64,000 nt of DNA from contig MKUP01000033.1 in NCBI GenBank assembly GCA_001898625.1, positions 335,764-399,763 of the forward strand, written 5' to 3'. The notes under the pieces were generated by a model. That model ran no database searches and was not told where the DNA came from. It worked only from the letters and a program-made list of their open reading frames with translations. Each line of letters starts with the position of its first letter. Positions within the stretch are counted from its first letter, which is position 1. A program made the position numbers and the translations under genes. Below are positions 1 to 64,000 of this stretch, in pieces. This DNA is from Burkholderiales bacterium 67-32 (lineage in GTDB: Bacteria; Pseudomonadota; Gammaproteobacteria; Burkholderiales; Burkholderiaceae_B).

Positions 1-306
1 GCCCGCGCTGGCCAGCAGGGTATAGCCGTCCGGCGCGGCGCGGGCGACCGCCTCGGCGCCGATATTGCCGTTCGCACCGCCGCGGTTCTCGATGATGACG
101 GGTTGGTGCAGGACCTGAGCCAGCGGCGTGGCGACCAGGCGGGCCACCACGTCGACCGCGCCTCCCGCAGGATTGTTGACCACGATCCGGATGGGACCTG
201 TAGGCCAGGCACCTGCCCAGGCCGGTGTGCCCAGGCCCCAGACCAGCGGCGACAACAACAGGCCCTGCCCCAGCACGCGGCGGGCGCGAACGAACGATGC
301 TTGCAT
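1..306 (-). CDS. Bug/TctC-family periplasmic solute-binding protein, N-terminal part (cut by window edge)
   Basis: Only the first 102 codons lie in the window; the rest is off the left edge. The start is the ATG at 306, preceded by a purine-rich GGGGAAGGAAA. A signal peptide of about 36 residues ends near TPAWA. The mature part shows the family hallmarks: PIRIVVNNPAGGAVD near its start, then VIIENRGGANGNIGAEAVA and APDGYTLL. Bug proteins are periplasmic receptors for carboxylates and other small organic acids, normally feeding a TctAB-type tripartite transporter or acting as orphan sensors. The gene lies 55 bases downstream of the ThDP enzyme gene on the same strand, so it is probably the third gene of an aldehyde dehydrogenase / ThDP enzyme / Bug operon. 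The ligand is unknown. Confidence 0.9.
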   Translation of the reverse strand, partial: MQASFVRARRVLGQGLLLSPLVWGLGTPAWAGAWPTGPIRIVVNNPAGGAVDVVARLVATPLAQVLHQPVIIENRGGANGNIGAEAVARAAPDGYTLLASAG

Positions 307-361
307 TTTCCTTCCCCAGGAACATAGCGGCCGAGGTACCGGGCGGCCACGGCCCGTGTGG

Positions 362-2098
362 CTACCTGGCCAGAACCTGGCCGGTCACGGGCGCCAGCCT
401 GACGTCCACGACCGCCGCCTTGCCGCTGCGTACCGTGGCGAGCGCCTGGCGCAGCGTGGCCTGCAATTGTTCACGGCTGTCGACGCGATACCCGACCGCG
501 CCACCTGTTGCCTCGGCAACCACCGAGAACTGCGTGCCCGCGCCGGCCGCCACCCAATAGGTATCGTTGCGCTGCGCGGGCCCTTCGGGATGGACATAGA
601 CCGTCGACAGCCGCGGCGACTTCCACCCGCCGTTGTTGTAGATGACGGTCAAGTGAGGCGCGCGGTATGCGCCCGCGACCCAGTACGCGCTACTCGGCAC
701 GCCGAACATGAAACAGCCGTCGCCGAGCAGGGTAATGACTTCGGCGTCGGGATTCGCCAGCTTCACGCCGATCGCGGCGTTCGCGCCCCAACCCAGCCCC
801 GCGCCATGATTGCCGTAGTAGCTTCCGGGCCGGTTCATGCGCAGGATCGCCGGGATCATCTGCGACACCGACGGCGCCTCCACCAGCACGATCGACCGCT
901 CATTGACGAGTTCACGCACGGCCCTCGTCAGCTCCACCGGCGTGATGGCGCCGTCGCCGCCCTCCGGGCCGAATGCCGGCGCATGGGTGCGGCGGGCTTC
1001 GGTGATCCAGGCGAGCCGTTCCGCCCGCAGCCGGTCCGCGTCCGTGGCTGGAAGGCCGAGCAATTGCTCGAGCACCTGCCGGCTGTCGGCCTGGTAGCTG
1101 CGCTGGACGGGAAAATGCCAATAGCCCAGGTCGGACTTGAGCGGGTCCAGGTCGACATGGAAGACCTTGGCGCCCTGGGCGGGCGTGACCCGGGACTCGA
1201 TCCAGGGTACGTCGACGTCCATCATCAGGATCAGGTCGGCCTCGGCAATCAGGGTATTTCGCTGGTAGCCGAGATGGTGCGGATGGTCGCCCGGGAAATT
1301 CAGGTAGTGCGGCCCCAGTTCGCATACGCCGATGCCAAATCGCTCGGACAACTCCACCAGCCGCTGCACGCTTTCCTGCTGGTACCCCAGATACGTGGTC
1401 ACGACCAGCGGTCGCCTCGCCTGCGCCAACGCACGATGCAACTCGAGCAGGTCATCTGGCGCCAATCCCGCGAACTTCGAGACCGCCCAATTCTCGGCCG
1501 CGTCTTCCGGCAGCGACACCCTGGCTTCCCACGTCTCGCGCGCGCCTGTCAGATACACCGGTCCCTGAGGCATGGAGCACGCCAGTTGGTGGGCGCGGCG
1601 CACCACCTTGTCGGTCATCTCGGCACTGCGCAGCTCGTAGCACCACTTCATGTACTGATCGACGATACCGGCCTGGCGCGGCGCATCCTGCGTGTAATGG
1701 ATGTATTCGTTGCGGTGGCCCACGGTGCCCGCATGGGTGGAAACGGGGGACAGGCCGGCTACCACGATCGCGGGCACCCGGCCCCTGGCCGCGTTGTGCA
1801 CGCTCGCGCCCAGGTTCTGGGTGCCGACGTCGACGTGCACCAGCACCAGTTGCGGCCGGCGCGTCACCATGGCATAGCCGTGGGCTGCGCTGAGCGTGGT
1901 CATCTCGTGCGGACAAACGATGATCCGCGGCATGGGGCGGCCTTCCTGCTCCAACCTGGCGAAGGCGTCGATGAACGCCGGATGGTCGCTGCCCAGGTTG
2001 GTGAACAGGTATTCGACACCCAGGCTGGCACAGGCGCGCAGCAACTGCTCGGCGGCGGAGGGAAGATGATCGTCGGTCAAGGTGGGCTCCATGTTCAC
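362..2098 (-). CDS. Thiamine-diphosphate-dependent enzyme (acetolactate synthase/benzoylformate decarboxylase-like)
   Basis: This 578-residue protein has the three-domain layout of the pyruvate-oxidase/decarboxylase superfamily. The N-terminal pyrimidine-binding domain holds the catalytic glutamate (E65, in CPHEMTTLSAAHGYA). A central domain follows. The C-terminal ThDP/Mg domain carries GDG at about 459-461 and the NN pair about 27 residues later (VIYNNGGWKSPR). Family members decarboxylate 2-oxo acids or condense the resulting acyl group. The gene overlaps the upstream aldehyde dehydrogenase gene by four bases (ATGA), which indicates coupled translation. A reasonable inference is that a 2-oxo acid is decarboxylated to an aldehyde that the dehydrogenase then oxidises. 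It is not a clear IlvB: there is no small-subunit gene and the context is catabolic. Substrate unknown. Confidence 0.85.
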   Translation of the reverse strand: MNMEPTLTDDHLPSAAEQLLRACASLGVEYLFTNLGSDHPAFIDAFARLEQEGRPMPRIIVCPHEMTTLSAAHGYAMVTRRPQLVLVHVDVGTQNLGASVHNAARGRVPAIVVAGLSPVSTHAGTVGHRNEYIHYTQDAPRQAGIVDQYMKWCYELRSAEMTDKVVRRAHQLACSMPQGPVYLTGARETWEARVSLPEDAAENWAVSKFAGLAPDDLLELHRALAQARRPLVVTTYLGYQQESVQRLVELSERFGIGVCELGPHYLNFPGDHPHHLGYQRNTLIAEADLILMMDVDVPWIESRVTPAQGAKVFHVDLDPLKSDLGYWHFPVQRSYQADSRQVLEQLLGLPATDADRLRAERLAWITEARRTHAPAFGPEGGDGAITPVELTRAVRELVNERSIVLVEAPSVSQMIPAILRMNRPGSYYGNHGAGLGWGANAAIGVKLANPDAEVITLLGDGCFMFGVPSSAYWVAGAYRAPHLTVIYNNGGWKSPRLSTVYVHPEGPAQRNDTYWVAAGAGTQFSVVAEATGGAVGYRVDSREQLQATLRQALATVRSGKAAVVDVRLAPVTGQVLAR

Positions 2099-3579
2099 GC
2101 GAGACTCCCCTGCGGACCGGTAATGGTGTGATAGCCCCGGAACGACAGCACCCCTTCGAAGCCGAGATTGCGACCGACGCCGCTCTGCTTGAAGCCACCG
2201 AACGGTCCGCGGTCATCCTGGCCCAGCGGCCCGTGCGTATTGATATAGGTGTAGCCGGCGTCGAACTGCCGGGCGAGCCGCCACGCACGCGCCATGTCGC
2301 GGGTCCATACCGACGAGCACAGGCCAAAGCGCGTGTCGTTCGCCATCGCCATGCCCTGCGCTTCGCCATCGATCGGAATGATGGGTAGGGCCGGTCCGAA
2401 TTGCTCTTCGCGCACGATGTCCAGGTGTGGCGCGGGATCGAGCACCAGCGCGGGCTTCTGGAAGAAGCCCGCGCGATAGAGCGCCTCGTCGGGCACCGTA
2501 CCGCATTCCCGGACCTCGGCGCCCGCGGCACGGGCCTGTGCCAGCATGTCTGTGACGACCTTCAACTGGCGGCGATTGTTCACCGGGCCCATGGTGGTTT
2601 CCGGCAGCAGGCCGTCGCCAACCACCTGGGCCGCGGCCATGGCCGACAGGCCGTCCACCACTTCGTCGTAACGCGAACGATGCACGTACAGCCGCTTGAG
2701 CGCCATGCAGATCTGGCCCGAGGTCATGAACGCGCCCAAATACATGCGCTGGAAGGCAGCCTGGTCCAGCACGGCATCCTCCAGCACCAGGGCCGCATCG
2801 TTGCCGCCCAGTTCCAGGGTGACCGGCACCAGTTGCTCGGCGGCCATCTTCATCACATGCCGGCCCACCGGAATGCTGCCGGTGAAGTTGATCATGCGGA
2901 CCGCCGGGTGCGTCAGCATCGCGTCGCCGATCTCGGACGACGAACCGGTGATCAGGTTGACCACGCCGGGCGGCAGGGCCTCGGCGATGCGGGCCACGGT
3001 CATGGCCGGCGCCATCGACGAGTTCTCGGGAAGCTTGATGACGACGGTATTGCCCGCCAGCAGCGCCTGCGGCAGCTTCGCCCCGAGGATGGACAGCGGC
3101 CAGTTCCAGGGCACGACCAGCAGTGCGACCCCGCGCGGCTGGTGCCCCACCACCGTATCGAACGGCGGGCCCTTCATGACGTCCTGCGTGTCAAGCCGCT
3201 GCGCATACGAAGCCACTTGCACGAAACGGCCACCCAGCCGGCCCATCTCGATGCGCGACTCCTTCAGCACCTTGCCGTGCTCCCGCGTGAACAGCCGGAT
3301 GCGCGCCTCGAAATCGGCCTCGTCCGAGGTCAGGTGTACGGCGATGCGCTGCAGGTATTCGGCGCGTTCGGCGCACGACAGATCACGCCAGGCGGGGAAC
3401 GCCCGCTGCGCGGCATCGAAGGCCGCCTCCACGTCGGCGGCACCGGCCCGGGCCGCATGGCCGACCAGTTCGCCGGGCCGGGCGGGGTTATACAGGGGGT
3501 ACGTCCTGCCATCGGCCGCAGGCCGGCGCTGCCCGTCGATAAACAGCTGCGATGCGCCGAGCGGATGAGCATGGTCCAT
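2095..3579 (-). CDS. NAD(P)-dependent aldehyde dehydrogenase
   Basis: The 494-residue product is a full-length aldehyde dehydrogenase. It shows the cofactor-side motif VVPWNWPLSILGAKLPQAL, the general-base glutamate in TLELGGNDA and the catalytic cysteine (C291) in TSGQICMALKR. The family oxidises aldehydes to carboxylic acids with NAD or NADP; this one resembles the benzaldehyde/vanillin-type branch in the GQICM motif, but the substrate cannot be fixed. It is the first gene of a leftward operon with the ThDP enzyme (ATGA overlap) and a Bug receptor. The divergent neighbour is an IclR-type regulator, the usual arrangement for local control of a catabolic operon. The ATG at 3579 has GGAGA a few bases upstream (CGAGGAGACCCAG). 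Confidence 0.9.
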   Translation of the reverse strand: MDHAHPLGASQLFIDGQRRPAADGRTYPLYNPARPGELVGHAARAGAADVEAAFDAAQRAFPAWRDLSCAERAEYLQRIAVHLTSDEADFEARIRLFTREHGKVLKESRIEMGRLGGRFVQVASYAQRLDTQDVMKGPPFDTVVGHQPRGVALLVVPWNWPLSILGAKLPQALLAGNTVVIKLPENSSMAPAMTVARIAEALPPGVVNLITGSSSEIGDAMLTHPAVRMINFTGSIPVGRHVMKMAAEQLVPVTLELGGNDAALVLEDAVLDQAAFQRMYLGAFMTSGQICMALKRLYVHRSRYDEVVDGLSAMAAAQVVGDGLLPETTMGPVNNRRQLKVVTDMLAQARAAGAEVRECGTVPDEALYRAGFFQKPALVLDPAPHLDIVREEQFGPALPIIPIDGEAQGMAMANDTRFGLCSSVWTRDMARAWRLARQFDAGYTYINTHGPLGQDDRGPFGGFKQSGVGRNLGFEGVLSFRGYHTITGPQGSLA

Positions 3580-3647
3580 CTGGGTCTCCTCGCGGCATCT
3601 TCACGTGGTGCCGCTTGCGGGACGCAGTGTAGGAGTGCAATGGAAGA

Positions 3648-3660
3648 TTGTTCTATACAA
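3648..3660. promoter_or_regulatory. Candidate IclR operator between divergent ALDH and iclR-type genes
   Basis: The 189-base divergent intergenic region contains the inverted repeat TTGT-TCTAT-ACAA. IclR-family regulators commonly bind short dyads of this size in the region shared with their target operon. Only the dyad and its position are seen; binding is inference. Confidence 0.35.
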
Positions 3661-3768
3661 CGCCACGCCCGGGAACACCCTAGGCGCGTCTGCGCCGCGG
3701 ATCCGCTTTTGCGTACTATTCGTCTGACCGCACCGACACCGCCGCGCGCCCGCGCAGGAACTCCGCCC

Positions 3769-4596
3769 ATGCCCAGCAGCAAACGCCCCGCTCCCGCCGC
3801 CACGAAAACCGCCGCGCCGGATCGGCGCAGCAAGGTACAGTCGGCCGGCATGGGCATGTCCATACTGAAAACTCTGGCCGGCATGGGCGGCGCAGCCTCG
3901 CTGACCGCGCTGGCCGCCCGGGTGGGCGAGAACCCGTCCAAGGTGCACCGCTATCTGGCCAGCCTGGTGGAGGCTGACCTGGTCGTGCAGGACACCGCCA
4001 GTTCACACTACGTGCTGGGCCCGGAATCGCTGGCCATCGGACTGGCCGCGATGCGGCAGTCCGACCCCCTGACCCTGGCGGCGGCCGAGCTGGTGCAACT
4101 GGGCGAATCCCGCAACCTGTCCTGCTTCGTATCGGTGCTCGGCAACTGCGGCCCTACCATCGTGCGCTGGAGCGAACCGACGCAACCGGTCGCCGTGAAC
4201 GTACGGATCGGCTCGGTGATGCCGGTCTTGTGGTCGGCCACCGGCCGCGCATTCGGCGCGTTCTCGCGGTCGACCGTGCAACTCGAGGCGCTGATCGCAA
4301 ACGAACTGGAGGCCGCCACGCCCCGGCAGCGCGCACTGTTCCCCGACCGCCGCGCCGCGGATCACTTGTTCGAAGAAATCCGCGCGCAGGGCTGCGCACC
4401 GGTAAGCGACCTGTACCTGAACGGCATCAGTGCGGTCGCCGCGCCAGTGCGCAATGCCGACGGCGGAGTCCCCGTGGTGATCACCGCGCTGGGCCCGTCC
4501 GGCGCGTTCGACCCCTCGCCCGGCGGCGAGATCGCCGGAGCGGTACGGCAGGCAGCGGCCGCGGTCAGCCAGCGGCTCGGCCATGGGGGATGGTGA
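3769..4596 (+). CDS. IclR-family transcriptional regulator
   Basis: The 275-residue protein has an N-terminal winged helix (about residues 30-85; SLTALAARVGENPSKVHRYL is the recognition region) and a C-terminal effector-binding domain ending in VRQAAAAVSQRL. IclR proteins sense small aromatic or carboxylic acids and usually act on an adjacent catabolic operon. The gene is divergent from the aldehyde dehydrogenase / ThDP enzyme / Bug operon and lies 84 bases upstream of the P450 gene in the same direction, so either or both could be targets. The open frame runs further upstream, but the ATG at 3769 gives a standard-length family protein; an alternative ATG lies about 27 codons downstream (MGMSILKTL). 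Confidence 0.85.
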   Translation: MPSSKRPAPAATKTAAPDRRSKVQSAGMGMSILKTLAGMGGAASLTALAARVGENPSKVHRYLASLVEADLVVQDTASSHYVLGPESLAIGLAAMRQSDPLTLAAAELVQLGESRNLSCFVSVLGNCGPTIVRWSEPTQPVAVNVRIGSVMPVLWSATGRAFGAFSRSTVQLEALIANELEAATPRQRALFPDRRAADHLFEEIRAQGCAPVSDLYLNGISAVAAPVRNADGGVPVVITALGPSGAFDPSPGGEIAGAVRQAAAAVSQRLGHGGW

Positions 4597-4612
4597 TTCT
4601 CCCGATTTAATT

Positions 4613-4640
4613 TTACGCATTGCGTATAATAATTACGCAA
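4613..4640 (+). promoter_or_regulatory. P450 promoter with overlapping palindromic/direct-repeat operator
   Basis: The half-site TTACGCA occurs at 4613-4619 and again at 4633-4639, exactly 20 bp (two helical turns) apart. Between them is an inverted copy, giving a perfect TACGCA-T-TGCGTA palindrome at 4614-4626. A consensus -10 box TATAAT (4625-4630) overlaps the array. It lies 41-68 bases upstream of the P450 start codon. The structure is seen directly; that it represses or activates the P450 gene, and which regulator binds it, is inference (the adjacent IclR protein is the first candidate). Confidence 0.6.
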
Positions 4641-4680
4641 ATGGACCCCTCCACCGGGATCCGGCAACAGGAGACACGCC

Positions 4681-7023
4681 ATGTCCGCATCCCCGCCCCG
4701 GGCCGGAGGCTGCCCGATCCACCACGACGCCGCGCCCGCCGGCGTCGGGCCCACCGGCTGCCCCGTCAGCACGGGCGCCGCCGGCTTCGATCCGTTCGAA
4801 GACGGCTACCAGCAGGATCCGCCGGAATACGTGCGCTGGGCGCGCGAGCAGGAACCCATTTTCTACAGCCCCCGGCTGGGCTACTGGGTGGTCACGCGCT
4901 ACGAGGCCATCAAAGCCATCTTCCGCGACAACCTGACCTTCAGTCCTTCGATCGCGCTGGAGAAGATCACGCCCACGGGGCCCGAGGCCAACGCCGTGCT
5001 CGAGCAGTACGGCTACGCGATGAACCGCACCCTGGTCAACGAGGACGAGCCGGCGCACATGCCGCGCCGACGTGTCCTGATGGAGCCCTTCACGCCCGAA
5101 CACCTGAAGCATCACGAGCCCATGGTGCGGCGGCTGGCGCGCGAATACGTGGACCGCTTCGTCGACGACGGCCGCGCCGACCTGGTCGACCAGATGCTGT
5201 GGGAAGTGCCGCTGACCGTGGCGCTGCATTTCCTGGGCGTGCCCGAGGAAGACATGGACACGCTGCGGCGATATTCCATCGCCCACACCGTCAACACCTG
5301 GGGGCGCCCCAAGCCCGAGGAACAGGTGGCGGTGGCCCATGCCGTCGGCAACTTCTGGCAATACGCCGGCAAGGTGCTGGAAAAGATGCGCCAGGCCCCG
5401 GACCAGCCCGGCTGGATGCGCTACGGCATCCGCAAGCAGCAGGAGCACCCGGAGGTCGTGACCGACTCCTACCTGCACTCGATGATGATGGCCGGCATCG
5501 TCGCCGCCCACGAAACCACCGCCAACGCCACGGCCAATGCGATCAAGCTGCTGTTGCAGCATCCCGACGCCTGGCGCGAGATCTGCGAGGACCCGGGCCT
5601 GATCCCCAGCGCGGTCGAGGAATGCCTGCGCCACAACGGCTCGGTGGCGGCCTGGCGCCGCCTGGTCACCCGCGATACGCGGATCGAGGGCGTGGACATC
5701 CCCGCCGGATCGAAGCTGCTGATCGTGACCTCGTCGGCCAACCACGACGACCGCCACTTCGCCGACGCCGACTTCTTCGACATCCGCCGCGAGAACGCCA
5801 GCGACCACCTGACCTTCGGCTATGGCTCGCACCAGTGCATGGGCAAGAACCTGGCCCGCATGGAAATGCAGATCTTCCTGCAGGAACTGACGCGCCGCCT
5901 GCCCCACATGCGCCTGGCCGACCAGCGCTTCTCCTATGTGCCCAATACCTCGTTCCGCGGGCCGGAGCACCTGTGGGTGGAATGGGACCCGGCACGGAAC
6001 CCCGAGCGCCAGGATGCCGCGCTGCTGCAAGTCCAGCCGCCGGTGCGCATAGGCGAACCCTCGCGCCACGCCATCGCGCGCGGCGTGGTGGTGGAAAGCG
6101 CCACGCCGGTGGCCGACGGCATCGTCAAGCTGCGCCTGGTGGCGCCCGACGGCCGCGCGCTGCCGCGCTGGGCCCCCGGCTCGCACATCGACGTCGAGTG
6201 CGGCGAACCCGAACGCTCGCGCCAATACTCGCTGTGCGGAGACCCCGCCGACGCGGGCGCGCTGGAGATCGCCGTCCTGCATGAACCGGAGGGACGTGGC
6301 GGATCATCGTGGATACACGGCAACGTGCGCGTGGGCGACAAGCTGCGCATACGCGGCCCGCGCAACCACTTCCGCCTGGACGAGACGGCGGAGAAACTGA
6401 TCCTGGTCGCCGGCGGCATCGGCATCACGCCCATCGCCGCCATGGCCCGCCGCGCCCGCGAACTGGGCATGGACTACGAGCTGCACTACAGCGGCCGCCG
6501 CCGCGCCACCATGGCCTTCCTGGACGAACTGGCCGCCCTGCACGGCAGTCGGCTGCACGTGTACGTCTCGGAAGAAGGCCGGCGCAACGACCTGGCCGCG
6601 CTGCTGGGCCAGCCGCGGACAGGCTGGAAGATCTGCGCCTGTGGTCCCAAGCGCATGCTCGAGGCCCTGGAAGCGCACTGCGCGGCCTGGCCGGACGACG
6701 CGCTGCGCATCGAGCACTTCGAGTCCAATCTTGCCCAGCTCGACCCGGCCAGGGAACACGCCTTCGAAGTGGAACTGAAGGATTCCGGCATCACCGTGAC
6801 GGTCCCGGCGGATCGTACCGTGCTGGCCTCGCTGCGCGCCGCCAACATCGACGTGCCCAGCGACTGCGAGGAAGGCCTGTGCGGCTCGTGCGAGGTGCGC
6901 GTGCTGGCCGGTCAGGTCGACCATCGCGACATGGTGCTGACCAAGGCCGAGCGCGATGCGAACGACCGGATGATGACCTGCTGTTCGCGGGCGTGCGCCG
7001 GGAAGCTGGTGCTGGAGCTGTAG
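4681..7023 (+). CDS. Self-sufficient cytochrome P450 (CYP116B-type P450-reductase-ferredoxin fusion)
   Basis: One 780-residue chain carries the whole electron path. Residues about 1-440 are the P450: I-helix AGIVAAHETTAN (271-282), K-helix ECLR, and heme-binding FGYGSHQCMG with axial C386. Residues about 455-680 are a phthalate-dioxygenase-reductase module with the FMN motif RQYS (514-517), the NADH motif GGIGITP (578-584) and CACGP (652-656). The C-terminus is a plant-type [2Fe-2S] ferredoxin with C729, C734, C737 and C767. The order and length match P450RhF/CYP116B enzymes, which take electrons from NAD(P)H and hydroxylate or dealkylate substrates without partner proteins. The ATG at 4681 follows AGGAGACACGCC. 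The promoter carries a repeated TTACGCA operator. Natural substrate unknown. Confidence 0.95.
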   Translation: MSASPPRAGGCPIHHDAAPAGVGPTGCPVSTGAAGFDPFEDGYQQDPPEYVRWAREQEPIFYSPRLGYWVVTRYEAIKAIFRDNLTFSPSIALEKITPTGPEANAVLEQYGYAMNRTLVNEDEPAHMPRRRVLMEPFTPEHLKHHEPMVRRLAREYVDRFVDDGRADLVDQMLWEVPLTVALHFLGVPEEDMDTLRRYSIAHTVNTWGRPKPEEQVAVAHAVGNFWQYAGKVLEKMRQAPDQPGWMRYGIRKQQEHPEVVTDSYLHSMMMAGIVAAHETTANATANAIKLLLQHPDAWREICEDPGLIPSAVEECLRHNGSVAAWRRLVTRDTRIEGVDIPAGSKLLIVTSSANHDDRHFADADFFDIRRENASDHLTFGYGSHQCMGKNLARMEMQIFLQELTRRLPHMRLADQRFSYVPNTSFRGPEHLWVEWDPARNPERQDAALLQVQPPVRIGEPSRHAIARGVVVESATPVADGIVKLRLVAPDGRALPRWAPGSHIDVECGEPERSRQYSLCGDPADAGALEIAVLHEPEGRGGSSWIHGNVRVGDKLRIRGPRNHFRLDETAEKLILVAGGIGITPIAAMARRARELGMDYELHYSGRRRATMAFLDELAALHGSRLHVYVSEEGRRNDLAALLGQPRTGWKICACGPKRMLEALEAHCAAWPDDALRIEHFESNLAQLDPAREHAFEVELKDSGITVTVPADRTVLASLRAANIDVPSDCEEGLCGSCEVRVLAGQVDHRDMVLTKAERDANDRMMTCCSRACAGKLVLEL

Positions 7024-7083
7024 CGCGCCTCTCGGGCGGGATGCGGTACCATCGGCCCACCCTGTCCCGCTCCGTCCCGCACC

Positions 7084-7554
7084 GTGTTCCACGTCATCCT
7101 CGTCCACCCCGAAATCCCGCCCAACACCGGCAACGCCATCCGGCTCGCCGCCAATACCGGCGTGCAGTTGCACCTGGTGCGCCCGCTGGGCTTCGAGCTC
7201 GAGGACGCCAAGCTGCGGCGCGCCGGGCTGGACTATCACGAATGGGCCTCGGTCCGGGTGCATGACGATTTCGCCTCCGCCATCGCCGCCACCGGCGCGG
7301 CGGCGGACCGTGTGTTCGCCTTCACGACGCGCGGGTCCCGGCTGTTCGGCACGGTCCGTTTCCAGCCCGGCGACGCCTTCGTGTTCGGCAGCGAGACGGC
7401 GGGACTGCCCGCCGCCATCCACGACGGCTTTCCCGAGGAACAGCGGCTGCGCCTACCGATGCGGCCGGGCCAGCGCAGCCTGAACCTGTCCAACTCCGTG
7501 GCGGTGACGGTATTCGAGGCCTGGCGGCAGTCGGACTACAAAGGCGGCCTGTAA
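7084..7554 (+). CDS. trmL: tRNA (cytidine/uridine-34 2'-O)-methyltransferase TrmL
   Basis: This 156-residue SPOUT methyltransferase starts [21 protein letters not shown] and contains the knot motifs FGSETAGLP and [19 protein letters not shown], which are typical of TrmL (YibK). TrmL uses S-adenosylmethionine to 2'-O-methylate the wobble base of tRNA-Leu isoacceptors in the cytoplasm. The length matches the E. coli protein. The start is a GTG at 7084, because the conserved N-terminus begins there. It lies 60 bases after the P450 gene with no clear terminator between, and 23 bases before the MetE-like gene; this looks like neighbourhood rather than shared function. Confidence 0.93.
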
Positions 7555-7577
7555 GATACGAAAAAAGGAGGAACGCG

Positions 7578-8702
7578 ATGCCCATTCTGACCACCCACGT
7601 CGGCAGTCTTCCCCGCGGCGACGAACTGGCGCAGCTGCTGCTTGCGCGCGACCACGGCCAGGAGGTCGACCCCGGCCAGTTCGAGCGGACCGTACAGGCG
7701 GCCATCGACGGCGCGGTACAGAAGCAGGTCCGGGCCGGCGTCGACATCATGAGCGACGGCGAGCTCGGCAAGGTCGGCTATGCCACCTACATCACCGAAC
7801 GGCTGGAAGGCTTCGGCGGCCACATCGACCGGCAGCCCGCCAAGGACCTGGCCGACTTCCCCGACCTGCGCAAGAAGCTGGCCGCGATCATGGGGTCCCA
7901 GGAATTCGTGCGCGCCGCCTGCGTCGGCCCGGTGAAGCTGCGCACCATGGAGCCCTGCCATGCCGACATCCGCCGCTTCAAGTCGGCCGTCGAGCGCCAC
8001 GGCCAAGGCCGCCGGGCCTTCATGAACGCCGCCTCGCCGGGGCTGGTGACCGCGTTCCAGCCCAACAAGCACTACCCGACGCACGAGGCCTACCTGGCGG
8101 ACCTGGTCGAGGCCATGCGCCCCGAATACGAGGCCATCGTGGCGGCGGGCTTCGACCTGCAACTGGACTGCCCGGACCTGGCCATGGCCGCGCACACCGG
8201 CTACCAGAACCTGAGCGAGACCGAGTTCGTCCAGCGGGCGTGGCAGAACGTCGAGGCCTTGAACGCCGCCACGAGCAACATCCCGCCCGAGAAGCTGCGC
8301 ATGCACATCTGCTGGGGCAACTACGAGGGCCCCCACCACTGCGACATCGCGCTGGAAAAGGTCATCGACCTGATCCTGGCCGCCCGGCCGGCCACCATCC
8401 TGTTCGAAGCGGCCAACCCGCGCCACGAGCACGAATGGGAGATCTGGCGCGCGGCCAGGCCCGAGAACAAGATCCTGGCCCCCGGGCTGATCGACAGTTG
8501 CTCGAACTACGTCGAGCACCCGGAACTGATCCGCCAGCGGCTGGAACGCTACGTCTCGTTCATGGGCGAAGACCGGGTGGTGGCGAGCACCGACTGCGGC
8601 TTCGGCACCTTCGCGAACTACGGCAAGATCGATCCGGCCGTGACCTGGATGAAACTGTCGGCGCTGCGCGACGGCGCCGACCGGGCCAGCGCGGCACGAT
8701 AG
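7578..8702 (+). CDS. Cobalamin-independent methionine synthase (MetE) C-terminal-like methyltransferase
   Basis: The 374-residue protein is the single-domain form of the MetE catalytic barrel. It starts ILTTHVGSLPRG and retains the zinc-type ligands: His and Cys in HICWGNYEGPHHCD, a glutamate in FEAANPRHEHEW and the late cysteine in STDCGFGTF. Short MetE-like proteins transfer methyl or alkyl groups to or from thiols, and include epoxyalkane:CoM transferase relatives; the exact donor and acceptor cannot be inferred. Full MetE is about twice as long, so it need not be a methionine synthase. The ATG has a strong AAAGGAGG Shine-Dalgarno eight bases upstream. It converges on the aldehyde dehydrogenase gene, with a GC hairpin in the 40-base gap. 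Confidence 0.82.
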   Translation: MPILTTHVGSLPRGDELAQLLLARDHGQEVDPGQFERTVQAAIDGAVQKQVRAGVDIMSDGELGKVGYATYITERLEGFGGHIDRQPAKDLADFPDLRKKLAAIMGSQEFVRAACVGPVKLRTMEPCHADIRRFKSAVERHGQGRRAFMNAASPGLVTAFQPNKHYPTHEAYLADLVEAMRPEYEAIVAAGFDLQLDCPDLAMAAHTGYQNLSETEFVQRAWQNVEALNAATSNIPPEKLRMHICWGNYEGPHHCDIALEKVIDLILAARPATILFEAANPRHEHEWEIWRAARPENKILAPGLIDSCSNYVEHPELIRQRLERYVSFMGEDRVVASTDCGFGTFANYGKIDPAVTWMKLSALRDGADRASAAR

Positions 8703-8717
8703 GCGGATACGGAAGGA

Positions 8718-8739
8718 GCGGCCCGCGCCCGCGGGCCGC
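8718..8739. terminator. GC-rich hairpin between convergent genes
   Basis: GCGGCCCGCG at 8718-8727 is followed two bases later by its exact complement CGCGGGCCGC (8730-8739). It fills the short gap between two converging genes, so it probably stops transcription from both sides. There is no T-tract, so it is not a textbook intrinsic terminator. Confidence 0.55.
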
Positions 8740-8742
8740 CGC

Positions 8743-10188
8743 CTACCACTCCACCGCCACGTACTTGGTCTCCATGTATTCCTGCATGCCTTCCCGGCCG
8801 CCCTCCCGCCCCAGCCCGCTCTGCTTGACCCCGCCGAACGGCGCCGCCGGATCCGAGACCAGCCCCCGGTTCAGCGCCACCATGCCGAACTCCAGCCGCT
8901 CCGCCAGCTTCAGGCCCTTGGCCAGGTCGCGCGTGTAGAGGTACGCCGCCAGGCCGTATTCCGTGCCGTTGGCCAGCGCCACCATCTCGTCCTCGGACGC
9001 CACGCGCACGATGGGCGCGACGGGGCCGAAGATCTCCTCGCTCAGCACGCGGCTGTCGGCGGGGACATCGCCCAGGACCGTAGGTGGATAGAAGTAGCCG
9101 GGACCGGACAGCCGTTCCCCGCCGCACAGCACTTTCGCCCCGCGCGATACGGCATCCCCGACCAGTTCCTCGACCTTGTCGCGGGTCGCGGCGTCGATCA
9201 GGCTGCCGACCTGGTTGGCCTCGTCCAGGCCGTGGCCGATCTTCTGGGCGCGCATCCGCTGCGCAAAGGCGCGGACGAAGGCGTCGTAGACGCCCGCGCC
9301 GACGTAGAAGCGGTTGGCCGCCGTGCAGGCCTCGCCCATGTTGCGCATCTTGGCGATCATCGCACCGTCGACCGCCGCTTCCACGTCGGCGTCGTCCAGC
9401 ACCAGGAACGGCGCGTTGCCGCCCAGTTCCATGGGGGTTTTCAGGACCTGGTCGGCGGCAGCCTTCAGCAGAATGCGTCCCACCTCGGTCGATCCCGTGA
9501 AGGACACCAGCCGCACGCGCGGGTCGTGCAGCCAGAGATCCACCAGCGGGCCCGAGCGCGACGTCGGCACGATGTTGACCACGCCGTCCGGCACGCCCGC
9601 CTCGGCCAGGATGTCGGCCAGCGCCAGCATGCTGAGCGGCGTCAGCGAGGCCGGCTTGACCAGCACCGTGCAGCCGGCCGCCAGCGCGGGCGCGATCTTG
9701 CGCGCCCCCATGGCCGAGGGGAAATTCCAGGGCGTGACCAGCGCCACGACGCCGATGGGCTGGTGCTGGACCAGGATCCGGTAGCCGCCGGCCGGCGCCT
9801 GGCTGACCGACCCCAGGTTGCGGCAGGCCTCTTCCGAATACCAGCGGAAGAACTCGGCGGCGTAGCGGGTCTCGGCCCGGCTGTCGGCCAGCGGTTTGCC
9901 ATTCTCCAGCGTGATGATGCGCGCCAGCTCCTCCAGCCGCTCCAGCATCAGCAGGTGGACCTTGCGCAGCACCTCGGCCCGGGCGCGGGGCGGCGTATCG
10001 CGCCACGCCGGCAGGGCCGCCGCCGCGGCGTCGACGGCCGCGCGCGCGTCGTCCAGGCCGGCATCGGCCACCTGGGCGACCGACTCGCCCGTGGCCGGGT
10101 CCGAAACCGTGAACGAACGCGGCTGGGCGGGCTTGGCCCAGTTGCCGTCTATGTAGAGATCGGTGGGCAGATTGGCGATGGATTGCAT
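8743..10188 (-). CDS. NAD(P)-dependent succinate-semialdehyde dehydrogenase-like aldehyde dehydrogenase
   Basis: The product is an aldehyde dehydrogenase of about 481 residues: VTPWNFPSAMGARKIAPAL, base glutamate in MELGGNAPF and catalytic cysteine in MGEACTAANRFYV, a GabD-like motif. GabD enzymes oxidise succinate semialdehyde to succinate; related members take other semialdehydes. It is the last gene of a leftward cluster (Bug, cyclodeaminase-like, DapA-like, this gene). The DapA-like aldolase upstream could supply a semialdehyde, as in the glucarate pathway, but that is inference. Starts at 10203 and 10251 are also open; 10188 (MQSIANLPTDLYIDGNW) has GAG at good spacing and avoids overlap with the upstream stop codon. 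Confidence 0.88.
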   Translation of the reverse strand: MQSIANLPTDLYIDGNWAKPAQPRSFTVSDPATGESVAQVADAGLDDARAAVDAAAAALPAWRDTPPRARAEVLRKVHLLMLERLEELARIITLENGKPLADSRAETRYAAEFFRWYSEEACRNLGSVSQAPAGGYRILVQHQPIGVVALVTPWNFPSAMGARKIAPALAAGCTVLVKPASLTPLSMLALADILAEAGVPDGVVNIVPTSRSGPLVDLWLHDPRVRLVSFTGSTEVGRILLKAAADQVLKTPMELGGNAPFLVLDDADVEAAVDGAMIAKMRNMGEACTAANRFYVGAGVYDAFVRAFAQRMRAQKIGHGLDEANQVGSLIDAATRDKVEELVGDAVSRGAKVLCGGERLSGPGYFYPPTVLGDVPADSRVLSEEIFGPVAPIVRVASEDEMVALANGTEYGLAAYLYTRDLAKGLKLAERLEFGMVALNRGLVSDPAAPFGGVKQSGLGREGGREGMQEYMETKYVAVEW

Positions 10189-10207
10189 GGGGGTCTCGCG
10201 CATGGGC

Positions 10208-11236
10208 TCAGGCCGCGGTATCCATGGGATGCCGGCCGGCGAAGAAATCACCGTTGGGCGAGTCGGTGGGCGTCAGGCCCGACTTGACCAGCGCCTGCCG
10301 CAGGCTGTTCATGGTGTTCTCGTTGATGCGCATGGTCGGCTGGCGCACCGGGCCGCCGTTGAAACCGTTGAGCCAGCCTTCGAACTTCCACAGCATGCGA
10401 TTCAGGAACTGGGTCTGCGAGGAATACGAGTTGGCCGCGGCCCGGGCCTTGCGCGCCGGCGTCAGTTGCCAGTAGAGCCGGGTGGCCTCGTCGTATTTCT
10501 TCTCCTGGATCAGGTTGAAGATGCGCGGAATCATGCCGCCGTAGTATTCGGTGTCGCTGGTGCCGATGAACTGGATCGGCACCAGTTGGGCCAGCGCCAG
10601 CGCGTACTGTTCGAGCGGCATGGTCACGACCACGTCCTTGCTGAACAGGCGGTAGGCCTCGACCCAGCCCATGATGCTGGGCATGCCGCCCTCGGCCTTC
10701 AGCGCGGCGATGTTCGGGCAGTCGTCCAGCAGCCGGCGGATCAGCGGCGCCTCGAGATCGGACGGGTGGACGCGCTCGAAGCCCCAGTGCGGCACCTGGA
10801 ACAGCATCACACCCAGGTCCGTCGCGTCGCAGAAGGCCTTGGTGTAGTCGTAGATGTCCTGCGACGTGCGGGCGTAGAAGTTGGCCGGATAGGACAGCAG
10901 GATGAGTTCGGCGCCGTTGCGCTCGGCAATCTTCGCCGCCTCGATGTTCTCTTCCAGCGTATTGAAGCTGGCGTGGTGGATGAGCTTCAGCCGGCCGCGC
11001 GATTCGTCGTTCGCCCAGGCGAAGAATTGCTCGTACTCGGGCAGCGTGATGGCCACTTCAGAGACCATCAGCGTGCCGGAGAAGCCCAGCTCGATCTCGT
11101 GGCGGATGTCGTGGCGGATGCCCTGCTCGTTCAGGCCCTTGAGATCGGCGGTGAACGAGGGGATCACGACGTTGGCGACGCCGCGCAGGTGTTCGTGCGC
11201 CCAGTCGCGGGCTTCGTGTCGTTGGTAGGAGGCCAT
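10208..11236 (-). CDS. Dihydrodipicolinate synthase (DapA)-family aldolase/lyase
   Basis: The 342-residue TIM-barrel protein has the Schiff-base lysine in NIAALKAEGG and a candidate catalytic tyrosine in YPANFYART. It is about 45 residues longer than biosynthetic DapA, and the cluster holds no other lysine-biosynthesis gene. Members of this superfamily cleave, dehydrate or condense 2-oxo acids (for example keto-deoxy-glucarate dehydratase or hydratase-aldolases). Placed between a cyclodeaminase-like protein and a semialdehyde dehydrogenase, behind a Bug receptor and a GntR regulator, it is most likely a catabolic lyase. The ATG at 11236 is 24 bases after the cyclodeaminase-like gene. Substrate not identifiable. 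Confidence 0.85.
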   Translation of the reverse strand: MASYQRHEARDWAHEHLRGVANVVIPSFTADLKGLNEQGIRHDIRHEIELGFSGTLMVSEVAITLPEYEQFFAWANDESRGRLKLIHHASFNTLEENIEAAKIAERNGAELILLSYPANFYARTSQDIYDYTKAFCDATDLGVMLFQVPHWGFERVHPSDLEAPLIRRLLDDCPNIAALKAEGGMPSIMGWVEAYRLFSKDVVVTMPLEQYALALAQLVPIQFIGTSDTEYYGGMIPRIFNLIQEKKYDEATRLYWQLTPARKARAAANSYSSQTQFLNRMLWKFEGWLNGFNGGPVRQPTMRINENTMNSLRQALVKSGLTPTDSPNGDFFAGRHPMDTAA

Positions 11237-11260
11237 GTTCCAGTTCCTGGTCGAAGAAAT

Positions 11261-12241
11261 CTATTGTTTGTAGGTGAAGGCGATGGGCAGCTCGACGGCC
11301 AGCCCCGCGGCGGTGGCCAGATCGAAGACGAGCTCGGCCGCGACGATGTCCTGCAGGGCCGAGCCCACCGACTTGAACATCGGCAGCCGGGCGCCGGCCG
11401 CGATCTCGCCGCGCACCAGTTGGTTGAGCGAGCGCAGCCTGGGCGCGAAATCGATGCCGCGCGCCCGCGCTTCCAGCATGTCGCCGGACTCGGCGCTGAC
11501 CTCGTCGGGCATGTCGCAGACGATGAGGTCGCAGCGCTCGACCACCGAGGCGTCGATCTCGCGCTGCTGCGGCAGCGTGGAGCCCACCGACACCAGCACC
11601 ATGCCGTCGCGCAGCGCATCGGCATGCAGGATGGGGGTCTCGTCGCGCGACCGGGCGGCGGCGATGCCGATGTCGGCGCCTTCCATGGCCTGTGCCGCGG
11701 TCGCGGCCGGCTGGCAGGGCACGCCCAGCAGCGCTTCGAAGTCGCGCGCGAATTGCTCGCGGTTGGCCGGCGTCGGGCTGTAGATCCGCAAGCTCTCGAC
11801 CTGCCGCAGCGAAGCGATGGCCTGGACGTGGGCGCGCGCCTCGGCGCCGCTGCCCAGCACGCCCAGCCGCACCGGCCGCCGGGGTGCCAGGCAGTCCACC
11901 GCCAGCGCCGAGGTGGCCGCGGTGCGATAGGCGGTGATCTTGTTGGCATCGAGCAGCGCGCGGATCTCGCCCGTGTCCTGGTCCGCCAGCGAGATCAGGT
12001 AGTTCATGCCGCGGTTGCGGCCGCGGCCGAACACCTTGGCACCCATGAAACGCTTGCCGGGCGGCACGCTGGCCAGCGCCCGCAGCGACGCGCCGTCGCC
12101 CCGGGCGAAGGTACGGGGCGGACTGATGTGCTCGTCGTGGCGCTGGGCATACGCCTCGCGCAGCGCGGCCACCAGCGCCTCCCAGGTCAGCACCCGCTCG
12201 ACCGCGTCGGTGCCGATGAAGACCAGCGCCGTGCCGCTCAT
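11261..12241 (-). CDS. Ornithine cyclodeaminase / mu-crystallin family protein
   Basis: The 326-residue protein has the family Rossmann motif (RLGVLGSGAEARAHVQAI), the N-terminal substrate region (RTFARGDG, MGAKVFG) and VCDMPDEV, where the catalytic aspartate lies. Family members deaminate and cyclise ornithine to proline, or act as ketimine reductases or dehydrogenases of amino-acid-like substrates. Its ATG overlaps the stop codon of the upstream Bug gene (ATGA, 12238-12241), so translation is coupled to the receptor. With the downstream DapA-like protein and semialdehyde dehydrogenase this suggests breakdown of an amino or imino acid. The exact reaction is not resolved. Confidence 0.85.
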   Translation of the reverse strand: MSGTALVFIGTDAVERVLTWEALVAALREAYAQRHDEHISPPRTFARGDGASLRALASVPPGKRFMGAKVFGRGRNRGMNYLISLADQDTGEIRALLDANKITAYRTAATSALAVDCLAPRRPVRLGVLGSGAEARAHVQAIASLRQVESLRIYSPTPANREQFARDFEALLGVPCQPAATAAQAMEGADIGIAAARSRDETPILHADALRDGMVLVSVGSTLPQQREIDASVVERCDLIVCDMPDEVSAESGDMLEARARGIDFAPRLRSLNQLVRGEIAAGARLPMFKSVGSALQDIVAAELVFDLATAAGLAVELPIAFTYKQ

Positions 12242-13224
12242 TTGGCCACCTCCCGCGTCTCGGTCGCGGCGATGCGGTGCGTGATGGCCGCGATCGACTT
12301 CACGTAGGATGCCCAGAACGTCGCGAACGTGTTGCCGGCGGAATACTTGACCTCGCCGCCCGCGCTGGACACGATTTTCTTGAATTCGGGATCGCCGGCC
12401 GCGGCCTCCACCGCCTGCCGGATCTTCCGCTCCACGGCCTCCGGCGTGCCGGAGGAAATGAAGAGAGCCGTACCCGCGACCGAGTCGAAGTCCACGCCGC
12501 CATCCTTCATCCGCGGCAGGCCCGCCGGATCGGTCCACGGCTCGTCGCCGGCCGTGGCCAGGTATTTCAGCCGCCCGGCCTTGACCTGGGTCAGCGACAG
12601 CGAGCGCGACAGCAGCGCGAAATCGACCTCGCCGGCCACCAGCGCGGTCACCAGCGGGCCGCCCCCCTGGTAGGGAATGTGCCGCACCTTGATGTGCGCC
12701 GTATCCGCGAACGCCGCCGTGCGCACGTGCACCTCGCCGAAGAAGCCGGTCGATCCGTAGGTCAGGGCATCGGGCCTGGCCTTGGCCGCCGCGATCAGCT
12801 CGGGAAAGCTCTTGTAGGGGCTGGCCTCGGGCACCACCATGGCCACCGGCTCGGCGCTCAGCATCGCGACGGGAGTGAGCTGCTCCAGCGTGAATGGCGG
12901 CTTCTGCTTGTTGACCACCGCCTGCTCGGGCAGGCTGGCCACGCTCAGCAGCGAGCACAGGATCGAGTAGCCGTCCGCCGGCGCGTTGGCGACCTGGCTT
13001 ACGCCGATCGCGCCGCCCGCCCCCGGGCGATTGATGACCACCACGGTCTGCTTGAGCGCGCGCTGGAGGGCGGGCTGCAACGCGCGGGCCATGTTGTCCG
13101 CCGTGCCGCCCGGCGGGAAGGGAACGATCAGGTTGATCGGCCGGTCGGGATACTCCGCCCGCGCACCCGGCGCGGCGACCAGCGACAGGGCGGCGAACGC
13201 CGCGGCCCACAGCGTGGTTTTCAT
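12238..13224 (-). CDS. Bug/TctC-family periplasmic solute-binding protein
   Basis: The mature 300-residue part follows a signal peptide of about 23 residues (KTTLWAAAFAALSLVAAPGARA). Family motifs are YPDRPINLIVPFPPGGTAD, INRPGAGGAIGVSQVA and HIPYQGGGPLVTALVAGEVD. The ATG at 13224 is preferred over 13239 because GGAGA lies eight bases before it. It is the first gene of a four-gene leftward operon and is translationally coupled to the cyclodeaminase-like gene. The promoter region is shared with a divergent GntR regulator and contains repeated TTGGTT half-sites. No TctA/TctB membrane genes are nearby. Ligand probably an organic or amino acid used by the downstream enzymes (inference). Confidence 0.92.
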   Translation of the reverse strand: MKTTLWAAAFAALSLVAAPGARAEYPDRPINLIVPFPPGGTADNMARALQPALQRALKQTVVVINRPGAGGAIGVSQVANAPADGYSILCSLLSVASLPEQAVVNKQKPPFTLEQLTPVAMLSAEPVAMVVPEASPYKSFPELIAAAKARPDALTYGSTGFFGEVHVRTAAFADTAHIKVRHIPYQGGGPLVTALVAGEVDFALLSRSLSLTQVKAGRLKYLATAGDEPWTDPAGLPRMKDGGVDFDSVAGTALFISSGTPEAVERKIRQAVEAAAGDPEFKKIVSSAGGEVKYSAGNTFATFWASYVKSIAAITHRIAATETREVAK

Positions 13225-13273
13225 GATGTCTGTCTCCATGAGTAGGGTTCCTGTCGCGCTCTTGGGGCGCGTC

Positions 13274-13306
13274 TTGGTTCGACCAATTGGTTTAATTTGG
13301 TTTTTA
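13274..13306. promoter_or_regulatory. FCD-GntR-type operator cluster upstream of Bug operon
   Basis: TTGGT-TCG-ACCAA (13274-13286) is a perfect dyad of the TGGT-N3-ACCA type known for FCD-domain GntR regulators. It overlaps the palindrome ACCAATTGGT (13282-13291). Two 10-bp direct repeats follow (TTGGTTTAAT 13287-13296, TTGGTTTTTA 13297-13306). A further 14-bp palindrome, TATTCGGCCGAATA, lies at 13339-13352. Confidence 0.65.
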
Positions 13307-13392
13307 ATGGTATTTATTTGTCGAACTATAAAGCCATTTATTCGGCCGAATACCTAGGGTTTTCACCTAATATTGCCGCCAATTATGCCTTT

Positions 13393-13420
13393 TATAATCA
13401 AACCAATTAGAACCAATCAA
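13393..13420 (+). promoter_or_regulatory. gntR promoter -10 box with tandem AACCAAT half-sites
   Basis: A consensus TATAAT (13393-13398) is followed at once by the tandem 10-mers AACCAATTAG and AACCAATCAA. These are the complement of the TTGGTT half-sites at the other end of the same intergenic region. The position suggests autorepression of the gntR-type gene and possibly looping across about 115 bp; that part is inference. Confidence 0.55.
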
Positions 13421-13434
13421 GGACCACCACGACC

Positions 13435-14151
13435 ATGCACCCGTCTCCCAGCCTCCAGATCCGGGCCGATCCTGTCCAGGCGCTGCGCGCGGAACTGCTC
13501 GATGGTCTGCGCACCGGGAAATGGGCGCCCGGCAGCCGCCTGCCGACCGAGCGCAGCCTGTGCGCGGACTTCGGCGTAAGCCGGTCCGCCCTGCGCCGCG
13601 TGCTGCAGGAGCTGCGGGACCAGGGCCTGATCGTGCAGAAGGTGGGAAGTGGAACCTATGTCTCGGACACGCCGTCCGGCATCGCCCCTGGCCTCGTGGC
13701 GGCGGCGGGCAAGCTGCTCGCGATTCCGTCTGCCAGCCCTGCCGAGATCATGGAAGCGCGCCTGCTGCTGGAGCCCATGATTGTCGAGCTCATCGTCAAC
13801 AATGCCACCCTGGCCGACTTCGAACGGCTGGAAGCCTGTTGCGCGCGGTCCGAGACCGCCGATACGCTGGAGGAATTCGAGCACTGGGACAACGCGCTGC
13901 ACGAGCACCTGGCGCTGGCCACCCACAACGCGCTGTTCGTGAGCGTGTTCAGGCTGCTGGCCGAGGTCCGGAACAGCGGGGAATGGGGCTTCCTGAAGAA
14001 GAAAATCGTGACGCCCGAACGGCGCAGGGAATACGAAGCGGAACACCGCCGCATCGTCGAGGCCTTGAAGCACCGCGATGCGGACACCGCACGGCGGGAG
14101 ATCTTCGAGCACATCGTGCACGCGCGGACCAACCTGCTGGGCAGGATCTGA
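13435..14151 (+). CDS. GntR-family regulator, FCD (FadR) subfamily
   Basis: The 238-residue protein has an N-terminal winged helix (GLRTGKWAPGSRLPTERSLC, then VSRSALRRVLQELRDQGLI, about residues 25-75). An all-helical FCD effector domain follows, with the metal-binding pattern DNALHEHLA and a later EHRRIVEAL. FCD regulators bind small carboxylates, often through a metal, and repress neighbouring catabolic operons at TGGT/ACCA dyads. Such dyads are present in the divergent intergenic region shared with the Bug operon, which makes that operon the obvious target. The ATG at 13435 has AAGGA 11 bases upstream. Ligand unknown. Confidence 0.9.
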   Translation: MHPSPSLQIRADPVQALRAELLDGLRTGKWAPGSRLPTERSLCADFGVSRSALRRVLQELRDQGLIVQKVGSGTYVSDTPSGIAPGLVAAAGKLLAIPSASPAEIMEARLLLEPMIVELIVNNATLADFERLEACCARSETADTLEEFEHWDNALHEHLALATHNALFVSVFRLLAEVRNSGEWGFLKKKIVTPERRREYEAEHRRIVEALKHRDADTARREIFEHIVHARTNLLGRI

Positions 14152-14193
14152 CCTCCACGGCCCGCGCGCCGGGCACCCGGGGCAGGCGTCCGG

Positions 14194-14832
14194 TCAGGTG
14201 CGCGCCGGACGCCGTACCGATCTGAGCGTCCCGCTTTGGCCGCCGCCGCAGAAGAAGCGGTCGCCGCCATCGGACTCCAGTCCCGACACCCCGGTGCCGG
14301 GCGGCATCTCCAGCTTCGCCAGGACCTCGCCGCTCTGCGCGTCGATCCGCCTCAGGTCGCTGGCGTCGCCTTCCCAGGTACCGTGCCATAGTTCGCCGTC
14401 GATCCAGGTCACGCCCGTCACGAAACGTTCGGATGTGATGGAGCGCAGTATCTTGCCGGTCTCGGGATCGATCTGGTGGATCTTGCGGGCGCGGTAATGA
14501 CCGACCCACAGGGACCCCTCTGCCCATGCCAGCCCCGAGTCCTCGCCGCCGGCCGGCGACGGGATCGTGGCCAGCACGCGGCCGGACTCCGGGTCGATCT
14601 TGCGGATGTGGCCATCGGCGATCTGGTACAGGTGCCGGCCATCGAACGCGGTACCCGCGTTCGCCGGGGTCTCGATCGAGCGCCGGACCTCGCCGCTGGC
14701 CGGGTCCATGGCATTGAGCCGGTCGCCGGTGGCGAACCAGACGTTCTTGCCGTCATAAGTCACGCCGTGCACGCCTTCGGCGCCGGGGAAAGGACCATAT
14801 TCGCGCAGGATGTGGGCTGTCGATGTCTTCAT
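14194..14832 (-). CDS. Beta-propeller protein, virginiamycin B lyase/glutaminyl cyclotransferase-like
   Basis: The 212-residue protein consists of repeated blades with the pattern of PQQ/NHL-type propellers: DGKNVWFATGDRLNAMDPASG, DGRHLYQIADGHIRKIDPESG, EGSLWVGHYRARKIHQIDPETG and DGELWHGTWEGDASDLRRID. No signal peptide is visible, so it is probably cytoplasmic. Streptogramin-lyase and YncE-like proteins share this fold, but the lyase catalytic histidine cannot be confirmed and the protein is shorter than Vgb (about 290), so no enzyme activity is claimed. It is 50 bases downstream of the regulator-like gene on the same strand and opposite to the DUF899/DUF2182 pair. Confidence 0.7.
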   Translation of the reverse strand: MKTSTAHILREYGPFPGAEGVHGVTYDGKNVWFATGDRLNAMDPASGEVRRSIETPANAGTAFDGRHLYQIADGHIRKIDPESGRVLATIPSPAGGEDSGLAWAEGSLWVGHYRARKIHQIDPETGKILRSITSERFVTGVTWIDGELWHGTWEGDASDLRRIDAQSGEVLAKLEMPPGTGVSGLESDGGDRFFCGGGQSGTLRSVRRPART

Positions 14833-14882
14833 GGCGTCTGCTCTCTGGAAGGGTGAAGGAACGGGATGTCCATGGATGCATC

Positions 14883-16103
14883 CTAGCCCTCCGGCAGCGC
14901 GGCCGGGAGTAACAAGGTTGTCGCGAACCCCGGCACGGGCGGCATCAGCCAGCGGCGGGCCGGCCCCCGGCCGGCGGCCTGCACCCTGCCCGCCCCGGCC
15001 AGCTCGTCCAGGGCCCGCTGCACGGTGCGCTGGCTGGCGCCCAGCGCCAGCGACAGAGCCGAGCTCGACCACGACTCGCCGTCGGCCAACAGGGCCAGCA
15101 CCGCCGCATGCGGCCCTTCGACCGGCCGCGTCAGCACCGCGACATCGCCCGCCCGGCAAGGTGCCAGCATGAAGCCGCGCCGGGTCGCATCGACGTCCGC
15201 CAGTCCCGCCAGCACCTTGCGCAGGCGGCCCATCTCCACCCGCAATCGCGCGCGATGCGTCTCGTCGGGATGCCGGGTCCGGAAGGCGCGCTCGACCAGC
15301 GCCTCGCGCGCCACGTCGGCCGGCCACGCCTCGCCCAGGGCGCGCGCGAGCGCGAACAACACCGGCCGCCGCGCCAGCGGCACGACCCGCCCCGCCTCTC
15401 GCACCGCGTGGCGGCAGGCGTCGACCACGAGCGCATCCGAAGCCAGCAGCGCTTCCACCTCGGCCAGCGGAATCAGGCGCGCCCGGCCCCGCAGGGCCAG
15501 CCGGGCCGCGGGCATGTCCAGGACGAGGACCGCCTGCCTGACCTCGGCTTGCAGCGCCGGAATGCCGGCCCGACTCGCGGCCTGTTCCGCCCGTCCCAGC
15601 GCGGCGCGGGCGGACGCGGTGCGCAGGCGCCGCATCGCGATGCCGGCGGCCAGCAGTTCATGGATGGCCGCCGCGGCAACCGTCAGCGGGCCGGCATCGA
15701 CCAGTGCCAGCAGCCGCTCGGCCTCGTCCAGCCGGCCGATCAGCAGACAGCGTCGTATCTCCAGTTGGCGGACGTGCGCGACATTGGCGAAGTCGCCGTG
15801 GGCCTCGAGCGTGGCGCGCGCCGACTCGAGCGCCTTGTCGGGCCAGGCCAGTTCGCGCGAAGCGAGCGCGATCTCGGCCTCGGCCACGATGCACCGCGCG
15901 CGGGCCAGGGCCTGCTTGTGTCCGAAGGCGCTCGCCGCCCGCCGCACCAGCATCCTGGCGCGGACGAATTCGCCAAGCTGGGCCATCGCGATCCCGCGCA
16001 GCGCCAGCGCCGGTGGATCGTCGCGCAAGGCCACCCGGTTCAAGGCCCCGAAGGGATCACCCGCGGCCAGCGCCTGGGCGGCCTCGGCAATCAGCGCATC
16101 CAT
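14883..16103 (-). CDS. Putative transcriptional regulator with helical repeat region and C-terminal HTH
   Basis: The 406-residue protein is almost wholly helical and alanine-rich. Residues about 1-210 look like tetratricopeptide-type helical pairs, such as RARMLVRRAASAFGHKQALA and AERLLALVDAGPL. The C-terminal part contains a winged-helix-like stretch, SSSALSLALGASQRTVQRAL, followed by DELAGAGRVQAAGRGPARRW. It is divergent from the DUF899 gene and precedes the beta-propeller gene, so it is a good candidate regulator of both. No sensor domain is recognised. I do not identify a named family; regulation is inferred from the HTH-like segment and position. Confidence 0.7.
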   Translation of the reverse strand: MDALIAEAAQALAAGDPFGALNRVALRDDPPALALRGIAMAQLGEFVRARMLVRRAASAFGHKQALARARCIVAEAEIALASRELAWPDKALESARATLEAHGDFANVAHVRQLEIRRCLLIGRLDEAERLLALVDAGPLTVAAAAIHELLAAGIAMRRLRTASARAALGRAEQAASRAGIPALQAEVRQAVLVLDMPAARLALRGRARLIPLAEVEALLASDALVVDACRHAVREAGRVVPLARRPVLFALARALGEAWPADVAREALVERAFRTRHPDETHRARLRVEMGRLRKVLAGLADVDATRRGFMLAPCRAGDVAVLTRPVEGPHAAVLALLADGESWSSSALSLALGASQRTVQRALDELAGAGRVQAAGRGPARRWLMPPVPGFATTLLLPAALPEG

Positions 16104-16223
16104 CCGAATCCCGCCACATTTGTCACTCCCGCCGTCCGGCGGCCCGATCCTAATCTAGCACACGCCCCCATCGCTCACGTCGCGCCGGCCCGGCGCGATC
16201 GACGGGAAATCCAAGGAGAAACG

Positions 16224-17000
16224 ATGATGCGACACACCACGGGAACACGGAAAGAATGGCTGACCGCGCGGCTCGATCTGCTGGAGGCCGAAAAGGCTCT
16301 GACGCGGCAGTCGGACGAACTGGCCCGGCGGCGCCGGGCGCTGCCCTGGGTGGCGATCGGCAAGGACTACCGCTTCGACACCGACCAGGGCCGCGCATCG
16401 CTGGCCGATCTTTTCCAGGGCCGCTCGCAACTGCTCGTCTACCATTTCATGTTCGGCCCCGACTACCAGGGCGGATGTCCATCCTGCTCGTCGATTGCCG
16501 ACGGCTTCGACGGCTTTGCCATCCACCTGGCCAACCACGACGTCATGCTCATGGCGGTCTCGCGCGCGCCGCTGGCCAAGCTGCGGGAATACAAGCAACG
16601 CATGGGCTGGCGCTTTCCCTGGGCTTCGTCCCAGGATGCCGACTTCAACTTCGACTTCGGCGTCTCGCACACCGAGGCCCAGCAGTTCGAACAGGGCATA
16701 GACTACAACTACCGTCGAGAGCCCGCCTGCGGGTGTCACCCGGCCTCCGCGAACGCCGACCCGAATGATGAGGGCCGGCTGGCCGCGATGTGCAGCACCG
16801 ACACGAACACCTACCTGCGTGAACGCCCTGGCATGAGCGCCTTCGCGCTCCAGGACGGCACCGTCCACCACACCTACTCCACCTATGCGCGCGGGCTGGA
16901 CGGACTCTGGGGCATGTACCAGTGGCTGGACCGCGCGCCGCTGGGACGCAACGAGCAGGATGTGTGGTGGCACCGCCGCGATGAGTACGCCAGGCGCTGA
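16224..17000 (+). CDS. DUF899 thioredoxin-like protein
   Basis: The 258-residue protein matches the DUF899 family. It has an N-terminal helical part (EWLTARLDLLEAEKALTRQS), then VYHFMFGPDYQGGCPSCSSI with a CxxC in the thioredoxin-like position, and a C-terminal HTYSTYARGLDGLWGMYQWLD. Members are described as thioredoxin-like; their reactions are mostly uncharacterised. A second cysteine pair (ACGCHP) lies near residue 170. The ATG at 16224 follows AAGGAGA at ideal spacing, whereas the open frame extends far upstream without support. The stop codon overlaps the start of the DUF2182 gene, so the two are cotranscribed. Confidence 0.88.
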   Translation: MMRHTTGTRKEWLTARLDLLEAEKALTRQSDELARRRRALPWVAIGKDYRFDTDQGRASLADLFQGRSQLLVYHFMFGPDYQGGCPSCSSIADGFDGFAIHLANHDVMLMAVSRAPLAKLREYKQRMGWRFPWASSQDADFNFDFGVSHTEAQQFEQGIDYNYRREPACGCHPASANADPNDEGRLAAMCSTDTNTYLRERPGMSAFALQDGTVHHTYSTYARGLDGLWGMYQWLDRAPLGRNEQDVWWHRRDEYARR

Positions 17001-17781
17001 AATGGGGGCGGCGCCCGCGCCGGCACGGCGGCATGCCGATCTGCGCTTTCTCGGCGTCACGGCGCTGGCGATGGCCGCCGCCGTCGCCGCCTGGGACGCC
17101 GCCATGCGGGCCATGGCCGGCATGGCCGTCCTGTGCACAAACACGGCGGCGATGTCCTGGCTGCCCCCGCCTGGCGGGACCTGGACCGGCGTACTCGCGG
17201 CCTTCCTGGCCATGTGGACGGCCATGGCGGTGGCAATGATGCTGCCTTCCGTCGCGCCCGCGCTATGGCGCTACCGCGGCCGGCTGCATGACGCGGGCAC
17301 GCGCCGCGCGGACGGATTGGCCGCGATGGCGGGCGCGGGCTACTTCTGCACGTGGATGCTGATCGGCCTGCTGGTGTTTCCGCTGGGCGCCGCCGTGGCC
17401 GTGCTGGAGGCGCGGGTGCCCGCGCTGGCGCGCCTCGCTCCCGCGGCGACCGGCCTGGTCGTCCTGGCGGGAGGCCTGTTCCAGCTCACCGCGTTCAAGG
17501 CCCGCCACCTGGCCGCCTGCGGTGCCATGCGGTGCGCGTGTCCCGGCGCGGCATGGCGTGACGGACTGCGACTGGGCCTGCGCTGCGGTGTATCCTGCGC
17601 GGGCCTGACCGCCAGCCTGCTCGCCGTCGGCATGATGGACTGGCGGGCGATGGCCTTCGCCACGGCGGCCACGGCGGGCGAACGTCTCCTGCCCGGCGGA
17701 CCGCGGGTAGCCCGCATCACGGGGGGGATCCTGGCCACGGCCGGCGCCTTCATGCTGGCGCGGGCGACACCGCTGGCCTGA
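16981..17781 (+). CDS. DUF2182 polytopic membrane protein
   Basis: The product of about 266 residues is a membrane protein of roughly six hydrophobic segments. It contains the DUF2182 signature FLAMWTAMAVAMMLPSVAPAL and a cysteine-containing segment (HLAACGAMRCACPGAAW) in the second half. The family is annotated as predicted metal-binding integral membrane proteins and often sits beside DUF899 genes, as here. The reading frame overlaps the DUF899 stop by 20 bases if the ATG at 16981 is used; an ATG at 17002, just after that stop, is also possible. Biochemical role unknown; the cysteines could bind metal or exchange thiols with the DUF899 partner (inference). Confidence 0.83.
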   Translation: MSTPGAEMGAAPAPARRHADLRFLGVTALAMAAAVAAWDAAMRAMAGMAVLCTNTAAMSWLPPPGGTWTGVLAAFLAMWTAMAVAMMLPSVAPALWRYRGRLHDAGTRRADGLAAMAGAGYFCTWMLIGLLVFPLGAAVAVLEARVPALARLAPAATGLVVLAGGLFQLTAFKARHLAACGAMRCACPGAAWRDGLRLGLRCGVSCAGLTASLLAVGMMDWRAMAFATAATAGERLLPGGPRVARITGGILATAGAFMLARATPLA

Positions 17782-17787
17782 CATCAA

Positions 17788-17813
17788 GAAAACGGCGCCC
17801 CGAGGGGCGCCGT
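17788..17813 (-). terminator. Intrinsic terminator after the Bug gene (minus strand)
   Basis: A 10-bp perfect stem (ACGGCGCCCC / GGGGCGCCGT, 17792-17813) is followed on the minus strand by TTTTC. It lies just past the Bug stop at 17841 and also faces the end of the DUF2182 gene. Confidence 0.75.
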
Positions 17814-17840
17814 GCTTGCCTGGAATGCGATCTACCCGGC

Positions 17841-18839
17841 TCAATCCAGCGTCAGATTCAGACGCTTGATCACCCCTCCCAACGTCTGCTGTTCCTTCTT
17901 GATCAGCGCGGTCAGCTCGGCCGGGGTGGACGGCGCGGCGGTGAAGTACTGGGCGGTCAGCTGCTTCTGCACTTCCTCGCTCTTGATGATCTGCACCAGT
18001 TCCTTGTTCAGCCGTTCGACGATGGGCTGCGGCGTGCCGGCGGGCACCAGGATGGCCTGCCAGGAGATCACCTCGAAATCGGGCACGCCCTGCTCCGCCA
18101 TGGTGGGCAAGTCGGGCAGCGCGGGGCTGCGCTTGGTGCTGGTCACGGCCAGGGCCTTGAGCTTGCCTTCACGCACCTGCGGCATGGCGATGGCGGGTAC
18201 CATGAAGCCGGCCTGGATCTGGCCGCCCAGCATGGCGGTCACGACCTGCGGAAAGCCCGCATACGGCACGTGCAGGATGTCCAGGCCCTCCTTGCCCTTG
18301 AGCAATTCCATCGCCAGGTGGGCGGAACTGCCCGCGCCGACGGTGCCGAAGTTCAGCTTGCCCGGCTCCTTCTTCACCAGCGAAGTGAAAGCGCCGACCG
18401 AATCCACGTTCAGCGAGGGCGGCACGACCAGCACGTTGGGACTGGTGGCGACCAGCGTGACGGGCGCGAGGTCCTTGAGCGGGTCGTAGTTGAGCTTGGA
18501 GTAGAGCGCGGGGGCGGTGGCCAGCGGTCCGTTGATGGTGAACAGCATGGTGTAGCCGTCCGGCGCGGCATGAGCCACGGTGCCGGTGCCGATGTTGCCG
18601 CCGGCGCCGGGCTTGTTGTCGATCACGATCGCCTGCCCGAGCTGCTTGGCCAGCGGCTGCGAGATCACCCGCGCGATGATGTCGGGCGACGAGCCGGCCG
18701 GGAACGGCACGACCAGCTTGACGGGGCGGCTGGGCCACTCGCCGTGCTGGGCGAAGGCAGGAGCGGCGGCCATCAGGCCGGCGGCCACCGCCGCGCCAAG
18801 CAGACCGCGGCGCAGGGCCGGGAAGGAGGAAGCATGCAT
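17841..18839 (-). CDS. Bug/TctC-family periplasmic solute-binding protein
   Basis: This is a 332-residue receptor with a signal peptide of about 31 residues (LLGAAVAAGLMAAAPAFAQ). Its mature motifs are WPSRPVKLVVPFPAGSSPD, IDNKPGAGGNIGTGTVAHAA, PDGYTMLF and HVPYAGFPQVVTAMLGGQIQ. The ATG at 18839 has GGAGA seven bases upstream. Unlike the other Bug genes here it sits at the end of a run of core genes (rhodanese, grxC, secB, gpsA, LOG), 44 bases after the LOG gene, with no catabolic enzyme or regulator beside it. It is therefore an orphan receptor, possibly expressed with the housekeeping run. An intrinsic terminator follows. Ligand unknown. Confidence 0.92.
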   Translation of the reverse strand: MHASSFPALRRGLLGAAVAAGLMAAAPAFAQHGEWPSRPVKLVVPFPAGSSPDIIARVISQPLAKQLGQAIVIDNKPGAGGNIGTGTVAHAAPDGYTMLFTINGPLATAPALYSKLNYDPLKDLAPVTLVATSPNVLVVPPSLNVDSVGAFTSLVKKEPGKLNFGTVGAGSSAHLAMELLKGKEGLDILHVPYAGFPQVVTAMLGGQIQAGFMVPAIAMPQVREGKLKALAVTSTKRSPALPDLPTMAEQGVPDFEVISWQAILVPAGTPQPIVERLNKELVQIIKSEEVQKQLTAQYFTAAPSTPAELTALIKKEQQTLGGVIKRLNLTLD

Positions 18840-18883
18840 GGATATCTCCGTTATTTGATGTTGGACTGGCGGGCGGGACTGCT

Positions 18884-19468
18884 TCAGACCGCGTCGCTGT
18901 TCTTGACCCATCGGTCCACATGTACCGGCTGCGCGCTGGCCAGGCGGTCCAGCAGGCGGTCGATATCCGTGTCGACGATCAGCGCCTCGAGATGCACGGC
19001 GCGCACGAAACCCTGTTCATGGGCATGGCGCGCGAAGGCAAGCAAGGCATCGTAATAGCCGTTGGCGTTGAGCAACCCCACCGGCTTGGAGTGGTAGCCG
19101 ATCTGTTGCCAGGTCAGCACCTCGAAAAGTTCGTCCAGCGTGCCGAAACCGCCGGGCAGCGCGACGAAGGCGTCCGAGAGTTCGACCATGCGGGCCTTGC
19201 GGGCATGCATGGTGGGCACGACGTACATGTCGGTCAGGCCCTTGTGCCCGACCTCCTTTTCCCACAGCCGCTCGGGAATGATGCCGGTCACCTGCCCGCC
19301 CGCCTCGAGCGCGGCATTGGCCACGTGCCCCATCAACCCGACGCTGCCGCCGCCGTACACCAGCCGCATCCCCCGCGCCGCCACCGCGCGCCCGAAGTCG
19401 CGCGCCACCTCGGCGAAGAAAGGATCGTTCCCGGCACTGGCGCCGCAATACACACAAACCGCATCCAT
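18884..19468 (-). CDS. LOG-family protein (TIGR00730), cytokinin riboside 5'-monophosphate phosphoribohydrolase-like
   Basis: The 194-residue protein has the LOG Rossmann-like fold. It starts AVCVYCGASAGNDPFF, contains VYGGGSVGLMG, and carries the diagnostic PGGFGTLDELFEVLTW, in which Arg/Glu residues form the active site. LOG proteins hydrolyse nucleoside 5'-monophosphates to a free base and ribose 5-phosphate; in bacteria many act as AMP/IMP nucleosidase-like enzymes, and the old annotation as lysine decarboxylase is wrong for this size class. The start directly abuts the gpsA stop (19469). The physiological substrate in this organism is not known. Confidence 0.9.
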   Translation of the reverse strand: MDAVCVYCGASAGNDPFFAEVARDFGRAVAARGMRLVYGGGSVGLMGHVANAALEAGGQVTGIIPERLWEKEVGHKGLTDMYVVPTMHARKARMVELSDAFVALPGGFGTLDELFEVLTWQQIGYHSKPVGLLNANGYYDALLAFARHAHEQGFVRAVHLEALIVDTDIDRLLDRLASAQPVHVDRWVKNSDAV

Positions 19469-20515
19469 CTAGATTCCCTCGACTTTTGGATCCCTGGCCA
19501 GCAGGCGGGACACCGCCTGCGCCGGCGGTACTCGGTCGAACAGCACCGCGCACACCGCCTCGGTGATCGGCATCTCGATCCCGCAGCGGCGGGCCAGGTC
19601 GCGCACGGCCGGCGCGCAGCGCACGCCCTCGGCCACCTGGGTCATGTCGCCCAGGATCTCGTCCAGCGACCGGCCGCGGCCGATCTCCAGGCCAACGTGA
19701 CGGTTGCGGGACAGATCGCCGGTGGCGGTCAGGATCAGGTCACCCAGCCCGGTCAGTCCGGAGAAGGTGTCGGCCTGCGCGCCCAGGGCCACGCCCAGGC
19801 GCGTCATCTCGGCCAGGCCGCGGGTGATGAGAGCGGCACGGGCGTTGGCGCCCATGCCCAGGCCGTCGCCGATCCCGCAGGCGATGGCCATGATGTTCTT
19901 GACGGCGCCCCCGACCTCGACGCCGACGATGTCCTCGCTGCCGTAGACACGGATCGCGCCACCGTGCAGCGCATCGGTGACACGGCCGCGCAGTTCCGCG
20001 CTGGCGCTGGCGATGGTCAGCGCCACCGGCAGGCCCCGCGCCACTTCCTTGGCGAAAGACGGCCCCGACAGGACCCCGGCGGAAAGCCCCGCCGCGCCGG
20101 CGAACGCCGCTTCGGCGATGGCGTGCGGCAGGCGGCCGGTGTCCGCGTCCAGGCCCTTGCAGGTCCAGGCCACGGCCAGGTCGGTCATGCCGTGGCGGGC
20201 CAGGCCCGCCGCCACGTCGCGGCAGGCCTGTTCCATGCCGGCCACCGGCACACCCAGGATCAACAGCGGACGCGACGCGACGCGCAGGTGCCCGAACAGG
20301 TCATCGAGGTCGCTGGTGCAGCGCAGGCCCTGCGGCAGCGCGACCCCGGGCAGGTAATCGGCGTTCTCGTGGGTATCGGCGATGCGGCGCGCCAGTTCGG
20401 GCCGGCGCGCCCACAGCATGGTGGCATGGCCGCGGGCGCAGGCGGCGGCCAGGGCCGTGCCCCAGCTGCCCGCCCCCAGGACGGCGACGCGCAGGCCCGG
20501 CGCCATGTCCGCCAT
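19469..20515 (-). CDS. gpsA: NAD(P)-dependent glycerol-3-phosphate dehydrogenase GpsA
   Basis: The 348-residue enzyme begins with a dinucleotide-binding motif, [19 protein letters not shown]. It contains the family signatures [16 protein letters not shown] and [28 protein letters not shown], where the catalytic lysine lies in VKN. GpsA reduces dihydroxyacetone phosphate to sn-glycerol 3-phosphate, the backbone for phospholipid synthesis. It follows secB by 14 bases and precedes the LOG gene with no gap. The secB-gpsA order is a common proteobacterial arrangement. Length and motifs are complete. Confidence 0.96.
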
Positions 20516-20529
20516 GGTGCTGGCGCCGC

Positions 20530-21036
20530 TCAGTGCTTGGTGCCCGGCGGCAGGATCAGGCCGGCGTCGTTGCCGGCCTGGGCCACCTGCTGCTCGGCGG
20601 CGGCCTGGGCCACGCGCTGCTCGTAGATGGCCTGGAAGTTGACTTCGGCCAGGTGCAGCGGCGCCATCGATGCGCGGGTGATGGCGTCGGCGACGTTGCT
20701 GCGCAGGTAGGGGTAGATGATGCCGGGGCAGGCGATGCCCAGGATGGGATCGAGCTGTTCCAGCGGGATGTTGGCCAGTTCGAAGATGCCAGCCTGCTTG
20801 CCTTCGACCAGGTACAGGACCTTGTCGCCGACCTTGGTGGTCACGGTGGCGGTCACGGTCACTTCGAACACGGTGTCGGCCAGCGCCTGGGCGCCGACGT
20901 CGATGGCGACCTCGACCCCGGGCTGCTCGGTTTCCAGGAAGATCTGGGGCGCGTTGGGCAACTCCAGCGACAGGTCTTTCAGGTAGACGCGCTGGATGTT
21001 GAACACGGGGGCTTGCTGCTCTTGATTGTCGGACAT
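20530..21036 (-). CDS. secB: Protein-export chaperone SecB
   Basis: The 168-residue protein matches SecB throughout: [20 protein letters not shown] at the N-terminus, [20 protein letters not shown], then [20 protein letters not shown] and [20 protein letters not shown]. SecB is a cytoplasmic tetramer that keeps preproteins unfolded and hands them to SecA. The start ATG at 21036 is chosen because the conserved N-terminus begins there, although the frame is open upstream. It lies 115 bases after grxC and 14 bases before gpsA, the classic grxC-secB-gpsA order. Confidence 0.96.
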
Positions 21037-21151
21037 GGGAGAAAGTCTGGAAACGGAAAGCCGGCTGGCTGAACCCGGCCCCCGGTACGCGCGGGGCCGA
21101 AACGTATGCACCAAAAGAACATGCCGGGGACTCGCCCCGGCCACAACGAAA

Positions 21152-21427
21152 TCAATGGCCCTGCGTCGCCTGGCCGGCAAGCAGGGGTTGCAGCCCGCCC
21201 GCGCGGTCGAGCGCGGCGAGTTCGTCGAAACCGCCCACGTGCGTGTCGCCGATGTAGATCTGCGGCACGGTGCGCCGGCCGGTGCGCTCGATCATCTCGG
21301 CCCGGCGTTCGGGCTCGGCGTCGATGCGCACCTTCTCGATCTCCTGCACGCCGCGCTGCTTGAGCAGCATCTCGGCGCGCATGCAAAAGGGGCAATACCC
21401 CGTCGAATACATCAGGACTTTCTGCAT
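21152..21427 (-). CDS. grxC: Glutaredoxin 3 (GrxC)
   Basis: The 91-residue protein is a class I dithiol glutaredoxin. Its active site YCPFC is at about residues 11-15, followed by the cis-proline region [10 protein letters not shown] and the glutathione-binding [13 protein letters not shown]. GrxC reduces protein and small-molecule disulfides using glutathione in the cytoplasm. The start at 21427 gives the canonical length. It is four bases downstream of the rhodanese-fold gene and upstream of secB, a widespread proteobacterial gene order. Confidence 0.95.
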
Positions 21428-21431
21428 GGCG

Positions 21432-21836
21432 CTATCCCTTCGCAATCGGCATGCCCGCCTGCACCCAGCCGGACAGGCCGCCCGACAGGCTGCTGACTTC
21501 GGCAAAACCCTGGGCCTTGAACTGGGCCACCGCCTTGGCCGCGTCGCGGCCGTTGCCGCCCACCAGGATGAGCGGCTTGTTCTTGGGCAGGCCCGGCGCC
21601 TTCTGCGCCAGGTCGGCCAGCGGCACGCTGCGCGACTGGGCGATGTGGCCGGCCGAGAAGTCGGCCGCCGGGCGCACGTCGACGAACACCGCCTGGCGCT
21701 GGTTGACCGCGGCGGTGGCCTCGGCCGCGCTCATGGCTCCGCCGGCCCGGCCGCCCCGCAGCGATTGCCACAGCAGCATGCCGCCCGAGACGAGGGCCAA
21801 TGCGATCAGGAGAATGTTGTCGAGGATGAATTTCAC
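21432..21836 (-). CDS. Membrane-anchored rhodanese-fold protein without catalytic cysteine
   Basis: The product of about 134 residues has an N-terminal membrane anchor (FILDNILLIALALVSGGMLL) and then a rhodanese domain: VFVDVRPAADFSAGHI, AQSRSVPLADL and SLSGGLSGWVQAGMP. In active rhodaneses the loop after the central strand carries cysteine; here it reads LILVGGNGRDAAKA, and the whole protein has no cysteine. It is probably a binding or scaffold domain rather than a sulfurtransferase. The start is taken as the GTG at 21836 because the conserved anchor begins there; an ATG at 21869 is possible. It heads the rhodanese-grxC-secB run, divergent from gpmA. Confidence 0.85.
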   Translation of the reverse strand: MKFILDNILLIALALVSGGMLLWQSLRGGRAGGAMSAAEATAAVNQRQAVFVDVRPAADFSAGHIAQSRSVPLADLAQKAPGLPKNKPLILVGGNGRDAAKAVAQFKAQGFAEVSSLSGGLSGWVQAGMPIAKG

Positions 21837-22056
21837 GAGCGGACCCTGGAAACCTGGTGAGAGGAACACACGCCGCCGGCCGATCCGGCCTGGCGTTACG
21901 CGCGCTTACGAATTTGCAAAACGGCGGGAAAACCACAGGATCCGCCGGATTTTTGCCGTTACGGCGGCCCGATTCCGGTCCCACGGCAAAGACAATGCCG
22001 CAGGATTATAAAATGTCGGGATAGGCAGCCGCTTTTTCAACGGCCCGCCGTCCGTC

Positions 22057-22076
22057 CCCGCCCGTTTTCGGGCGGG
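22057..22076 (+). promoter_or_regulatory. Perfect hairpin in the gpmA leader
   Basis: CCCGCCCG-TTTT-CGGGCGGG forms an 8-bp perfect stem 52 bases upstream of the gpmA start. No T-tract follows, so it could be a leader structure or the remains of a terminator; function unknown. Confidence 0.4.
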
Positions 22077-22127
22077 CAGCCGAATTGTATTCAACCTTTA
22101 CGCGCAGCGCCCCTGCGCTCCTGGGAC

Positions 22128-22880
22128 ATGGTCAAACTCGTACTGATGCGTCACGGCGAAAGCCAATGGAACCTTGAAAACCGCTTCACCGGCTGGACCG
22201 ACGTCGATCTGACGGACAAGGGCCGGGAAGAGGCTCGCAAGGCGGGCGAACTGCTCAAGCAGGAAGGCTACGATTTCGACCTGGCCTACACCTCGGTCCT
22301 GCGCCGCGCGATCCGCACCCTGTGGATCGCCCTGGACGCCATGGATCACATGTACCTGCCGATCGAGCACGACTGGCGCCTGAACGAGCGCCACTACGGC
22401 GCCCTGCAGGGCCTGAACAAGGCCGAGACCGCCGCCCAGTTCGGCGAGGAGCAGGTCCTGGTCTGGCGCCGCGCCTACGCCATTCCGCCCAACCCCCTGG
22501 CGGCCGACGACGAGCGCCATCCGCGCTTCGACCCCCGCTACGCCGGGCTGCCCGCCAGCGAACTGCCGGCCACCGAGTGCCTGAAGGACACCGTGGCCCG
22601 GGTCGTTCCCTACTGGAACGAGACCATCGCCCCCTCGCTGAAGGCCGGCAAGCGGGTGCTGATCGCCGCCCACGGCAACAGCCTGCGCGCGCTGATCAAA
22701 CACCTGGACGGCATTTCCGACGACGACATCGTCGGCCTGAACATCCCCACGGCCCAGCCGCTGGTCTACGAGCTCGACGACGACCTCAAGCCCATCCGCC
22801 ACTACTACCTGGGCAACGCGGACGAGATCGCCGCCGCCATGGCCGCCGTGGCCGCGCAAGGAAAGGCCAAGGCCAAGTGA
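22128..22880 (+). CDS. gpmA: 2,3-bisphosphoglycerate-dependent phosphoglycerate mutase GpmA
   Basis: The 250-residue enzyme starts with the phosphohistidine motif [19 protein letters not shown] (active-site His in RHGE). It continues with [19 protein letters not shown] and [16 protein letters not shown], the second histidine motif. It interconverts 3- and 2-phosphoglycerate in glycolysis and gluconeogenesis. It opens a rightward operon: the envC start overlaps its stop codon, then ctpA and moeB follow. The gpmA-envC-ctpA order is frequent in beta-proteobacteria. The 291-base divergent region upstream (21837-22127) has a perfect hairpin but no recognisable operator. Confidence 0.97.
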
Positions 22881-24235
22881 AACGGCTCGCGGCGATACTG
22901 CTGATCGCGCTGCCCGCGGCGTCGGGCTGGCCGCTTGCCGCGGCCGCCGCCGACGCGGGCAAGGCGCCCTCCGACCCGGCCGCCGTGGCGCGCGAGCGCG
23001 AAGCCCTGCGCAAGCGGCTGGAGGCGCTCAAGAAGGACATCGCCGAAGGCGAGGAAGAACACGCCGACGCGGCCGACGCCCTGAAAGAGTCGGAACAGAC
23101 CATCTCCAAGGTCAACCGCCGGCTGGTCGAACTGGGCAACGCCCAGCGCCGCGCCAACACCGAGCTGGAGCGCCAGAAGCAGGCCATCGCCGAGAAGGAA
23201 AAGAACCTGGCCCAGCGCCAGGCGCACCTGGCCGACCTGCTGCGCCGCCAATACGCGGTGGGCGGGCTCACGCCCTGGGGCGCGCTGCTGTCGGGCGACG
23301 ACCCGCAGCGGCTGAACCGCAACCTGGCCTACCTGGGCTACATCGCCCAGGCCCGGGCCAACACCGTGACCGAACTGCAGGGCGAGCTGGACGAACTGGC
23401 CCAGTTGCGCGCCCAGGCCGACACCAAGCGCGGCGAGCTCGAGCAACTGGCGTCCGAGGAAAACAACCAGCGCCAGGAACTTCTCAAGCAGTCCGACCAG
23501 CGCCGCAAGGTGCTGGCCGACATCTCGTCCAAGCTGAGCAGCCAGCGCCGCCAGGCCGCCAGCCTGGCGCGCGACGAGCAGCGCCTGTCGCGCGTGATCG
23601 AGGACCTGACCCGCATGCTGGCCAGACGCGCCGAGGAAGCCCGCCGCAAGGCCGAGCAGGCGCGCAAGGCCGAACTCGCCCGCCGGGCCGAGGAAGCCGC
23701 CAGACGGGCCGCCGCGCAGCGCGCCGCCGAACAAGCCGCGCGCGAGGCGGGCAAGCCACCCCCGCCGCCGCCGCCCGAACCACCGCCCGAACGGGCCGTG
23801 GCACGCAACGACAGCCTGCCCGACGCCTCGCTGGCCGGCCAGTTCGAGAAACTGCGCGGCCGCCTGCGCCTGCCCGTGCGGGGCGACATCGTCGGCCGCT
23901 TCGGCGCCGCCCGCGGCGAGGGCGGCACCTGGAAGGGCGTCTTCATCCGCGCCAGCGAAGGCACCGAGGTACGGGCCGTGGCCGCCGGCAAGGTGGTCTT
24001 CGCGGACTGGCTGCGGGGCTTCGGCAACCTCTTGATCATCGACCACGGCAGCCAGTACCTGTCGATTTACGGCAACAACCAGTCGGTGCTTCGCCACGTC
24101 GGCGACGACGTCAAGGCCGGCGACATCGTGGCCAACGTGGGCGCCACCGGAGGGCAGACGGAATCGGGCCTATACTTTGAACTGCGGCATCAAGGCGCGC
24201 CGTTCGACCCGCTGCGGTGGGCCTCGTTGCGCTGA
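22877..24235 (+). CDS. envC: Murein hydrolase activator EnvC family protein
   Basis: The 452-residue secreted protein begins with a signal peptide ([20 protein letters not shown]). Long coiled coil follows (about residues 35-310, rich in Glu, Arg, Ala and Gln), then a proline linker ([12 protein letters not shown]) and a C-terminal LytM/M23 domain (about 325-452). The LytM zinc histidines are replaced ([19 protein letters not shown]), as in E. coli EnvC, so it should activate amidases at the division septum rather than cut peptidoglycan itself. The GTG at 22877 overlaps the gpmA stop codon, so translation is coupled. CtpA, another envelope protein, is 132 bases downstream. Confidence 0.92.
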
Positions 24236-24367
24236 CCCCCCTACCCGGATATCCTGATCGCACGCGCGCTTGCGCGCCTCCCCCAGCACATTCAACCTAT
24301 CGACGAGAACCCGCGAGGCCCTGGGATGTCAAAGCTTGACGTCCCGAACCGGGGCCCGGAGGAATAC

Positions 24368-25882
24368 ATGGGCAGCAAGAGTAAAGTTCGCAGTATCGGC
24401 CTGGTCAGCCTGGGCGTGGTCGCCGGCGTCCTGGTCAGCCTGGGCATCACCGCCGTGGCCCAACGGGAAACCCGCGGCCCCTTGCCGCTGGAAGAACTCC
24501 GGCAGTTCTCAAATGTCTTCGCCACCATCAAGAACAACTACGTCGAGCCGGTCGAGGACAAGAAGCTGATCGACGGCGCCATCGCCGGCATGCTGTCCGA
24601 CCTCGACCCCCACTCGGCCTACCTGGACGCCGACGCCTACCGCGAAATGCAGACCGCCACGCAGGGCGAGTTCGGCGGGCTGGGCATCGAGGTCGGCACC
24701 GAGGACGGCTTCGTCAAGGTCATCTCGCCCATCGAGGACACCCCCGCCGCGCGCGCGGGCGTCAAGGCGGGCGACCTCATCATCAAGATCGACGACAAGT
24801 CCACCAAGGGCCTGCTGCTGAACGACGCGGTCAAGCTGATGCGCGGCAAGCCCAAGACCTCGATCACGCTGACGCTGGTGCGCAAGAACGAGGCGCAGCC
24901 CATCGTCGTCAAGATCGAGCGCGACGTCATCAAGGTCCAGAGCGTGCGCAGCAAGATGCTGGACGGCAATACCGCCTACGTGCGGATCGCCCAGTTCCAG
25001 GAACAGACCGGCGCCGACCTCGCCACGCACCTCGAACGCCTGGGCAAGAGCGGCGTGCCGAAGGCGCTGGTGCTGGACCTGCGCAACGACCCGGGCGGCC
25101 TGCTGCACAGCGCGATCGCGGTCTCGGCCGCGTTCCTGCCGCAGAACACCCTGGTGGTCTCGACCGACGGCCGCACCGCCGACGCCAAGCGCAAGTACCA
25201 GACCAACCCGGCCGACTACCTGCGCAGCAGCGACGACTACATCAAGCGCCTGCCGGCCTGGACCAAGACCGTGCCCATGGTGGTGCTGGTGAACGCCGGC
25301 TCGGCCTCGGCCTCGGAAATCGTGGCCGGCGCGCTGCAGGACCAGAAGCGTGCCCGGGTGCTGGGTGCCCAGACCTTCGGCAAGGGCTCGGTGCAGGTCA
25401 TCCTGCCGATCTCGCGCGACTCGGCCATCAAGCTGACCACCTCGCGCTACTACACGCCCAACGGCCGGTCCATCCAGGCCAAGGGCATCGTGCCCGACTA
25501 CCCGGTCACCGACACGCCCGAGGGCGACCTGTACGAGCGGCCGCGCGAAGCCGACCTGGCCAAGCACCTGCTGAACGACAAGGATCCCAACGGCGAGATC
25601 AAGTCGGCCGCGCAGGATCCGGCCAAGGCCGCCGAGCGCAAGACCATCAAGCCGATCGAGTTCGGCAGCGCCGACGACTTCCAGCTCGCGCAGGCGATGA
25701 ACCTGCTGGCCGGCAAGCCGGTGCAACTGGCCAAGGCCGAGGACGTGGCCAAGGCCGCCGCTGAACTGGCCGAACGGAACAAGACCCCCTCCGAGAAGGC
25801 CAAGGACGCCACGAAGGACGAAAAGCCCGCCGCGCCCGTCCCCGCGCCGCCCGAGCAACCCGTTCCCGCGCCGGCCAAGTGA
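24368..25882 (+). CDS. ctpA: Carboxyl-terminal processing protease, S41 family
   Basis: The 504-residue protein has an N-terminal membrane anchor or signal (SIGLVSLGVVAGVLVSLGIT). A PDZ domain follows at about 85-165 (GLGIEVGTEDGFVKVISPIE). The S41 protease core has the Ser-Lys dyad in VNAGSASASEIVAGALQDQ (serine in SAS) and FGKGSVQ (lysine). The tail is proline/alanine-rich. CtpA-type proteases trim or degrade periplasmic proteins and can control murein hydrolases, which fits the envC neighbour. The ATG at 24368 has GGAGG at ideal spacing; an upstream ATG at 24326 is less supported. The stop overlaps the moeB start. Confidence 0.94.
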   Translation: MGSKSKVRSIGLVSLGVVAGVLVSLGITAVAQRETRGPLPLEELRQFSNVFATIKNNYVEPVEDKKLIDGAIAGMLSDLDPHSAYLDADAYREMQTATQGEFGGLGIEVGTEDGFVKVISPIEDTPAARAGVKAGDLIIKIDDKSTKGLLLNDAVKLMRGKPKTSITLTLVRKNEAQPIVVKIERDVIKVQSVRSKMLDGNTAYVRIAQFQEQTGADLATHLERLGKSGVPKALVLDLRNDPGGLLHSAIAVSAAFLPQNTLVVSTDGRTADAKRKYQTNPADYLRSSDDYIKRLPAWTKTVPMVVLVNAGSASASEIVAGALQDQKRARVLGAQTFGKGSVQVILPISRDSAIKLTTSRYYTPNGRSIQAKGIVPDYPVTDTPEGDLYERPREADLAKHLLNDKDPNGEIKSAAQDPAKAAERKTIKPIEFGSADDFQLAQAMNLLAGKPVQLAKAEDVAKAAAELAERNKTPSEKAKDATKDEKPAAPVPAPPEQPVPAPAK

Positions 25883-26649
25883 ACGACGAGCAGCTACTGC
25901 GCTATTCGCGGCATGTGCTGCTGGACGAAATAGGCATTGAAGGGCAGCAGCGCCTCCTGGAGGCGCGTGCCCTGATCGTCGGGGCGGGCGGGCTGGGTTC
26001 GCCCGCCGCCTTCTACCTGGCCTCGGCGGGCCTGGGCAACCTGGTGCTGGCCGACGACGACACCGTCGACCTGACCAACCTGCAACGCCAGATCCTGCAC
26101 ACCACCGACCGCGTGGGCCGCTACAAGGCGGAATCCGGCAAACAGACGCTGGCCGCCATCAACCCCGAGGTCGCCGTCCAGGCCCTGACCCAGCGGCTGA
26201 TGGACGAGGCGCTGGACGCCCAGGTGGCCGCCGCCGACATCGTGCTGGACTGCACCGACAACTTCGCCACCCGCCACGCCATCAACCGCGCCTGTGTCCG
26301 GCACCGCAAGCCGCTGGTCTCGGGCGCGGCCATCCGGTTCGACGGCCAGGTCGGCGTGTTCGACCTGCGGCGGGACGACGCGCCGTGCTATCACTGCCTG
26401 TTCCCCGATGGCGAGGACGTGGACGAAGTCAATTGCGCCACCATGGGCGTATTCGCGCCGCTGGTGGGCATCGTCGGTTCGACCCAGGCTGCCGAGGCGA
26501 TCAAGCTGGTGGCGGGCATCGGCACCAGCCTGTCGGGGCGCCTGCTGATGCTGGACGCGCTGGCGATGAAGTGGCACGAAGTGCGGGTGGGCCGGGACGC
26601 GGGCTGCCCGGTATGCGGCGGGCGTCCCGCCCATCCCCCCGCCTCCTGA
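25879..26649 (+). CDS. moeB: MoeB/ThiF-family adenylyltransferase
   Basis: The 256-residue E1-like protein has the nucleotide loop ALIVGAGGLGSPAAFYLASAG, the arginine-finger-like LTNLQRQILH, the Asp/Lys region around GRYKAESGKQ, and two zinc CxxC pairs (CYHC and CPVC). MoeB activates the C-terminus of MoaD by adenylation for molybdopterin synthesis; HesA/ThiF relatives do the same for thiamine sulfur carriers, and no adjacent moaD or thiS gene is present to choose between them. The GTG at 25879 overlaps the ctpA stop, so it is the last gene of the gpmA operon. It converges on slmA 29 bases away. Confidence 0.9.
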   Translation: MNDEQLLRYSRHVLLDEIGIEGQQRLLEARALIVGAGGLGSPAAFYLASAGLGNLVLADDDTVDLTNLQRQILHTTDRVGRYKAESGKQTLAAINPEVAVQALTQRLMDEALDAQVAAADIVLDCTDNFATRHAINRACVRHRKPLVSGAAIRFDGQVGVFDLRRDDAPCYHCLFPDGEDVDEVNCATMGVFAPLVGIVGSTQAAEAIKLVAGIGTSLSGRLLMLDALAMKWHEVRVGRDAGCPVCGGRPAHPPAS

Positions 26650-26678
26650 ACCGGTGATTGAACGCCGGACGGCGGCGA

Positions 26679-27257
26679 TCAGGCCAGCATGATCTGGATC
26701 TGCACGTCCAGGAATTCCGACGGCGACTTCTTCCAGCCGCTCTTGGCATAGCGCTGCCAGCGTCCCAGGATGAAGTGCAGGATCAGGCTGGCGCGGGCGT
26801 GGATGTCGTCGGTGGGAGGCAGCTCGTTCAAGGCCAGCGCGTTGCGCAGGCACTGTCGCAGCGAGGCCTCGATGCGGTCCAGGAACTGGTTCATGCGTTC
26901 CTGCAGCCGTTCGTCCTCGGACACCAGCGCATCGCCGATCAGCACCCGCGTCATGCCCTTGTTGCGCTCGGCGAAGGTCAGCAGCATCAGGATGGCCTTG
27001 CGCGCCTGCGCCAGGCCGCTGGTCTCGGATTCGGAAATCACGTTGAACAGGCCGAACACCGAGCTTTCGATGAAATCGATCAAGCCTTCGAACATTTGCG
27101 CCTTGCTGGCGAAATGCCGGTACAGCGCGGCTTCGGAAACCTGGAGACGCGCGGCCAGCGCCGCGGTGGTGATGCGTTCGCCCTTGGGGTGTTCGAGCAT
27201 CTCGGCCAGCATCTGGAGGATCTGGGTCTTGCGCTCGCCCGTCTTGCTAGAGGCCAT
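26679..27257 (-). CDS. slmA: Nucleoid occlusion factor SlmA (TetR family)
   Basis: The 192-residue protein has the TetR-type HTH at about residues 28-60 (TTAALAARLQVSEAALYRHF) and the SlmA C-terminal features ASLILHFILGRWQRYAKSGW. SlmA binds DNA sites spread over the chromosome except the terminus and blocks FtsZ ring assembly over unsegregated DNA. The gene follows the HAD nucleotidase and argB on the same strand, an order conserved in Burkholderiales. The ATG at 27257 follows weak Shine-Dalgarno sequence but starts the conserved region correctly. Confidence 0.93.
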   Translation of the reverse strand: MASSKTGERKTQILQMLAEMLEHPKGERITTAALAARLQVSEAALYRHFASKAQMFEGLIDFIESSVFGLFNVISESETSGLAQARKAILMLLTFAERNKGMTRVLIGDALVSEDERLQERMNQFLDRIEASLRQCLRNALALNELPPTDDIHARASLILHFILGRWQRYAKSGWKKSPSEFLDVQIQIMLA

Positions 27258-27326
27258 GTCGCGGTGGGTTTCCGTGCAAAGGAGGAAAAGTCGCCCGCTT
27301 CGAAGCGCCGCCTCCAGCGGAAACGG

Positions 27327-28034
27327 CTAACTACGGCGCAGGGCGCGACGCTGTAACAACAAGTGACTAACGGAGTTTACTTGAAGGTCGATGAAAAGCG
27401 GACGTCCGCGATGCGTCTTGGCGAACGGCGTGCCCGGGTGCCGGACGTAGACCGTGCGCATGCCGGCCTTGCGGGCGCCGCGCAGGTTGGCGGACGTGTC
27501 TTCGACCAGCACCGAGTTGTTAGCGCTTACTCCCTCCATCGCCATGACGTGGCGCATCAGGGCCGGTGAAGGCTTGACCCGGAATTCGCCATGGAAGCGC
27601 ATGTCCTCGACCGCCCAGAGGCTGTCGAAACAGTGCAGGATGCCCAGGTGCCGAAGGATGGTGCGGGCGTAATTGTGTGGTGCGTTCGTCAACAGGATCT
27701 TGCGCCCGGGCAGCCGTGACAACCGGTTACGCAAATCCTTGTCGGCGCGCACCAGCGGACGGATGTCGAAGCTGTGGCTGCGGTGCAGGAACTCGGCCGG
27801 CGACACGCCATGGTGCCGGACCATGCCGATCAGCGTCGCGCCGTAACGCTGCCAATACCGCTTGCGCAGCACATGGGCCTCTTCCTCGGACACGTTCAGC
27901 GTCTCCATGACCGCCTGGGTCATGGACAGATCGATGTGCGAGAAGATGGCGTGCGAGGCATCGTGCAGCGTGTTGTCCAGGTCGAAGAACCAGACCGGCT
28001 CCCCCTTCCCCGCTCCCACCGGCCGCCGCGTCAC
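27327..28034 (-). CDS. HAD-family pyrimidine 5'-nucleotidase
   Basis: The product is a HAD hydrolase with motif I FFDLDNTLHDASHAIF (nucleophile and acid/base aspartates), motif II LLTNAP, and motif III/IV VEDTSANLRGARKAG. The helical cap fits SDT1/YjjG-type enzymes that dephosphorylate UMP/CMP-like nucleotides. The frame is open upstream through argB. ATGs at 28199 (overlapping the argB stop as TGATG) and 28190 exist, but they would translate a GC-rich palindromic repeat at 28135-28157. I chose the GTG at 28034, close to the first conserved residues; the start is uncertain. It lies between argB and slmA. Confidence 0.85.
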   Translation of the reverse strand: MTRRPVGAGKGEPVWFFDLDNTLHDASHAIFSHIDLSMTQAVMETLNVSEEEAHVLRKRYWQRYGATLIGMVRHHGVSPAEFLHRSHSFDIRPLVRADKDLRNRLSRLPGRKILLTNAPHNYARTILRHLGILHCFDSLWAVEDMRFHGEFRVKPSPALMRHVMAMEGVSANNSVLVEDTSANLRGARKAGMRTVYVRHPGTPFAKTHRGRPLFIDLQVNSVSHLLLQRRALRRS

Positions 28035-28134
28035 ACGAACCCGGCTCAACGGCCGCCGCACCTGCCGCCGCGGCGCCGACGCCACCGAAGGCACGCCGGT
28101 CACCGCCGCCGCAACTTCACTTACGTAGAGGTCC

Positions 28135-28157
28135 CCCCCTACGCGCTGCGCGCGCCC
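28135..28157 (+). repeat. GC-palindromic intergenic repeat, copy 1
   Basis: This 23-mer, with core TACGCGCTGCGCGCGCCC, matches the complement of 41499-41521 with one mismatch. A CCCCCC/GGGGG hairpin (about 28156-28167) follows it. It looks like a short dispersed REP-like unit. Confidence 0.6.
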
Positions 28158-28198
28158 CCCAGGGGGCGATGCGGGCGGACCGGCGAACATGGCCCCCA

Positions 28199-29164
<966 letters not shown>

Positions 29165-29193
29165 TCAATTGTAGCCACTGCGCCAGCCGGATT

Positions 29194-29440
29194 CCGTCCA
29201 CAGGATATCCCGCCGTTATACCGGGCTTATCCCGGCCTTTTCCCCAGGCTTGTCCGCAGGGCTGTCCACGGCTTCCCCACAGGGTTCCACACAGCTTGTC
29301 CACATGGCTGCCCCCGGTTTTCCACCTGATTTCCCCAGGAAATCCACAGCTTGCCCACAGCCTTTCCACACCGTTTTCCACAAATTGCCCACAGGTGTTT
29401 CCAACGGCTTTCCACAGCCTTGTCCCCAGGGTTTTCCACC
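29194..29440 (+). repeat. Array of about 20 DnaA-box-like units with 11-12 bp period
   Basis: This gene-free stretch repeats a degenerate TTNTCCACAGG unit, always in the same orientation. Units begin near 29194, 29227, 29238, 29250, 29262, 29273, 29283, 29296, 29307, 29318, 29329, 29340, 29351, 29362, 29374, 29385, 29397, 29408, 29420 and 29432, so the step is mostly 11 or 12 bp. The best matches to the DnaA box TTATCCACA are TTGTCCACA (29296-29304) and TTTTCCACA (29374-29382), each one mismatch off. The rest carry two or three mismatches. No AT-rich unwinding region is adjacent. Together with the CueR promoter it accounts for the 29129-29536 gap between argB and cueR. Confidence 0.75.
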
Positions 29441-29478
29441 GCCGCCAGCCAGCCTTGAAATACCGGGGAACGGCCGCA

Positions 29479-29509
29479 TTTACCTTGACATGATGGCAAG
29501 GTCTAGAAT
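29479..29509 (+). promoter_or_regulatory. CueR-type promoter/operator
   Basis: The 21-bp dyad ACCTTG-N9-CAAGGT (29482-29502) lies between a -35 TTTACC (29479-29484) and a -10 TAGAAT (29504-29509) that are 19 bases apart. A long spacer with a central dyad is the hallmark of MerR-family activated promoters. It drives cueR itself and probably the CusF-like gene downstream. Confidence 0.75.
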
Positions 29510-29536
29510 CCCCTTCACCCTGGTAAGGAGATCGCC

Positions 29537-29977
29537 ATGCAGGCGCTGAACATAGGACAGGCTTCCGACGCCTCGGGCGTTTCGGCCAAGATGATCCGGC
29601 ACTACGAATCCATAGGACTGATACCGCCCGCCCACCGCACCGATTCCGGCTACCGGCTCTATGGCGAAAGCGATGTCCATATGCTGCAGTTCATCCGCAA
29701 CGCGCGCGACCTGGGTTTTTCGATCCCCCAGATCGGGACGCTGCTGGAACTGTGGAACGACCGTGGCCGGCCCAGTGCCGAGGTCAAGCGGCTAGCCTGC
29801 GCGCACATCGATGAACTGGACGAGAAGATCCGCGGTCTACAGGCCATGAAGGCCACGTTGGAGCAGCTCGCCTCCCATTGCCACGGCGACCACCGCCCGG
29901 ACTGCCCCATCCTGAGCGGCCTGGCGACCCCCGGCATGGGCACGCGCGGCCTGGCCGAGCACACCTGCAACGGATGA
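29537..29977 (+). CDS. cueR: Cu(I)-responsive MerR-family regulator CueR
   Basis: The 146-residue protein has the MerR winged helix (NIGQASDASGVSAKMIRHYE, then RTDSGYRLYGESDV), a dimerisation helix, and the C-terminal metal loop CHGDHRPDC. The loop holds C115 and C123 seven residues apart, the spacing that selects monovalent Cu, Ag or Au in CueR. CueR untwists long-spacer promoters to activate copper export and chaperone genes. Such a promoter lies directly upstream (29479-29509). The CusF-like gene follows 97 bases downstream. No copA ATPase or multicopper oxidase lies within the window. The ATG has AAGGAG upstream. Confidence 0.92.
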   Translation: MQALNIGQASDASGVSAKMIRHYESIGLIPPAHRTDSGYRLYGESDVHMLQFIRNARDLGFSIPQIGTLLELWNDRGRPSAEVKRLACAHIDELDEKIRGLQAMKATLEQLASHCHGDHRPDCPILSGLATPGMGTRGLAEHTCNG

Positions 29978-30074
29978 AACCAATCCCCATGCCCGGGCGG
30001 CCTGCGGGTGGACCCTGTTAGCATTTCGGGTATCGGCGGCCTGCCCGCCGCCCTATCGCCAGAAGGAGAACGCA

Positions 30075-30368
30075 GTGAAACGTCTACTCGCCCTGATCGC
30101 CACGGTTGCCGCCCTCGCGCTGACCGCGGGCGCCGCGCTTGCGCAGGCGCTCAATGCCGAAGGCGAGGTGCGCCGCATCGACGCGGCGAACGGCAAGGTC
30201 ACCCTCAAGCACGGCCCCATCGCCAACCTTCAACTACCGGCCATGACGCTGGTCTTCAAGGTAACGGACCCCTCGATGCTGAACCAGATCAAGGCCGGCG
30301 ACAACGTTCGCTTCGCCGCCGACAAGATCAACGGCCAATACACGATCACGGCCATCCAGCCGAAATAA
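30075..30368 (+). CDS. CusF-like periplasmic copper-binding protein
   Basis: The 97-residue protein has a signal peptide (KRLLALIATVAALALTAGAA, cleaved near ALAQA) and a small OB-fold CusF domain: GEVRRIDAANGKVTLKHGPI, then NLQLPAMTLVF. In E. coli CusF, Cu(I)/Ag(I) is held by His36, Met47 and Met49 and capped by Trp44. Here the His and first Met are kept, but Trp is Leu and the second Met is Leu, so binding would be weaker or different. It lies behind cueR and is probably copper-induced. It converges on hslU only three bases away, with no room for a separate terminator. Confidence 0.87.
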   Translation: MKRLLALIATVAALALTAGAALAQALNAEGEVRRIDAANGKVTLKHGPIANLQLPAMTLVFKVTDPSMLNQIKAGDNVRFAADKINGQYTITAIQPK

Positions 30369-30371
30369 GGC

Positions 30372-31697
30372 CTACAGCACGTAGCGCGCCAGGTCCTGGT
30401 GCGCCGCGGCCTCTTCCAGCTGCCGGTTGACGTACTCGGTGTCGATGCGCACCACCTCCCCGCTCTTGCGGGTCGCATCGAACGACAGCTCTTCCAGCAG
30501 CTTTTCCATCACCGTGTACAGCCGGCGCGCACCGATGTTCTCGGTCTTCTCGTTCACCGCGAAGGCCAGCTCGGCCAGGCGCTCGATGCCCTCGTCGGTG
30601 AATTCCAGCCTGACGCCTTCGGTCTCGAGCAGCGCCGTGTATTGCTTGACCAGCGAGGCATCGGTCTCGGACAGGATGCGTACGAAATCCTTGGCCGACA
30701 GCGAATCGAGCTCGACCCGGATCGGGAAGCGCCCTTGCAGCTCGGGGATCAGGTCCGACGGCCGCGACAGGTGGAAGGCCCCCGACGCGATGAACAGGAT
30801 GTGGTCCGTGCGCACCATGCCGTACTTGGTGTTGACGGTCGTACCCTCGACCAGCGGCAGCAGGTCGCGCTGCACGCCCTGGCGCGAGACGTCCGAGCCG
30901 CTGGTTTCCTGGCGAGTGGCGATCTTGTCGACTTCGTCCAGGAACACGATGCCGTTCTGCTCGACGCTGGCCAACGCCTTGGTGCGCAGCTCTTCCTCGT
31001 TCACGCGGCGGCCGGCTTCCTCGTCCACCAGCAGCTTGAAGGCTTCCTTGATGCTCAGCTTGCGGACCTTCTTCTTGCCCTGGGCCATGCCGGCGAACAT
31101 GCCGCGGATCTGCTCGGTCATTTCCTCCATGCCCGGCGGCGACATGATCTCCATCTGCGGCACGGCCTGGGCCACTTCGATCTCGATCTCCTTGTCGTCC
31201 AGTTGCCCTTCCCGCAGGCGCTTACGGAAGGTCTGGCGCGCGGCATTGTCGTCGCGCTGCGGATTGCCCATCGCGTCGCGCGCGGGCGGGACCAGCACGT
31301 CCAGGATACGGTCCTCGGCGGCGTCCTCGGCCTGCGTGCGCACGCGGCGCATCTCGGCCTCGCGCACTTGCTTGACGGCCACCTCGGCCAGGTCGCGGAT
31401 GATGGTGTCGACGTCGCGGCCCACGTAGCCCACCTCGGTGAACTTGGTGGCTTCGACCTTCACGAAGGGCGCATCGGCCAGCTTGGCCAGGCGGCGCGCG
31501 ATCTCGGTCTTGCCCACGCCCGTCGGGCCTATCATCAGGATGTTCTTGGGGTGGATCTCGTGGCGCAGCGGCTCGGCCACCTGCTGGCGGCGCCAGCGGT
31601 TGCGCAGCGCAATGGCCACGGAACGCTTGGCGCGGTCCTGGCCGACGATGTACTTGTCCAGCTCGGAGACGATCTCACCGGGGGTCATCATGTTCAT
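30372..31697 (-). CDS. hslU: ATP-dependent protease ATPase subunit HslU
   Basis: The 441-residue AAA+ protein has Walker [18 protein letters not shown], Walker [13 protein letters not shown], the sensor region [10 protein letters not shown], the I-domain insertion (about residues 100-240) and the HslV-docking C-terminus ending in QDLARYVL. HslU unfolds substrates and feeds them to HslV. The ATG at 31697 overlaps the hslV stop (ATGA), so the two are translationally coupled, as in most bacteria. An alternative ATG is two codons in. Confidence 0.97.
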
Positions 31698-32230
31698 TCC
31701 AGTACCTCGACGGTGTGATGCTGGTTGGTGTAAATGCAAAGATCGCCCGCGATCGACAGCGACTTCTTGACGATGTCCTCGGGCGCCATGTCAGTGTTCT
31801 GCAGCAGCGCCAGGCCGGCCGACTGCGCATAGGCGCCGCCCGAACCGATGGCCGCCAGGCCGTGCTCGGGTTCCAGCACGTCGCCGTTGCCGGTCAGCAC
31901 CAGCGTCGATTCCCGGTCGGCCACGATCAGCATGGCTTCCAGCCGGCGCAGCACGCGGTCGGTGCGCCAGTCACGCGTCAGGTCTACCGCCGCGCGCAGC
32001 AGGTGGCCCTGGTGTTTTTCCAGCTTGCCCTCGAAACGCTCGATCAGCGTGAAGGCATCGGCCGTGGCGCCGGCGAAACCCGCCAGCACCGAATCCTTGT
32101 ACAGGCGGCGCACCTTGCGGGCGCTGCCCTTCATGACGATGTTTCCCAGGGTGACCTGCCCGTCGCCGCCCAGGGCAACGCGGTTGCCGCGGCGCACGCT
32201 GATGATGGTCGTGCCGTGGAATTGTTCCAT
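31694..32230 (-). CDS. hslV: ATP-dependent protease proteolytic subunit HslV
   Basis: The 178-residue proteasome-like subunit becomes active by removal of the first residues, exposing the catalytic threonine in [20 protein letters not shown]. It retains the [16 protein letters not shown] segment. HslV forms a two-ring dodecamer with HslU caps and degrades heat-shock and regulatory proteins. The ATG at 32230 follows AGGAAGAG. It is the first gene of hslVU; dksA lies 162 bases upstream, separated by a canonical terminator. Confidence 0.97.
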
Positions 32231-32341
32231 TTGCTCTTCCTGATGGGCCCGTGGCCCCGCGCTGGCGCGCCGGGCCGACGAGCGAAAACGACTGCTACGG
32301 TAGGTGGGGGCGCGAAAGTGCCGATTCAAGGCCGACCGGGC

Positions 32342-32367
32342 AAAAAAACGGCGCCAGAGGCGCCGTT
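32342..32367 (-). terminator. Intrinsic terminator of dksA
   Basis: On the minus strand a 9-bp stem (AACGGCGCC / GGCGCCGTT, three-base loop; 32347-32367) runs directly into a tract of T residues (32342-32346). This is a textbook Rho-independent terminator 25 bases after the dksA stop. Confidence 0.9.
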
Positions 32368-32392
32368 CATACGGATCGCGCGGACGATCGCG

Positions 32393-32881
32393 TCAGTCGC
32401 CGTACAACTTCTGCCGCAATTCGCGGCGTTGCTGCGCCTCCAGCGACAGCGTGGCCGTGGGCCGCGCCAGCAACCGGGCGACGCCGATGGGCTCGCCGGT
32501 TTCCTCACACCAGCCGTACTCGCCCGACTCGATGCGGCCCAGAGCCTGCTGGACCTTCTTCAGCAGCTTGCGCTCGCGGTCGCGCGTGCGCAGTTCCAGC
32601 GCATGCTCTTCCTCGATCGTGGCGCGATCGGCCGGATCCGGCACGAAAGGCGTCTCGCGCAGGTGCTCGGTGGTTTCACCGGCGTTCTGCAGCAGCTCGC
32701 GTTCGATTTCCTGGAGCCGGCTCTTGAAAAAGGCAAGCTGCGCTTCGTTCATATAGTCGGCCTCGGGCATGGCCAACAACTCTTTTTCAGAGAGCACGGC
32801 CTCGGCCGGCTTGGTCATCACGTTTTCCAACGCGTCCTCCTGAGTGACTTTTAAGGTTTTGCTCGACGCTTTCGTTGCCAT
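32393..32881 (-). CDS. dksA: RNA polymerase-binding transcription factor DksA (cysteine-poor type)
   Basis: The 162-residue protein has the DksA coiled coil with the acidic tip in FVPDPADRATIEEEHALELR and the C-terminal finger region YGWCEETGEPIGVARLLARP, then ATLSLEAQQRRE. DksA enters the RNA polymerase secondary channel and works with ppGpp. Classical DksA has four zinc cysteines; only one is kept here, so it should not need zinc in the usual way. Such CxxT-type DksA proteins are known in alpha- and beta-proteobacteria. It is on the same strand as, and 92 bases downstream of, a COG0523 GTPase and a Zur-like gene. Confidence 0.93.
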   Translation of the reverse strand: MATKASSKTLKVTQEDALENVMTKPAEAVLSEKELLAMPEADYMNEAQLAFFKSRLQEIERELLQNAGETTEHLRETPFVPDPADRATIEEEHALELRTRDRERKLLKKVQQALGRIESGEYGWCEETGEPIGVARLLARPTATLSLEAQQRRELRQKLYGD

Positions 32882-32973
32882 GAAAATGCTCCGCGCGAAT
32901 CAATAAGGCTTTCCAATTCCCACACAGCACTGCATATTCGAACCGCTCCCGGCAAGCCGGGCCTGGTGGGGCT

Positions 32974-34107
32974 CTACCCCACCAGACATTGCTCCAGGCC
33001 GTGCATGAAAACGTCGCGGGGCAGGTTGCGGCCGATGAAGACCAGCTTGCTGCCGCGCTTTTCGCCCGGCGCCCAGGCCCGGCCGGCATCGGCGCCCATC
33101 AGCATGTGCACGCCCTGGAACAGCATCCGGCGGTTCACGCCACTCATGTACAGAATACCCTTGTACCTCAATAAATCGGTTCCGTACACCTGCACCACGC
33201 CACCCAGGAATTCCTCCAGGCGCATGGGGTCGAACGGCTTGTCCGACTTGAACACGAAGGCGCCGATGGCGTCGTCGTGATGGTGGTGATGATGGCCGTG
33301 CGCATGGTGGTGGCCGGGGTCGTTGCAGCCATCGACCGCGCACTGCTCGCCATGTTCGTGACCGTGGTCGTGGCCATGATCGTGCCCGTGGCCATGGTCA
33401 TGGCCATGCTCCGCGGCGTCGGGATGCTCCTCGGCCAGGAACTCCGGATCGATGTCCAGGATGGCGTTCAGGTTGAAGCCATTGATGTCCAGGATTTCCT
33501 TCAGGTCGACTTCGCCGAAGTTGACCGGCGTGATCGTGGCGCGCGGGTTGATGTGGATCAGGCGCGAACGCAAGGCCTGGTAGTCGGCGTCCTCGACCAG
33601 GTCCACCTTGGAGACCAGCAGACGGTCGGCGAAGCCCACCTGGTTGAGCGCCTCGGGCTGCTCGTCCAGCGTCTGCATGCCGTGCTTGGCATCCACCACG
33701 GTGATGACGGCATCCAGCCTGAAGTAGCTGGCCACCTCGTCTTCCATGAAGAAGGTCTGGCACACCGGGCCGGGGTTGGCCATGCCGGTGGTCTCGATGA
33801 TGACCCGCTCGTACTTCAGCGCGCCGGCGCGCTGCTTGTCCTTCAGGTCGATCAGGATCCGCACCAGATCGCCGCGCACCGTGCAGCACACGCAGCCGTT
33901 GTTCATCTCGATGATCTGTTCGTCGCGGTCCTGGATCAGGAGATCGTTGTCCACGCCTTCGGGCCCGAACTCGTTCTCGATCACCGCGATCCGGCGGCCA
34001 TGGTGCTCAGTCAGAATCCGATTGAGCAGCGTGGTCTTGCCCGCGCCCAGGAACCCCGTCAGGACAGTTACCGGAATCTGCTTCGGTGTTTTGTCCGCAG
34101 CCTTCAT
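32974..34107 (-). CDS. CobW/COG0523-family GTPase (zinc-chaperone type)
   Basis: The 377-residue G3E GTPase has Walker A TVLTGFLGAGKTTLLNRIL, the metal-binding motif NNGCVCCTVRGDL, and a long His/Asp/Gly-rich segment at about residues 230-275 (repeated HGHD, ending HHHHHDDAI). A C-terminal CobW_C domain follows. COG0523 proteins use GTP to deliver metals; the His-rich stretch and the Zur-like gene 35 bases upstream point to zinc. Target proteins cannot be told from sequence. The start is the ATG at 34107, just before the TGFLGAGKTT loop. Confidence 0.9.
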   Translation of the reverse strand: MKAADKTPKQIPVTVLTGFLGAGKTTLLNRILTEHHGRRIAVIENEFGPEGVDNDLLIQDRDEQIIEMNNGCVCCTVRGDLVRILIDLKDKQRAGALKYERVIIETTGMANPGPVCQTFFMEDEVASYFRLDAVITVVDAKHGMQTLDEQPEALNQVGFADRLLVSKVDLVEDADYQALRSRLIHINPRATITPVNFGEVDLKEILDINGFNLNAILDIDPEFLAEEHPDAAEHGHDHGHGHDHGHDHGHEHGEQCAVDGCNDPGHHHAHGHHHHHHDDAIGAFVFKSDKPFDPMRLEEFLGGVVQVYGTDLLRYKGILYMSGVNRRMLFQGVHMLMGADAGRAWAPGEKRGSKLVFIGRNLPRDVFMHGLEQCLVG

Positions 34108-34142
34108 CTATACAGCTCCTTGCACATGCGTCCAGGGACGCG

Positions 34143-34631
34143 TCAATGCGTTTTGCGTTCGTCGCCGGCTTCGCGGCCGGCCTGGACGCAGGCGGGACAG
34201 CGCCCGCGCACGACCATTTCCACATCGCGCCCTTCGAAACCGTCGGGCAGGCGATCGAGATTCTGCTGGATACCCACCGGTGCATCGATACAGAACATGC
34301 GCCGGCAGACATCGCATTGAAAGTGCCCATGCGGCTCGCCATGGTGGTGATGCGCGTGGGGCGTTCCCGCATCGTCGCCGGGCCGGGCGACGCTGAAGCG
34401 CCAGACACGGTCTTCCCCGGCGATGCGGTGCGCGAGGCCGGTCTGCACCAGCCACTCCAGCACGCGGTACACGGTGACCCGGTCGACCGAGACCGACGAC
34501 CCGATGCGGTCGAACAGTTCCTGGTGCGACAGCGCGCTCGCCGCCTCCATCAGGGTCGCCAAGACATGCACCCGGGTTGCGGTGACTCGTGCGCCTTGGG
34601 CACGTATCGCCTCGCGGGCCAGATCCTCCAC
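34143..34631 (-). CDS. zur: Fur-family regulator, probably Zur
   Basis: The 162-residue protein has the Fur winged helix (VTATRVHVLATLMEAASALS, then VDRVTVYRVLEWLVQTGLAH) and zinc sites: a histidine-rich stretch HAHHHHGEPHGHFQCDVC and a CPAC pair near the end. The neighbouring COG0523 GTPase, a typical Zur-regulated gene, argues for zinc rather than iron sensing; Fur itself cannot be excluded by sequence alone. It is the first gene of a leftward run with the GTPase and dksA. I saw no clear Zur box in the 260-base region upstream (34632-34891), which otherwise holds no gene. Confidence 0.85.
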   Translation of the reverse strand: MEDLAREAIRAQGARVTATRVHVLATLMEAASALSHQELFDRIGSSVSVDRVTVYRVLEWLVQTGLAHRIAGEDRVWRFSVARPGDDAGTPHAHHHHGEPHGHFQCDVCRRMFCIDAPVGIQQNLDRLPDGFEGRDVEMVVRGRCPACVQAGREAGDERKTH

Positions 34632-34891
34632 GCGTCGCTCCTTCCGTTCGGCCCGCCAAGCGGGGCCGGATTACAGCACAAGCCGCTTTGCCAGGGCAAA
34701 CCCGGACTAACCCCCGGTCTGCCCCTGCGGCGCAAACTGCTTTTCCCCTGGAGGCGGCCCCAGGCAAAAAGCACCGGACGGTGTACCACGAATCGCCACC
34801 GGCAGAGGCGAGATATGGGGTCGCTTTGGGGGAATTCAAGCCTTTCGGCCGATTTTGGTAACCGTTTGCGACGGGCGCGAGCGAATACGCT

Positions 34892-36085
34892 CTAGACCCG
34901 CTGCAACAGCAGCCCTTTCAGGTACTCGCCTTCGGGGTGGGTCATGCGCATGGGATGGTCGATCCCGGCCGCCAGCCGCTCCAGCAGCACGAAGTCCTGG
35001 CGCGCGTCCACCGCGGCGCCGGCCACGATCTTCTGGAACAGGTCCACGCTGATCGCGCCCGAACACGAGAAGGTCAGCAGGTAGCCGCCCGGCTTGACCA
35101 GCTTCATGCCCTTCAGGTTGACGTCTTTGTAGGCGCGCGCCGCCTTGTCCACGTGGTGCACCGAGGGGGCGAACTTGGGCGGGTCCAGTACCACGATGTC
35201 GAACAACTGCCCTTCGGCGGCCAGCGCCTTCTGCGCCTCGGCCACCTTGGACACCCGGCACTCGAAGGCGGCTTCGGTCAGGCCGTTGCGGGCCGCGTTG
35301 CGGGCGGCCATCGCCAGCGCGTCGGCCGACGAATCCACCGACACGGCACGGGCCGCCCCGGCGCGCATCGCCGCCAGCGAAAAACCGCCCGTGTACGAGA
35401 AGCAGTTCAGCACCGTGGCGCCGGGGCCGGCCAGCGCGGCCAGTTCCGCCACCCGGCGCCGGCTCTCGCGCTGGTCCAGGTAGAAGCCGGTCTTGTGGCC
35501 GTGGACCACGTCCACGCCGTAGCGCACGCCGTCCTCGACGATCTCGACCTCGGCGGGCGGCTCCGCCCCCCGCAGCACGCCGGTGCGGGGCGCCAGGCCC
35601 TCGCGCTCGCGCGCGGCGGCGTCGGAGCGCTCGTACACATCGGCGCAGCCGGTGGCGGCCACCAGCGCGTCGACCAGGGCGTCGCGCCAGCGCTCGACCC
35701 CGGCGGCCAGGAACTGGACCACCAACTGGCCGGCGTAGCGGTCGGCCACGAAGCCCGGCAGCGCGTCGGCCTCGCCGAACACCAGCCGGACCGCGTCGGT
35801 ACGGCCGGCCAGCGCGGCGCGGCGGGCTACGGCGTCGGCCACCCGGGCGGCCATCCAGCCGGCGTCGACCGGTTCGTCCTCGCGGAAGGTCCAGCAGCGC
35901 ACGCGTATCTGCGAATCGGGGCTATAGGCGCCCCAGGCCAGGAAATTGCCGCGGCCGTCGACCACGCGCACGGTATCGCCGGCCTGCGGCCGGCCGACGG
36001 CCTGCGCCACGGCGGTGGCGTAGACCCAGGGATGGCGCCGCAGCAGGGACTTTTCCTTGCCGGGCTTGAGAACGACGTCGTTCAT
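34892..36085 (-). CDS. rlmI: 23S rRNA m5C1962 methyltransferase RlmI-like
   Basis: The 397-residue protein starts with a PUA domain (LKPGKEKSLLRRHPWVYATA, VRVVDGRGNFLAWGAYSP) and ends with a Rossmann methyltransferase. The latter has LNCFSYTGGFSLAAMRAGA, VVLDPPKFA and LLTFSCSGAI, where the catalytic cysteines of m5C enzymes lie. RlmI methylates C1962 of 23S rRNA using S-adenosylmethionine. The ATG at 36085 fits the conserved N-terminus. It is not obviously coregulated with its neighbours. Confidence 0.9.
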   Translation of the reverse strand: MNDVVLKPGKEKSLLRRHPWVYATAVAQAVGRPQAGDTVRVVDGRGNFLAWGAYSPDSQIRVRCWTFREDEPVDAGWMAARVADAVARRAALAGRTDAVRLVFGEADALPGFVADRYAGQLVVQFLAAGVERWRDALVDALVAATGCADVYERSDAAAREREGLAPRTGVLRGAEPPAEVEIVEDGVRYGVDVVHGHKTGFYLDQRESRRRVAELAALAGPGATVLNCFSYTGGFSLAAMRAGAARAVSVDSSADALAMAARNAARNGLTEAAFECRVSKVAEAQKALAAEGQLFDIVVLDPPKFAPSVHHVDKAARAYKDVNLKGMKLVKPGGYLLTFSCSGAISVDLFQKIVAGAAVDARQDFVLLERLAAGIDHPMRMTHPEGEYLKGLLLQRV

Positions 36086-36193
36086 CGGGACTTCTTCAAA
36101 GCGGGGGGATGGGGCCGGATGGCAGGCCGCCATGGTACCGCCGCCGGGCCCGAGGCCCAAATCCCCCCCGCCAGCACTCTCCCCGCGGCCGGC

Positions 36194-37711
36194 TCAAGCC
36201 AGGCCGGCATACGCCGGCTTGCTGGCATACGCGTCGTCGGGCCGCGCTGCCAGCATGGCCTCCAGCCGCGCGCGCAGGCCGGCATACCCGGGTTCGTGGA
36301 AGACGTTGCGCGTCTCCAGCGGATCCGCTTGCAGGTCGTACATCTCGCCATCTCCGCTGCGCATCTCCACCGTGAGCTTGGCGTCCACCGTGCGCACGGC
36401 CCGCAGCAACAGCGGCACCCCCCTGCGGCCGGCGCCCAGGTCCCATTCGCACCAGGCATGCTCGCGAGTATCGCCTCCCTCGATCAGGCCGCGCAGCGTC
36501 GCGCCGTGCATCGGCGCGGGGGCCGGCACGCCACCGTAGTCGAGCAGCGTGGCGGCCACGTCCAGCGTGGACACCGGATCGGCCACGACCTTGCCCGCCG
36601 GGATGCCCGGCCCCTTGGCGATCATGCCGACCCGCATCAGCCCGTCGTACAGCATCGGCCCCTTCTGCAACAAGCCGTGGTCCCCCAGCCATTCGCCATG
36701 GTCGGAGGTGAAGACGATCAGGGTGTCGCCGGCCAGGCCCAGTTCCGAGACCAGCGCCTCGATACGGCCCACCTGATGGTCGACGAGCGAGATCATGCCG
36801 TAGTAGTTGGCGATGATGTGCCGGAGCTGGGCATCGGACGGCGGCTCGTTCGCTGGCCGGATGCGCAGGCCTTTCAGGTCTTCCCGGCCCACGCTCGATA
36901 CGCCCTCCAGGTAGGCGCGGTGCCACCAGGGCTTGTCCTCCAGGCGGCGCGTCCGCGCCCGCGGCAGATCGACGGCCGACGGCGCGTGCAGCCTGGACCA
37001 GGGCTCGGGACAGTCGAAGGGATGATGGGGATCCGGGAACGATGCCCAGACGACGAACGGACGGTCGTGGTTGCGCCGGATGAACTCCAGGGTCCGGTCG
37101 CCGATCCAGGTCGAGTTGTGCCACGCCACCGGCAAGGCGGAGTAGTGCGTTTCCCAGGCACCGCCGGTCGACGGCCCCAGGTCGCGAGCATACAGCGCGT
37201 TGCGCTCCGCCCCCCGGCCATCGCCGTAGTACCAGCGCGAGTAGTGCTGTCCGGCGGGTGGTTCGAAGGGGGGATGGTTGTTGTGCCCTTCCACGATCAG
37301 CTCCACGTGCTGGAACCCCATGTAGGGGCCGTTCCAGTCGGCGCCGAAGTTCGCCTGGCTGTAGCGGCACTCCGGGCTGCCCGTGGGCTCGAAGGTCAGG
37401 TGCGAGGCGAAGTGGGCCTTGCCGATGAACCCGGTGCGATAGCCGGCGTTCGACAGCGCCGCGGCGAATCCGCGTTCCCCCATGGCCGCCGGCAGGTCGA
37501 TGCCGTTGTCGCTCACGCCATGCGTCATCGGCAGCAGGCCGGTCAGGATCGAGGCGCGCGCCGGCTGGCAGACCACGCTGGGCGTCACGCAGTGGGCGAA
37601 GCGGGTCCCATGCCGCGCCATGTCGTCCAGGTGGGGCGTGCTGACATGCCGGCCCTCGAAGCCGTAGCAGTCTCCACGGTGTTGGTCCGACGTGATGAAG
37701 ATGATGTTCAT
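36194..37711 (-). CDS. Sulfatase (formylglycine-dependent, arylsulfatase/choline-sulfatase-like)
   Basis: The 505-residue protein carries the FGly maturation motif CxPxR (C48 in SVVCQPARAS), the metal-binding start NIIFITSDQHRGD and VFTSDHGEWLGDHG. Sulfatases hydrolyse sulfate esters after C48 is oxidised to formylglycine by an FGE or anaerobic maturase, neither of which is in the window. No signal peptide is visible, so it is probably cytoplasmic and acts on an imported sulfate ester. It follows a Bug gene by 14 bases; an ATG at 37729 would overlap that stop. The pair is divergent from a LysR gene, suggesting an inducible sulfate-ester uptake and hydrolysis unit. Confidence 0.88.
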   Translation of the reverse strand: MNIIFITSDQHRGDCYGFEGRHVSTPHLDDMARHGTRFAHCVTPSVVCQPARASILTGLLPMTHGVSDNGIDLPAAMGERGFAAALSNAGYRTGFIGKAHFASHLTFEPTGSPECRYSQANFGADWNGPYMGFQHVELIVEGHNNHPPFEPPAGQHYSRWYYGDGRGAERNALYARDLGPSTGGAWETHYSALPVAWHNSTWIGDRTLEFIRRNHDRPFVVWASFPDPHHPFDCPEPWSRLHAPSAVDLPRARTRRLEDKPWWHRAYLEGVSSVGREDLKGLRIRPANEPPSDAQLRHIIANYYGMISLVDHQVGRIEALVSELGLAGDTLIVFTSDHGEWLGDHGLLQKGPMLYDGLMRVGMIAKGPGIPAGKVVADPVSTLDVAATLLDYGGVPAPAPMHGATLRGLIEGGDTREHAWCEWDLGAGRRGVPLLLRAVRTVDAKLTVEMRSGDGEMYDLQADPLETRNVFHEPGYAGLRARLEAMLAARPDDAYASKPAYAGLA

Positions 37712-37725
37712 GCGCTGGTATCCGC

Positions 37726-38679
37726 TCATTTCCTCAGGGTGTTCAGGACCTGGTCCCGTTCGGACGCGATGCGCCGGGCGAACTCGGCCGGCGAGCACGA
37801 AGTCGCGACGATCCCCGCCTCCGCCAATTGCCGCGATACCTCGGGCATCGCCAGCACCCGCTCAACCTCGGCATGAAGCCTGGCCTGGACGTCGGCCGGC
37901 AGGCCCGCCGGCGCCAGCAGGCCGAACCAGGCCTCGAACGTGTAGCCGGGCAGCGCCTCGGCCACGGCCGGCACGTCGGGCATGAAGTCCAGCCGTCGGG
38001 CCGAGGTCACGCCCAGGGCCTGCATCCGGCCGGCCTTACGCTGCTGTTCGGCCGGCCCCGGCGCGAGCAGCATGGTGTCGATGTTGCCGGCCATGATGTC
38101 GTTCATGGCTTGCGGCCCGGCCCGATAGGGAACGTGCATCATGTTGATGCCCGCCGCCTTCTGCATCAGCGCCATGCCGACATAGTGGACGGAGGCATCG
38201 CCGGCCGAACCGAAACGCAGCTTGCCCGGGCTGCGCCTGGCGGCATCGAGCAGGCCCTCCAGCGACCGCAGTCCGGACGCGGGACTGGCCACCACGACCA
38301 TGGGCAGGGTCGCGAGCAGGGAGATGGGCGTGAAGTCCCGCCGAACGTCGTAGGGCAGGTCCGGCATCAGCGCGGGCACGATCGTCAGGGCGTTCTCGCT
38401 GGTCGCCAGCAGCGTGTAGCCGTCCGGCCTGGCCCGTGCGACCGCGCTCGCGCCTATGCTGGCGTTCGCCCCGGGCCGGTTCTCGATCACGACCGGAGTG
38501 TCGAGCCCCTTGGCCAGTTGGTTGCCGACGATGCGCGACACCGTATCCAGCGCGCCGCCCGGCGCCGAGGACACGACGATCGTGATCGAGCGCGAGGGAT
38601 AGGTCGCCGCCTGCGGCGCGGAACAGGCCAGGCAAATAAACCAGGCGCCAGCCAACTTGGATACCATGGGCGCATTCAT
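37726..38679 (-). CDS. Bug/TctC-family periplasmic solute-binding protein (sulfatase-linked)
   Basis: The 317-residue receptor has a signal peptide of about 25 residues (KLAGAWFICLACSAPQA). Its mature motifs are YPSRSITIVVSSAPGGALD, VIENRPGANASIGASAVARA, PDGYTLL and HVPYRAGPQAMNDIMAGNID. The ATG at 38679 has GGGAG upstream. It precedes the sulfatase gene and is divergent from a LysR regulator. The close linkage suggests that its ligand is the sulfatase substrate or product (inference). No transporter membrane genes are present. Confidence 0.92.
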   Translation of the reverse strand: MNAPMVSKLAGAWFICLACSAPQAATYPSRSITIVVSSAPGGALDTVSRIVGNQLAKGLDTPVVIENRPGANASIGASAVARARPDGYTLLATSENALTIVPALMPDLPYDVRRDFTPISLLATLPMVVVASPASGLRSLEGLLDAARRSPGKLRFGSAGDASVHYVGMALMQKAAGINMMHVPYRAGPQAMNDIMAGNIDTMLLAPGPAEQQRKAGRMQALGVTSARRLDFMPDVPAVAEALPGYTFEAWFGLLAPAGLPADVQARLHAEVERVLAMPEVSRQLAEAGIVATSCSPAEFARRIASERDQVLNTLRK

Positions 38680-38817
38680 CGCCGTGTCTCCCGGGATCTG
38701 ATTGAAGTCCTTTGCCAGGAATGATGGCCGCTTCCCGGGCGGCAGGCCAATCGCGATTTCGCCACAAGCCATATTCATCCGGATATGGCACCGGGACACG
38801 CAGGGGAAGACACACAT

Positions 38818-39768
38818 ATGCTCAGAGAGGACTGGTATCTTCGCGACCGCCTGAAACTGCGGCATCTCCAGATCCTGGTGACGCTCGCGTCGGTGCGCAA
38901 CCTGAGCCAGGCGGCCCGGCTGCTGCACACCACGCAGCCCGCGTTGTCCAAGGCCCTGGGCGAACTGGAAAAAATGCTGGAAGTGAGCCTGTTCGAACGC
39001 CTGCCCAAGGGCCTGGCCCCGACCCTGCACTGCCTGGGCATCGTCGAACGCGCTCGGGAAGTGCTGGGATCGCTGGGCCGGATGCGCGAGGACCTGGACG
39101 CGGTCGATGCGGGCGCGGACGGCGTGATCAACATCGGCGCGAACACCTCCGCCACCGCCCTGCTGCTGCCGCACATCATCCTGCGGATCAAGTCGCTGCT
39201 GCCCGGCGTGACCGTGCGGGTACACGATGGCGCCTTCGAGGACCTGATGGCGGGCCTGCGGGCCAACCGGCTCGATTTCCTGCTCGGGCGCTTTCACGCC
39301 GCCGAGCACCTGGACAACGTGGAAACCACCGGACTCTTCAACGTCCGCATGGTCGCCGTCTGCGCCAACGGCCATCCCATCCTGAAGCGGCGCCGCGTCA
39401 CGCTTGCGCAGCTCGCGCAATGGCCATGGATACTGCCGCCCGGCGACGGCATCACACGCCGGGGCCTGGAGCTGATCTTCATGGAGGCCGGCGGACATCC
39501 CCCGCGCTTCGGCGTCGAATGCGCGTCCGTGCTGGCCAACATGGTCATCATGCAGAACAGCCAGGCTCTGGCGGTGGCGGCCCTGCCCACCGCCACGCTG
39601 TTCGCGTCCTCGGGGCAGTTGTCCATCGTGCCGGTAACGCTGCCCCCGGTGTTCGGCCGCATCTCGCTGCTGCACCTGCGCGACCGCGCCCTGCACGCCC
39701 GGGACAGGCTGTTCATGGACTGCGTGCAGAACGTGTCGGCGCAACTGGGCGAAAGCTACCTGAAGTAG
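38818..39768 (+). CDS. LysR-family transcriptional regulator
   Basis: The 316-residue protein has the LysR HTH ([40 protein letters not shown]) followed by a periplasmic-binding-type effector domain. The ATG at 38818 has GGGGAAG nine bases upstream; an earlier ATG at 38785 lacks support. It is divergent from the Bug-sulfatase pair across 138 bases, the standard position for a LysR activator of that unit. It converges on xerC with a six-base gap. Effector unknown. Confidence 0.88.
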
Positions 39769-39774
39769 CCCGCC

Positions 39775-40791
39775 CTATTCCTTCTTCCCAGGCTCCTTGC
39801 GGCCCGCTCGGGGATGCGCCTTGTCGTACACCTTGGCCAGATGCTGGAAATCCAGCCGGGTATAGATCTGGGTGGTCGAGATGCTGGCGTGGCCCAGCAT
39901 TTCCTGCACCGCGCGCAGGTCCTCGGCCGATTGCAGCACGTGGCTGGCGAAGCTGTGCCGCAGCACGTGCGGATGGACGTGGGTGGGTACGCCCGCGGCC
40001 TGGCCTCGCCTGGCCAACTGCGCCTGGACGACGCGGGCCGAGATGCGGCGGCCGCGCAATCCGACGAACAGCGCATGGGCATCGCCGCCCGCCGCCAGGA
40101 CGGGGCGCGCCGCCAGCCAGGCGCGCAAGGCCTCGCAGGCCTGGCTGCCGACCGGCACGATGCGGCGCTTGCTGCCCTTGCCCAGCACGCTGACCTCGGC
40201 CTCGGCCAGGTCCAGCCAACTGGACGATTCGTAGCCGGGTTCGCGCGCGTAGGCCGTGTCCAGGCCCACCAGTTCGGACAGGCGCAGGCCGCTCGAATAG
40301 AACAGCTCGAACATGGCGGTGTCGCGCAACTCGACGGCATGCCGTTGCTCGGCGCTCTGGCCGGCGACTTCGGCCGCGACAGGCGGGGTGTGATCGAGCA
40401 GGGCCTGCGTCTGGTCGACCGACAAGGCCTTGGGCAGGCCGCGCGGCGCCTTGGGGCCGCGCACGCCCGCGGCCGGGTTGCCGGGCATGCCTACGCGCGG
40501 CGCCCACCATTGGTAGAAGCCGCGCCAGCTGGCCAGCAGCCGGGCCAGGCTGCGCGGGCTCAGGCCCTGCGCGTGCAGTTGTCCCAGGTAGCGGCGCACG
40601 TGTCCCTGCGACACGCGTTCCAGCGGTACGTCATCGGCCAGTTCGACCAGATGGGCGAGGTCCCGCCGATAGGCTGCCAGGGTGTGGGGGGAATAGCGGC
40701 GGCCCGACCCCAGGTGTTCGAGCCATTCCACCATGGGCCGGGCCAGCGCCGGCCCCGTGGCCTCGGAACCGGGATGGGGATCGTCGGCCAC
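39775..40791 (-). CDS. xerC: Tyrosine recombinase XerC
   Basis: The 338-residue protein has a core-binding domain ([18 protein letters not shown]) and a catalytic domain with all active-site residues: Arg in [12 protein letters not shown], Lys in VLGKGSKRR, HxxR in [12 protein letters not shown], and HxxxxxxxxY in [16 protein letters not shown]. XerC with XerD resolves chromosome dimers at dif. It is larger than E. coli XerC (298) by an insertion around residues 150-200 ([27 protein letters not shown]). The dapF-DUF484-xerC order supports XerC rather than a phage integrase. Confidence 0.93.
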
Positions 40792-40800
40792 GGCGGCAGG

Positions 40801-41487
40801 TCAGGCGCGCGGCGCCTCGGTCAGGAGGCGCGACAGCGATGCGCTGGCCAGCTCACCGATACGCGTCAGGAAGGTCGTGCCCATCGAGGGCGTGAAACGC
40901 TCGGCATCGGGCGATGCCAGCACCAGTAGCCCGAAAGCCTCGGGAGCGATGCCCACACGCAGCGGAATCAGGGCCAGCGAACGTACTTCGCGATCGAGCC
41001 AGGCGGAGGCCTCGAAGCCCGAGTTGGGGCCGCAGTACGGCGACATCAGCCCGTTGGCGAAGGTACGGGCATCGGCCGAGACCTCGCCGCGCCAGGGGGC
41101 CTCGGCATCGCCCGGGGCGGTATCGGCCCAGATGCGCAGCGCCACATCGGGCACGCTGAAGATCTCGCCCAGGCCGCCGGCAACGGCGGCGGGCAGCGCC
41201 TGCGTGTCGCGCTCCTTGAGCAGGCCGCGGCTCCACAGCAGCAGCCGGTCGGAAATGTGTTCGTTCTCGGCCGCGGCGCGCACCAGTTCCGACACCCGCA
41301 GCTCCATGCCGCGCACGCGCTCGCGCAGCGCCAGCACCTGGCGCTCGGCCAGCGAGACGGCCTTCCCCTCGTGCGGGTGGGGCACCTTCATGGTGGAGAA
41401 CAGCTCGGCGTGCCGTTCGAAGAAATCGGTGTTGTCCTTGAGGTATTGCGCGACTTCGTTGGCGTCCATGTACGTTCCGGAATTCAT
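40801..41487 (-). CDS. DUF484 family protein (GAF-like)
   Basis: The 228-residue protein starts with a helical segment (VAQYLKDNTDFFERHAELFS), continues with a coiled region (LAERQVLALRERVRGMELRV) and ends in a GAF-like domain (RSLALIPLRVGIAPEAFGLL). DUF484 genes are typically found between dapF and xerC, as here; the function is unknown. Ten bases separate it from xerC. ATG 41487 and 41469 are both possible starts; the second begins MDANEVAQYL, nearer the conserved part. Confidence 0.9.
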   Translation of the reverse strand: MNSGTYMDANEVAQYLKDNTDFFERHAELFSTMKVPHPHEGKAVSLAERQVLALRERVRGMELRVSELVRAAAENEHISDRLLLWSRGLLKERDTQALPAAVAGGLGEIFSVPDVALRIWADTAPGDAEAPWRGEVSADARTFANGLMSPYCGPNSGFEASAWLDREVRSLALIPLRVGIAPEAFGLLVLASPDAERFTPSMGTTFLTRIGELASASLSRLLTEAPRA

Positions 41488-41498
41488 TGTTGATATAA

Positions 41499-41521
41499 GG
41501 GCGCGCGAAGCGCGTAGGGGG
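41499..41521 (-). repeat. GC-palindromic intergenic repeat, copy 2
   Basis: The complement of this 23-mer matches 28135-28157 with one mismatch. It lies between dapF and the DUF484 gene and is followed by a GTAGGGGG...CCCCCTAC hairpin (about 41514-41538) that overlaps the dapF stop codon. Confidence 0.6.
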
Positions 41522-41534
41522 TGGGTTCCCCCCC

Positions 41535-42410
41535 CTACCCCAAAAGGCGGTCCACGTCGACGGTGCCTTCGAACACGGTCACGGCCGGGCCGGTCATCAG
41601 CAGTTGCTCGCCGTCCCAGGCGATGGTCAGTACGCCGCCCCGCGTCTGCACGCGCACCGGCGACTCCAGCAGTCCGCGGCGGATGCCGGCGGCCACCGCC
41701 GCGCAGGCGCCCGTGCCGCAGGCCAGCGTCTCGCCCGCGCCGCGCTCGTAGACGCGCAGCCGGATGTTGTGGCGATCGACGATCTGCATGAAACCGGCAT
41801 TGACCCGGCGGGGAAAGCGCGGATGGCTCTCGACCCGCGGACCGACGGACGCCACCGGCGCGGCATCGACGTCGTCGACCACCTGCACCGCGTGCGGATT
41901 GGAAATGCCGACGGCCGACACCCAGACGATGCGCTCGGCTTCGCCCGGCGCCGATACGTCCAGCGGCCAGACGTCGTCCCCGCCTTCGCGCCGGGGCGTC
42001 AGTCCCGCCGGATCGAACGGCACGGCGGCCGGATCGAAGCTGGTGCGGCCCATGTCGACCCTGACCTCGCCATCGTCCTGTTCGTTCAGCACGATGATGC
42101 CGGTGCAGATCTCGGCGCGCACGGGATTGCGGTCGGTCAGCCCCTGCTCGTGGACGAAGCGCACGAAGCAGCGGGCACCGTTGCCGCAATGCTCGACCTC
42201 GCCGCCGTCGGCGTTGAAGATGCGGTAGCGGAAGTCGGCGTCGGAGCGGGTGGGCCGCTCGACCAGCAGGATCTGGTCGGCCCCGATCCCGAACTGCCGA
42301 TGGGCGAGCTTGCGCGCCCGCTCGGGGGTGAGTCGGATATCTTGGCGCACGCCGTCCAGGACGACGAAATCATTGCCCGCGCCATGCATTTTGGTGAAGT
42401 GCCAGGTCAT
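41535..42410 (-). CDS. dapF: Diaminopimelate epimerase DapF
   Basis: The 291-residue enzyme has both catalytic cysteines: EHCGNGARC in the first half and [11 protein letters not shown] in the second. It also has the N-terminal [15 protein letters not shown]. It converts LL- to meso-diaminopimelate for lysine and peptidoglycan synthesis. It is the first gene of dapF / DUF484 / xerC. The ATG at 42410 fits the conserved N-terminus; the divergent helicase gene begins 89 bases away. Confidence 0.96.
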
Positions 42411-42499
42411 GCCGGAATTATAGTCCGCGCCCAGGCGCCACGCGCCACGGGCGGCGGAGCTTGGTATTCTGGCAATTGGCCGGTCTACTGGAACTTGCA

Positions 42500-44146
42500 A
42501 TGGCTCGTATCGTCCCCGACGGTTGGCGGGAAATCAACGCCACCGGCGCCGCCCGCCGGGAAATCGAAACCCTGGCCACGCTCGAACGCGGCCTGCCCGA
42601 TTCCTACACCGTCTACCATGCCGTCCACTGGACCAACGTGGAGCATGGCTTCTCGGTCTATGGCGACATCGACTTCGCCATCGTCAACGCCGCCGGCGAC
42701 CTGCTGCTGATCGAACAGGTCAGCGGGTTCCTGGAGGAAACCGCCGACGGGCTCTGCAAGAAATACCCCAGCCACAGCACCAACGTGCCGATACAGATCG
42801 CCCGCCAGCTGGCGGTGCTGCGCGGCCGGCTGGCCCGGCGCCCCCACCTGGACGCCATCCGCGTCGAGTACCTGCTGTACTGCCCCGACTATTCGGTGCG
42901 CCATCCCGAGACCGCCGGGCTCTCGTCCGAGCGCATCGTCGATGCCGCCGAGCGCGACCGCCTGTGCGCGGTCATCCAGCTGGCGCTGCCGCAGGCGCCC
43001 GCCACCCAGGCCGCGCCAGCCGTGCGACGCTTCCTGGACGACATCATCCAGCTCGAACCCGACGCCAACGCCCTGGTGGGACAGGCGCGGGCGCTGGTCA
43101 CCCGCATCTCGGGCGGCCTGGCGCATTGGGCGCGGCGGCTGGAGTTCGACCCGTTCCGCCTGCGGGTGATCGGCACCGCCGGGTCGGGCAAGACCCAGCT
43201 CGCCCACGCCGAGTTCCGCGCCGCCATCGACGCGGGCCACCGGCCGCTGTACGTCTGCTTCAACCGGCCGCTGGCCGACCACTTCAACGGCATCGCGCCC
43301 GAGGGCGGCCTGGCCTGCACCTTCCACACCCTGTGCGACAAGGTGCTGCACGCCGCCGGGCAGCCGGTGGATTTCTCGGGCCCCGACGCCTTCACCACCC
43401 TGGTGGCGCGCGCCGCGCGCGAAGCCGTGCCCGACCACCTGCGCTTCGACACCATCATCATCGACGAAGGACAGGACTTCTCCGACGAATGGCGCGACCA
43501 GATCCTGCGCCATGCGCGCGAGCACGCGCGCATGGTCTGGCTGGAAGACCCCATGCAGAACCTGTACGGCAAGCCCGCCGTGCACCTGCCGGACTGGGTC
43601 ACGCTGCGCGCGCAAAGCAACTACCGCAGCCCGCGCAGCATCGTGAAGCTGCTGGACCGCCTGCTACCCGACGACCAGCACATCGAACCGCGCGGCCCCA
43701 TCGCCACCGGCGGATTGGACGTGCTGGTCTACGACAACGAGGCGGAACTGCTGGCGCACACCAAGAAGGCCATCTCGCAGTGCCTGGCCGCCGGCTTCAA
43801 GCGCGCCGACATCGCGGTGGTCAGCTTCCGGGGCCGCGAAAGCTCGGCCGTGCTGGGCCAGACCCAGCTCGGCCCGCATGCCATGCGCACCTTCACCGGG
43901 CGCTACGACCTGTTCGGCAAGCCCGAGTTCTCGGAAGGCGAGGTGCTGATGGAGTCGGTCTACCGCTTCAAGGGCCAGGCCGCGCCCGCCGTCGTCTTCA
44001 CCGAGGTCGACTTCGATCACCTGGACGAGCGGACGGCGCGCAAGATCTTCGTCGGCGCCACGCGCGCCATGCTGCGGCTGGAGCTGGTGGTGTCGCGGCA
44101 CGCGATGGACCACGGGCTGGCCGCGATACTGGAAAGCACGGCCTGA
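42500..44146 (+). CDS. NERD-domain / UvrD-like ATP-binding protein
   Basis: The 548-residue protein has an N-terminal NERD-like nuclease fold ([20 protein letters not shown]) and then a superfamily 1 helicase-type ATPase. The ATPase shows Walker [16 protein letters not shown], Walker [15 protein letters not shown], and the C-terminal [16 protein letters not shown]. In active PD-(D/E)xK nucleases the acidic strand ends in ExK; here it reads EQV, so the lysine is missing and cleavage is doubtful. The ATPase motifs are intact. Such proteins are proposed to act in DNA repair or defence, but nothing next to it marks a defence system. It is divergent from dapF. Confidence 0.8.
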
Positions 44147-44158
44147 GGCCTGTCGACG

Positions 44159-45130
44159 CTAGTCCACCGTCGCACCCGACTCCCGTACCACCGCGCCCAG
44201 CTTGGCAATCTCGCTGCGAATGAAGCGCCCGAACTCCTCGGGCGTATCGCCCACCGGCTGCATGACCTGGGCCAGCAGCCTGGCCTTGACCTCCTTGTCC
44301 CGCAGGGCAAGGGCGATCTTGCGGGACAGCGTCTCGACGATGGGTTGCGGCGTTCCCGCCGGCGCGACCAGTCCCAGCCAGCCGACGAACTCATAGCCGG
44401 GCAGCGTTTCCGCCACGGTGGGAACGTCCGGCATCGATTCGAAGCGCTTGGCGCTGGTAACGGCCAGGGCCCGCAGCTTGCCCGACTCCACATGCGGCAT
44501 GACGACGGGAATGCTCTCGAAGTCGACGCCGACCTGGCCGGCCAGCAGGGCCGCCACGGCGGGGGCGCTGCCGCGATAGGGAACATGGGTCATGCTGGTG
44601 CCGGCCAGGCTGTTGAACAGCTCGCCGGCGATGTGCATCGAGGTGCCGTTGCCCGCGGAACCGCGGTTCACCTTGCCCGGATGCTGGCGGACGTAGGCCA
44701 GGAACTCCGTCATGTTGGCAACGGGGACGGTGGCGGGGTTGATGGCCAGCACCAGCGGATAGGTAACGGCCAGGGAAATCGGCGTGAAGTCCTTTATCGC
44801 GTCGTAGCCGAGCTTGCGGTACAGCGTCGGGTTGATGCCGTGCGTGCTGACCGTGCCCATCAGCAGCGTATAGCCGTCGGGATCCGCCCGCGCCACGGTC
44901 TCGGCGGCGATGACGCCGCCGCCCCCGCCACGGTTCTCGACGATGAAGGGCACGCCCATGCTTTGGGACAGCTTGTCCCCCAGCAGCCGCGCGACGAGGT
45001 CGGTGGGTCCGCCGGGCGCGGCGCCGACGACGATGCGCACGGGTTTGGCGGGATAGCCGTTCTGGGCCGCCGCCGGTCCGGCAAGCAGTGCGGCCGACGT
45101 GAACACGATGAAGCGCAGCAAGGCATGCAT
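44159..45130 (-). CDS. Bug/TctC-family periplasmic solute-binding protein
   Basis: This 323-residue receptor has a signal peptide of about 22 residues (IVFTSAALLAGPAAAQ). The mature motifs are YPAKPVRIVVGAAPGGPTD, VENRGGGGGVIAAETVARA, PDGYTLLMG and HVPYRGSAPAVAALLAGQVG. It is the last gene of a six-gene leftward operon that begins with another Bug gene at 49472, so one transcript carries two different receptors. It is 39 bases downstream of the ABM-domain gene. Ligand unknown. No TctA/TctB genes are in the operon. Confidence 0.92.
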   Translation of the reverse strand: MHALLRFIVFTSAALLAGPAAAQNGYPAKPVRIVVGAAPGGPTDLVARLLGDKLSQSMGVPFIVENRGGGGGVIAAETVARADPDGYTLLMGTVSTHGINPTLYRKLGYDAIKDFTPISLAVTYPLVLAINPATVPVANMTEFLAYVRQHPGKVNRGSAGNGTSMHIAGELFNSLAGTSMTHVPYRGSAPAVAALLAGQVGVDFESIPVVMPHVESGKLRALAVTSAKRFESMPDVPTVAETLPGYEFVGWLGLVAPAGTPQPIVETLSRKIALALRDKEVKARLLAQVMQPVGDTPEEFGRFIRSEIAKLGAVVRESGATVD

Positions 45131-45169
45131 GGGATGTCTCCTCGTTGTCGGAAGGGCGGCGCCCTCTGG

Positions 45170-45472
45170 CTAGACGGCGGGCGCGACCACGCGGCCGTGG
45201 GTGATGTGGCGGTTGAAGATCCAGGTGTCGTAGCGCTTGCGCGTGTCGTTGAGCGCGGAATGCGCCAGGTGCCAGTCCAGCGCGGCCTGGTCCTTCCATT
45301 CCTCGAACAGGAAGACGCGGTCGTCCATCGGCGCCGATGGCGTGATGATCTTGAACTGCAGGCAGCCCGCCTCCTTGAGCGAGTTGGCGGCGTGCGTCTG
45401 CATGACCGCGAGGAATTCCTCGCGGTGCTCGGGCTTGATGGAGAACTCGACGATCAGCGATATGGCTTGCAT
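45170..45472 (-). CDS. Antibiotic biosynthesis monooxygenase (ABM)-domain protein
   Basis: The 100-residue protein is a single ferredoxin-like ABM domain: ISLIVEFSIKPEHREEFLAV, LKEAGCLQFKI, VFLFEEWKDQAALDWHLAH. Such small dimeric proteins include quinone-forming monooxygenases, YgiN-type quinol oxidases and dehalogenase-like members, so chemistry cannot be assigned. The ATG at 45472 has GGAAAG at good spacing; 45490 is less likely. It is the fifth gene of the leftward operon, between an isomerase/epimerase-like TIM-barrel gene and a Bug gene. Confidence 0.85.
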   Translation of the reverse strand: MQAISLIVEFSIKPEHREEFLAVMQTHAANSLKEAGCLQFKIITPSAPMDDRVFLFEEWKDQAALDWHLAHSALNDTRKRYDTWIFNRHITHGRVVAPAV

Positions 45473-45505
45473 GGTGTCTTTCCGTTGCATGAGTTTGAAA
45501 AGGGT

Positions 45506-46330
45506 TCAGGCCGGGATGGCCGCCTCGAGCGTCCGGCAGCGATCGATGGCGATGCGCACCACCTCGTCCGGATCGCGCTCCCACCAGTCGGTGGAGAAGA
45601 TCTCGACTTCGTAGGGACCGGCGTAGCCGTTGCGCGTCAGGCAGGCCAGCAGCCCCGCCAGGTCGGCGGCGCCGTCGCCCATCATGGCGCGGTCGTTGAC
45701 CGGGTGGCGGGTGGGCACGCGCCAGTCGCACAACTGCACGGTGGCGATGTGGGGCAGGTGCGGCGCCGCGAGGCTGTCGTACAGGTCGGGATCCCACCAA
45801 GTGTGAAAGACGTCGAGCACTACGCCGCAGCCCGGCCCGGCCTCCTGGCACAGGCGCAGGGCCTGCGCCAACGTGTTCACGCAGCCCCGCTCGGCCGCGT
45901 GCATCGGGTGGAAGGGCTCGATGCCCAGCGTCACGCCCGCCTGGGCCGCCAGCGGCGCGGCCTCGCGCAGCAGGTCGCGCACTTCCATGCGCGCCCGTTC
46001 CAGACCCGCCGCCGCGCCGCCGCCGCAGACGAACACGACGGCCGCCGCGCCGATCTCGGCCGCCTCGTCGATGGCCTGCCGGCAATCGGCCAGCGCGGCG
46101 CCCGGCCCGCGTGCGCGCAGCAGCGCCAGGTCGCCCGCCTTGCACAGCGACGGCACCCAGGCGTCCGCGTCCCGCAGCAACCGGCGGGCCCGCGCCAGGC
46201 CGCATTCGGCCAGCTTGTCGCGCCAGACGCCTATGCCGCGCACGCCGTGACGCGCATAGCCGGCAATGGCCTCTTCCAGCGACCAGGCGGGCGTGGTGAT
46301 CTGGTTGATGGCCAGCCGCTCCCGCATCAT
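45506..46330 (-). CDS. Sugar phosphate isomerase/epimerase-like TIM-barrel protein
   Basis: The 274-residue protein has the AP-endonuclease-2/xylose-isomerase-like barrel: LEEAIAGYARHGVRGIGVWR, then TLGIEPFHP, VVLDVFHTWW, ATVQLCDWR and PYEVEIFST. The Glu, Asp and His residues in these strands are the usual metal ligands. Members isomerise or epimerise sugars, inositols or hydroxypyruvate. The ATG at 46330 follows GGGAG at ideal distance. It is the fourth gene of the operon, after the racemase-like gene. Substrate unknown. Confidence 0.86.
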   Translation of the reverse strand: MMRERLAINQITTPAWSLEEAIAGYARHGVRGIGVWRDKLAECGLARARRLLRDADAWVPSLCKAGDLALLRARGPGAALADCRQAIDEAAEIGAAAVVFVCGGGAAAGLERARMEVRDLLREAAPLAAQAGVTLGIEPFHPMHAAERGCVNTLAQALRLCQEAGPGCGVVLDVFHTWWDPDLYDSLAAPHLPHIATVQLCDWRVPTRHPVNDRAMMGDGAADLAGLLACLTRNGYAGPYEVEIFSTDWWERDPDEVVRIAIDRCRTLEAAIPA

Positions 46331-46358
46331 GCGCGTCTCCCGCCAGTCCGGCACGCCA

Positions 46359-47153
46359 TCACCGCGACCGCAGCGCGTCGATGTTGCGCACCTCGGCCAC
46401 CTTGCGAACGTATTCCTCGGGCGGGGCCTGGTACAGCAGCTTGCGGCTGACGTGCACGCCGGTCATCTCTTTCATGGCCACGACCATTTCCGTCGCCTTG
46501 ACCAGCAGCCGGTAACAGTCCAGCAGCGGCACGCCGTCGACCTCGAAAATGCCGCGCTGGGCCAGCAGCGTGGCCGACGGGCCCGCGGGGATCACCACTT
46601 CGGCACCGCGTTCGATGGACTTGCGCGACGCGGCCAGGATCTGCTCCACGCAATCGTCGCCGGCACGGGTATCGGTGAACACGGAATCGAAGCCGCGGAT
46701 GTTCGAGAACTCGATGTACTCGACCGAGGCCAGCCGGTCGCGCAGACCGTAGCCGATGGGGATCTCGCGATAGCGTGGCACCATCTTCTCGTTGGGCACG
46801 ACCAGGCCGAAGCGTTCGCCCATGGTGCAGGCATGGAAGCAGCAGACCTCCATGAAAGACACCACGGGAATATCGAGGATCTCGCGCAGTTCGACCAGCG
46901 CGGGGTCCAGCGAGTTGGCCAGCACGAATGCGTCGTAGCCGCCCTGCTGGCGGATGGCCAGCGCGTTGTCGATGATCTCGCGTACGTCGTAGTTCCAGAA
47001 CAGGCGGAACTGGTCGCCCAGCGCGCCCTGCTGGGTGCCGCGCACTTCCACCTTGGTCCCCGGCAGCGCGGCACCGTCGCATAGTGCCTGGGTGGCACGC
47101 AGGAAATTCGCCATGCCGGTCTCGGAAGAGACGAGCTGATACCAGATACGCAT
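46359..47153 (-). CDS. Aspartate/glutamate/hydantoin racemase-fold protein lacking both catalytic cysteines
   Basis: The 264-residue protein has the two-domain racemase fold: DAFVLANSLDPALVELREIL, then PVVSFMEVCCFHACTMGERF and AEVVIPAGPSATLLAQRGI. In active hydantoin or Asp/Glu racemases the first motif reads like ACFSDPGL and the second like LGCAGM. Here both positions lack cysteine (ANSLDPAL, IPAGPS), although other cysteines lie nearby (EVCCFHAC). It may therefore be a lyase, an isomerase with different chemistry, or a non-catalytic member; relatives are sometimes mislabelled HupH. Its ATG overlaps the capA-family stop (TAATG). Confidence 0.83.
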   Translation of the reverse strand: MRIWYQLVSSETGMANFLRATQALCDGAALPGTKVEVRGTQQGALGDQFRLFWNYDVREIIDNALAIRQQGGYDAFVLANSLDPALVELREILDIPVVSFMEVCCFHACTMGERFGLVVPNEKMVPRYREIPIGYGLRDRLASVEYIEFSNIRGFDSVFTDTRAGDDCVEQILAASRKSIERGAEVVIPAGPSATLLAQRGIFEVDGVPLLDCYRLLVKATEMVVAMKEMTGVHVSRKLLYQAPPEEYVRKVAEVRNIDALRSR

Positions 47154-48502
47154 TACAGCCTCCTTGGTTGGGCGGACACGGCTGCGCCATGCCCATGCAA
47201 AAGATGTTGCGCGGCGTCCAGCCGCAGGTCGGTACCCAGTTCGCGGCTCAGGTCCCGCACCTTTTCGAGCAGCTTCAGGCCTTCGCCGTTGCGCGCCAGC
47301 CTGGGCAGGCCGTCGGGCCCCTCTCCCTCGGCCCACAGGGTGAGCGGCTGCAGCGTGAACACGGGCGGACCGTCGCGGCCGCAGGTCAGGCGGACGAACA
47401 AGGCTTCCCAGGCCGAACGCCTGCGGTAGAAGCCGGCGTTGTCGCGCCGCGCGCGGTAGACGTCGGCCAGCGGCTGGTCACGCATCGCGTACGCGTCGAA
47501 GAAGTCCGCGGGCTGGGTGGGAAACAGATAGGGCTGGAACACGAAGGCGCCGATGCCATGGAAGATGGGCCGGCCGCGATGCAGTTGCACGCCCCGCACG
47601 CCGTGCGCGCCATGGCCGATGACGGCATCGGCCCCCGCGTCGATGGCGCGGCGGGCCATCTCCACCGCGAAGTCCGGCGGCACGTCGGGCCGGCGGTCGT
47701 ACTCGTGCGTGTGCATGCTCAGCAGCACCCAATCGGCGTCGCGGCGCGCCGCGCGCACCGCCGCCTCGATGTCGGCCGCGTCGTCGGGCGCGGCCCAGGA
47801 CTCCACGCCGAAATCCTCGCCGCGCACGAAGCGCGCGCCCAGCAGCGACAGCGCCGGTCCACGTTCATCGTCGTAGGCGCGCGCCAGCGGGTGTTCGCGA
47901 TGATGGCCCGCGGGCAGGCGCTCCAGGATACGTTCGAGCGCGGCATAGGCCTCGGCATCGACGCGGTAGCGCGTGCCGAAGCGCAGCGGCGCGACGCCCG
48001 GCCGGCCCGGCGTGCCGTCCCGCGACCGCCCTGCACGCGCATGGTCGAGATGGCTGGACGAGACGGCCAGCACGGCCACGCGGCCGCCCGGCGTATCCAC
48101 CACGGTATGGCGCAAGGCCTGCTCCAGGTCGGCGCCGGTGCCGGCATGGGGAATGCCCAGGTCACGAAGCACGGCCTCGGTCTGGCGCAGGCCGTCGGCG
48201 CCGTAGTCGCCGGCGTGGTTGTTGGCCGTGGACGCCACGTTGACGCCCAGCCAGGCCACGTCCCCGGCCAGCGCGGCGGGCGCGCCCGCCCAGGCGCCCG
48301 GCGCCTGGGCCGCGGCCGACGTCGGGTGGCTCAGCAACTGGACTTCGAGATTGGCGAAGCGCACGTCGCACTCGCGCAAGGCCCGGACCGCCGCGGCGAA
48401 GCCCGGGTCCGTCTCGCCACGCAGCGGCTTGCCGATGTAGAGGTCGCCCACGGCTCCTATCGTGACCGTTCGCGCTCCGGATCCCGGCTCGTTGGAGGAC
48501 AT
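47153..48502 (-). CDS. CapA-family (poly-gamma-glutamate capsule-type) metallophosphoesterase-like protein
   Basis: The 449-residue protein has the CapA fold motifs: IGAVGDLYIGKPL, FANLEVQLL, ASTANNHAGDYGADGL, LLSMHTHEYDRRP, and IGHGAHGVRGVQLHRGRPIF. These Asp, Asn and His residues match calcineurin-type metal ligands. CapA proteins are known from poly-gamma-glutamate export in Bacillus, but many free-standing members occur in catabolic loci with no capsule genes. Here no signal peptide is visible and the neighbours are a Bug receptor and a racemase-like protein, so a role in hydrolysing a small substrate is more likely than capsule synthesis (inference). Confidence 0.83.
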   Translation of the reverse strand: MSSNEPGSGARTVTIGAVGDLYIGKPLRGETDPGFAAAVRALRECDVRFANLEVQLLSHPTSAAAQAPGAWAGAPAALAGDVAWLGVNVASTANNHAGDYGADGLRQTEAVLRDLGIPHAGTGADLEQALRHTVVDTPGGRVAVLAVSSSHLDHARAGRSRDGTPGRPGVAPLRFGTRYRVDAEAYAALERILERLPAGHHREHPLARAYDDERGPALSLLGARFVRGEDFGVESWAAPDDAADIEAAVRAARRDADWVLLSMHTHEYDRRPDVPPDFAVEMARRAIDAGADAVIGHGAHGVRGVQLHRGRPIFHGIGAFVFQPYLFPTQPADFFDAYAMRDQPLADVYRARRDNAGFYRRRSAWEALFVRLTCGRDGPPVFTLQPLTLWAEGEGPDGLPRLARNGEGLKLLEKVRDLSRELGTDLRLDAAQHLLHGHGAAVSAQPRRL

Positions 48503-48506
48503 GGCG

Positions 48507-49472
48507 TCACTCGGCCTGGATGTTGGCGGTCTTCACGACCTTGGCGACGCGCGCGCGCTCGCGGGCGATGAAGTCGGCGAACTGCTGGCGCGTGCCGGGC
48601 GACGGCGTCGCGCCCAGGTCCACCAGCCGCTGCTTCACCGCCGCCTCGTCCACGACCTCGCGCAGCACCGCATTCAGCCTGTCCAGCACCGCCGGCGGCG
48701 TGGACGCGGGCGCGGCCAGTCCGTACCACACCGATTCCTCGTAGCCGGGCACACCCGCCTCGGCCGCGGTCGGCACGTCAGGCAACAGGTCCATGCGGCT
48801 GGCGCGCGCGATCGCCAGCGCGCGCAGCTTGCCGCCCTTGATGTGCGACATGGATTCGACCGTGTTCAGCGGCATGAACGAGATGCGCCCGCCCAGCATG
48901 TCCGACAGCGCGGGCGCCGCGCCTTTGTAGGGCACGTGCAGGACCTCGATCCCCGCCGCCTGCTTCAGCGACTCGCCCGCCAGGTGGGCCGAGCTGCCTA
49001 TGCCCGGCGACGCGTAGGTCAGCTCCCCGGGTTTGGCGCGGGCGCGGGCCAGCAGGTCGCCCAGCGTCTTGAACGGCGAGGCCGCCGGCACCGCCACCAC
49101 CAGCGGCGCGGAGGCGATCATGCCCACCGGCGCGAAATCGCGCTGGCCGTCGAACGGCAGGTCGGCGAACAGGCTGTTGTTGGTGGCGATGGAGTTGGCC
49201 ACCAACAGCAAGGTGTAGCCGTCGGCCGCCGCGCGCGCAACGGCCTGCATGCCGATGTTGGAACTGCCGCCGGGCTTGTTCTCGACGATGAAGGGCTGCC
49301 CCAGCTTCTCCGCCATGCGCTGCCCCACCAGCCGCGCGACCGCGTCGGTCGCGCCGCCCGGCGCATAGGGCACGACGATGGTGACCGGATGCGTCGGCCA
49401 GGACCCGGCCGCCGCGTGGGCGGATCCCGCCAGCGCCAAGGCGGCCAGACCCGCCAGGATGTGTCGACCCAT
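48507..49472 (-). CDS. Bug/TctC-family periplasmic solute-binding protein
   Basis: The 321-residue receptor has a short signal peptide (HILAGLAALALAGSAHA). Its mature motifs are WPTHPVTIVVPYAPGGATD, VENKPGGSSNIGMQAVARAA, DGYTLLLV and HVPYKGAAPALSDMLGGRIS. It is the first gene of the six-gene leftward operon; the CapA-family gene starts four bases after its stop. Just upstream, at 49491-49510, is a motif matching the one in the TetR/BKACE divergent promoter, so the TetR protein probably controls this operon too. Ligand unknown. Confidence 0.92.
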   Translation of the reverse strand: MGRHILAGLAALALAGSAHAAAGSWPTHPVTIVVPYAPGGATDAVARLVGQRMAEKLGQPFIVENKPGGSSNIGMQAVARAAADGYTLLLVANSIATNNSLFADLPFDGQRDFAPVGMIASAPLVVAVPAASPFKTLGDLLARARAKPGELTYASPGIGSSAHLAGESLKQAAGIEVLHVPYKGAAPALSDMLGGRISFMPLNTVESMSHIKGGKLRALAIARASRMDLLPDVPTAAEAGVPGYEESVWYGLAAPASTPPAVLDRLNAVLREVVDEAAVKQRLVDLGATPSPGTRQQFADFIARERARVAKVVKTANIQAE

Positions 49473-49490
49473 GCTTGTCTCCCGTATTTA

Positions 49491-49510
49491 TTAAACCAAC
49501 GTTTGAATTA
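49491..49510. promoter_or_regulatory. TetR-type operator, site 2 (upstream of Bug/CapA operon)
   Basis: TTAAACCAACGTTTGAATTA is 13 of 15 identical over its first half to the site at 50478-50499, with core AAC-ACGT-TG. It lies 18-38 bases in front of the Bug start. The identity is seen; binding by the TetR protein encoded between the two sites is inference. Confidence 0.6.
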
Positions 49511-49682
49511 TTAGTGGCGATTATAGGCCGTCATCGACCCCTCGCCACCGGGGTTAACCCTGGCATCGACGGATCGAAAAGCATGCGCCCGGCACGACGA
49601 ACGCGCCACAGGACGGCGCGCGCCGGGAGACGTACGGGAAGTGCGGAAAGGGAAGCTGCGGCGCGGAACCGCGCCGGGCGGC

Positions 49683-50399
49683 TTACTCGGCCAGCAGGCC
49701 GGCCAGGAAGAAGCGCACCATGCGGTCGACCATGTCGTCCGGCCGGTGCTGGGCATGCGGCAACGGCGCGGACGCGAAGGCCGCGGGCGGGCGCTCCATG
49801 CGTTCCCAGCCGCCCATGGCGTAGATGATGCCGCCCACCATCAGGTTGTAGCGCCAGATCACTTCCTCCAGCGGCAGCTTGGGCAGGAAGTGCTTGAGCG
49901 CCAGGATGAAACGGCTGCGCACGGGCTCGTAGTAGGTCTGCAGAAATTCGTTCTCGCCCGGCATGGCGAAGGCGCGCGACAGGAACTGCATGACCACCAG
50001 CGCCGAGTTGTTGCTGCGGGCATTGATCGCCGCGGTCAGCTTCATGGGCGGTTCGACGAAGGCCCGCACCACCGCCTCCAGCGTGGGAGCGCCGCTGGCC
50101 AGCGCCGCATCCAGCAGCGCCAGCCTTTCATCGTTCAGCGGCACGACGCGGCGCCGGAACATTTCCTCGAACAACTGGGACTTGCCGCCGAAGTGGTAGG
50201 TGATGGCGGCCAGGTTGACCCCGGCCGCCTCGCTGATGGCACGCACCGACAAGGCCTCGAACCCTTCCCCCGCGCAGATGCGCTCGGCCACGTCGAGGAT
50301 GGTGGTGCGCGTTTCCTCCCCGGCCGCGTTCTGCGAGCCACGGGGCCGGACTCGCGTGGCGGGCGGGGCTGACACGGCGGAAGCGGATTTGCGGGTCAT
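49683..50399 (-). CDS. TetR-family transcriptional regulator
   Basis: The 238-residue protein has the TetR HTH at about residues 45-80 (VRAISEAAGVNLAAITYHFG) preceded by a disordered N-terminal tail. The ligand domain resembles the CerR-like subgroup (LVVMQFLSRAFAMPGENEF). It is divergent from the BKACE operon, and the shared promoter carries a dyad-like operator. A second matching site lies before the Bug/CapA operon on its other side, so one regulator likely controls both blocks. Between its stop and 49472 (210 bases) I see only that operator. Confidence 0.88.
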   Translation of the reverse strand: MTRKSASAVSAPPATRVRPRGSQNAAGEETRTTILDVAERICAGEGFEALSVRAISEAAGVNLAAITYHFGGKSQLFEEMFRRRVVPLNDERLALLDAALASGAPTLEAVVRAFVEPPMKLTAAINARSNNSALVVMQFLSRAFAMPGENEFLQTYYEPVRSRFILALKHFLPKLPLEEVIWRYNLMVGGIIYAMGGWERMERPPAAFASAPLPHAQHRPDDMVDRMVRFFLAGLLAE

Positions 50400-50447
50400 G
50401 AATGGAAGGCCGTAACGGGAACGAGCCCCGATTGTACGTCGGAAGCG

Positions 50448-50499
50448 TTGACCGCCTTATTTTGCTGCGCCTATAATTTAAACAAACGTATGTATTTAA
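50448..50499 (+). promoter_or_regulatory. BKACE operon promoter with TetR-type operator, site 1
   Basis: A -35 TTGACC (50448-50453) and -10 TATAAT (50472-50477), 18 bases apart, precede the GTG start. The imperfect dyad TTAAACAAACGTATGTATTT (50478-50497) lies right after the -10 box, where a bound repressor would block transcription. It matches site 2 at 49491. Confidence 0.7.
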
Positions 50500-50508
50500 G
50501 GAGAGACA

Positions 50509-51387
50509 GTGCCCACCCCTATCCTGACCTGCGCCATCACGGGCGGGGACGACACGGCCGGGCGATTCCCGGCTGTCCCGGTCACGCCGCGCCAGATCGC
50601 GGAATCGGCCATCGAGGCCTGCCGCGCGGGCGCCGCCATCGCCCATATCCACGTGCGCGATCCGGCCACCGGCAGGCCATCGCTGGACCCCGCGCTCTAC
50701 CGGGAAGTGGTGGAGCGCGTGCGCGACAGCGGCTCGCCCGTCATCCTGAACCTGACCACCGGCGCCGGCGCGCGCTTCCTGCCCGACGCGTCCGCCCCGA
50801 ACACCGCGGCGGCAGGCTCCAACCTGCGCCCGCCGGCCGAACGCTGCGCCCACATCCTGGAACTGCGGCCGGAAATCTGCACGCTGGACATGGGGACGCT
50901 CAACTTCGGCAAGGGGGCGCTCATCAACGTGCCCGACCACATCGAGGCCATCGCCGCCGTGATCCGCGAGGCCGGCTCCAAGACCGAACTGGAGATCTTC
51001 GACACCGGCCACATCGCGCTGGCGCGGCACCTGATCGACCGCGGCGTGATCGAACCCGAACCGCTGTGGCAACTGGTGCTGGGCGTGCCGTGGGGCGCGC
51101 CCGCCAACAGCGAGACCATGATGCACCTGCGCGGCCAGTTGCCGGCCGGCGCGCGCTGGGCGGCATTCGGCATCGGCCGCCAGGAATTCCCCATGCTGGC
51201 GCAGGCCGCGCTGCTGGGCGGCCACGTGCGCGTGGGACTGGAGGACAACCTGTACCTGAAACAGGGCGTGCAGGCCCGCAGCAACGCGGAGCTGGTCGGC
51301 CGCGCGGTGGAGATCCTGCATGCGCTCGACATGGAACCCGCCGCGCCCGACGAGGCACGGCGCATGATCGGACTGCCGCCGCGATGA
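50509..51387 (+). CDS. Beta-keto acid cleavage enzyme (BKACE, DUF849 family)
   Basis: The 292-residue TIM barrel has the zinc motif HIHVRDPATGRPS, the later glutamate in VRVGLEDNLYL, and the substrate loop TTGAGARF. BKACEs condense or cleave a beta-keto acid with acetyl-CoA, giving acetoacetate and a CoA ester of the rest. The start is the GTG at 50509, which follows AAGGAGAGACA. The gene heads a rightward operon: its stop overlaps the nitrilase-family start, and a cupin gene follows. The actual beta-keto acid cannot be fixed from sequence. Confidence 0.9.
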   Translation: MPTPILTCAITGGDDTAGRFPAVPVTPRQIAESAIEACRAGAAIAHIHVRDPATGRPSLDPALYREVVERVRDSGSPVILNLTTGAGARFLPDASAPNTAAAGSNLRPPAERCAHILELRPEICTLDMGTLNFGKGALINVPDHIEAIAAVIREAGSKTELEIFDTGHIALARHLIDRGVIEPEPLWQLVLGVPWGAPANSETMMHLRGQLPAGARWAAFGIGRQEFPMLAQAALLGGHVRVGLEDNLYLKQGVQARSNAELVGRAVEILHALDMEPAAPDEARRMIGLPPR

Positions 51388-52265
51388 CCCCGGAAGACCC
51401 GCTGCGCGTGGCGCTGGCGCAGGTGCGGCCGGGCCCGGACCTGGACCGCAACCTGGACGAGCTGGCGGCCATGGCCCTGCAGGCGCGCCGCCAGGGCGCG
51501 CAGTGGCTGCTGCTGCCCGAGTACGCCGCCATGCTGCACGGCAGCCGGCAGGCCATGCGGGCCGCGGCCGACCGCGCCGACGACGTCGAGGCCGCCGTGC
51601 GCAGCCTCGCGCGGGACCTGGGCATGTGGGTGCTGCTGGGCTCGCTGGTGGTTCCCGACGGACCGCAGCGCATGTTCAACCGCAGCCTGCTGTTCGATGC
51701 CGAAGGCCGCCTGGCCGCCCGCTACGACAAGCTCCACCTGTTCGACGCCACGCTGCCCGACGGCCGGACGATACGCGAGTCCTCCGCCTACACCGCGGGC
51801 GACCAGGCCGTCGCGGTCGATACGCCCTGGGGGCGCGTGGGACTTTCCATCTGCTACGACCTGCGCTTTCCCGGCCTGTACCGCGCGCTGGCACTGGCCG
51901 GCGCGCAGATCCTCGTGGTCCCCGCCGCCTTCGCCCGCGCCACCGGCGCCGCCCACTGGCATGCGCTGCTGCGCGCCCGCGCGATCGAGAACGGCGCCTT
52001 CGTGCTGGCACCCGCCACCTGCGGCGACAGCCCCGGCGGCCGGGCCAGCTACGGCCATAGCCTGGCGCTGGGCCCCTGGGGCGACACACTGGGCGAACTG
52101 GACGACGAACCCGGCTGCCTGGTCGTTCCGCTGGACCTGGCCGCCGTGGCCCGCGTCCGCGCGGAACTTCCCGGCCTGTCCCACGAACGCGCGTTCAGCC
52201 TGCGGCTGGCCGGCGCTTCTCCACTTGTTCCTTCCGACGGAATGCCCCATGACACAACCGCATGA
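51384..52265 (+). CDS. Carbon-nitrogen hydrolase (nitrilase superfamily, Nit2/YbeM-like amidase)
   Basis: The 293-residue protein has the full catalytic triad of the superfamily: Glu in WLLLPEYAAM, Lys in ARYDKLHLFD and Cys in LSICYDLRFPGLYRAL. The motif around the cysteine is like Nit2/YbeM omega-amidases rather than true nitrilases. It would hydrolyse an amide of a dicarboxylic or keto acid to the free acid and ammonia. The ATG at 51384 overlaps the BKACE stop (ATGA), so translation is coupled. An amidase feeding a keto acid to BKACE is a reasonable inference. Confidence 0.9.
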   Translation: MTPEDPLRVALAQVRPGPDLDRNLDELAAMALQARRQGAQWLLLPEYAAMLHGSRQAMRAAADRADDVEAAVRSLARDLGMWVLLGSLVVPDGPQRMFNRSLLFDAEGRLAARYDKLHLFDATLPDGRTIRESSAYTAGDQAVAVDTPWGRVGLSICYDLRFPGLYRALALAGAQILVVPAAFARATGAAHWHALLRARAIENGAFVLAPATCGDSPGGRASYGHSLALGPWGDTLGELDDEPGCLVVPLDLAAVARVRAELPGLSHERAFSLRLAGASPLVPSDGMPHDTTA

Positions 52266-52650
52266 ACAGCACTCGCCCGCCAGGACGAGCCAGCCCTCCG
52301 ACCTTCGCTCGCGCTACGTCGACACGGCCGCCATGGCCTGGCATCCGACGGACTTCCCCGGCATCGACATGAAGATCCTGTACACCGATGCCGGCAGCGG
52401 CATGTCGACCATCCTGTTCCGGATGGCACCCGGCTCGGTCGTGCCCCTGCACGAACACACGGCGCTGGAGCAGACCTACATCCTGTCCGGACGCCTGGTG
52501 GACGACGAGGGCGAGGTGGGCCCGGGGGGGTTCGTCTGGCGGCCGGGCGGCAACATCCACATCGCCCGCGCCCCGGAAGGCGCGACCTTCCTGTCGGTCT
52601 TCATGAAGCCCAACCGCTTCTTCGGCGGCGCGAAGTTCTTCACCGACTGA
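52249..52650 (+). CDS. Single-domain cupin protein
   Basis: The 133-residue protein is one cupin barrel. Motif 1 is SVVPLHEHTALEQTYILSGR with metal-binding His, His and Glu, and motif 2 is FVWRPGGNIHIARAPEG with a further His. It resembles ChrR-type or dioxygenase-like small cupins, whose reactions vary widely. It overlaps the end of the nitrilase-family gene by 17 bases and is the last gene of the BKACE operon. It may act on a pathway intermediate or bind a metal ligand; no specific activity can be stated. Confidence 0.85.
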   Translation: MTQPHEQHSPARTSQPSDLRSRYVDTAAMAWHPTDFPGIDMKILYTDAGSGMSTILFRMAPGSVVPLHEHTALEQTYILSGRLVDDEGEVGPGGFVWRPGGNIHIARAPEGATFLSVFMKPNRFFGGAKFFTD

Positions 52651-52660
52651 GGCAAGCGCG

Positions 52661-53506
52661 TCATGCCGCGGGCGGCGTTTCGCCGCGCGGCGCCTTGTAG
52701 CGGTTGTAGCCCCACAGGTACTGTTCGGGACAGCGGCGGATCATGGCCTCCATGCCGGCGTTGACCCATGCGGCCTGGTCCTCGGCGGTCTCGGGCACCG
52801 GGCCGGGCAACCTCACGAAATGGACTTTCCAGCCCTGCCCGCCGGGCAGGCGCTCGCCCGCCGTCAGCACCACGGCGGCGCCGGTCTGCGCCGCCAGCCG
52901 GCCGGGCAGCACCATGCTGAACGCGGGCTTGCCGAAGAACGGCGCCCAGACGCCTTCGCCGTTGCCGGGCACCTGATCCGGCAGGATACCGATCGCCTCG
53001 CCGCGCCGCAGGGCCCGCACCAGTTGGCGCACGCCCTGCAGATTGGCGGGCGCGGTATCCAGGTTGGGACCGCGCCGGCCGCCCTCGACCAGTTGCGACA
53101 CCCAGGCCTTGCGCGGCGGCCGGTAGAGCACCGTGATGGGGCCGCCCCGGTGGGCGTAGTAGCGCGCCGCGACTTCGAAACAGCCCAGGTGCGGCGTCAG
53201 GAACAGGATGCCCTTGCCCTCGTCCAGCGCGCCCTGCACGGCGTCCCAGTCATCGGTGCGGCACTCGGCCAGCGCCCGGTCGGGCCTGAACCAGACACGC
53301 GGGATCTCCAGCGCGCCTTCGCCCGCGGCCGCGGCCGAGCGGCGCGCGAAGTCCTCGCCCTGGTAGCCGCCCAGGGCGGCATTGGCGCGCAGGCGCGCGG
53401 CATAGTCGGCGGAACTGCGATACACCAGCAGTCCCAGGCAGCGCCCCAGGCGGTGCAGCCAGCCCAGCGGCAGCCGCGCGAGCAAACGATAGAAAGTCAG
53501 CAGCAT
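52661..53506 (-). CDS. LpxL/HtrB-family lipid A acyltransferase-like protein
   Basis: The 281-residue protein has the membrane-anchored acyltransferase pattern: an N-terminal hydrophobic segment ([20 protein letters not shown]), the catalytic [15 protein letters not shown] (His and Glu in the HX4-D/E motif), [11 protein letters not shown], and [20 protein letters not shown]. Family members add secondary acyl chains to lipid A on the inner membrane. It is divergent from metK, an arrangement seen in many Burkholderiales. The ATG at 53506 is used because the conserved start lies there. The particular acyl chain cannot be told. Confidence 0.88.
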
Positions 53507-53732
53507 CGAACGATCCGAACCTCGAAGAACGAGCCCCGCGGCCTCCCTGCCGGCAGGGGGGTGGGCTCCATCGGGATTTTCCCCTAAAATGGTAAAGATC
53601 GCCGAGTTAACAGACAACTTGCGGGGCGATCGCGGCGCCGGCCCGTCCGGTGCGCGCATAAATGCCGCTAAAGCGTCGCTGCTCGCCACAGGTCCAAGAC
53701 CCCACAACGTGCAACACGCCGCGGAACCGATA

Positions 53733-53750
53733 GCCGGCGTGCGCGCCGGT
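53733..53750 (+). promoter_or_regulatory. metK leader hairpin
   Basis: GCCGGCG-TGCG-CGCCGGT forms a 7-bp stem (one G-T pair) with a four-base loop, 21 bases upstream of the metK GTG and just before AAAGGA. It is too close to the ribosome-binding site to ignore, but no known riboswitch consensus was recognised in this leader. Confidence 0.35.
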
Positions 53751-53771
53751 CAGCTTTCAAAGGACTATCGA

Positions 53772-54932
53772 GTGGCCAATTCCTACCTCTTCACTTCGGA
53801 ATCCGTCTCCGAAGGACACCCCGACAAAGTCGCCGACCAGGTCTCGGACGCCATCCTGGACGCCATCCTCGCGCAGGACCCGACCTCGCGCGTGGCCGCG
53901 GAAACGCTGTGCAATACCGGGCTGGTCGTGCTGGCGGGCGAGATCACCACGCGCGCCAACGTCGACTACATCCAGGTCGCGCGCGACACCATCAAGCGCA
54001 TCGGCTACGACAACACCGACTACGGCATCGACTACAAGGGCTGCGCGGTGCTGGTCGCCTACGACAAGCAGTCGCCCGACATCGCCCAGGGCGTGGACCG
54101 CGCCTCGGACGACTACCTGAACCAGGGCGCCGGCGACCAGGGCCTGATGTTCGGCTACGCCTGCACCGAAACGCCCGACCTGATGCCCGCGCCGATCTGG
54201 TATGCGCACCGCCTGGTCCAGCGCCAGAGCGAACTGCGCAAGGACGGCCGCCTGCCGTGGCTGCGCCCCGACGCCAAGTCGCAGGTCACCTTCCGCTACG
54301 TCGACGGCAATCCGGTCGAGGTCGACACCGTGGTGCTGTCCACGCAGCACTCGCCCGACGTCAGCCAGGAGACCATCCGCGAGGCCGTCATCGAGGAGAT
54401 CATCAAGAAGACCTTCCCCGACGGCCTGATCACCGACAAGACCCGCTACCTGGTCAACCCGACCGGCCGCTTCGTCATCGGCGGCCCGCAGGGCGACTGC
54501 GGCCTGACCGGCCGCAAGATCATCGTCGACACCTACGGCGGCGCGTGCCCGCACGGCGGCGGCGCGTTCTCGGGCAAGGATCCGTCCAAGGTCGACCGTT
54601 CGGCCGCCTATGCCGCCCGCTACGTGGCCAAGAACATCGTCGCCGCGGGCCTGGCCACGCGCGCGCAGATCCAGGTCAGCTACGCCATCGGCGTGGCCGA
54701 GCCCATCAACATCACGGTCGACACCTACGGCACCGGCGTCATCCCCGACGATCAGATCGCCAGGCTGGTGCGCGAGCACTTCGACCTGCGTCCGAAGGGC
54801 ATCGTCAACATGCTGGACCTGCTGCGCCCGATCTACCAGAAGTCGGCCGCCTACGGCCACTTCGGCCGCTCGGAGCCGGAGTTCAGCTGGGAAGCCACCG
54901 ACAAGGCGGCGGTGCTGCGGTCGGCGCGGTAG
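53772..54932 (+). CDS. metK: S-adenosylmethionine synthetase MetK
   Basis: The 386-residue enzyme matches MetK throughout: [20 protein letters not shown] at the N-terminus, [20 protein letters not shown], and the phosphate loop [20 protein letters not shown]. It makes S-adenosylmethionine from methionine and ATP. The start is a GTG at 53772 after AAAGGA. The open frame continues upstream, but the conserved protein starts here. It is divergent from the LpxL-family gene and converges on the amidohydrolase gene seven bases away. Leader: see the hairpin at 53733. Confidence 0.97.
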
Positions 54933-54939
54933 CTCCCCG

Positions 54940-55842
54940 CTACCCGCCGAATTCGCCGTAGACGTCGCGCGGGTTGCGGACGAGGATCCGTTCGAGCACC
55001 GGACGGTCCTCCACCCATTCGGCCAGCAGGTCGAACAGGTCGCCGTCGTTCGGCATGCCCCTTCCCTGCATGTTCGTGTGGGGCCAGTCGCTGCCCCACA
55101 GCAGGCGTTCGGGCGCATGGCGCACCAGGGCGCGTGCCATGGGCGTGACCTCGGCATAAGGGTAGTCCTGCGCCGTGCTGCGCATCGGGCCAGAGATCTT
55201 CACCCAGACGCGCCCGGTATCCAGCAACTCCAGCAGCCGCCGGAAAGCCGGCTGGTCCACCCCGCCCGCGGCGGGAATGCAGGCGAAGTGATCCAGCACG
55301 ATACGGTTGGGCAGGCGCAGCAGCGCCTCGGCATGCTCGACCAGATCGGTGCCGTGCGGATAGAACTGCACGTGCCAGCCGAACTCCGCGATCAGTTCGG
55401 GAATGCGCGGCGACGACAACCGGGGCAAGGCGCCACGATGGCCCTGGCTGACGAAGCGGGCGCCGCGCACGCCCAGCGCGTCGAGCTCGGCCACGCGCGC
55501 GCGGTCCACGTCGTCGGGCAGCAGCGCCACGCCGCGAAAGCGATCCGGGAAACGCCGCAGCACCTCGGCCAGGTGGTCCGGATTCTGGCCGTAGCCGGCG
55601 CCGCTGACCACCACCGCGCCGGACAGCCCCAGCGTCTCCTGCAAGGCGATGTTGGTCTCGGGTAGCGCGTCCGCCGAACGGTACTTGCTGCCCGGATGGA
55701 ACGGATAGCGGCTGGCGGGTCCGAACAGGTGGACGTGGCAGTCGATGGCGCCCGCCGGCGCGGCCAGCCGGGGCTTGCGCGGATGCGGATCGGGCGGCGG
55801 CGTCAGGGGCAGCGCATCGTGGCCGGGCATCGCGGCCGCCAT
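54940..55842 (-). CDS. Amidohydrolase (COG3618, LigI/2-pyrone-4,6-dicarboxylate lactonase-like), left copy
   Basis: The 300-residue TIM barrel has the metal and catalytic residues of the COG3618 family: IDCHVHLFGP, GWHVQFYPHG, RIVLDHFACIP and LLWGSDWPHTNM (catalytic aspartate in SDW). Relatives hydrolyse lactones or amide-like bonds of dicarboxylates. The start at 55842 overlaps the Bug stop (TGATG). The N-terminus up to DCHVHLF is long and proline-rich; an internal ATG at 55830 is possible. It forms the left half of a mirror-like locus around a LysR gene. Substrate unknown. Confidence 0.87.
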   Translation of the reverse strand: MAAAMPGHDALPLTPPPDPHPRKPRLAAPAGAIDCHVHLFGPASRYPFHPGSKYRSADALPETNIALQETLGLSGAVVVSGAGYGQNPDHLAEVLRRFPDRFRGVALLPDDVDRARVAELDALGVRGARFVSQGHRGALPRLSSPRIPELIAEFGWHVQFYPHGTDLVEHAEALLRLPNRIVLDHFACIPAAGGVDQPAFRRLLELLDTGRVWVKISGPMRSTAQDYPYAEVTPMARALVRHAPERLLWGSDWPHTNMQGRGMPNDGDLFDLLAEWVEDRPVLERILVRNPRDVYGEFGG

Positions 55843-56822
55843 CAGTTGGCCGTGATGCGGGCACGCCGCACCACGTCCTTCCATTGCCGAATCTCGGCCG
55901 AGATCATGCCGGCGAAGTCCTCGGGCGTGCTGGTCCGGGGCTCCACGCCCGCGGCCTGCAACTGGCTGATCCAGGCGGGATCCTTGCCGATCCCGGCCAT
56001 CGTCCGGTGCAGCGCATCGATCACCTCGCGCGGCGTGCCCGCCGGCGCCAGCACGCCCAGCCACAGGATGCCCTCGTAGCCCGGCACGCCGGACTCGGCG
56101 ATGGTCGGCACCTCGGGCAGCAGCGCGGAGCGCTTCGCGCTGGCGATGGCCAGCGGCTTGATCCGTCCGCCGGCGAAATGCGGCTGGGAGGTGGTGACGG
56201 TGTCCATCTTGACCGCGATCTGGCCGCCCAGCAGGTCGTTGAGCGCCGGCGCCGCGCCCTTGTACGGCACGTGCACGACCTGGATGCCGAGCTTGAGGAG
56301 CAGAAGCTCCATCGTGACGTGGGGCAGCGTGCCGTTGCCCGCCGAACCGTAGGTCAGCTTGCCGGGATGCTTGCGCGCATAGTCGACGAAGCCCTTGAAA
56401 TCGTCGAAGGGCTGATTGCCGCTGGCCACCAGCAGCTCGGGTATCTGCGCCACGAGCCCGATGGGCGCGAAGTCCTTTTCCGTATCGAAGGACAGGCGCG
56501 GCGTGATCGCCGGATTGATGGTGTGGTTGGGCGTGGTGAACAGCAGCGTGTAGCCGTCGGGCGCCGCGCGCGCGACGCGCTGGGTGGAGATCACGCCGCC
56601 GGCGCCGGGCACGTTCTCCACCACGACCTGCGCATCGAGCCTCCGGCCGAGCTGCACGGCCAGCATGCGCGCCACGGCGTCCACCGATCCACCGGCCGAG
56701 AACGGCACCACCATCGTGACCGGCCGGGACGGATAGCGGGCGGCCTGGGCCGGCGCGGCCAGCGGCAGGCTCGCGGCCAGGCAGGCAAGACATGCACGTC
56801 GGACAAGGGATGGGCACGGCAT
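55842..56822 (-). CDS. Bug/TctC-family periplasmic solute-binding protein (left arm of mirror locus)
   Basis: The 326-residue receptor has a signal peptide of about 27 residues (ACLACLAASLPLAAPAQA). Its mature motifs are YPSRPVTMVVPFSAGGSVD, VENVPGAGGVISTQRVARAA, PDGYTLLFTT and HVPYKGAAPALNDLLGGQIA. Its stop is one base inside the amidohydrolase start (TGATG). It is divergent from the LysR gene; a motif (56881-56893) shared with the right arm lies 58 bases before its start. Ligand probably the amidohydrolase substrate or product (inference). Confidence 0.92.
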   Translation of the reverse strand: MPCPSLVRRACLACLAASLPLAAPAQAARYPSRPVTMVVPFSAGGSVDAVARMLAVQLGRRLDAQVVVENVPGAGGVISTQRVARAAPDGYTLLFTTPNHTINPAITPRLSFDTEKDFAPIGLVAQIPELLVASGNQPFDDFKGFVDYARKHPGKLTYGSAGNGTLPHVTMELLLLKLGIQVVHVPYKGAAPALNDLLGGQIAVKMDTVTTSQPHFAGGRIKPLAIASAKRSALLPEVPTIAESGVPGYEGILWLGVLAPAGTPREVIDALHRTMAGIGKDPAWISQLQAAGVEPRTSTPEDFAGMISAEIRQWKDVVRRARITAN

Positions 56823-56880
56823 CGGATCTCGCCTCCTCGTTTGCGGGACGCTGAGCTTAGAGGCCGCGGCGGGCCCGCCT

Positions 56881-56893
56881 CAAATGATTGTTT
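56881..56893. promoter_or_regulatory. Shared LysR-type motif, site A
   Basis: CAAATGATTGTTT sits in the 154-base divergent region between the left Bug gene and the LysR gene. It equals the complement of 57899-57912 apart from a one-base insertion. Likely LysR binding site (inference). Confidence 0.55.
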
Positions 56894-56976
56894 TGCACCC
56901 ATCCATGAATTCCTTGCATGCCGCACCGCGCATGATGATGATGTCACTGTGCCGTTTCTCCCCCGACGAGGCATCC

Positions 56977-57891
56977 ATGCAAATCGATTTCCTCGGCATG
57001 CAGGCCTTTCTCTGCATCGTCGAGCAAGGCGGCTTCCTGCCGGCCGCCACCCATCTGAACCTGTCCCAGACGGCGGTCAGCCATCGCCTGCGCAAGCTGG
57101 AGGACAGCCTGGGCATGAAGCTGCTGACCCGCACCACGCGCGCGATCACGCTGACCGATGCCGGCCGCGCCCTGCTGCCGCGCGTGCGCAAGGCCATGCA
57201 GGAACTGGAGCTGTCCTACGACACGGTGCGCCAGCATGCCGGCACCGCGCCGCGCTGGCTGGTGTTCGGCTGCCTGCCGACCCTGGCGATCACCCAGTTG
57301 TCGCCGGCGCTGCTGCGCTTCGCGACGCGGCACCCCGACATCTCCGTGCGCGTGCTGGACGACTCCATCGGCGAAATCGCCGAGCACGTGCACAACGGCA
57401 CCGCGGCCTTCGGCGTGTCGCTCGCCAGCTCGAACCGGTTCGGCCTGGACATGGACGTGTTCGCCGAAGAACCGTTCGTGCTGGCCTGCCCGCCCCGCCA
57501 CCGCCTGGCGCGGGCCAGGGTGGTGGATTGGGAACGCCTGCGCGGCGAACCCCTGATCCGCATCAGCCTGCCCGCCGGCAACGCGGCCACCATCGACGAC
57601 GCGCTGGGCGATCGCCGACTGCAATTGCGCTGGGCCTACGAGGCCCAGCATACGTCGATCGCGCTGGACTTCGTCGCCAACGGACTGGGACTGACCGTGG
57701 TGCCGGCGCTGTCGGCCACCAAGGCGCCCGGCGTGGTCACGCGGCCGCTGGCCGGTCCCGCCGTGGCTCGCCATCTGGCCGTGGTCACGCGCCACGGCGC
57801 CGTGCTTGCCCCGGCCGCGCAGGCCATGCGCGACCTGCTCGTCGCCGAGATCCGGGGCCGTCTGGCGGCCGTCCATGAACGGCGCGCATGA
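56977..57891 (+). CDS. LysR-family transcriptional regulator (centre of mirror locus)
   Basis: The 304-residue protein has the LysR HTH (LGMQAFLCIVEQGGFLPAAT, LSQTAVSHRLRKLEDSLGM) and a C-terminal effector domain with SLASSNRFGLDMDVFAEEPF. The ATG at 56977 has GAGG at good spacing; the frame is open further up to 56884 but that part would overlap the motif region. On its left it is divergent from a Bug-amidohydrolase pair; on its right a second such pair follows in the same direction. Both outward promoters share a CAAATGA-TTGTTT motif. Confidence 0.9.
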   Translation: MQIDFLGMQAFLCIVEQGGFLPAATHLNLSQTAVSHRLRKLEDSLGMKLLTRTTRAITLTDAGRALLPRVRKAMQELELSYDTVRQHAGTAPRWLVFGCLPTLAITQLSPALLRFATRHPDISVRVLDDSIGEIAEHVHNGTAAFGVSLASSNRFGLDMDVFAEEPFVLACPPRHRLARARVVDWERLRGEPLIRISLPAGNAATIDDALGDRRLQLRWAYEAQHTSIALDFVANGLGLTVVPALSATKAPGVVTRPLAGPAVARHLAVVTRHGAVLAPAAQAMRDLLVAEIRGRLAAVHERRA

Positions 57892-57898
57892 ATCCGCC

Positions 57899-57912
57899 AA
57901 ACAATTCATTTG
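57899..57912. promoter_or_regulatory. Shared LysR-type motif, site B
   Basis: AAACAATTCATTTG is the complement of CAAATGAATTGTTT and matches site A with one extra base. It lies seven bases after the LysR stop and 94 bases before the right-arm Bug start. Confidence 0.55.
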
Positions 57913-58006
57913 TCCACGCCACCCCGGGTGCCTAGACTGGCGGCCAATCGACGGTCCCCCCGCATGCTCCCGGCGCGGGCCCGGACCGCGCCATGAGGAG
58001 ACCGCC

Positions 58007-58978
58007 ATGTTCCACCGCGCCGCGCGGCCCATCGCCGCCGCGCTGATGTTCGCCGCCATCGCCCCGCTCCACGCGCAGGACGACCGCTACCCCGAGCAGC
58101 CGATCCGCGTGGTCGTGCCTTTCGGCGTCGGCGGGCTGGCCGACATTTCGCTGCGCCTGGTCACGCAGCGCCTGTCCGAACGGCTGGGCCAGCAGGTCGT
58201 GGTCGAGAACAAGCCAGGCGCGGGCGGCGTGGTGGCCGCCAACGCGGTGCTGGGCGCGCCGCGCGACGGCTATACGCTGGCGGTGTTCGCCAACGGCACG
58301 GCGATCAGCAAGACGCTCTTCAAGCTACCCTACGATCCCGTCGCCGATTTCGCGCCCATCTCCACCGTCGCCTACTTCGACCTGGTGCTGCTGACCAACG
58401 CCAAGGGCAAGCTGCAATCCCTGCCCGCTCTGCTGGCCGAGGGCAGGAAGCGCCAGCTGGTGCTGGGCACCATCAACCCGGGCAGCACGCAGAACCTGTC
58501 GGCCGAACTGTTCAAGTCCATGGCCGGCGTCGACGCCATGATCGTGCCCTTCAAGAGCACGCCCGAAGTGCTGACCGCCTTGCTGCGCGGCGACGTCGAC
58601 GTGATGTTCGAGTCGTATGCCGCACTCAAGGGCGCCATCACGTCGGGCCAGGCAACGCCGATCGCGGCCACCGGCAGCCACCGTTCGAGCTGGCTGCCCA
58701 AGGTGCCCACTGTCGCCGAGAGCGGCGTGCCCGGCTATGAGGTCGCCGGCTGGAACGCCCTGTTCGCGCCGACCGGCACGCCGCCCCGCAGACTGGACCG
58801 CCTGAACGCCGCGCTGAACGAGGTGCTGCGCGAACCCGCCATCCGCCAGCGCCTGGAGGAACTCGGCACGCAGGCCCAGGGCAGCACGCGCGAGGAACTC
58901 GCCGACGTGTTCAAGCGCGACATCGCCAAATGGGCCGACGTCATCCGCAAGGCGGGCATCCCCATGCAGCAGAACTAG
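58007..58978 (+). CDS. Bug/TctC-family periplasmic solute-binding protein (right arm of mirror locus)
   Basis: The 323-residue receptor has a signal peptide of about 22 residues (FHRAARPIAAALMFAAIAPL). Mature motifs: YPEQPIRVVVPFGVGGLAD, VENKPGAGGVVAANAVLGA, DGYTLAVF and, where most Bug proteins have a VPY motif, VPFKSTPEVLTALLRGDVD. That makes it more divergent than its neighbours. The ATG at 58007 has GAGGAG upstream. A shared motif lies 94 bases before it. It is followed 14 bases later by a second amidohydrolase gene. Confidence 0.9.
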   Translation: MFHRAARPIAAALMFAAIAPLHAQDDRYPEQPIRVVVPFGVGGLADISLRLVTQRLSERLGQQVVVENKPGAGGVVAANAVLGAPRDGYTLAVFANGTAISKTLFKLPYDPVADFAPISTVAYFDLVLLTNAKGKLQSLPALLAEGRKRQLVLGTINPGSTQNLSAELFKSMAGVDAMIVPFKSTPEVLTALLRGDVDVMFESYAALKGAITSGQATPIAATGSHRSSWLPKVPTVAESGVPGYEVAGWNALFAPTGTPPRRLDRLNAALNEVLREPAIRQRLEELGTQAQGSTREELADVFKRDIAKWADVIRKAGIPMQQN

Positions 58979-58992
58979 CAGGAGCTTTTTTC

Positions 58993-59805
58993 GTGACTTT
59001 CGCGACTTCCCCGGCCGACGCGGTGCTGGTCGATGCCCACGTCCACGTCTTCACGCGCGACATGCCGCTCGTGCCCAATCCCCGGCACAGTCCGGACTAC
59101 AGTTTCACGGTGGAGCAGCTGCTCGACACCATGGACCGGCATGGCGTGCACTACGCCGTCATCGCCGCCGCCAGCCCCTGGGGGGACTACAACGACTACG
59201 TCCTCGAATCCCTGGGCAAATCGGCGCGGCTGCGCGGCACCATCATCGCCGATCCGTCCGTGGAAAAGGTCTCGCTGGACGCCATGCACGCCGCCGGCAT
59301 GCGGGGCGTGCGGCTGCCCTTCATCGGCCTGCCGGAACTGCCCGACCTGGACTCGTGGAACTATCGCAAGTTCCTGCGCCGGCTGGTGGACCTGGACTGG
59401 CACGTGCACGTGCACATCGAGGGTCCCCGGCTGCCGGCGGTGCTGCCTTTGCTCGAGCAATCGGGCGTGAAGATCGTCATCGATCACATCGGCCGGCCCG
59501 ATCCGGTCTCGGGAACGGCCAGCGAAGGTTTCCAGGCCATGCTGCGATCGGTCCGCAGGGGCCGCACCTGGGTGAAGATGTCGGGCGCCTACCGGCTGGG
59601 AGCCAATGCCCGCGAATGCGCGCAGGCGCTGTACCGCGAAGTGGACGTGGACCGGCTGATGTGGGCCAGCGACTGCCCCTTCGTGGGCGCGGAATCGACC
59701 ATGACCTACGAGGCCGCCATCGCGTGGCTGGAAGAGACGATCCCGGACGCGGCCGACCGGCGCCGCATCTTCGGCGGCAACGCGCTGCGCTTCTATTTCT
59801 CGTGA
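58993..59805 (+). CDS. Amidohydrolase (COG3618-like), right copy
   Basis: The 270-residue TIM barrel has VDAHVHVFTRDMP, WHVHVHIEGP, IVIDHIGRPDP and LMWASDCPFVGAE, the same metal and aspartate pattern as the left copy but with low overall similarity. Members act on lactones or cyclic dicarboxylates. The start is a GTG at 58993 after GGAG. It is the last gene of the LysR-Bug-amidohydrolase arm. A six-T run lies just before the GTG. Confidence 0.87.
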   Translation: MTFATSPADAVLVDAHVHVFTRDMPLVPNPRHSPDYSFTVEQLLDTMDRHGVHYAVIAAASPWGDYNDYVLESLGKSARLRGTIIADPSVEKVSLDAMHAAGMRGVRLPFIGLPELPDLDSWNYRKFLRRLVDLDWHVHVHIEGPRLPAVLPLLEQSGVKIVIDHIGRPDPVSGTASEGFQAMLRSVRRGRTWVKMSGAYRLGANARECAQALYREVDVDRLMWASDCPFVGAESTMTYEAAIAWLEETIPDAADRRRIFGGNALRFYFS

Positions 59806-59824
59806 CAGGCCGCGTCCGACCGGT

Positions 59825-60829
59825 TCAACGCGCCGAGTCGCCCCAGCGGTAGACCTGCGTCAGCTCGTCCAGTCGCTGCTTCAGTCCCGCGTCCAGCACG
59901 TAGTCGGCCGCCGCCAGCGTATCGTCCAGTTGGTCGGGCCGGCTCGCGCCCAGCAGCGGCGCGGTGACGAGCGGATTGGCCAGCACCCACGCCACCGACA
60001 GCGTCGTCAGCGACACCCCCGCCTCCTTCGCCAGCGCCTGCAGCGCGTCCACCGTGTCGAAATACCGGTCGGCCCAGTAACGCTCCTGATAACGCTCGGC
60101 CGCGGTGCCCAGCGTGAAGCGGGTTCCTTCGGTGGGCGCGCCGCGGCGATGCTTGCCGGTCAGCAGGCCGCCAGCCAGCGGGTTGTACGGAATCACGCCC
60201 AGGCCTTCTTCCTGCGCCAACGGCAGCAGTTCACGCTCGATCTCGCGGAACAACAGGCTGTAGCGGGGCTGCACCGAGACGAAGCGCACGAGCCCATGCA
60301 ACTCGGACTTGCCCAGCGCGCGGGCCAGGCGGTACGCCAGGAAATTGGACACGCCCACGTAGCGGGCACGACCGGACCGCACGATGGTGTCCAGGGCCTC
60401 CAGGGTCTCGTCCAGCGGCGTACGCGTGTCGTCGCCATGCAGTTGGTAAAGATCGACGTAATCGGTCTGCAGCCGTGCCAGCGAGGCGTCGATCGCATTC
60501 AGCAGATGCTTGCGCGACGAGCCCTGGTCCCAGGGATGCGGACCGGTCCGGCCGAAGGCCTTGGTCGCCACGACGAAGCCGGCGCGCCCGCCCGGCGCGT
60601 CGCGCAGCCAGCGGCCCAGGATTTCCTCGGTGGCGCCTATCGTCTTCAAGCCGCCGCCCAGCGGATAGACGTCGGCGGTGTCCAGGAAGTTGATGCCGCC
60701 GTGGGCTGCCTTGTCCAGGATCTGGCGGGCGACGGATTCCTCGGTCTGCAGGCCGAAGGTCATGGTGCCGAGCGCGAGGCGGCTGACGGTCAGGCCGGTG
60801 CGGCCCAGGCGGGTGGTGGCCAAGGTCAT
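59825..60829 (-). CDS. Aldo/keto reductase
   Basis: The 334-residue (alpha/beta)8 protein has the catalytic tetrad region: DTADVYPLGG (Asp, Tyr), VVATKAFG (Lys) and YQLHGDD (His). Other motifs are VGVSNFLAYRLAR and the C-terminal cofactor loop. AKRs reduce aldehydes or ketones with NADPH; the clade cannot be told. It is near but not overlapping the right amidohydrolase gene and has no regulator beside it. The ATG at 60829 fits the common start MTLATTRLGRTGL. Confidence 0.9.
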   Translation of the reverse strand: MTLATTRLGRTGLTVSRLALGTMTFGLQTEESVARQILDKAAHGGINFLDTADVYPLGGGLKTIGATEEILGRWLRDAPGGRAGFVVATKAFGRTGPHPWDQGSSRKHLLNAIDASLARLQTDYVDLYQLHGDDTRTPLDETLEALDTIVRSGRARYVGVSNFLAYRLARALGKSELHGLVRFVSVQPRYSLLFREIERELLPLAQEEGLGVIPYNPLAGGLLTGKHRRGAPTEGTRFTLGTAAERYQERYWADRYFDTVDALQALAKEAGVSLTTLSVAWVLANPLVTAPLLGASRPDQLDDTLAAADYVLDAGLKQRLDELTQVYRWGDSAR

Positions 60830-60973
60830 GGTGGATGCGTCGGTGGAGAATGGAAGGAACCTACTATGCTAGAACACCCCGGCGCTTCCTGGAACCAATC
60901 CGTGGAAGTAAGGATATGCAGGCCCGGCGCCCCTCGCCGGAAGAGGCGGCGGTTGGCGTTACACTGCCTTCAT

Positions 60974-61189
60974 ATGACCGCCCAGTTGCCCGCTTCCGAC
61001 TCCCCCGCCTCCCCTTCCACCCCCGATTCGCCCTGCGTGGCGGTGTGCTCCACCCTGTTCGACGACATCTGCCGCGGATGCGGCCGTACCGCCATGGAAG
61101 TCGCCAACTGGGTGCAGATGAGCCCCGAGGAAAAACAGGTGGTCTGGCAGCGGATCCGGGCCCAGGGCTACCCCCGGCGCAAGGGCTGA
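60974..61189 (+). CDS. DUF1289 family small cysteine-rich protein
   Basis: The 71-residue protein has the DUF1289 pattern: CVAVCSTLFDDICRGCGRT with two cysteine pairs, then WVQMSPEEKQVVWQRIRAQG. The cysteines probably bind iron or zinc, but the function of the family is unknown. Upstream frames run a long way without support; the ATG at 60974 gives the usual size. It is divergent from the aldo/keto reductase across 144 bases. Confidence 0.85.
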   Translation: MTAQLPASDSPASPSTPDSPCVAVCSTLFDDICRGCGRTAMEVANWVQMSPEEKQVVWQRIRAQGYPRRKG

Positions 61190-61288
61190 TCCACCGGTGC
61201 CTCGCCGTATCGTCCGCGTCATGACAGTCTTCGGCCTGTCACATGCCGCAGGCTAAATAGGCGTCATCGCACCGACCCCCTACGGCCC

Positions 61289-62335
61289 ATGCGCATCGTC
61301 CTCGTCACGGATGCCTGGCATCCGCAAATCAACGGCGTCGTCCATACCTGGACGTACATGCAGAAAACGCTGACCTCCTGGGGCCACGAGCTCATCATCG
61401 TCAGCCCCGTCGGCAGCCGCACCATCCCCACCCCCACCGAGCCCGACGTGCGGCTGTGCGTGGAACCGCGCCGGCACCTGTTGCGCACGCTGGCGGGCCG
61501 CGAGCCCGACACCCTGCACATCGCCACCGAAGGCCCGCTGGGCCTGGCGGCGCGGCGGCTGGCGCGGCAGCGGGGATGGCGCTACACCACGTCCTTCCAC
61601 ACCATGTTCCCGGATTATCTCCAGGCCCGGATGGGCATCCCGGCGAACTGGACGTGGCGCTTCATGCGCTGGTTCCACCGGCCCTCGCAGCGGGTGCTGG
61701 TGCCGACCCCCACCGTGCGCGACACGCTGGCGGCCAAGGGCCTGGACAATCTCCATATCTGGGCGCGCGGCGTCGATACCGAGCGCTTCCGGCCCGAAGC
61801 CGGCAATGCGCTGCCCTACCCCGGCCCCATCTTCGTGAGCGTCGGCCGCCTGGCCAAGGAAAAGAACCTCGATGCCTTCCTGTCCCTGGACCTGCCGGGC
61901 ACCAAGGTGGTCGTGGGCGGCGGCCCGGACGAGGCCCGGCTGCGGCGCAAGTTCCCCGGCGCGGTCTTCCTGGGCATGAAGCCGCACAGCGAACTGGCGC
62001 GCTACTACGCGGGCGCCGACGTGTTCGTCTTCCCCAGCCAGACCGATACCTTCGGCCTGGTCATGCTGGAGGCGATCGCCTGCGGCACGCCGGTGGCCGC
62101 CTATCGCAGCGAGGCGCCGATGGCGGTCGTGAGCGAAGGGCGCACCGGCGTCCTGCACGACGACCTGCGCGCGGCCTGCATGGGGGCGCTGGAATTGTCG
62201 GGCACCGACATCCGCCAGCATGCGCTGGAGCACAGCTGGACCGCCATCGCCTCGCGCCTGCTGGAGCTACAGGTGCCGGCCGACCCGAAACGCGAGAAGG
62301 CCGACCTGGACTGGTATCCCCAGGGCGCGGTGTAG
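61289..62335 (+). CDS. GT4-family glycosyltransferase
   Basis: The 348-residue GT-B protein has an N-terminal acceptor domain (DAWHPQINGVVHTWTYMQKT) and a C-terminal nucleotide-sugar domain with SVGRLAKEKNLDAFL and the EX7E-type motif FGLVMLEAIACGTPVAAY. Members move mannose or other sugars to lipids; the donor cannot be fixed. The ATG at 61289 fits the common start MRIVLVTDAWHPQ. No other cell-surface gene lies next to it. It converges on the Rid gene 12 bases away. Confidence 0.88.
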   Translation: MRIVLVTDAWHPQINGVVHTWTYMQKTLTSWGHELIIVSPVGSRTIPTPTEPDVRLCVEPRRHLLRTLAGREPDTLHIATEGPLGLAARRLARQRGWRYTTSFHTMFPDYLQARMGIPANWTWRFMRWFHRPSQRVLVPTPTVRDTLAAKGLDNLHIWARGVDTERFRPEAGNALPYPGPIFVSVGRLAKEKNLDAFLSLDLPGTKVVVGGGPDEARLRRKFPGAVFLGMKPHSELARYYAGADVFVFPSQTDTFGLVMLEAIACGTPVAAYRSEAPMAVVSEGRTGVLHDDLRAACMGALELSGTDIRQHALEHSWTAIASRLLELQVPADPKREKADLDWYPQGAV

Positions 62336-62347
62336 CGGCCCCCGGGC

Positions 62348-62833
62348 TCAGGCGCCGGGCGCGCCTTCCTTGAGCGCGATGTCCAGGTCGACCAGCACCG
62401 GGGCATTGCGCGGCAGCTCGCTCACGCCGATGACGGAACGCGGATGGCGGCCATGGTCGCCGAACACCGCCACCAGCAGTTCGGACCCTTCGTCGGCCAG
62501 CTCCGACCACCGGCCGCGCTCGTGGCCGACCTGGAAGAAGTAGTTCACGCGCAGCACCCGGTCGACGCCGCCAAGCGTGCCGCCGGCCAGGTGCCGCACC
62601 CACGCCAGGGCATGCAGCACGCACAGCCTGACGGCTTCGCGGCCCACGCCGGCGTCCACCGACTCGCCCACGACCCCCTGGGCCAGGAGCGTATCGGCCC
62701 CGGTCTTGGGTATCTGCCCGGCGACGTGGACGGTATCGCGGTGCCGGATCGCCGGCGCGTAGGAAAAAAGGGTGGGCGTGGGCGGCGGCAGCGCAAGCCC
62801 CAGCGCGCGCAGGCGTTCATCGGCATTCGACAT
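62348..62833 (-). CDS. Rid-family (RidA/YjgF-like) protein
   Basis: The 161-residue protein has the Rid fold with VHVAGQIPKTG, LRVNYFFQVG and the conserved arginine in HPRSVIGVSELPRNAPVLVD. Rid proteins hydrolyse reactive imines or enamines, or have related deaminase roles. It is larger than RidA (about 128) and belongs to the longer COG0251 branch. The start is the ATG at 62833. It follows the Bug gene by 11 bases on the same strand, and another Rid gene lies on the far side of that Bug gene. Confidence 0.88.
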   Translation of the reverse strand: MSNADERLRALGLALPPPTPTLFSYAPAIRHRDTVHVAGQIPKTGADTLLAQGVVGESVDAGVGREAVRLCVLHALAWVRHLAGGTLGGVDRVLRVNYFFQVGHERGRWSELADEGSELLVAVFGDHGRHPRSVIGVSELPRNAPVLVDLDIALKEGAPGA

Positions 62834-62844
62834 GAGCGGCCCCC

Positions 62845-63810
62845 CTAGCGCTTGGTGGGCTGGAAACCCACTTCCCGGGCCAGCTTGGCCCACCGCTGGT
62901 TCTCGGCCTCGACGAAGGCGGCGAACTGGGCGGCGGAGCCCCCTTTCACCGATACCCCCTGCTCCTTCAGGCGCGCCGCGACCTCGGGCGACTTGAGCGC
63001 ACGGTTGAACGCCGCGTTCAGGGTCTCGACCACCTCGCGCGGGGTGGCGGCCGGCGCCACGATGCCTTGCCAGGACGTGATGTCCAGGCCCTCCAGGCCG
63101 GCTTCCTTGTAGGTCGGGATCTCGGGCGCGATCTCGATGCGCGTGGGCGAGGTCACCGCCAGGGCCTGAATCTTCCCGGCCCGCGCATGCGGCAGCAGCG
63201 TGATGACGGGATCGAGCAGCAGGTCGATGTGCCCGCCCAGCAGGTCGTTGATGGCGGGGGCGCTGCCCTTGTAGGGCACGTGCGTCATCCGCGTGCCGGC
63301 CCGCGCGTTGAAAAGCTCGCCCGCCAGGTAGGTCGAGCTGGACGCCGAGCCGAACGTCAGCGCACCCGGCTTCTGCTTGGCCAGCCGGGTAAACGCGGCT
63401 AGGTCGGTGACCGGCAGGCCGGGCTTGGCGGCGATGATGTACGGCTGGTCCGCCAGCATGACCACGGGCGTGAAATCGCGGCTCGCGGAATAAGGCAGGT
63501 CCGAGTATTGCAACTCGTTGATGGACATGACCGGCAGGTTGGCCACCAGCAGCGTATAGCCGTCGGGCGCGGCCCGCGCCACGTGTTCCGCGCCGATGAT
63601 GCCGCTGGCGCCCGGCTTGTTGTCGACCACCACGGGCTGGCCAATGTCCTGGGCCACCTTCTGGCCCACCGTGCGCGTCACGAGGTCGGCCACGCCGCCG
63701 GGGGGAAAGGGCACGACGAGGTGGATCATCTTGCTGGGAAAGGACGCCGCGTGGGCGCCCGCGGCACACGACAGCGCCAGGACGGCGGCGGCAATGCGAT
63801 GCGTGGACAT
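62845..63810 (-). CDS. Bug/TctC-family periplasmic solute-binding protein (between two Rid genes)
   Basis: The 321-residue receptor has a signal peptide of about 21 residues (IAAAVLALSCAAGAHA). The mature motifs are FPSKMIHLVVPFPPGGVAD, VDNKPGASGIIGAEHVARAA, DGYTLLVA and HVPYKGSAPAINDLLGGHID. The ATG at 63810 follows a purine-rich AAGGAGACC. It lies 22 bases downstream of a Rid gene that runs off the window and 11 bases upstream of a second one. The link to Rid suggests an amino- or imino-acid-like ligand (inference). Confidence 0.92.
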   Translation of the reverse strand: MSTHRIAAAVLALSCAAGAHAASFPSKMIHLVVPFPPGGVADLVTRTVGQKVAQDIGQPVVVDNKPGASGIIGAEHVARAAPDGYTLLVANLPVMSINELQYSDLPYSASRDFTPVVMLADQPYIIAAKPGLPVTDLAAFTRLAKQKPGALTFGSASSSTYLAGELFNARAGTRMTHVPYKGSAPAINDLLGGHIDLLLDPVITLLPHARAGKIQALAVTSPTRIEIAPEIPTYKEAGLEGLDITSWQGIVAPAATPREVVETLNAAFNRALKSPEVAARLKEQGVSVKGGSAAQFAAFVEAENQRWAKLAREVGFQPTKR

Positions 63811-63832
63811 GAGAGGTCTCCTTCTTGATGGT

Positions 63833-64000
63833 TCAGGCCGCGGCGACCGCGACGATTTCTATGTCGCACCCGGGCGAAGCCAGCGCGGCCTGCACCGTGG
63901 CGCGGGCCGGGGCCTGGCCGGCGGCGACCCAGGCATCCCAGACTTCGTTCATGGACGCGAACAGCGCCATGTCCCGCAGGAATATCTGGCAGGACAGCAG
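63833..64000 (-). CDS. Rid-family protein, C-terminal part (cut by window edge)
   Basis: Only the last 55 residues and the stop are inside the window. They read as the end of a RidA-type fold: FLRDMALFASMNEVWDAWV, then ARATVQAALASPGCDIEIVAVA, where the Arg in PARATVQ is the conserved active-site residue. It is on the same strand as the Bug gene, 22 bases upstream of it. Its N-terminus and any regulator lie off the right edge. Confidence 0.82.
   Translation of the reverse strand: MLSCQIFLRDMALFASMNEVWDAWVAAGQAPARATVQAALASPGCDIEIVAVAAA

Follow-up and report, generated by a model that had tools for sequence, protein, structure and literature searches.

An array of DnaA-box-like units between argB and cueR

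The window analysed here, a stretch of 64,000 nucleotides, derives from a member of the genus Pigmentiphaga. It carries argB (positions 28199-29128, minus strand), a gene of the amino acid kinase family (PF00696), with a putative argB −10 element, TACAAT, which we read by eye at 29168-29173 on the same strand. The sequence ATTGTAGC is also found upstream of argB in Pigmentiphaga genome G010, where the array described below is not adjacent to argB. On the other side of the intergenic region is a gene for a cueR-like MerR-family regulator (29537-29977, plus strand; PF00376 and PF09278), followed by genes for a cusF-like periplasmic copper protein (30075-30368, plus strand; PF11604) and for hslU (30372-31739, minus strand), the latter named by eye from its translation. 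The sequence ACCTTGACATGATGGCAAGGT at 29482-29502 (plus strand), between the array and cueR, may be a CueR/MerR-type operator, to judge from its motif. An Rfam scan of positions 28000-31000 returned nothing at the gathering score. A match to a mammalian RNA family in a permissive Rfam scan reached 24.8 bits relative to a threshold of 46, and was taken as chance.

The region between argB and cueR contains 22 DnaA-box-like units at 29194-29442 on the plus strand, all in one orientation and with the consensus TTNTCCACAGG. Successive units follow each other in steps of 11 bp (14 steps) or 12 bp (7 steps), with a mean of 11.33 bp, and the gaps between the 9-mers are 2 or 3 bp, head to tail, which is the layout of a head-to-tail low-affinity DnaA array. 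A preliminary description of this DNA had reported an array of about 20 units in one orientation, with 11-12 bp steps, between argB and cueR; this was correct, with coordinates accurate to within a few bases. The same description had called the array phased. The step is indeed regular, but B-DNA has a repeat of 10.5 bp and not of 11.33 bp, so that successive sites of the array rotate.

Parsing with a unit matrix that was trained on ten Pigmentiphaga arrays, the one in the window among them, gave a score of 223 on the plus strand and 4.3 on the minus strand, while the score was at most 17.5 across 200 mononucleotide shuffles. With this matrix, zero chains with a score of at least 24 were detected in 880,587 bases that had not been selected for arrays; three column-permuted matrices applied to the same bases yielded 0, 0 and 6 such chains, the best of which scored 29.8. 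Tandem Repeats Finder (TRF) reported periods of 11, 23 and 34 in the array. The GC content was 55-61% over the array and 55-65% beside it, in agreement with the earlier remark that no AT-rich unwinding element is adjacent.

Few of the units are exact boxes. Within the 64-kb window TTNTCCACA occurs exactly twice, both times inside the array on the plus strand, as TTGTCCACA at 29296-29304 and as TTTTCCACA at 29374-29382. Since two or more exact copies were also present in 9 of 100 shuffles, this count is by itself unremarkable; it is the regular run that is remarkable. When the 22 units were compared with TTNTCCACA, 2 were exact, 10 had one mismatch, 5 had two and 5 had three or more, from which it follows that the affinity of a single site must be low. 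Position 5 of the unit is a C in 85% of cases.

Alignment of the arrays of four close species showed that 14 of 154 columns were variable at unit positions 2 and 4-9, as compared to 26 of 95 other unit columns (Fisher p 2.9e-4). This contrast was strongest at the true phase out of eleven, and positions 6 and 7 displayed zero variation. The mean pairwise divergence amounted to 0.050 in the core and 0.153 at the other unit positions, where the argB-side flank had 0.010, the cueR-side flank 0.148 and the third codon positions of argB 0.058-0.110. The core is therefore constrained relative to its own spacers, though not beyond the argB leader. In the window, adjacent units agreed at 6.76 of 11 positions and distant units at 6.22-6.44. 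A slight excess of this kind was also seen in G008, and in five arrays the similarity did not clearly fall off as units lay further apart. As adjacent units in these five arrays are at most slightly more alike, we see no sign of recent slippage.

Conservation in Pigmentiphaga and similar arrays at other loci

We compared 11 Pigmentiphaga genomes, including those of P. kullae, P. humi and P. litoralis. The top match of the window's ArgB, at 100% identity, came from a metagenome bin that carries the name Rubrivivax; this name is probably mistaken, as the isolates that rank next are Pigmentiphaga. In 10 of them the array is located directly upstream of argB and consists of 10-24 units. P. litoralis and G001 carry 10-unit arrays, which adjoin what reads as a copper ATPase gene. 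G010, the eleventh genome, has a 13-unit run upstream of cusF, 11 kb from argB and 2.6 kb from hslU, and a second run of 14 units upstream of prfC. With respect to hslU, the 13-unit run is oriented like the array of the window. The array is thus kept in all 11 genomes despite changing neighbours, and absence from close relatives, which the preliminary description had named as an outcome that would speak against it, was not observed. All 11 genomes have a copper gene directly downstream of the array and co-directed with it, which makes a local role possible. This gene is cueR in eight genomes, encodes a copper ATPase in two and is cusF in one (names by eye, except for the genes of the window and cusF of G010). 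Outside the genus, 72 of 72 argB loci (L030-L101) lacked any plus-strand chain of at least two units at 10-13 bp steps, with 502 bases upstream available for L085 and 175 for L099. The array at the argB locus is therefore genus-specific.

To search for similar arrays at other loci, we used R1, a sequence-only model for which 40 four-unit segments were taken from seven Pigmentiphaga arrays. Alignment A1 was used for this purpose; an alternative alignment, A2, was worse and was dropped. In the 64-kb window, all 8 matches of R1 at E ≤ 1 fall within the array, from which the model had partly been built. At E 1e-3, R1 matched 75 of 268 family genomes, belonging to 22 of 43 genera, whereas the reversed control R2, run identically, matched 0 of 268. 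R1 matches occurred in 64 family genomes outside the genus, and for 53 of these we fetched loci, covering part of the matches per genome. A run of at least 6 units with a score of at least 55 was present in 28 of these 53 genomes, 14 had just 4-5-unit runs at a plasmid-type initiator locus, and the runs in the remaining 11 were shorter or weaker. R1 matches that did not represent arrays included L201 with a 2-unit run, L227 inside an mnmE-like frame, and L286 with no run of score 30.

The runs of 6-15 units outside the genus occupy unrelated loci. An M20 peptidase locus with 7-11 units is common to Achromobacter and Bordetella, and the runs of G141 and G144 are located there as well, though tallied as origin-side. 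An ssb-adjacent locus in Achromobacter has 6-10 units, with paired runs about 207 bp apart in 6 of 7 genomes. Further loci are an MFS-type gene locus (5-9 units), a locus in genus g6 (11-14 units) and single cases with 15, 8, 6 and 6 units. In L171, from an Achromobacter-type genome, a 9-unit run (6692-6790) and a 7-unit run (6922-6997), about 207 bp apart, are found downstream of ssb. In each of the two, a poor unit comes after a single 10-bp step, in a duplication-like manner, and the pair is present in five more genomes. A locus from another family, L232:1494-1564, looks like recent slippage, with three identical units (TTATCCACCGGC) among its six, each of about 12 bp.

The plasmid-type initiator was assigned by tblastn with the L167 protein, and PF10134 was confirmed in L167 and L175. 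Four-unit head-to-tail runs lie at or just after the 3′ end of this gene (L167:7947-7991, L175:6280-6324, L176:6204-6248 and similar). In several of these loci parA-like genes follow downstream, an arrangement that resembles a plasmid-type origin within an integrative element. One such initiator-linked four-unit run is present in the genome from which the window derives, on contig C9.

Searches beyond the family led in part to replication origins. At E 1e-4, R1 matched 11 of 399 genomes of the order, the own genome included, and the strongest match was the dnaA-dnaN gap of G561, where exact boxes form two groups of four, with steps of 11 bp. In the class, 21 of 369 genomes were matched at E 1e-4, again with the own genome included. 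DnaA and/or DnaN was encoded at 6 of 19 fetched loci, all six with two opposed TTATCCACAGG-type runs, and the other 13 loci had neither DnaA nor DnaN within the fetched 1.6-3 kb. The R1-matched dnaA-dnaN gaps of distant relatives are built of exact TTATCCACA boxes with the same head-to-tail step. Because R1 matches dnaA-dnaN gaps that share this step, we conclude that the argB array has the same geometry as real origins. The runs in origins are short, near-perfect and opposed, whereas the argB array is long, weak and one-directional. The view that such tight tandem spacing is atypical of oriC, as expressed in the preliminary description, did not survive this comparison, nor does it agree with what is reported for Escherichia coli, where the low-affinity sites of the oriC arrays point one way and are exactly 2 bp apart, with 3 bp between R4 and C1 (PMC4451416).

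Position of the arrays relative to the origin

On contigs that carry both, the argB array is 507-666 kb away from dnaA in five Pigmentiphaga genomes and 1.78 Mb away in G005, which is an exception to origin-side placement; the two runs of G010 are at 625 and 181 kb. The corresponding distances are 6.6-12.4 kb for the M20 locus (six genomes), 129-176 kb for the ssb locus (three), 308-405 kb for the MFS locus (four), 66-71 kb for g6 (three) and 318 kb for G145. Of 25 measured arrays, 24 are thus less than 0.7 Mb from dnaA, in a set where draft genomes favour short distances. Compared with uniform placement, the distances to dnaA were smaller, with a combined p of ∼1.5e-4 for six loci, one per locus family, that were chosen post hoc from five single-contig genomes and, for M20, G101 (three contigs), G005 and G145 being excluded. 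The orientation of the arrays relative to the replication fork was not uniform between locus families.

The GC skew of G007, taken from 20 samples 300 kb apart, switches at the dnaA end and at about 2.95 Mb, with the sample at 1.0 Mb off-trend. There is no switch at 5.34 Mb, where the array is located 0.65 Mb from the dnaA end, and we therefore conclude that the array is not at the origin. It has neither the AT-rich unwinding element nor the location at a skew switch that mark an oriC, and it lies away from both origin-like regions of Pigmentiphaga, which contain TTATCCACAGG and TTGTCCACAGG. At L256:4796-4988 (5,886.3 kb in G007), and also in L261-L272, five exact copies of TTNTCCACA are clustered within about 190 bp, together with an AT-rich stretch. 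The cluster adjoins a sir2-like gene and, in G007, lies 107 kb from dnaA. DNA of this cluster was matched in 11 of 11 genus genomes, although over just 46-96 bases in G001, G006 and G010. The cluster includes the string TAGTAGTTA, which we take to be DnaA-trio-like, and it may represent a candidate oriC besides the dnaA-dnaN gap. The array and this cluster are 417-688 kb apart in five genomes, as opposed to 2.03 Mb in G005.

Exact copies of TTNTCCACAGG are not over-represented in G007, where we counted 5 as compared to 8 for the reversed pattern; 4 of the 5 are within 195 kb of dnaA and none is in the argB array. A three-unit run at L257:3299-3332, about 195 kb from dnaA in G007, ends in an exact TTATCCACAGG and is flanked by priA-like and hemE-like genes, as named by eye.

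Probable DnaA titration and alternative roles of the array

The unit of the array corresponds to the DnaA box, and its gaps of 2-3 bp are those of the E. coli oriC arrays. Moreover, R1 matched dnaA-dnaN gaps although it was made from arrays alone, and its reversed control matched none of the 268 family genomes. These findings support DnaA as the protein that reads the array and, from unit sequence, spacing and the geometry of the dnaA-dnaN gaps, we infer that DnaA binds to it. On sequence grounds it seems reasonably probable that the array is an extra-oriC DnaA-binding element, cooperative and of low affinity, which titrates DnaA, probably in its ATP form. The preference for ATP-DnaA is suggested by analogy with the low-affinity sites of E. 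coli as described in PMC4285127.

In such a mechanism, DnaA would first occupy the few near-consensus units and then, via head-to-tail contacts, the neighbouring weak ones, so that a long one-directional DnaA filament would form on duplex DNA. With weak units that depend on their neighbours, filling would require ATP-DnaA and would be steep with concentration, and each copy of the array could hold up to ∼20 DnaA molecules. At a distance of ∼0.4-0.7 Mb from the origin in most measured genomes, the array would be copied fairly soon after initiation, and the doubled sink would lower free DnaA and restrain re-initiation. Titration as the best explanation is supported by the constrained core, the retention in 11 of 11 genus genomes and the origin-side distances, as well as by the 14 non-genus genomes with 4-5-unit runs at a plasmid-type initiator locus. 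It is weakened by the small number of exact units, the lack of over-representation of TTNTCCACAGG in G007, the distance in G005 and the mixed orientation relative to the fork.

Several known systems resemble the array in part. The low-affinity arrays in E. coli oriC are likewise degenerate and one-directional with 2-bp gaps, and are described as cooperative and ATP-DnaA-preferring (PMC4451416, PMC4285127, PMC10316083). However, they are a pair of opposed arrays inside the origin, each with four low-affinity sites, whereas arrays of the Pigmentiphaga type have up to 24 units in one direction, without an unwinding element and hundreds of kb from the origin. The oriC-proximal DnaA-box clusters of Bacillus subtilis also lie outside oriC. 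Deletion of six of them is reported to result in early initiation, with partial relief when one was re-added at various places (PMC5295017), but this precedent is disputed, and the present array differs in being an uninterrupted weak one-way run with 11-12 bp steps, in another phylum and at other loci. Lastly, an enrichment of DnaA boxes on the origin side in E. coli has been proposed to favour titration (Olivi et al. 2025, PMC12371093). As described there, it is a density peak over tens of centisomes, as opposed to the one dense array of Pigmentiphaga.

The array could also act by converting the nucleotide form of DnaA rather than by simple binding, as datA does through ATP hydrolysis and DARS through ADP release. 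Indeed, datA, DARS1 and DARS2 of E. coli, which act on DnaA, are likewise chromosomal clusters of DnaA boxes outside oriC (PMC4585315), and a long head-to-tail run could conceivably bring DnaA domains into contact. Nonetheless, datA is described as having an IHF site and five boxes, and the three-box core of DARS as accompanied by IHF/Fis sites or by a specific flank (PMC4585315), whereas the array has 22 units of uniform direction, and the exact IHF consensus WATCAANNNNTTR is absent from positions 28901-29800. Judged on boxes and IHF, the array is neither a datA nor a DARS, and conversion appears unlikely, even if it is inseparable from titration by sequence alone. With several boxes clustered outside the origin, the array belongs with the extra-oriC DnaA-box clusters, with DnaA binding as a prediction, and not with datA and DARS as defined in E. 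coli. The datA/DARS-like titrating locus of the preliminary description is thus best supported in its extra-oriC titration, while the strict datA/DARS identity was lost on the missing exact IHF site and the different box layout. Quite unlikely, in our opinion, is regulation of argB or copper gene transcription by array-bound DnaA. The array is situated between argB and the copper genes, upstream of and co-directed with the copper gene in all 11 genomes, and DnaA is known as a transcription factor elsewhere (PMC4447404). Yet, in G010, argB is 11 kb away and no CueR-type palindrome was detectable by eye between the array and cusF; arrays in other genera are found beside an M20 peptidase gene, ssb, prfC and other loci, and 22 sites are more than repression should need. 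For the DnaA-controlled argB promoter proposed earlier, the distance in G010 and the unrelated genes in other genera make it an improbable main purpose of the array.

The degenerate units and their preference for C at position 5 would also fit a different protein that reads the same repeat type. We consider this very improbable, as in distant genera R1 picks up dnaA-dnaN gaps whose exact boxes follow one another with the same step, and the reversed model matches nothing in the family. It is scarcely credible that the array is a neutral minisatellite, decaying after replication slippage. The period of 11-12, the degenerate copies and the TRF periods are what such a repeat would display, and the slight excess for adjacent units in the window and in G008 means that an old slippage origin is possible. 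Against neutrality, neighbouring units were not clearly more alike in the five arrays, and retention is complete in the genus; the core is constrained, while the other unit positions diverge about as much as the cueR flank and more than the third positions of argB. Just as implausible is a main or second replication origin at this site, even though the array outnumbers the dnaA-dnaN gap of the genus in DnaA-box-like units, because the skew of G007 switches elsewhere, the array has no AT-rich element at its GC content of 55-61%, and an AT-rich DnaA-box cluster is present elsewhere in the genus.

Returning to titration, we tentatively suggest, as an idea that may well prove too broad, that these arrays form a distinct class of element: long one-directional arrays of weak boxes on which ATP-DnaA would assemble as a filament on duplex DNA, which would serve as a steep, copy-number-counting sink and would have arisen repeatedly, at mostly origin-side loci, in Achromobacter, Bordetella, Pigmentiphaga and related genera. 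Our searches of the open-access literature returned no description of long one-directional arrays of this kind, in the family or otherwise. Titration of DnaA on the chromosome as a timer of replication has been debated for long, and according to Olivi et al. (2025, PMC12371093) experimental evidence for it was lacking before their own work in E. coli. A single, deletable array of ∼20 sites that is located among ordinary genes, apart from oriC, would offer a clean test of titration. In addition, the array could reveal whether long DnaA filaments assemble on duplex DNA in vivo.
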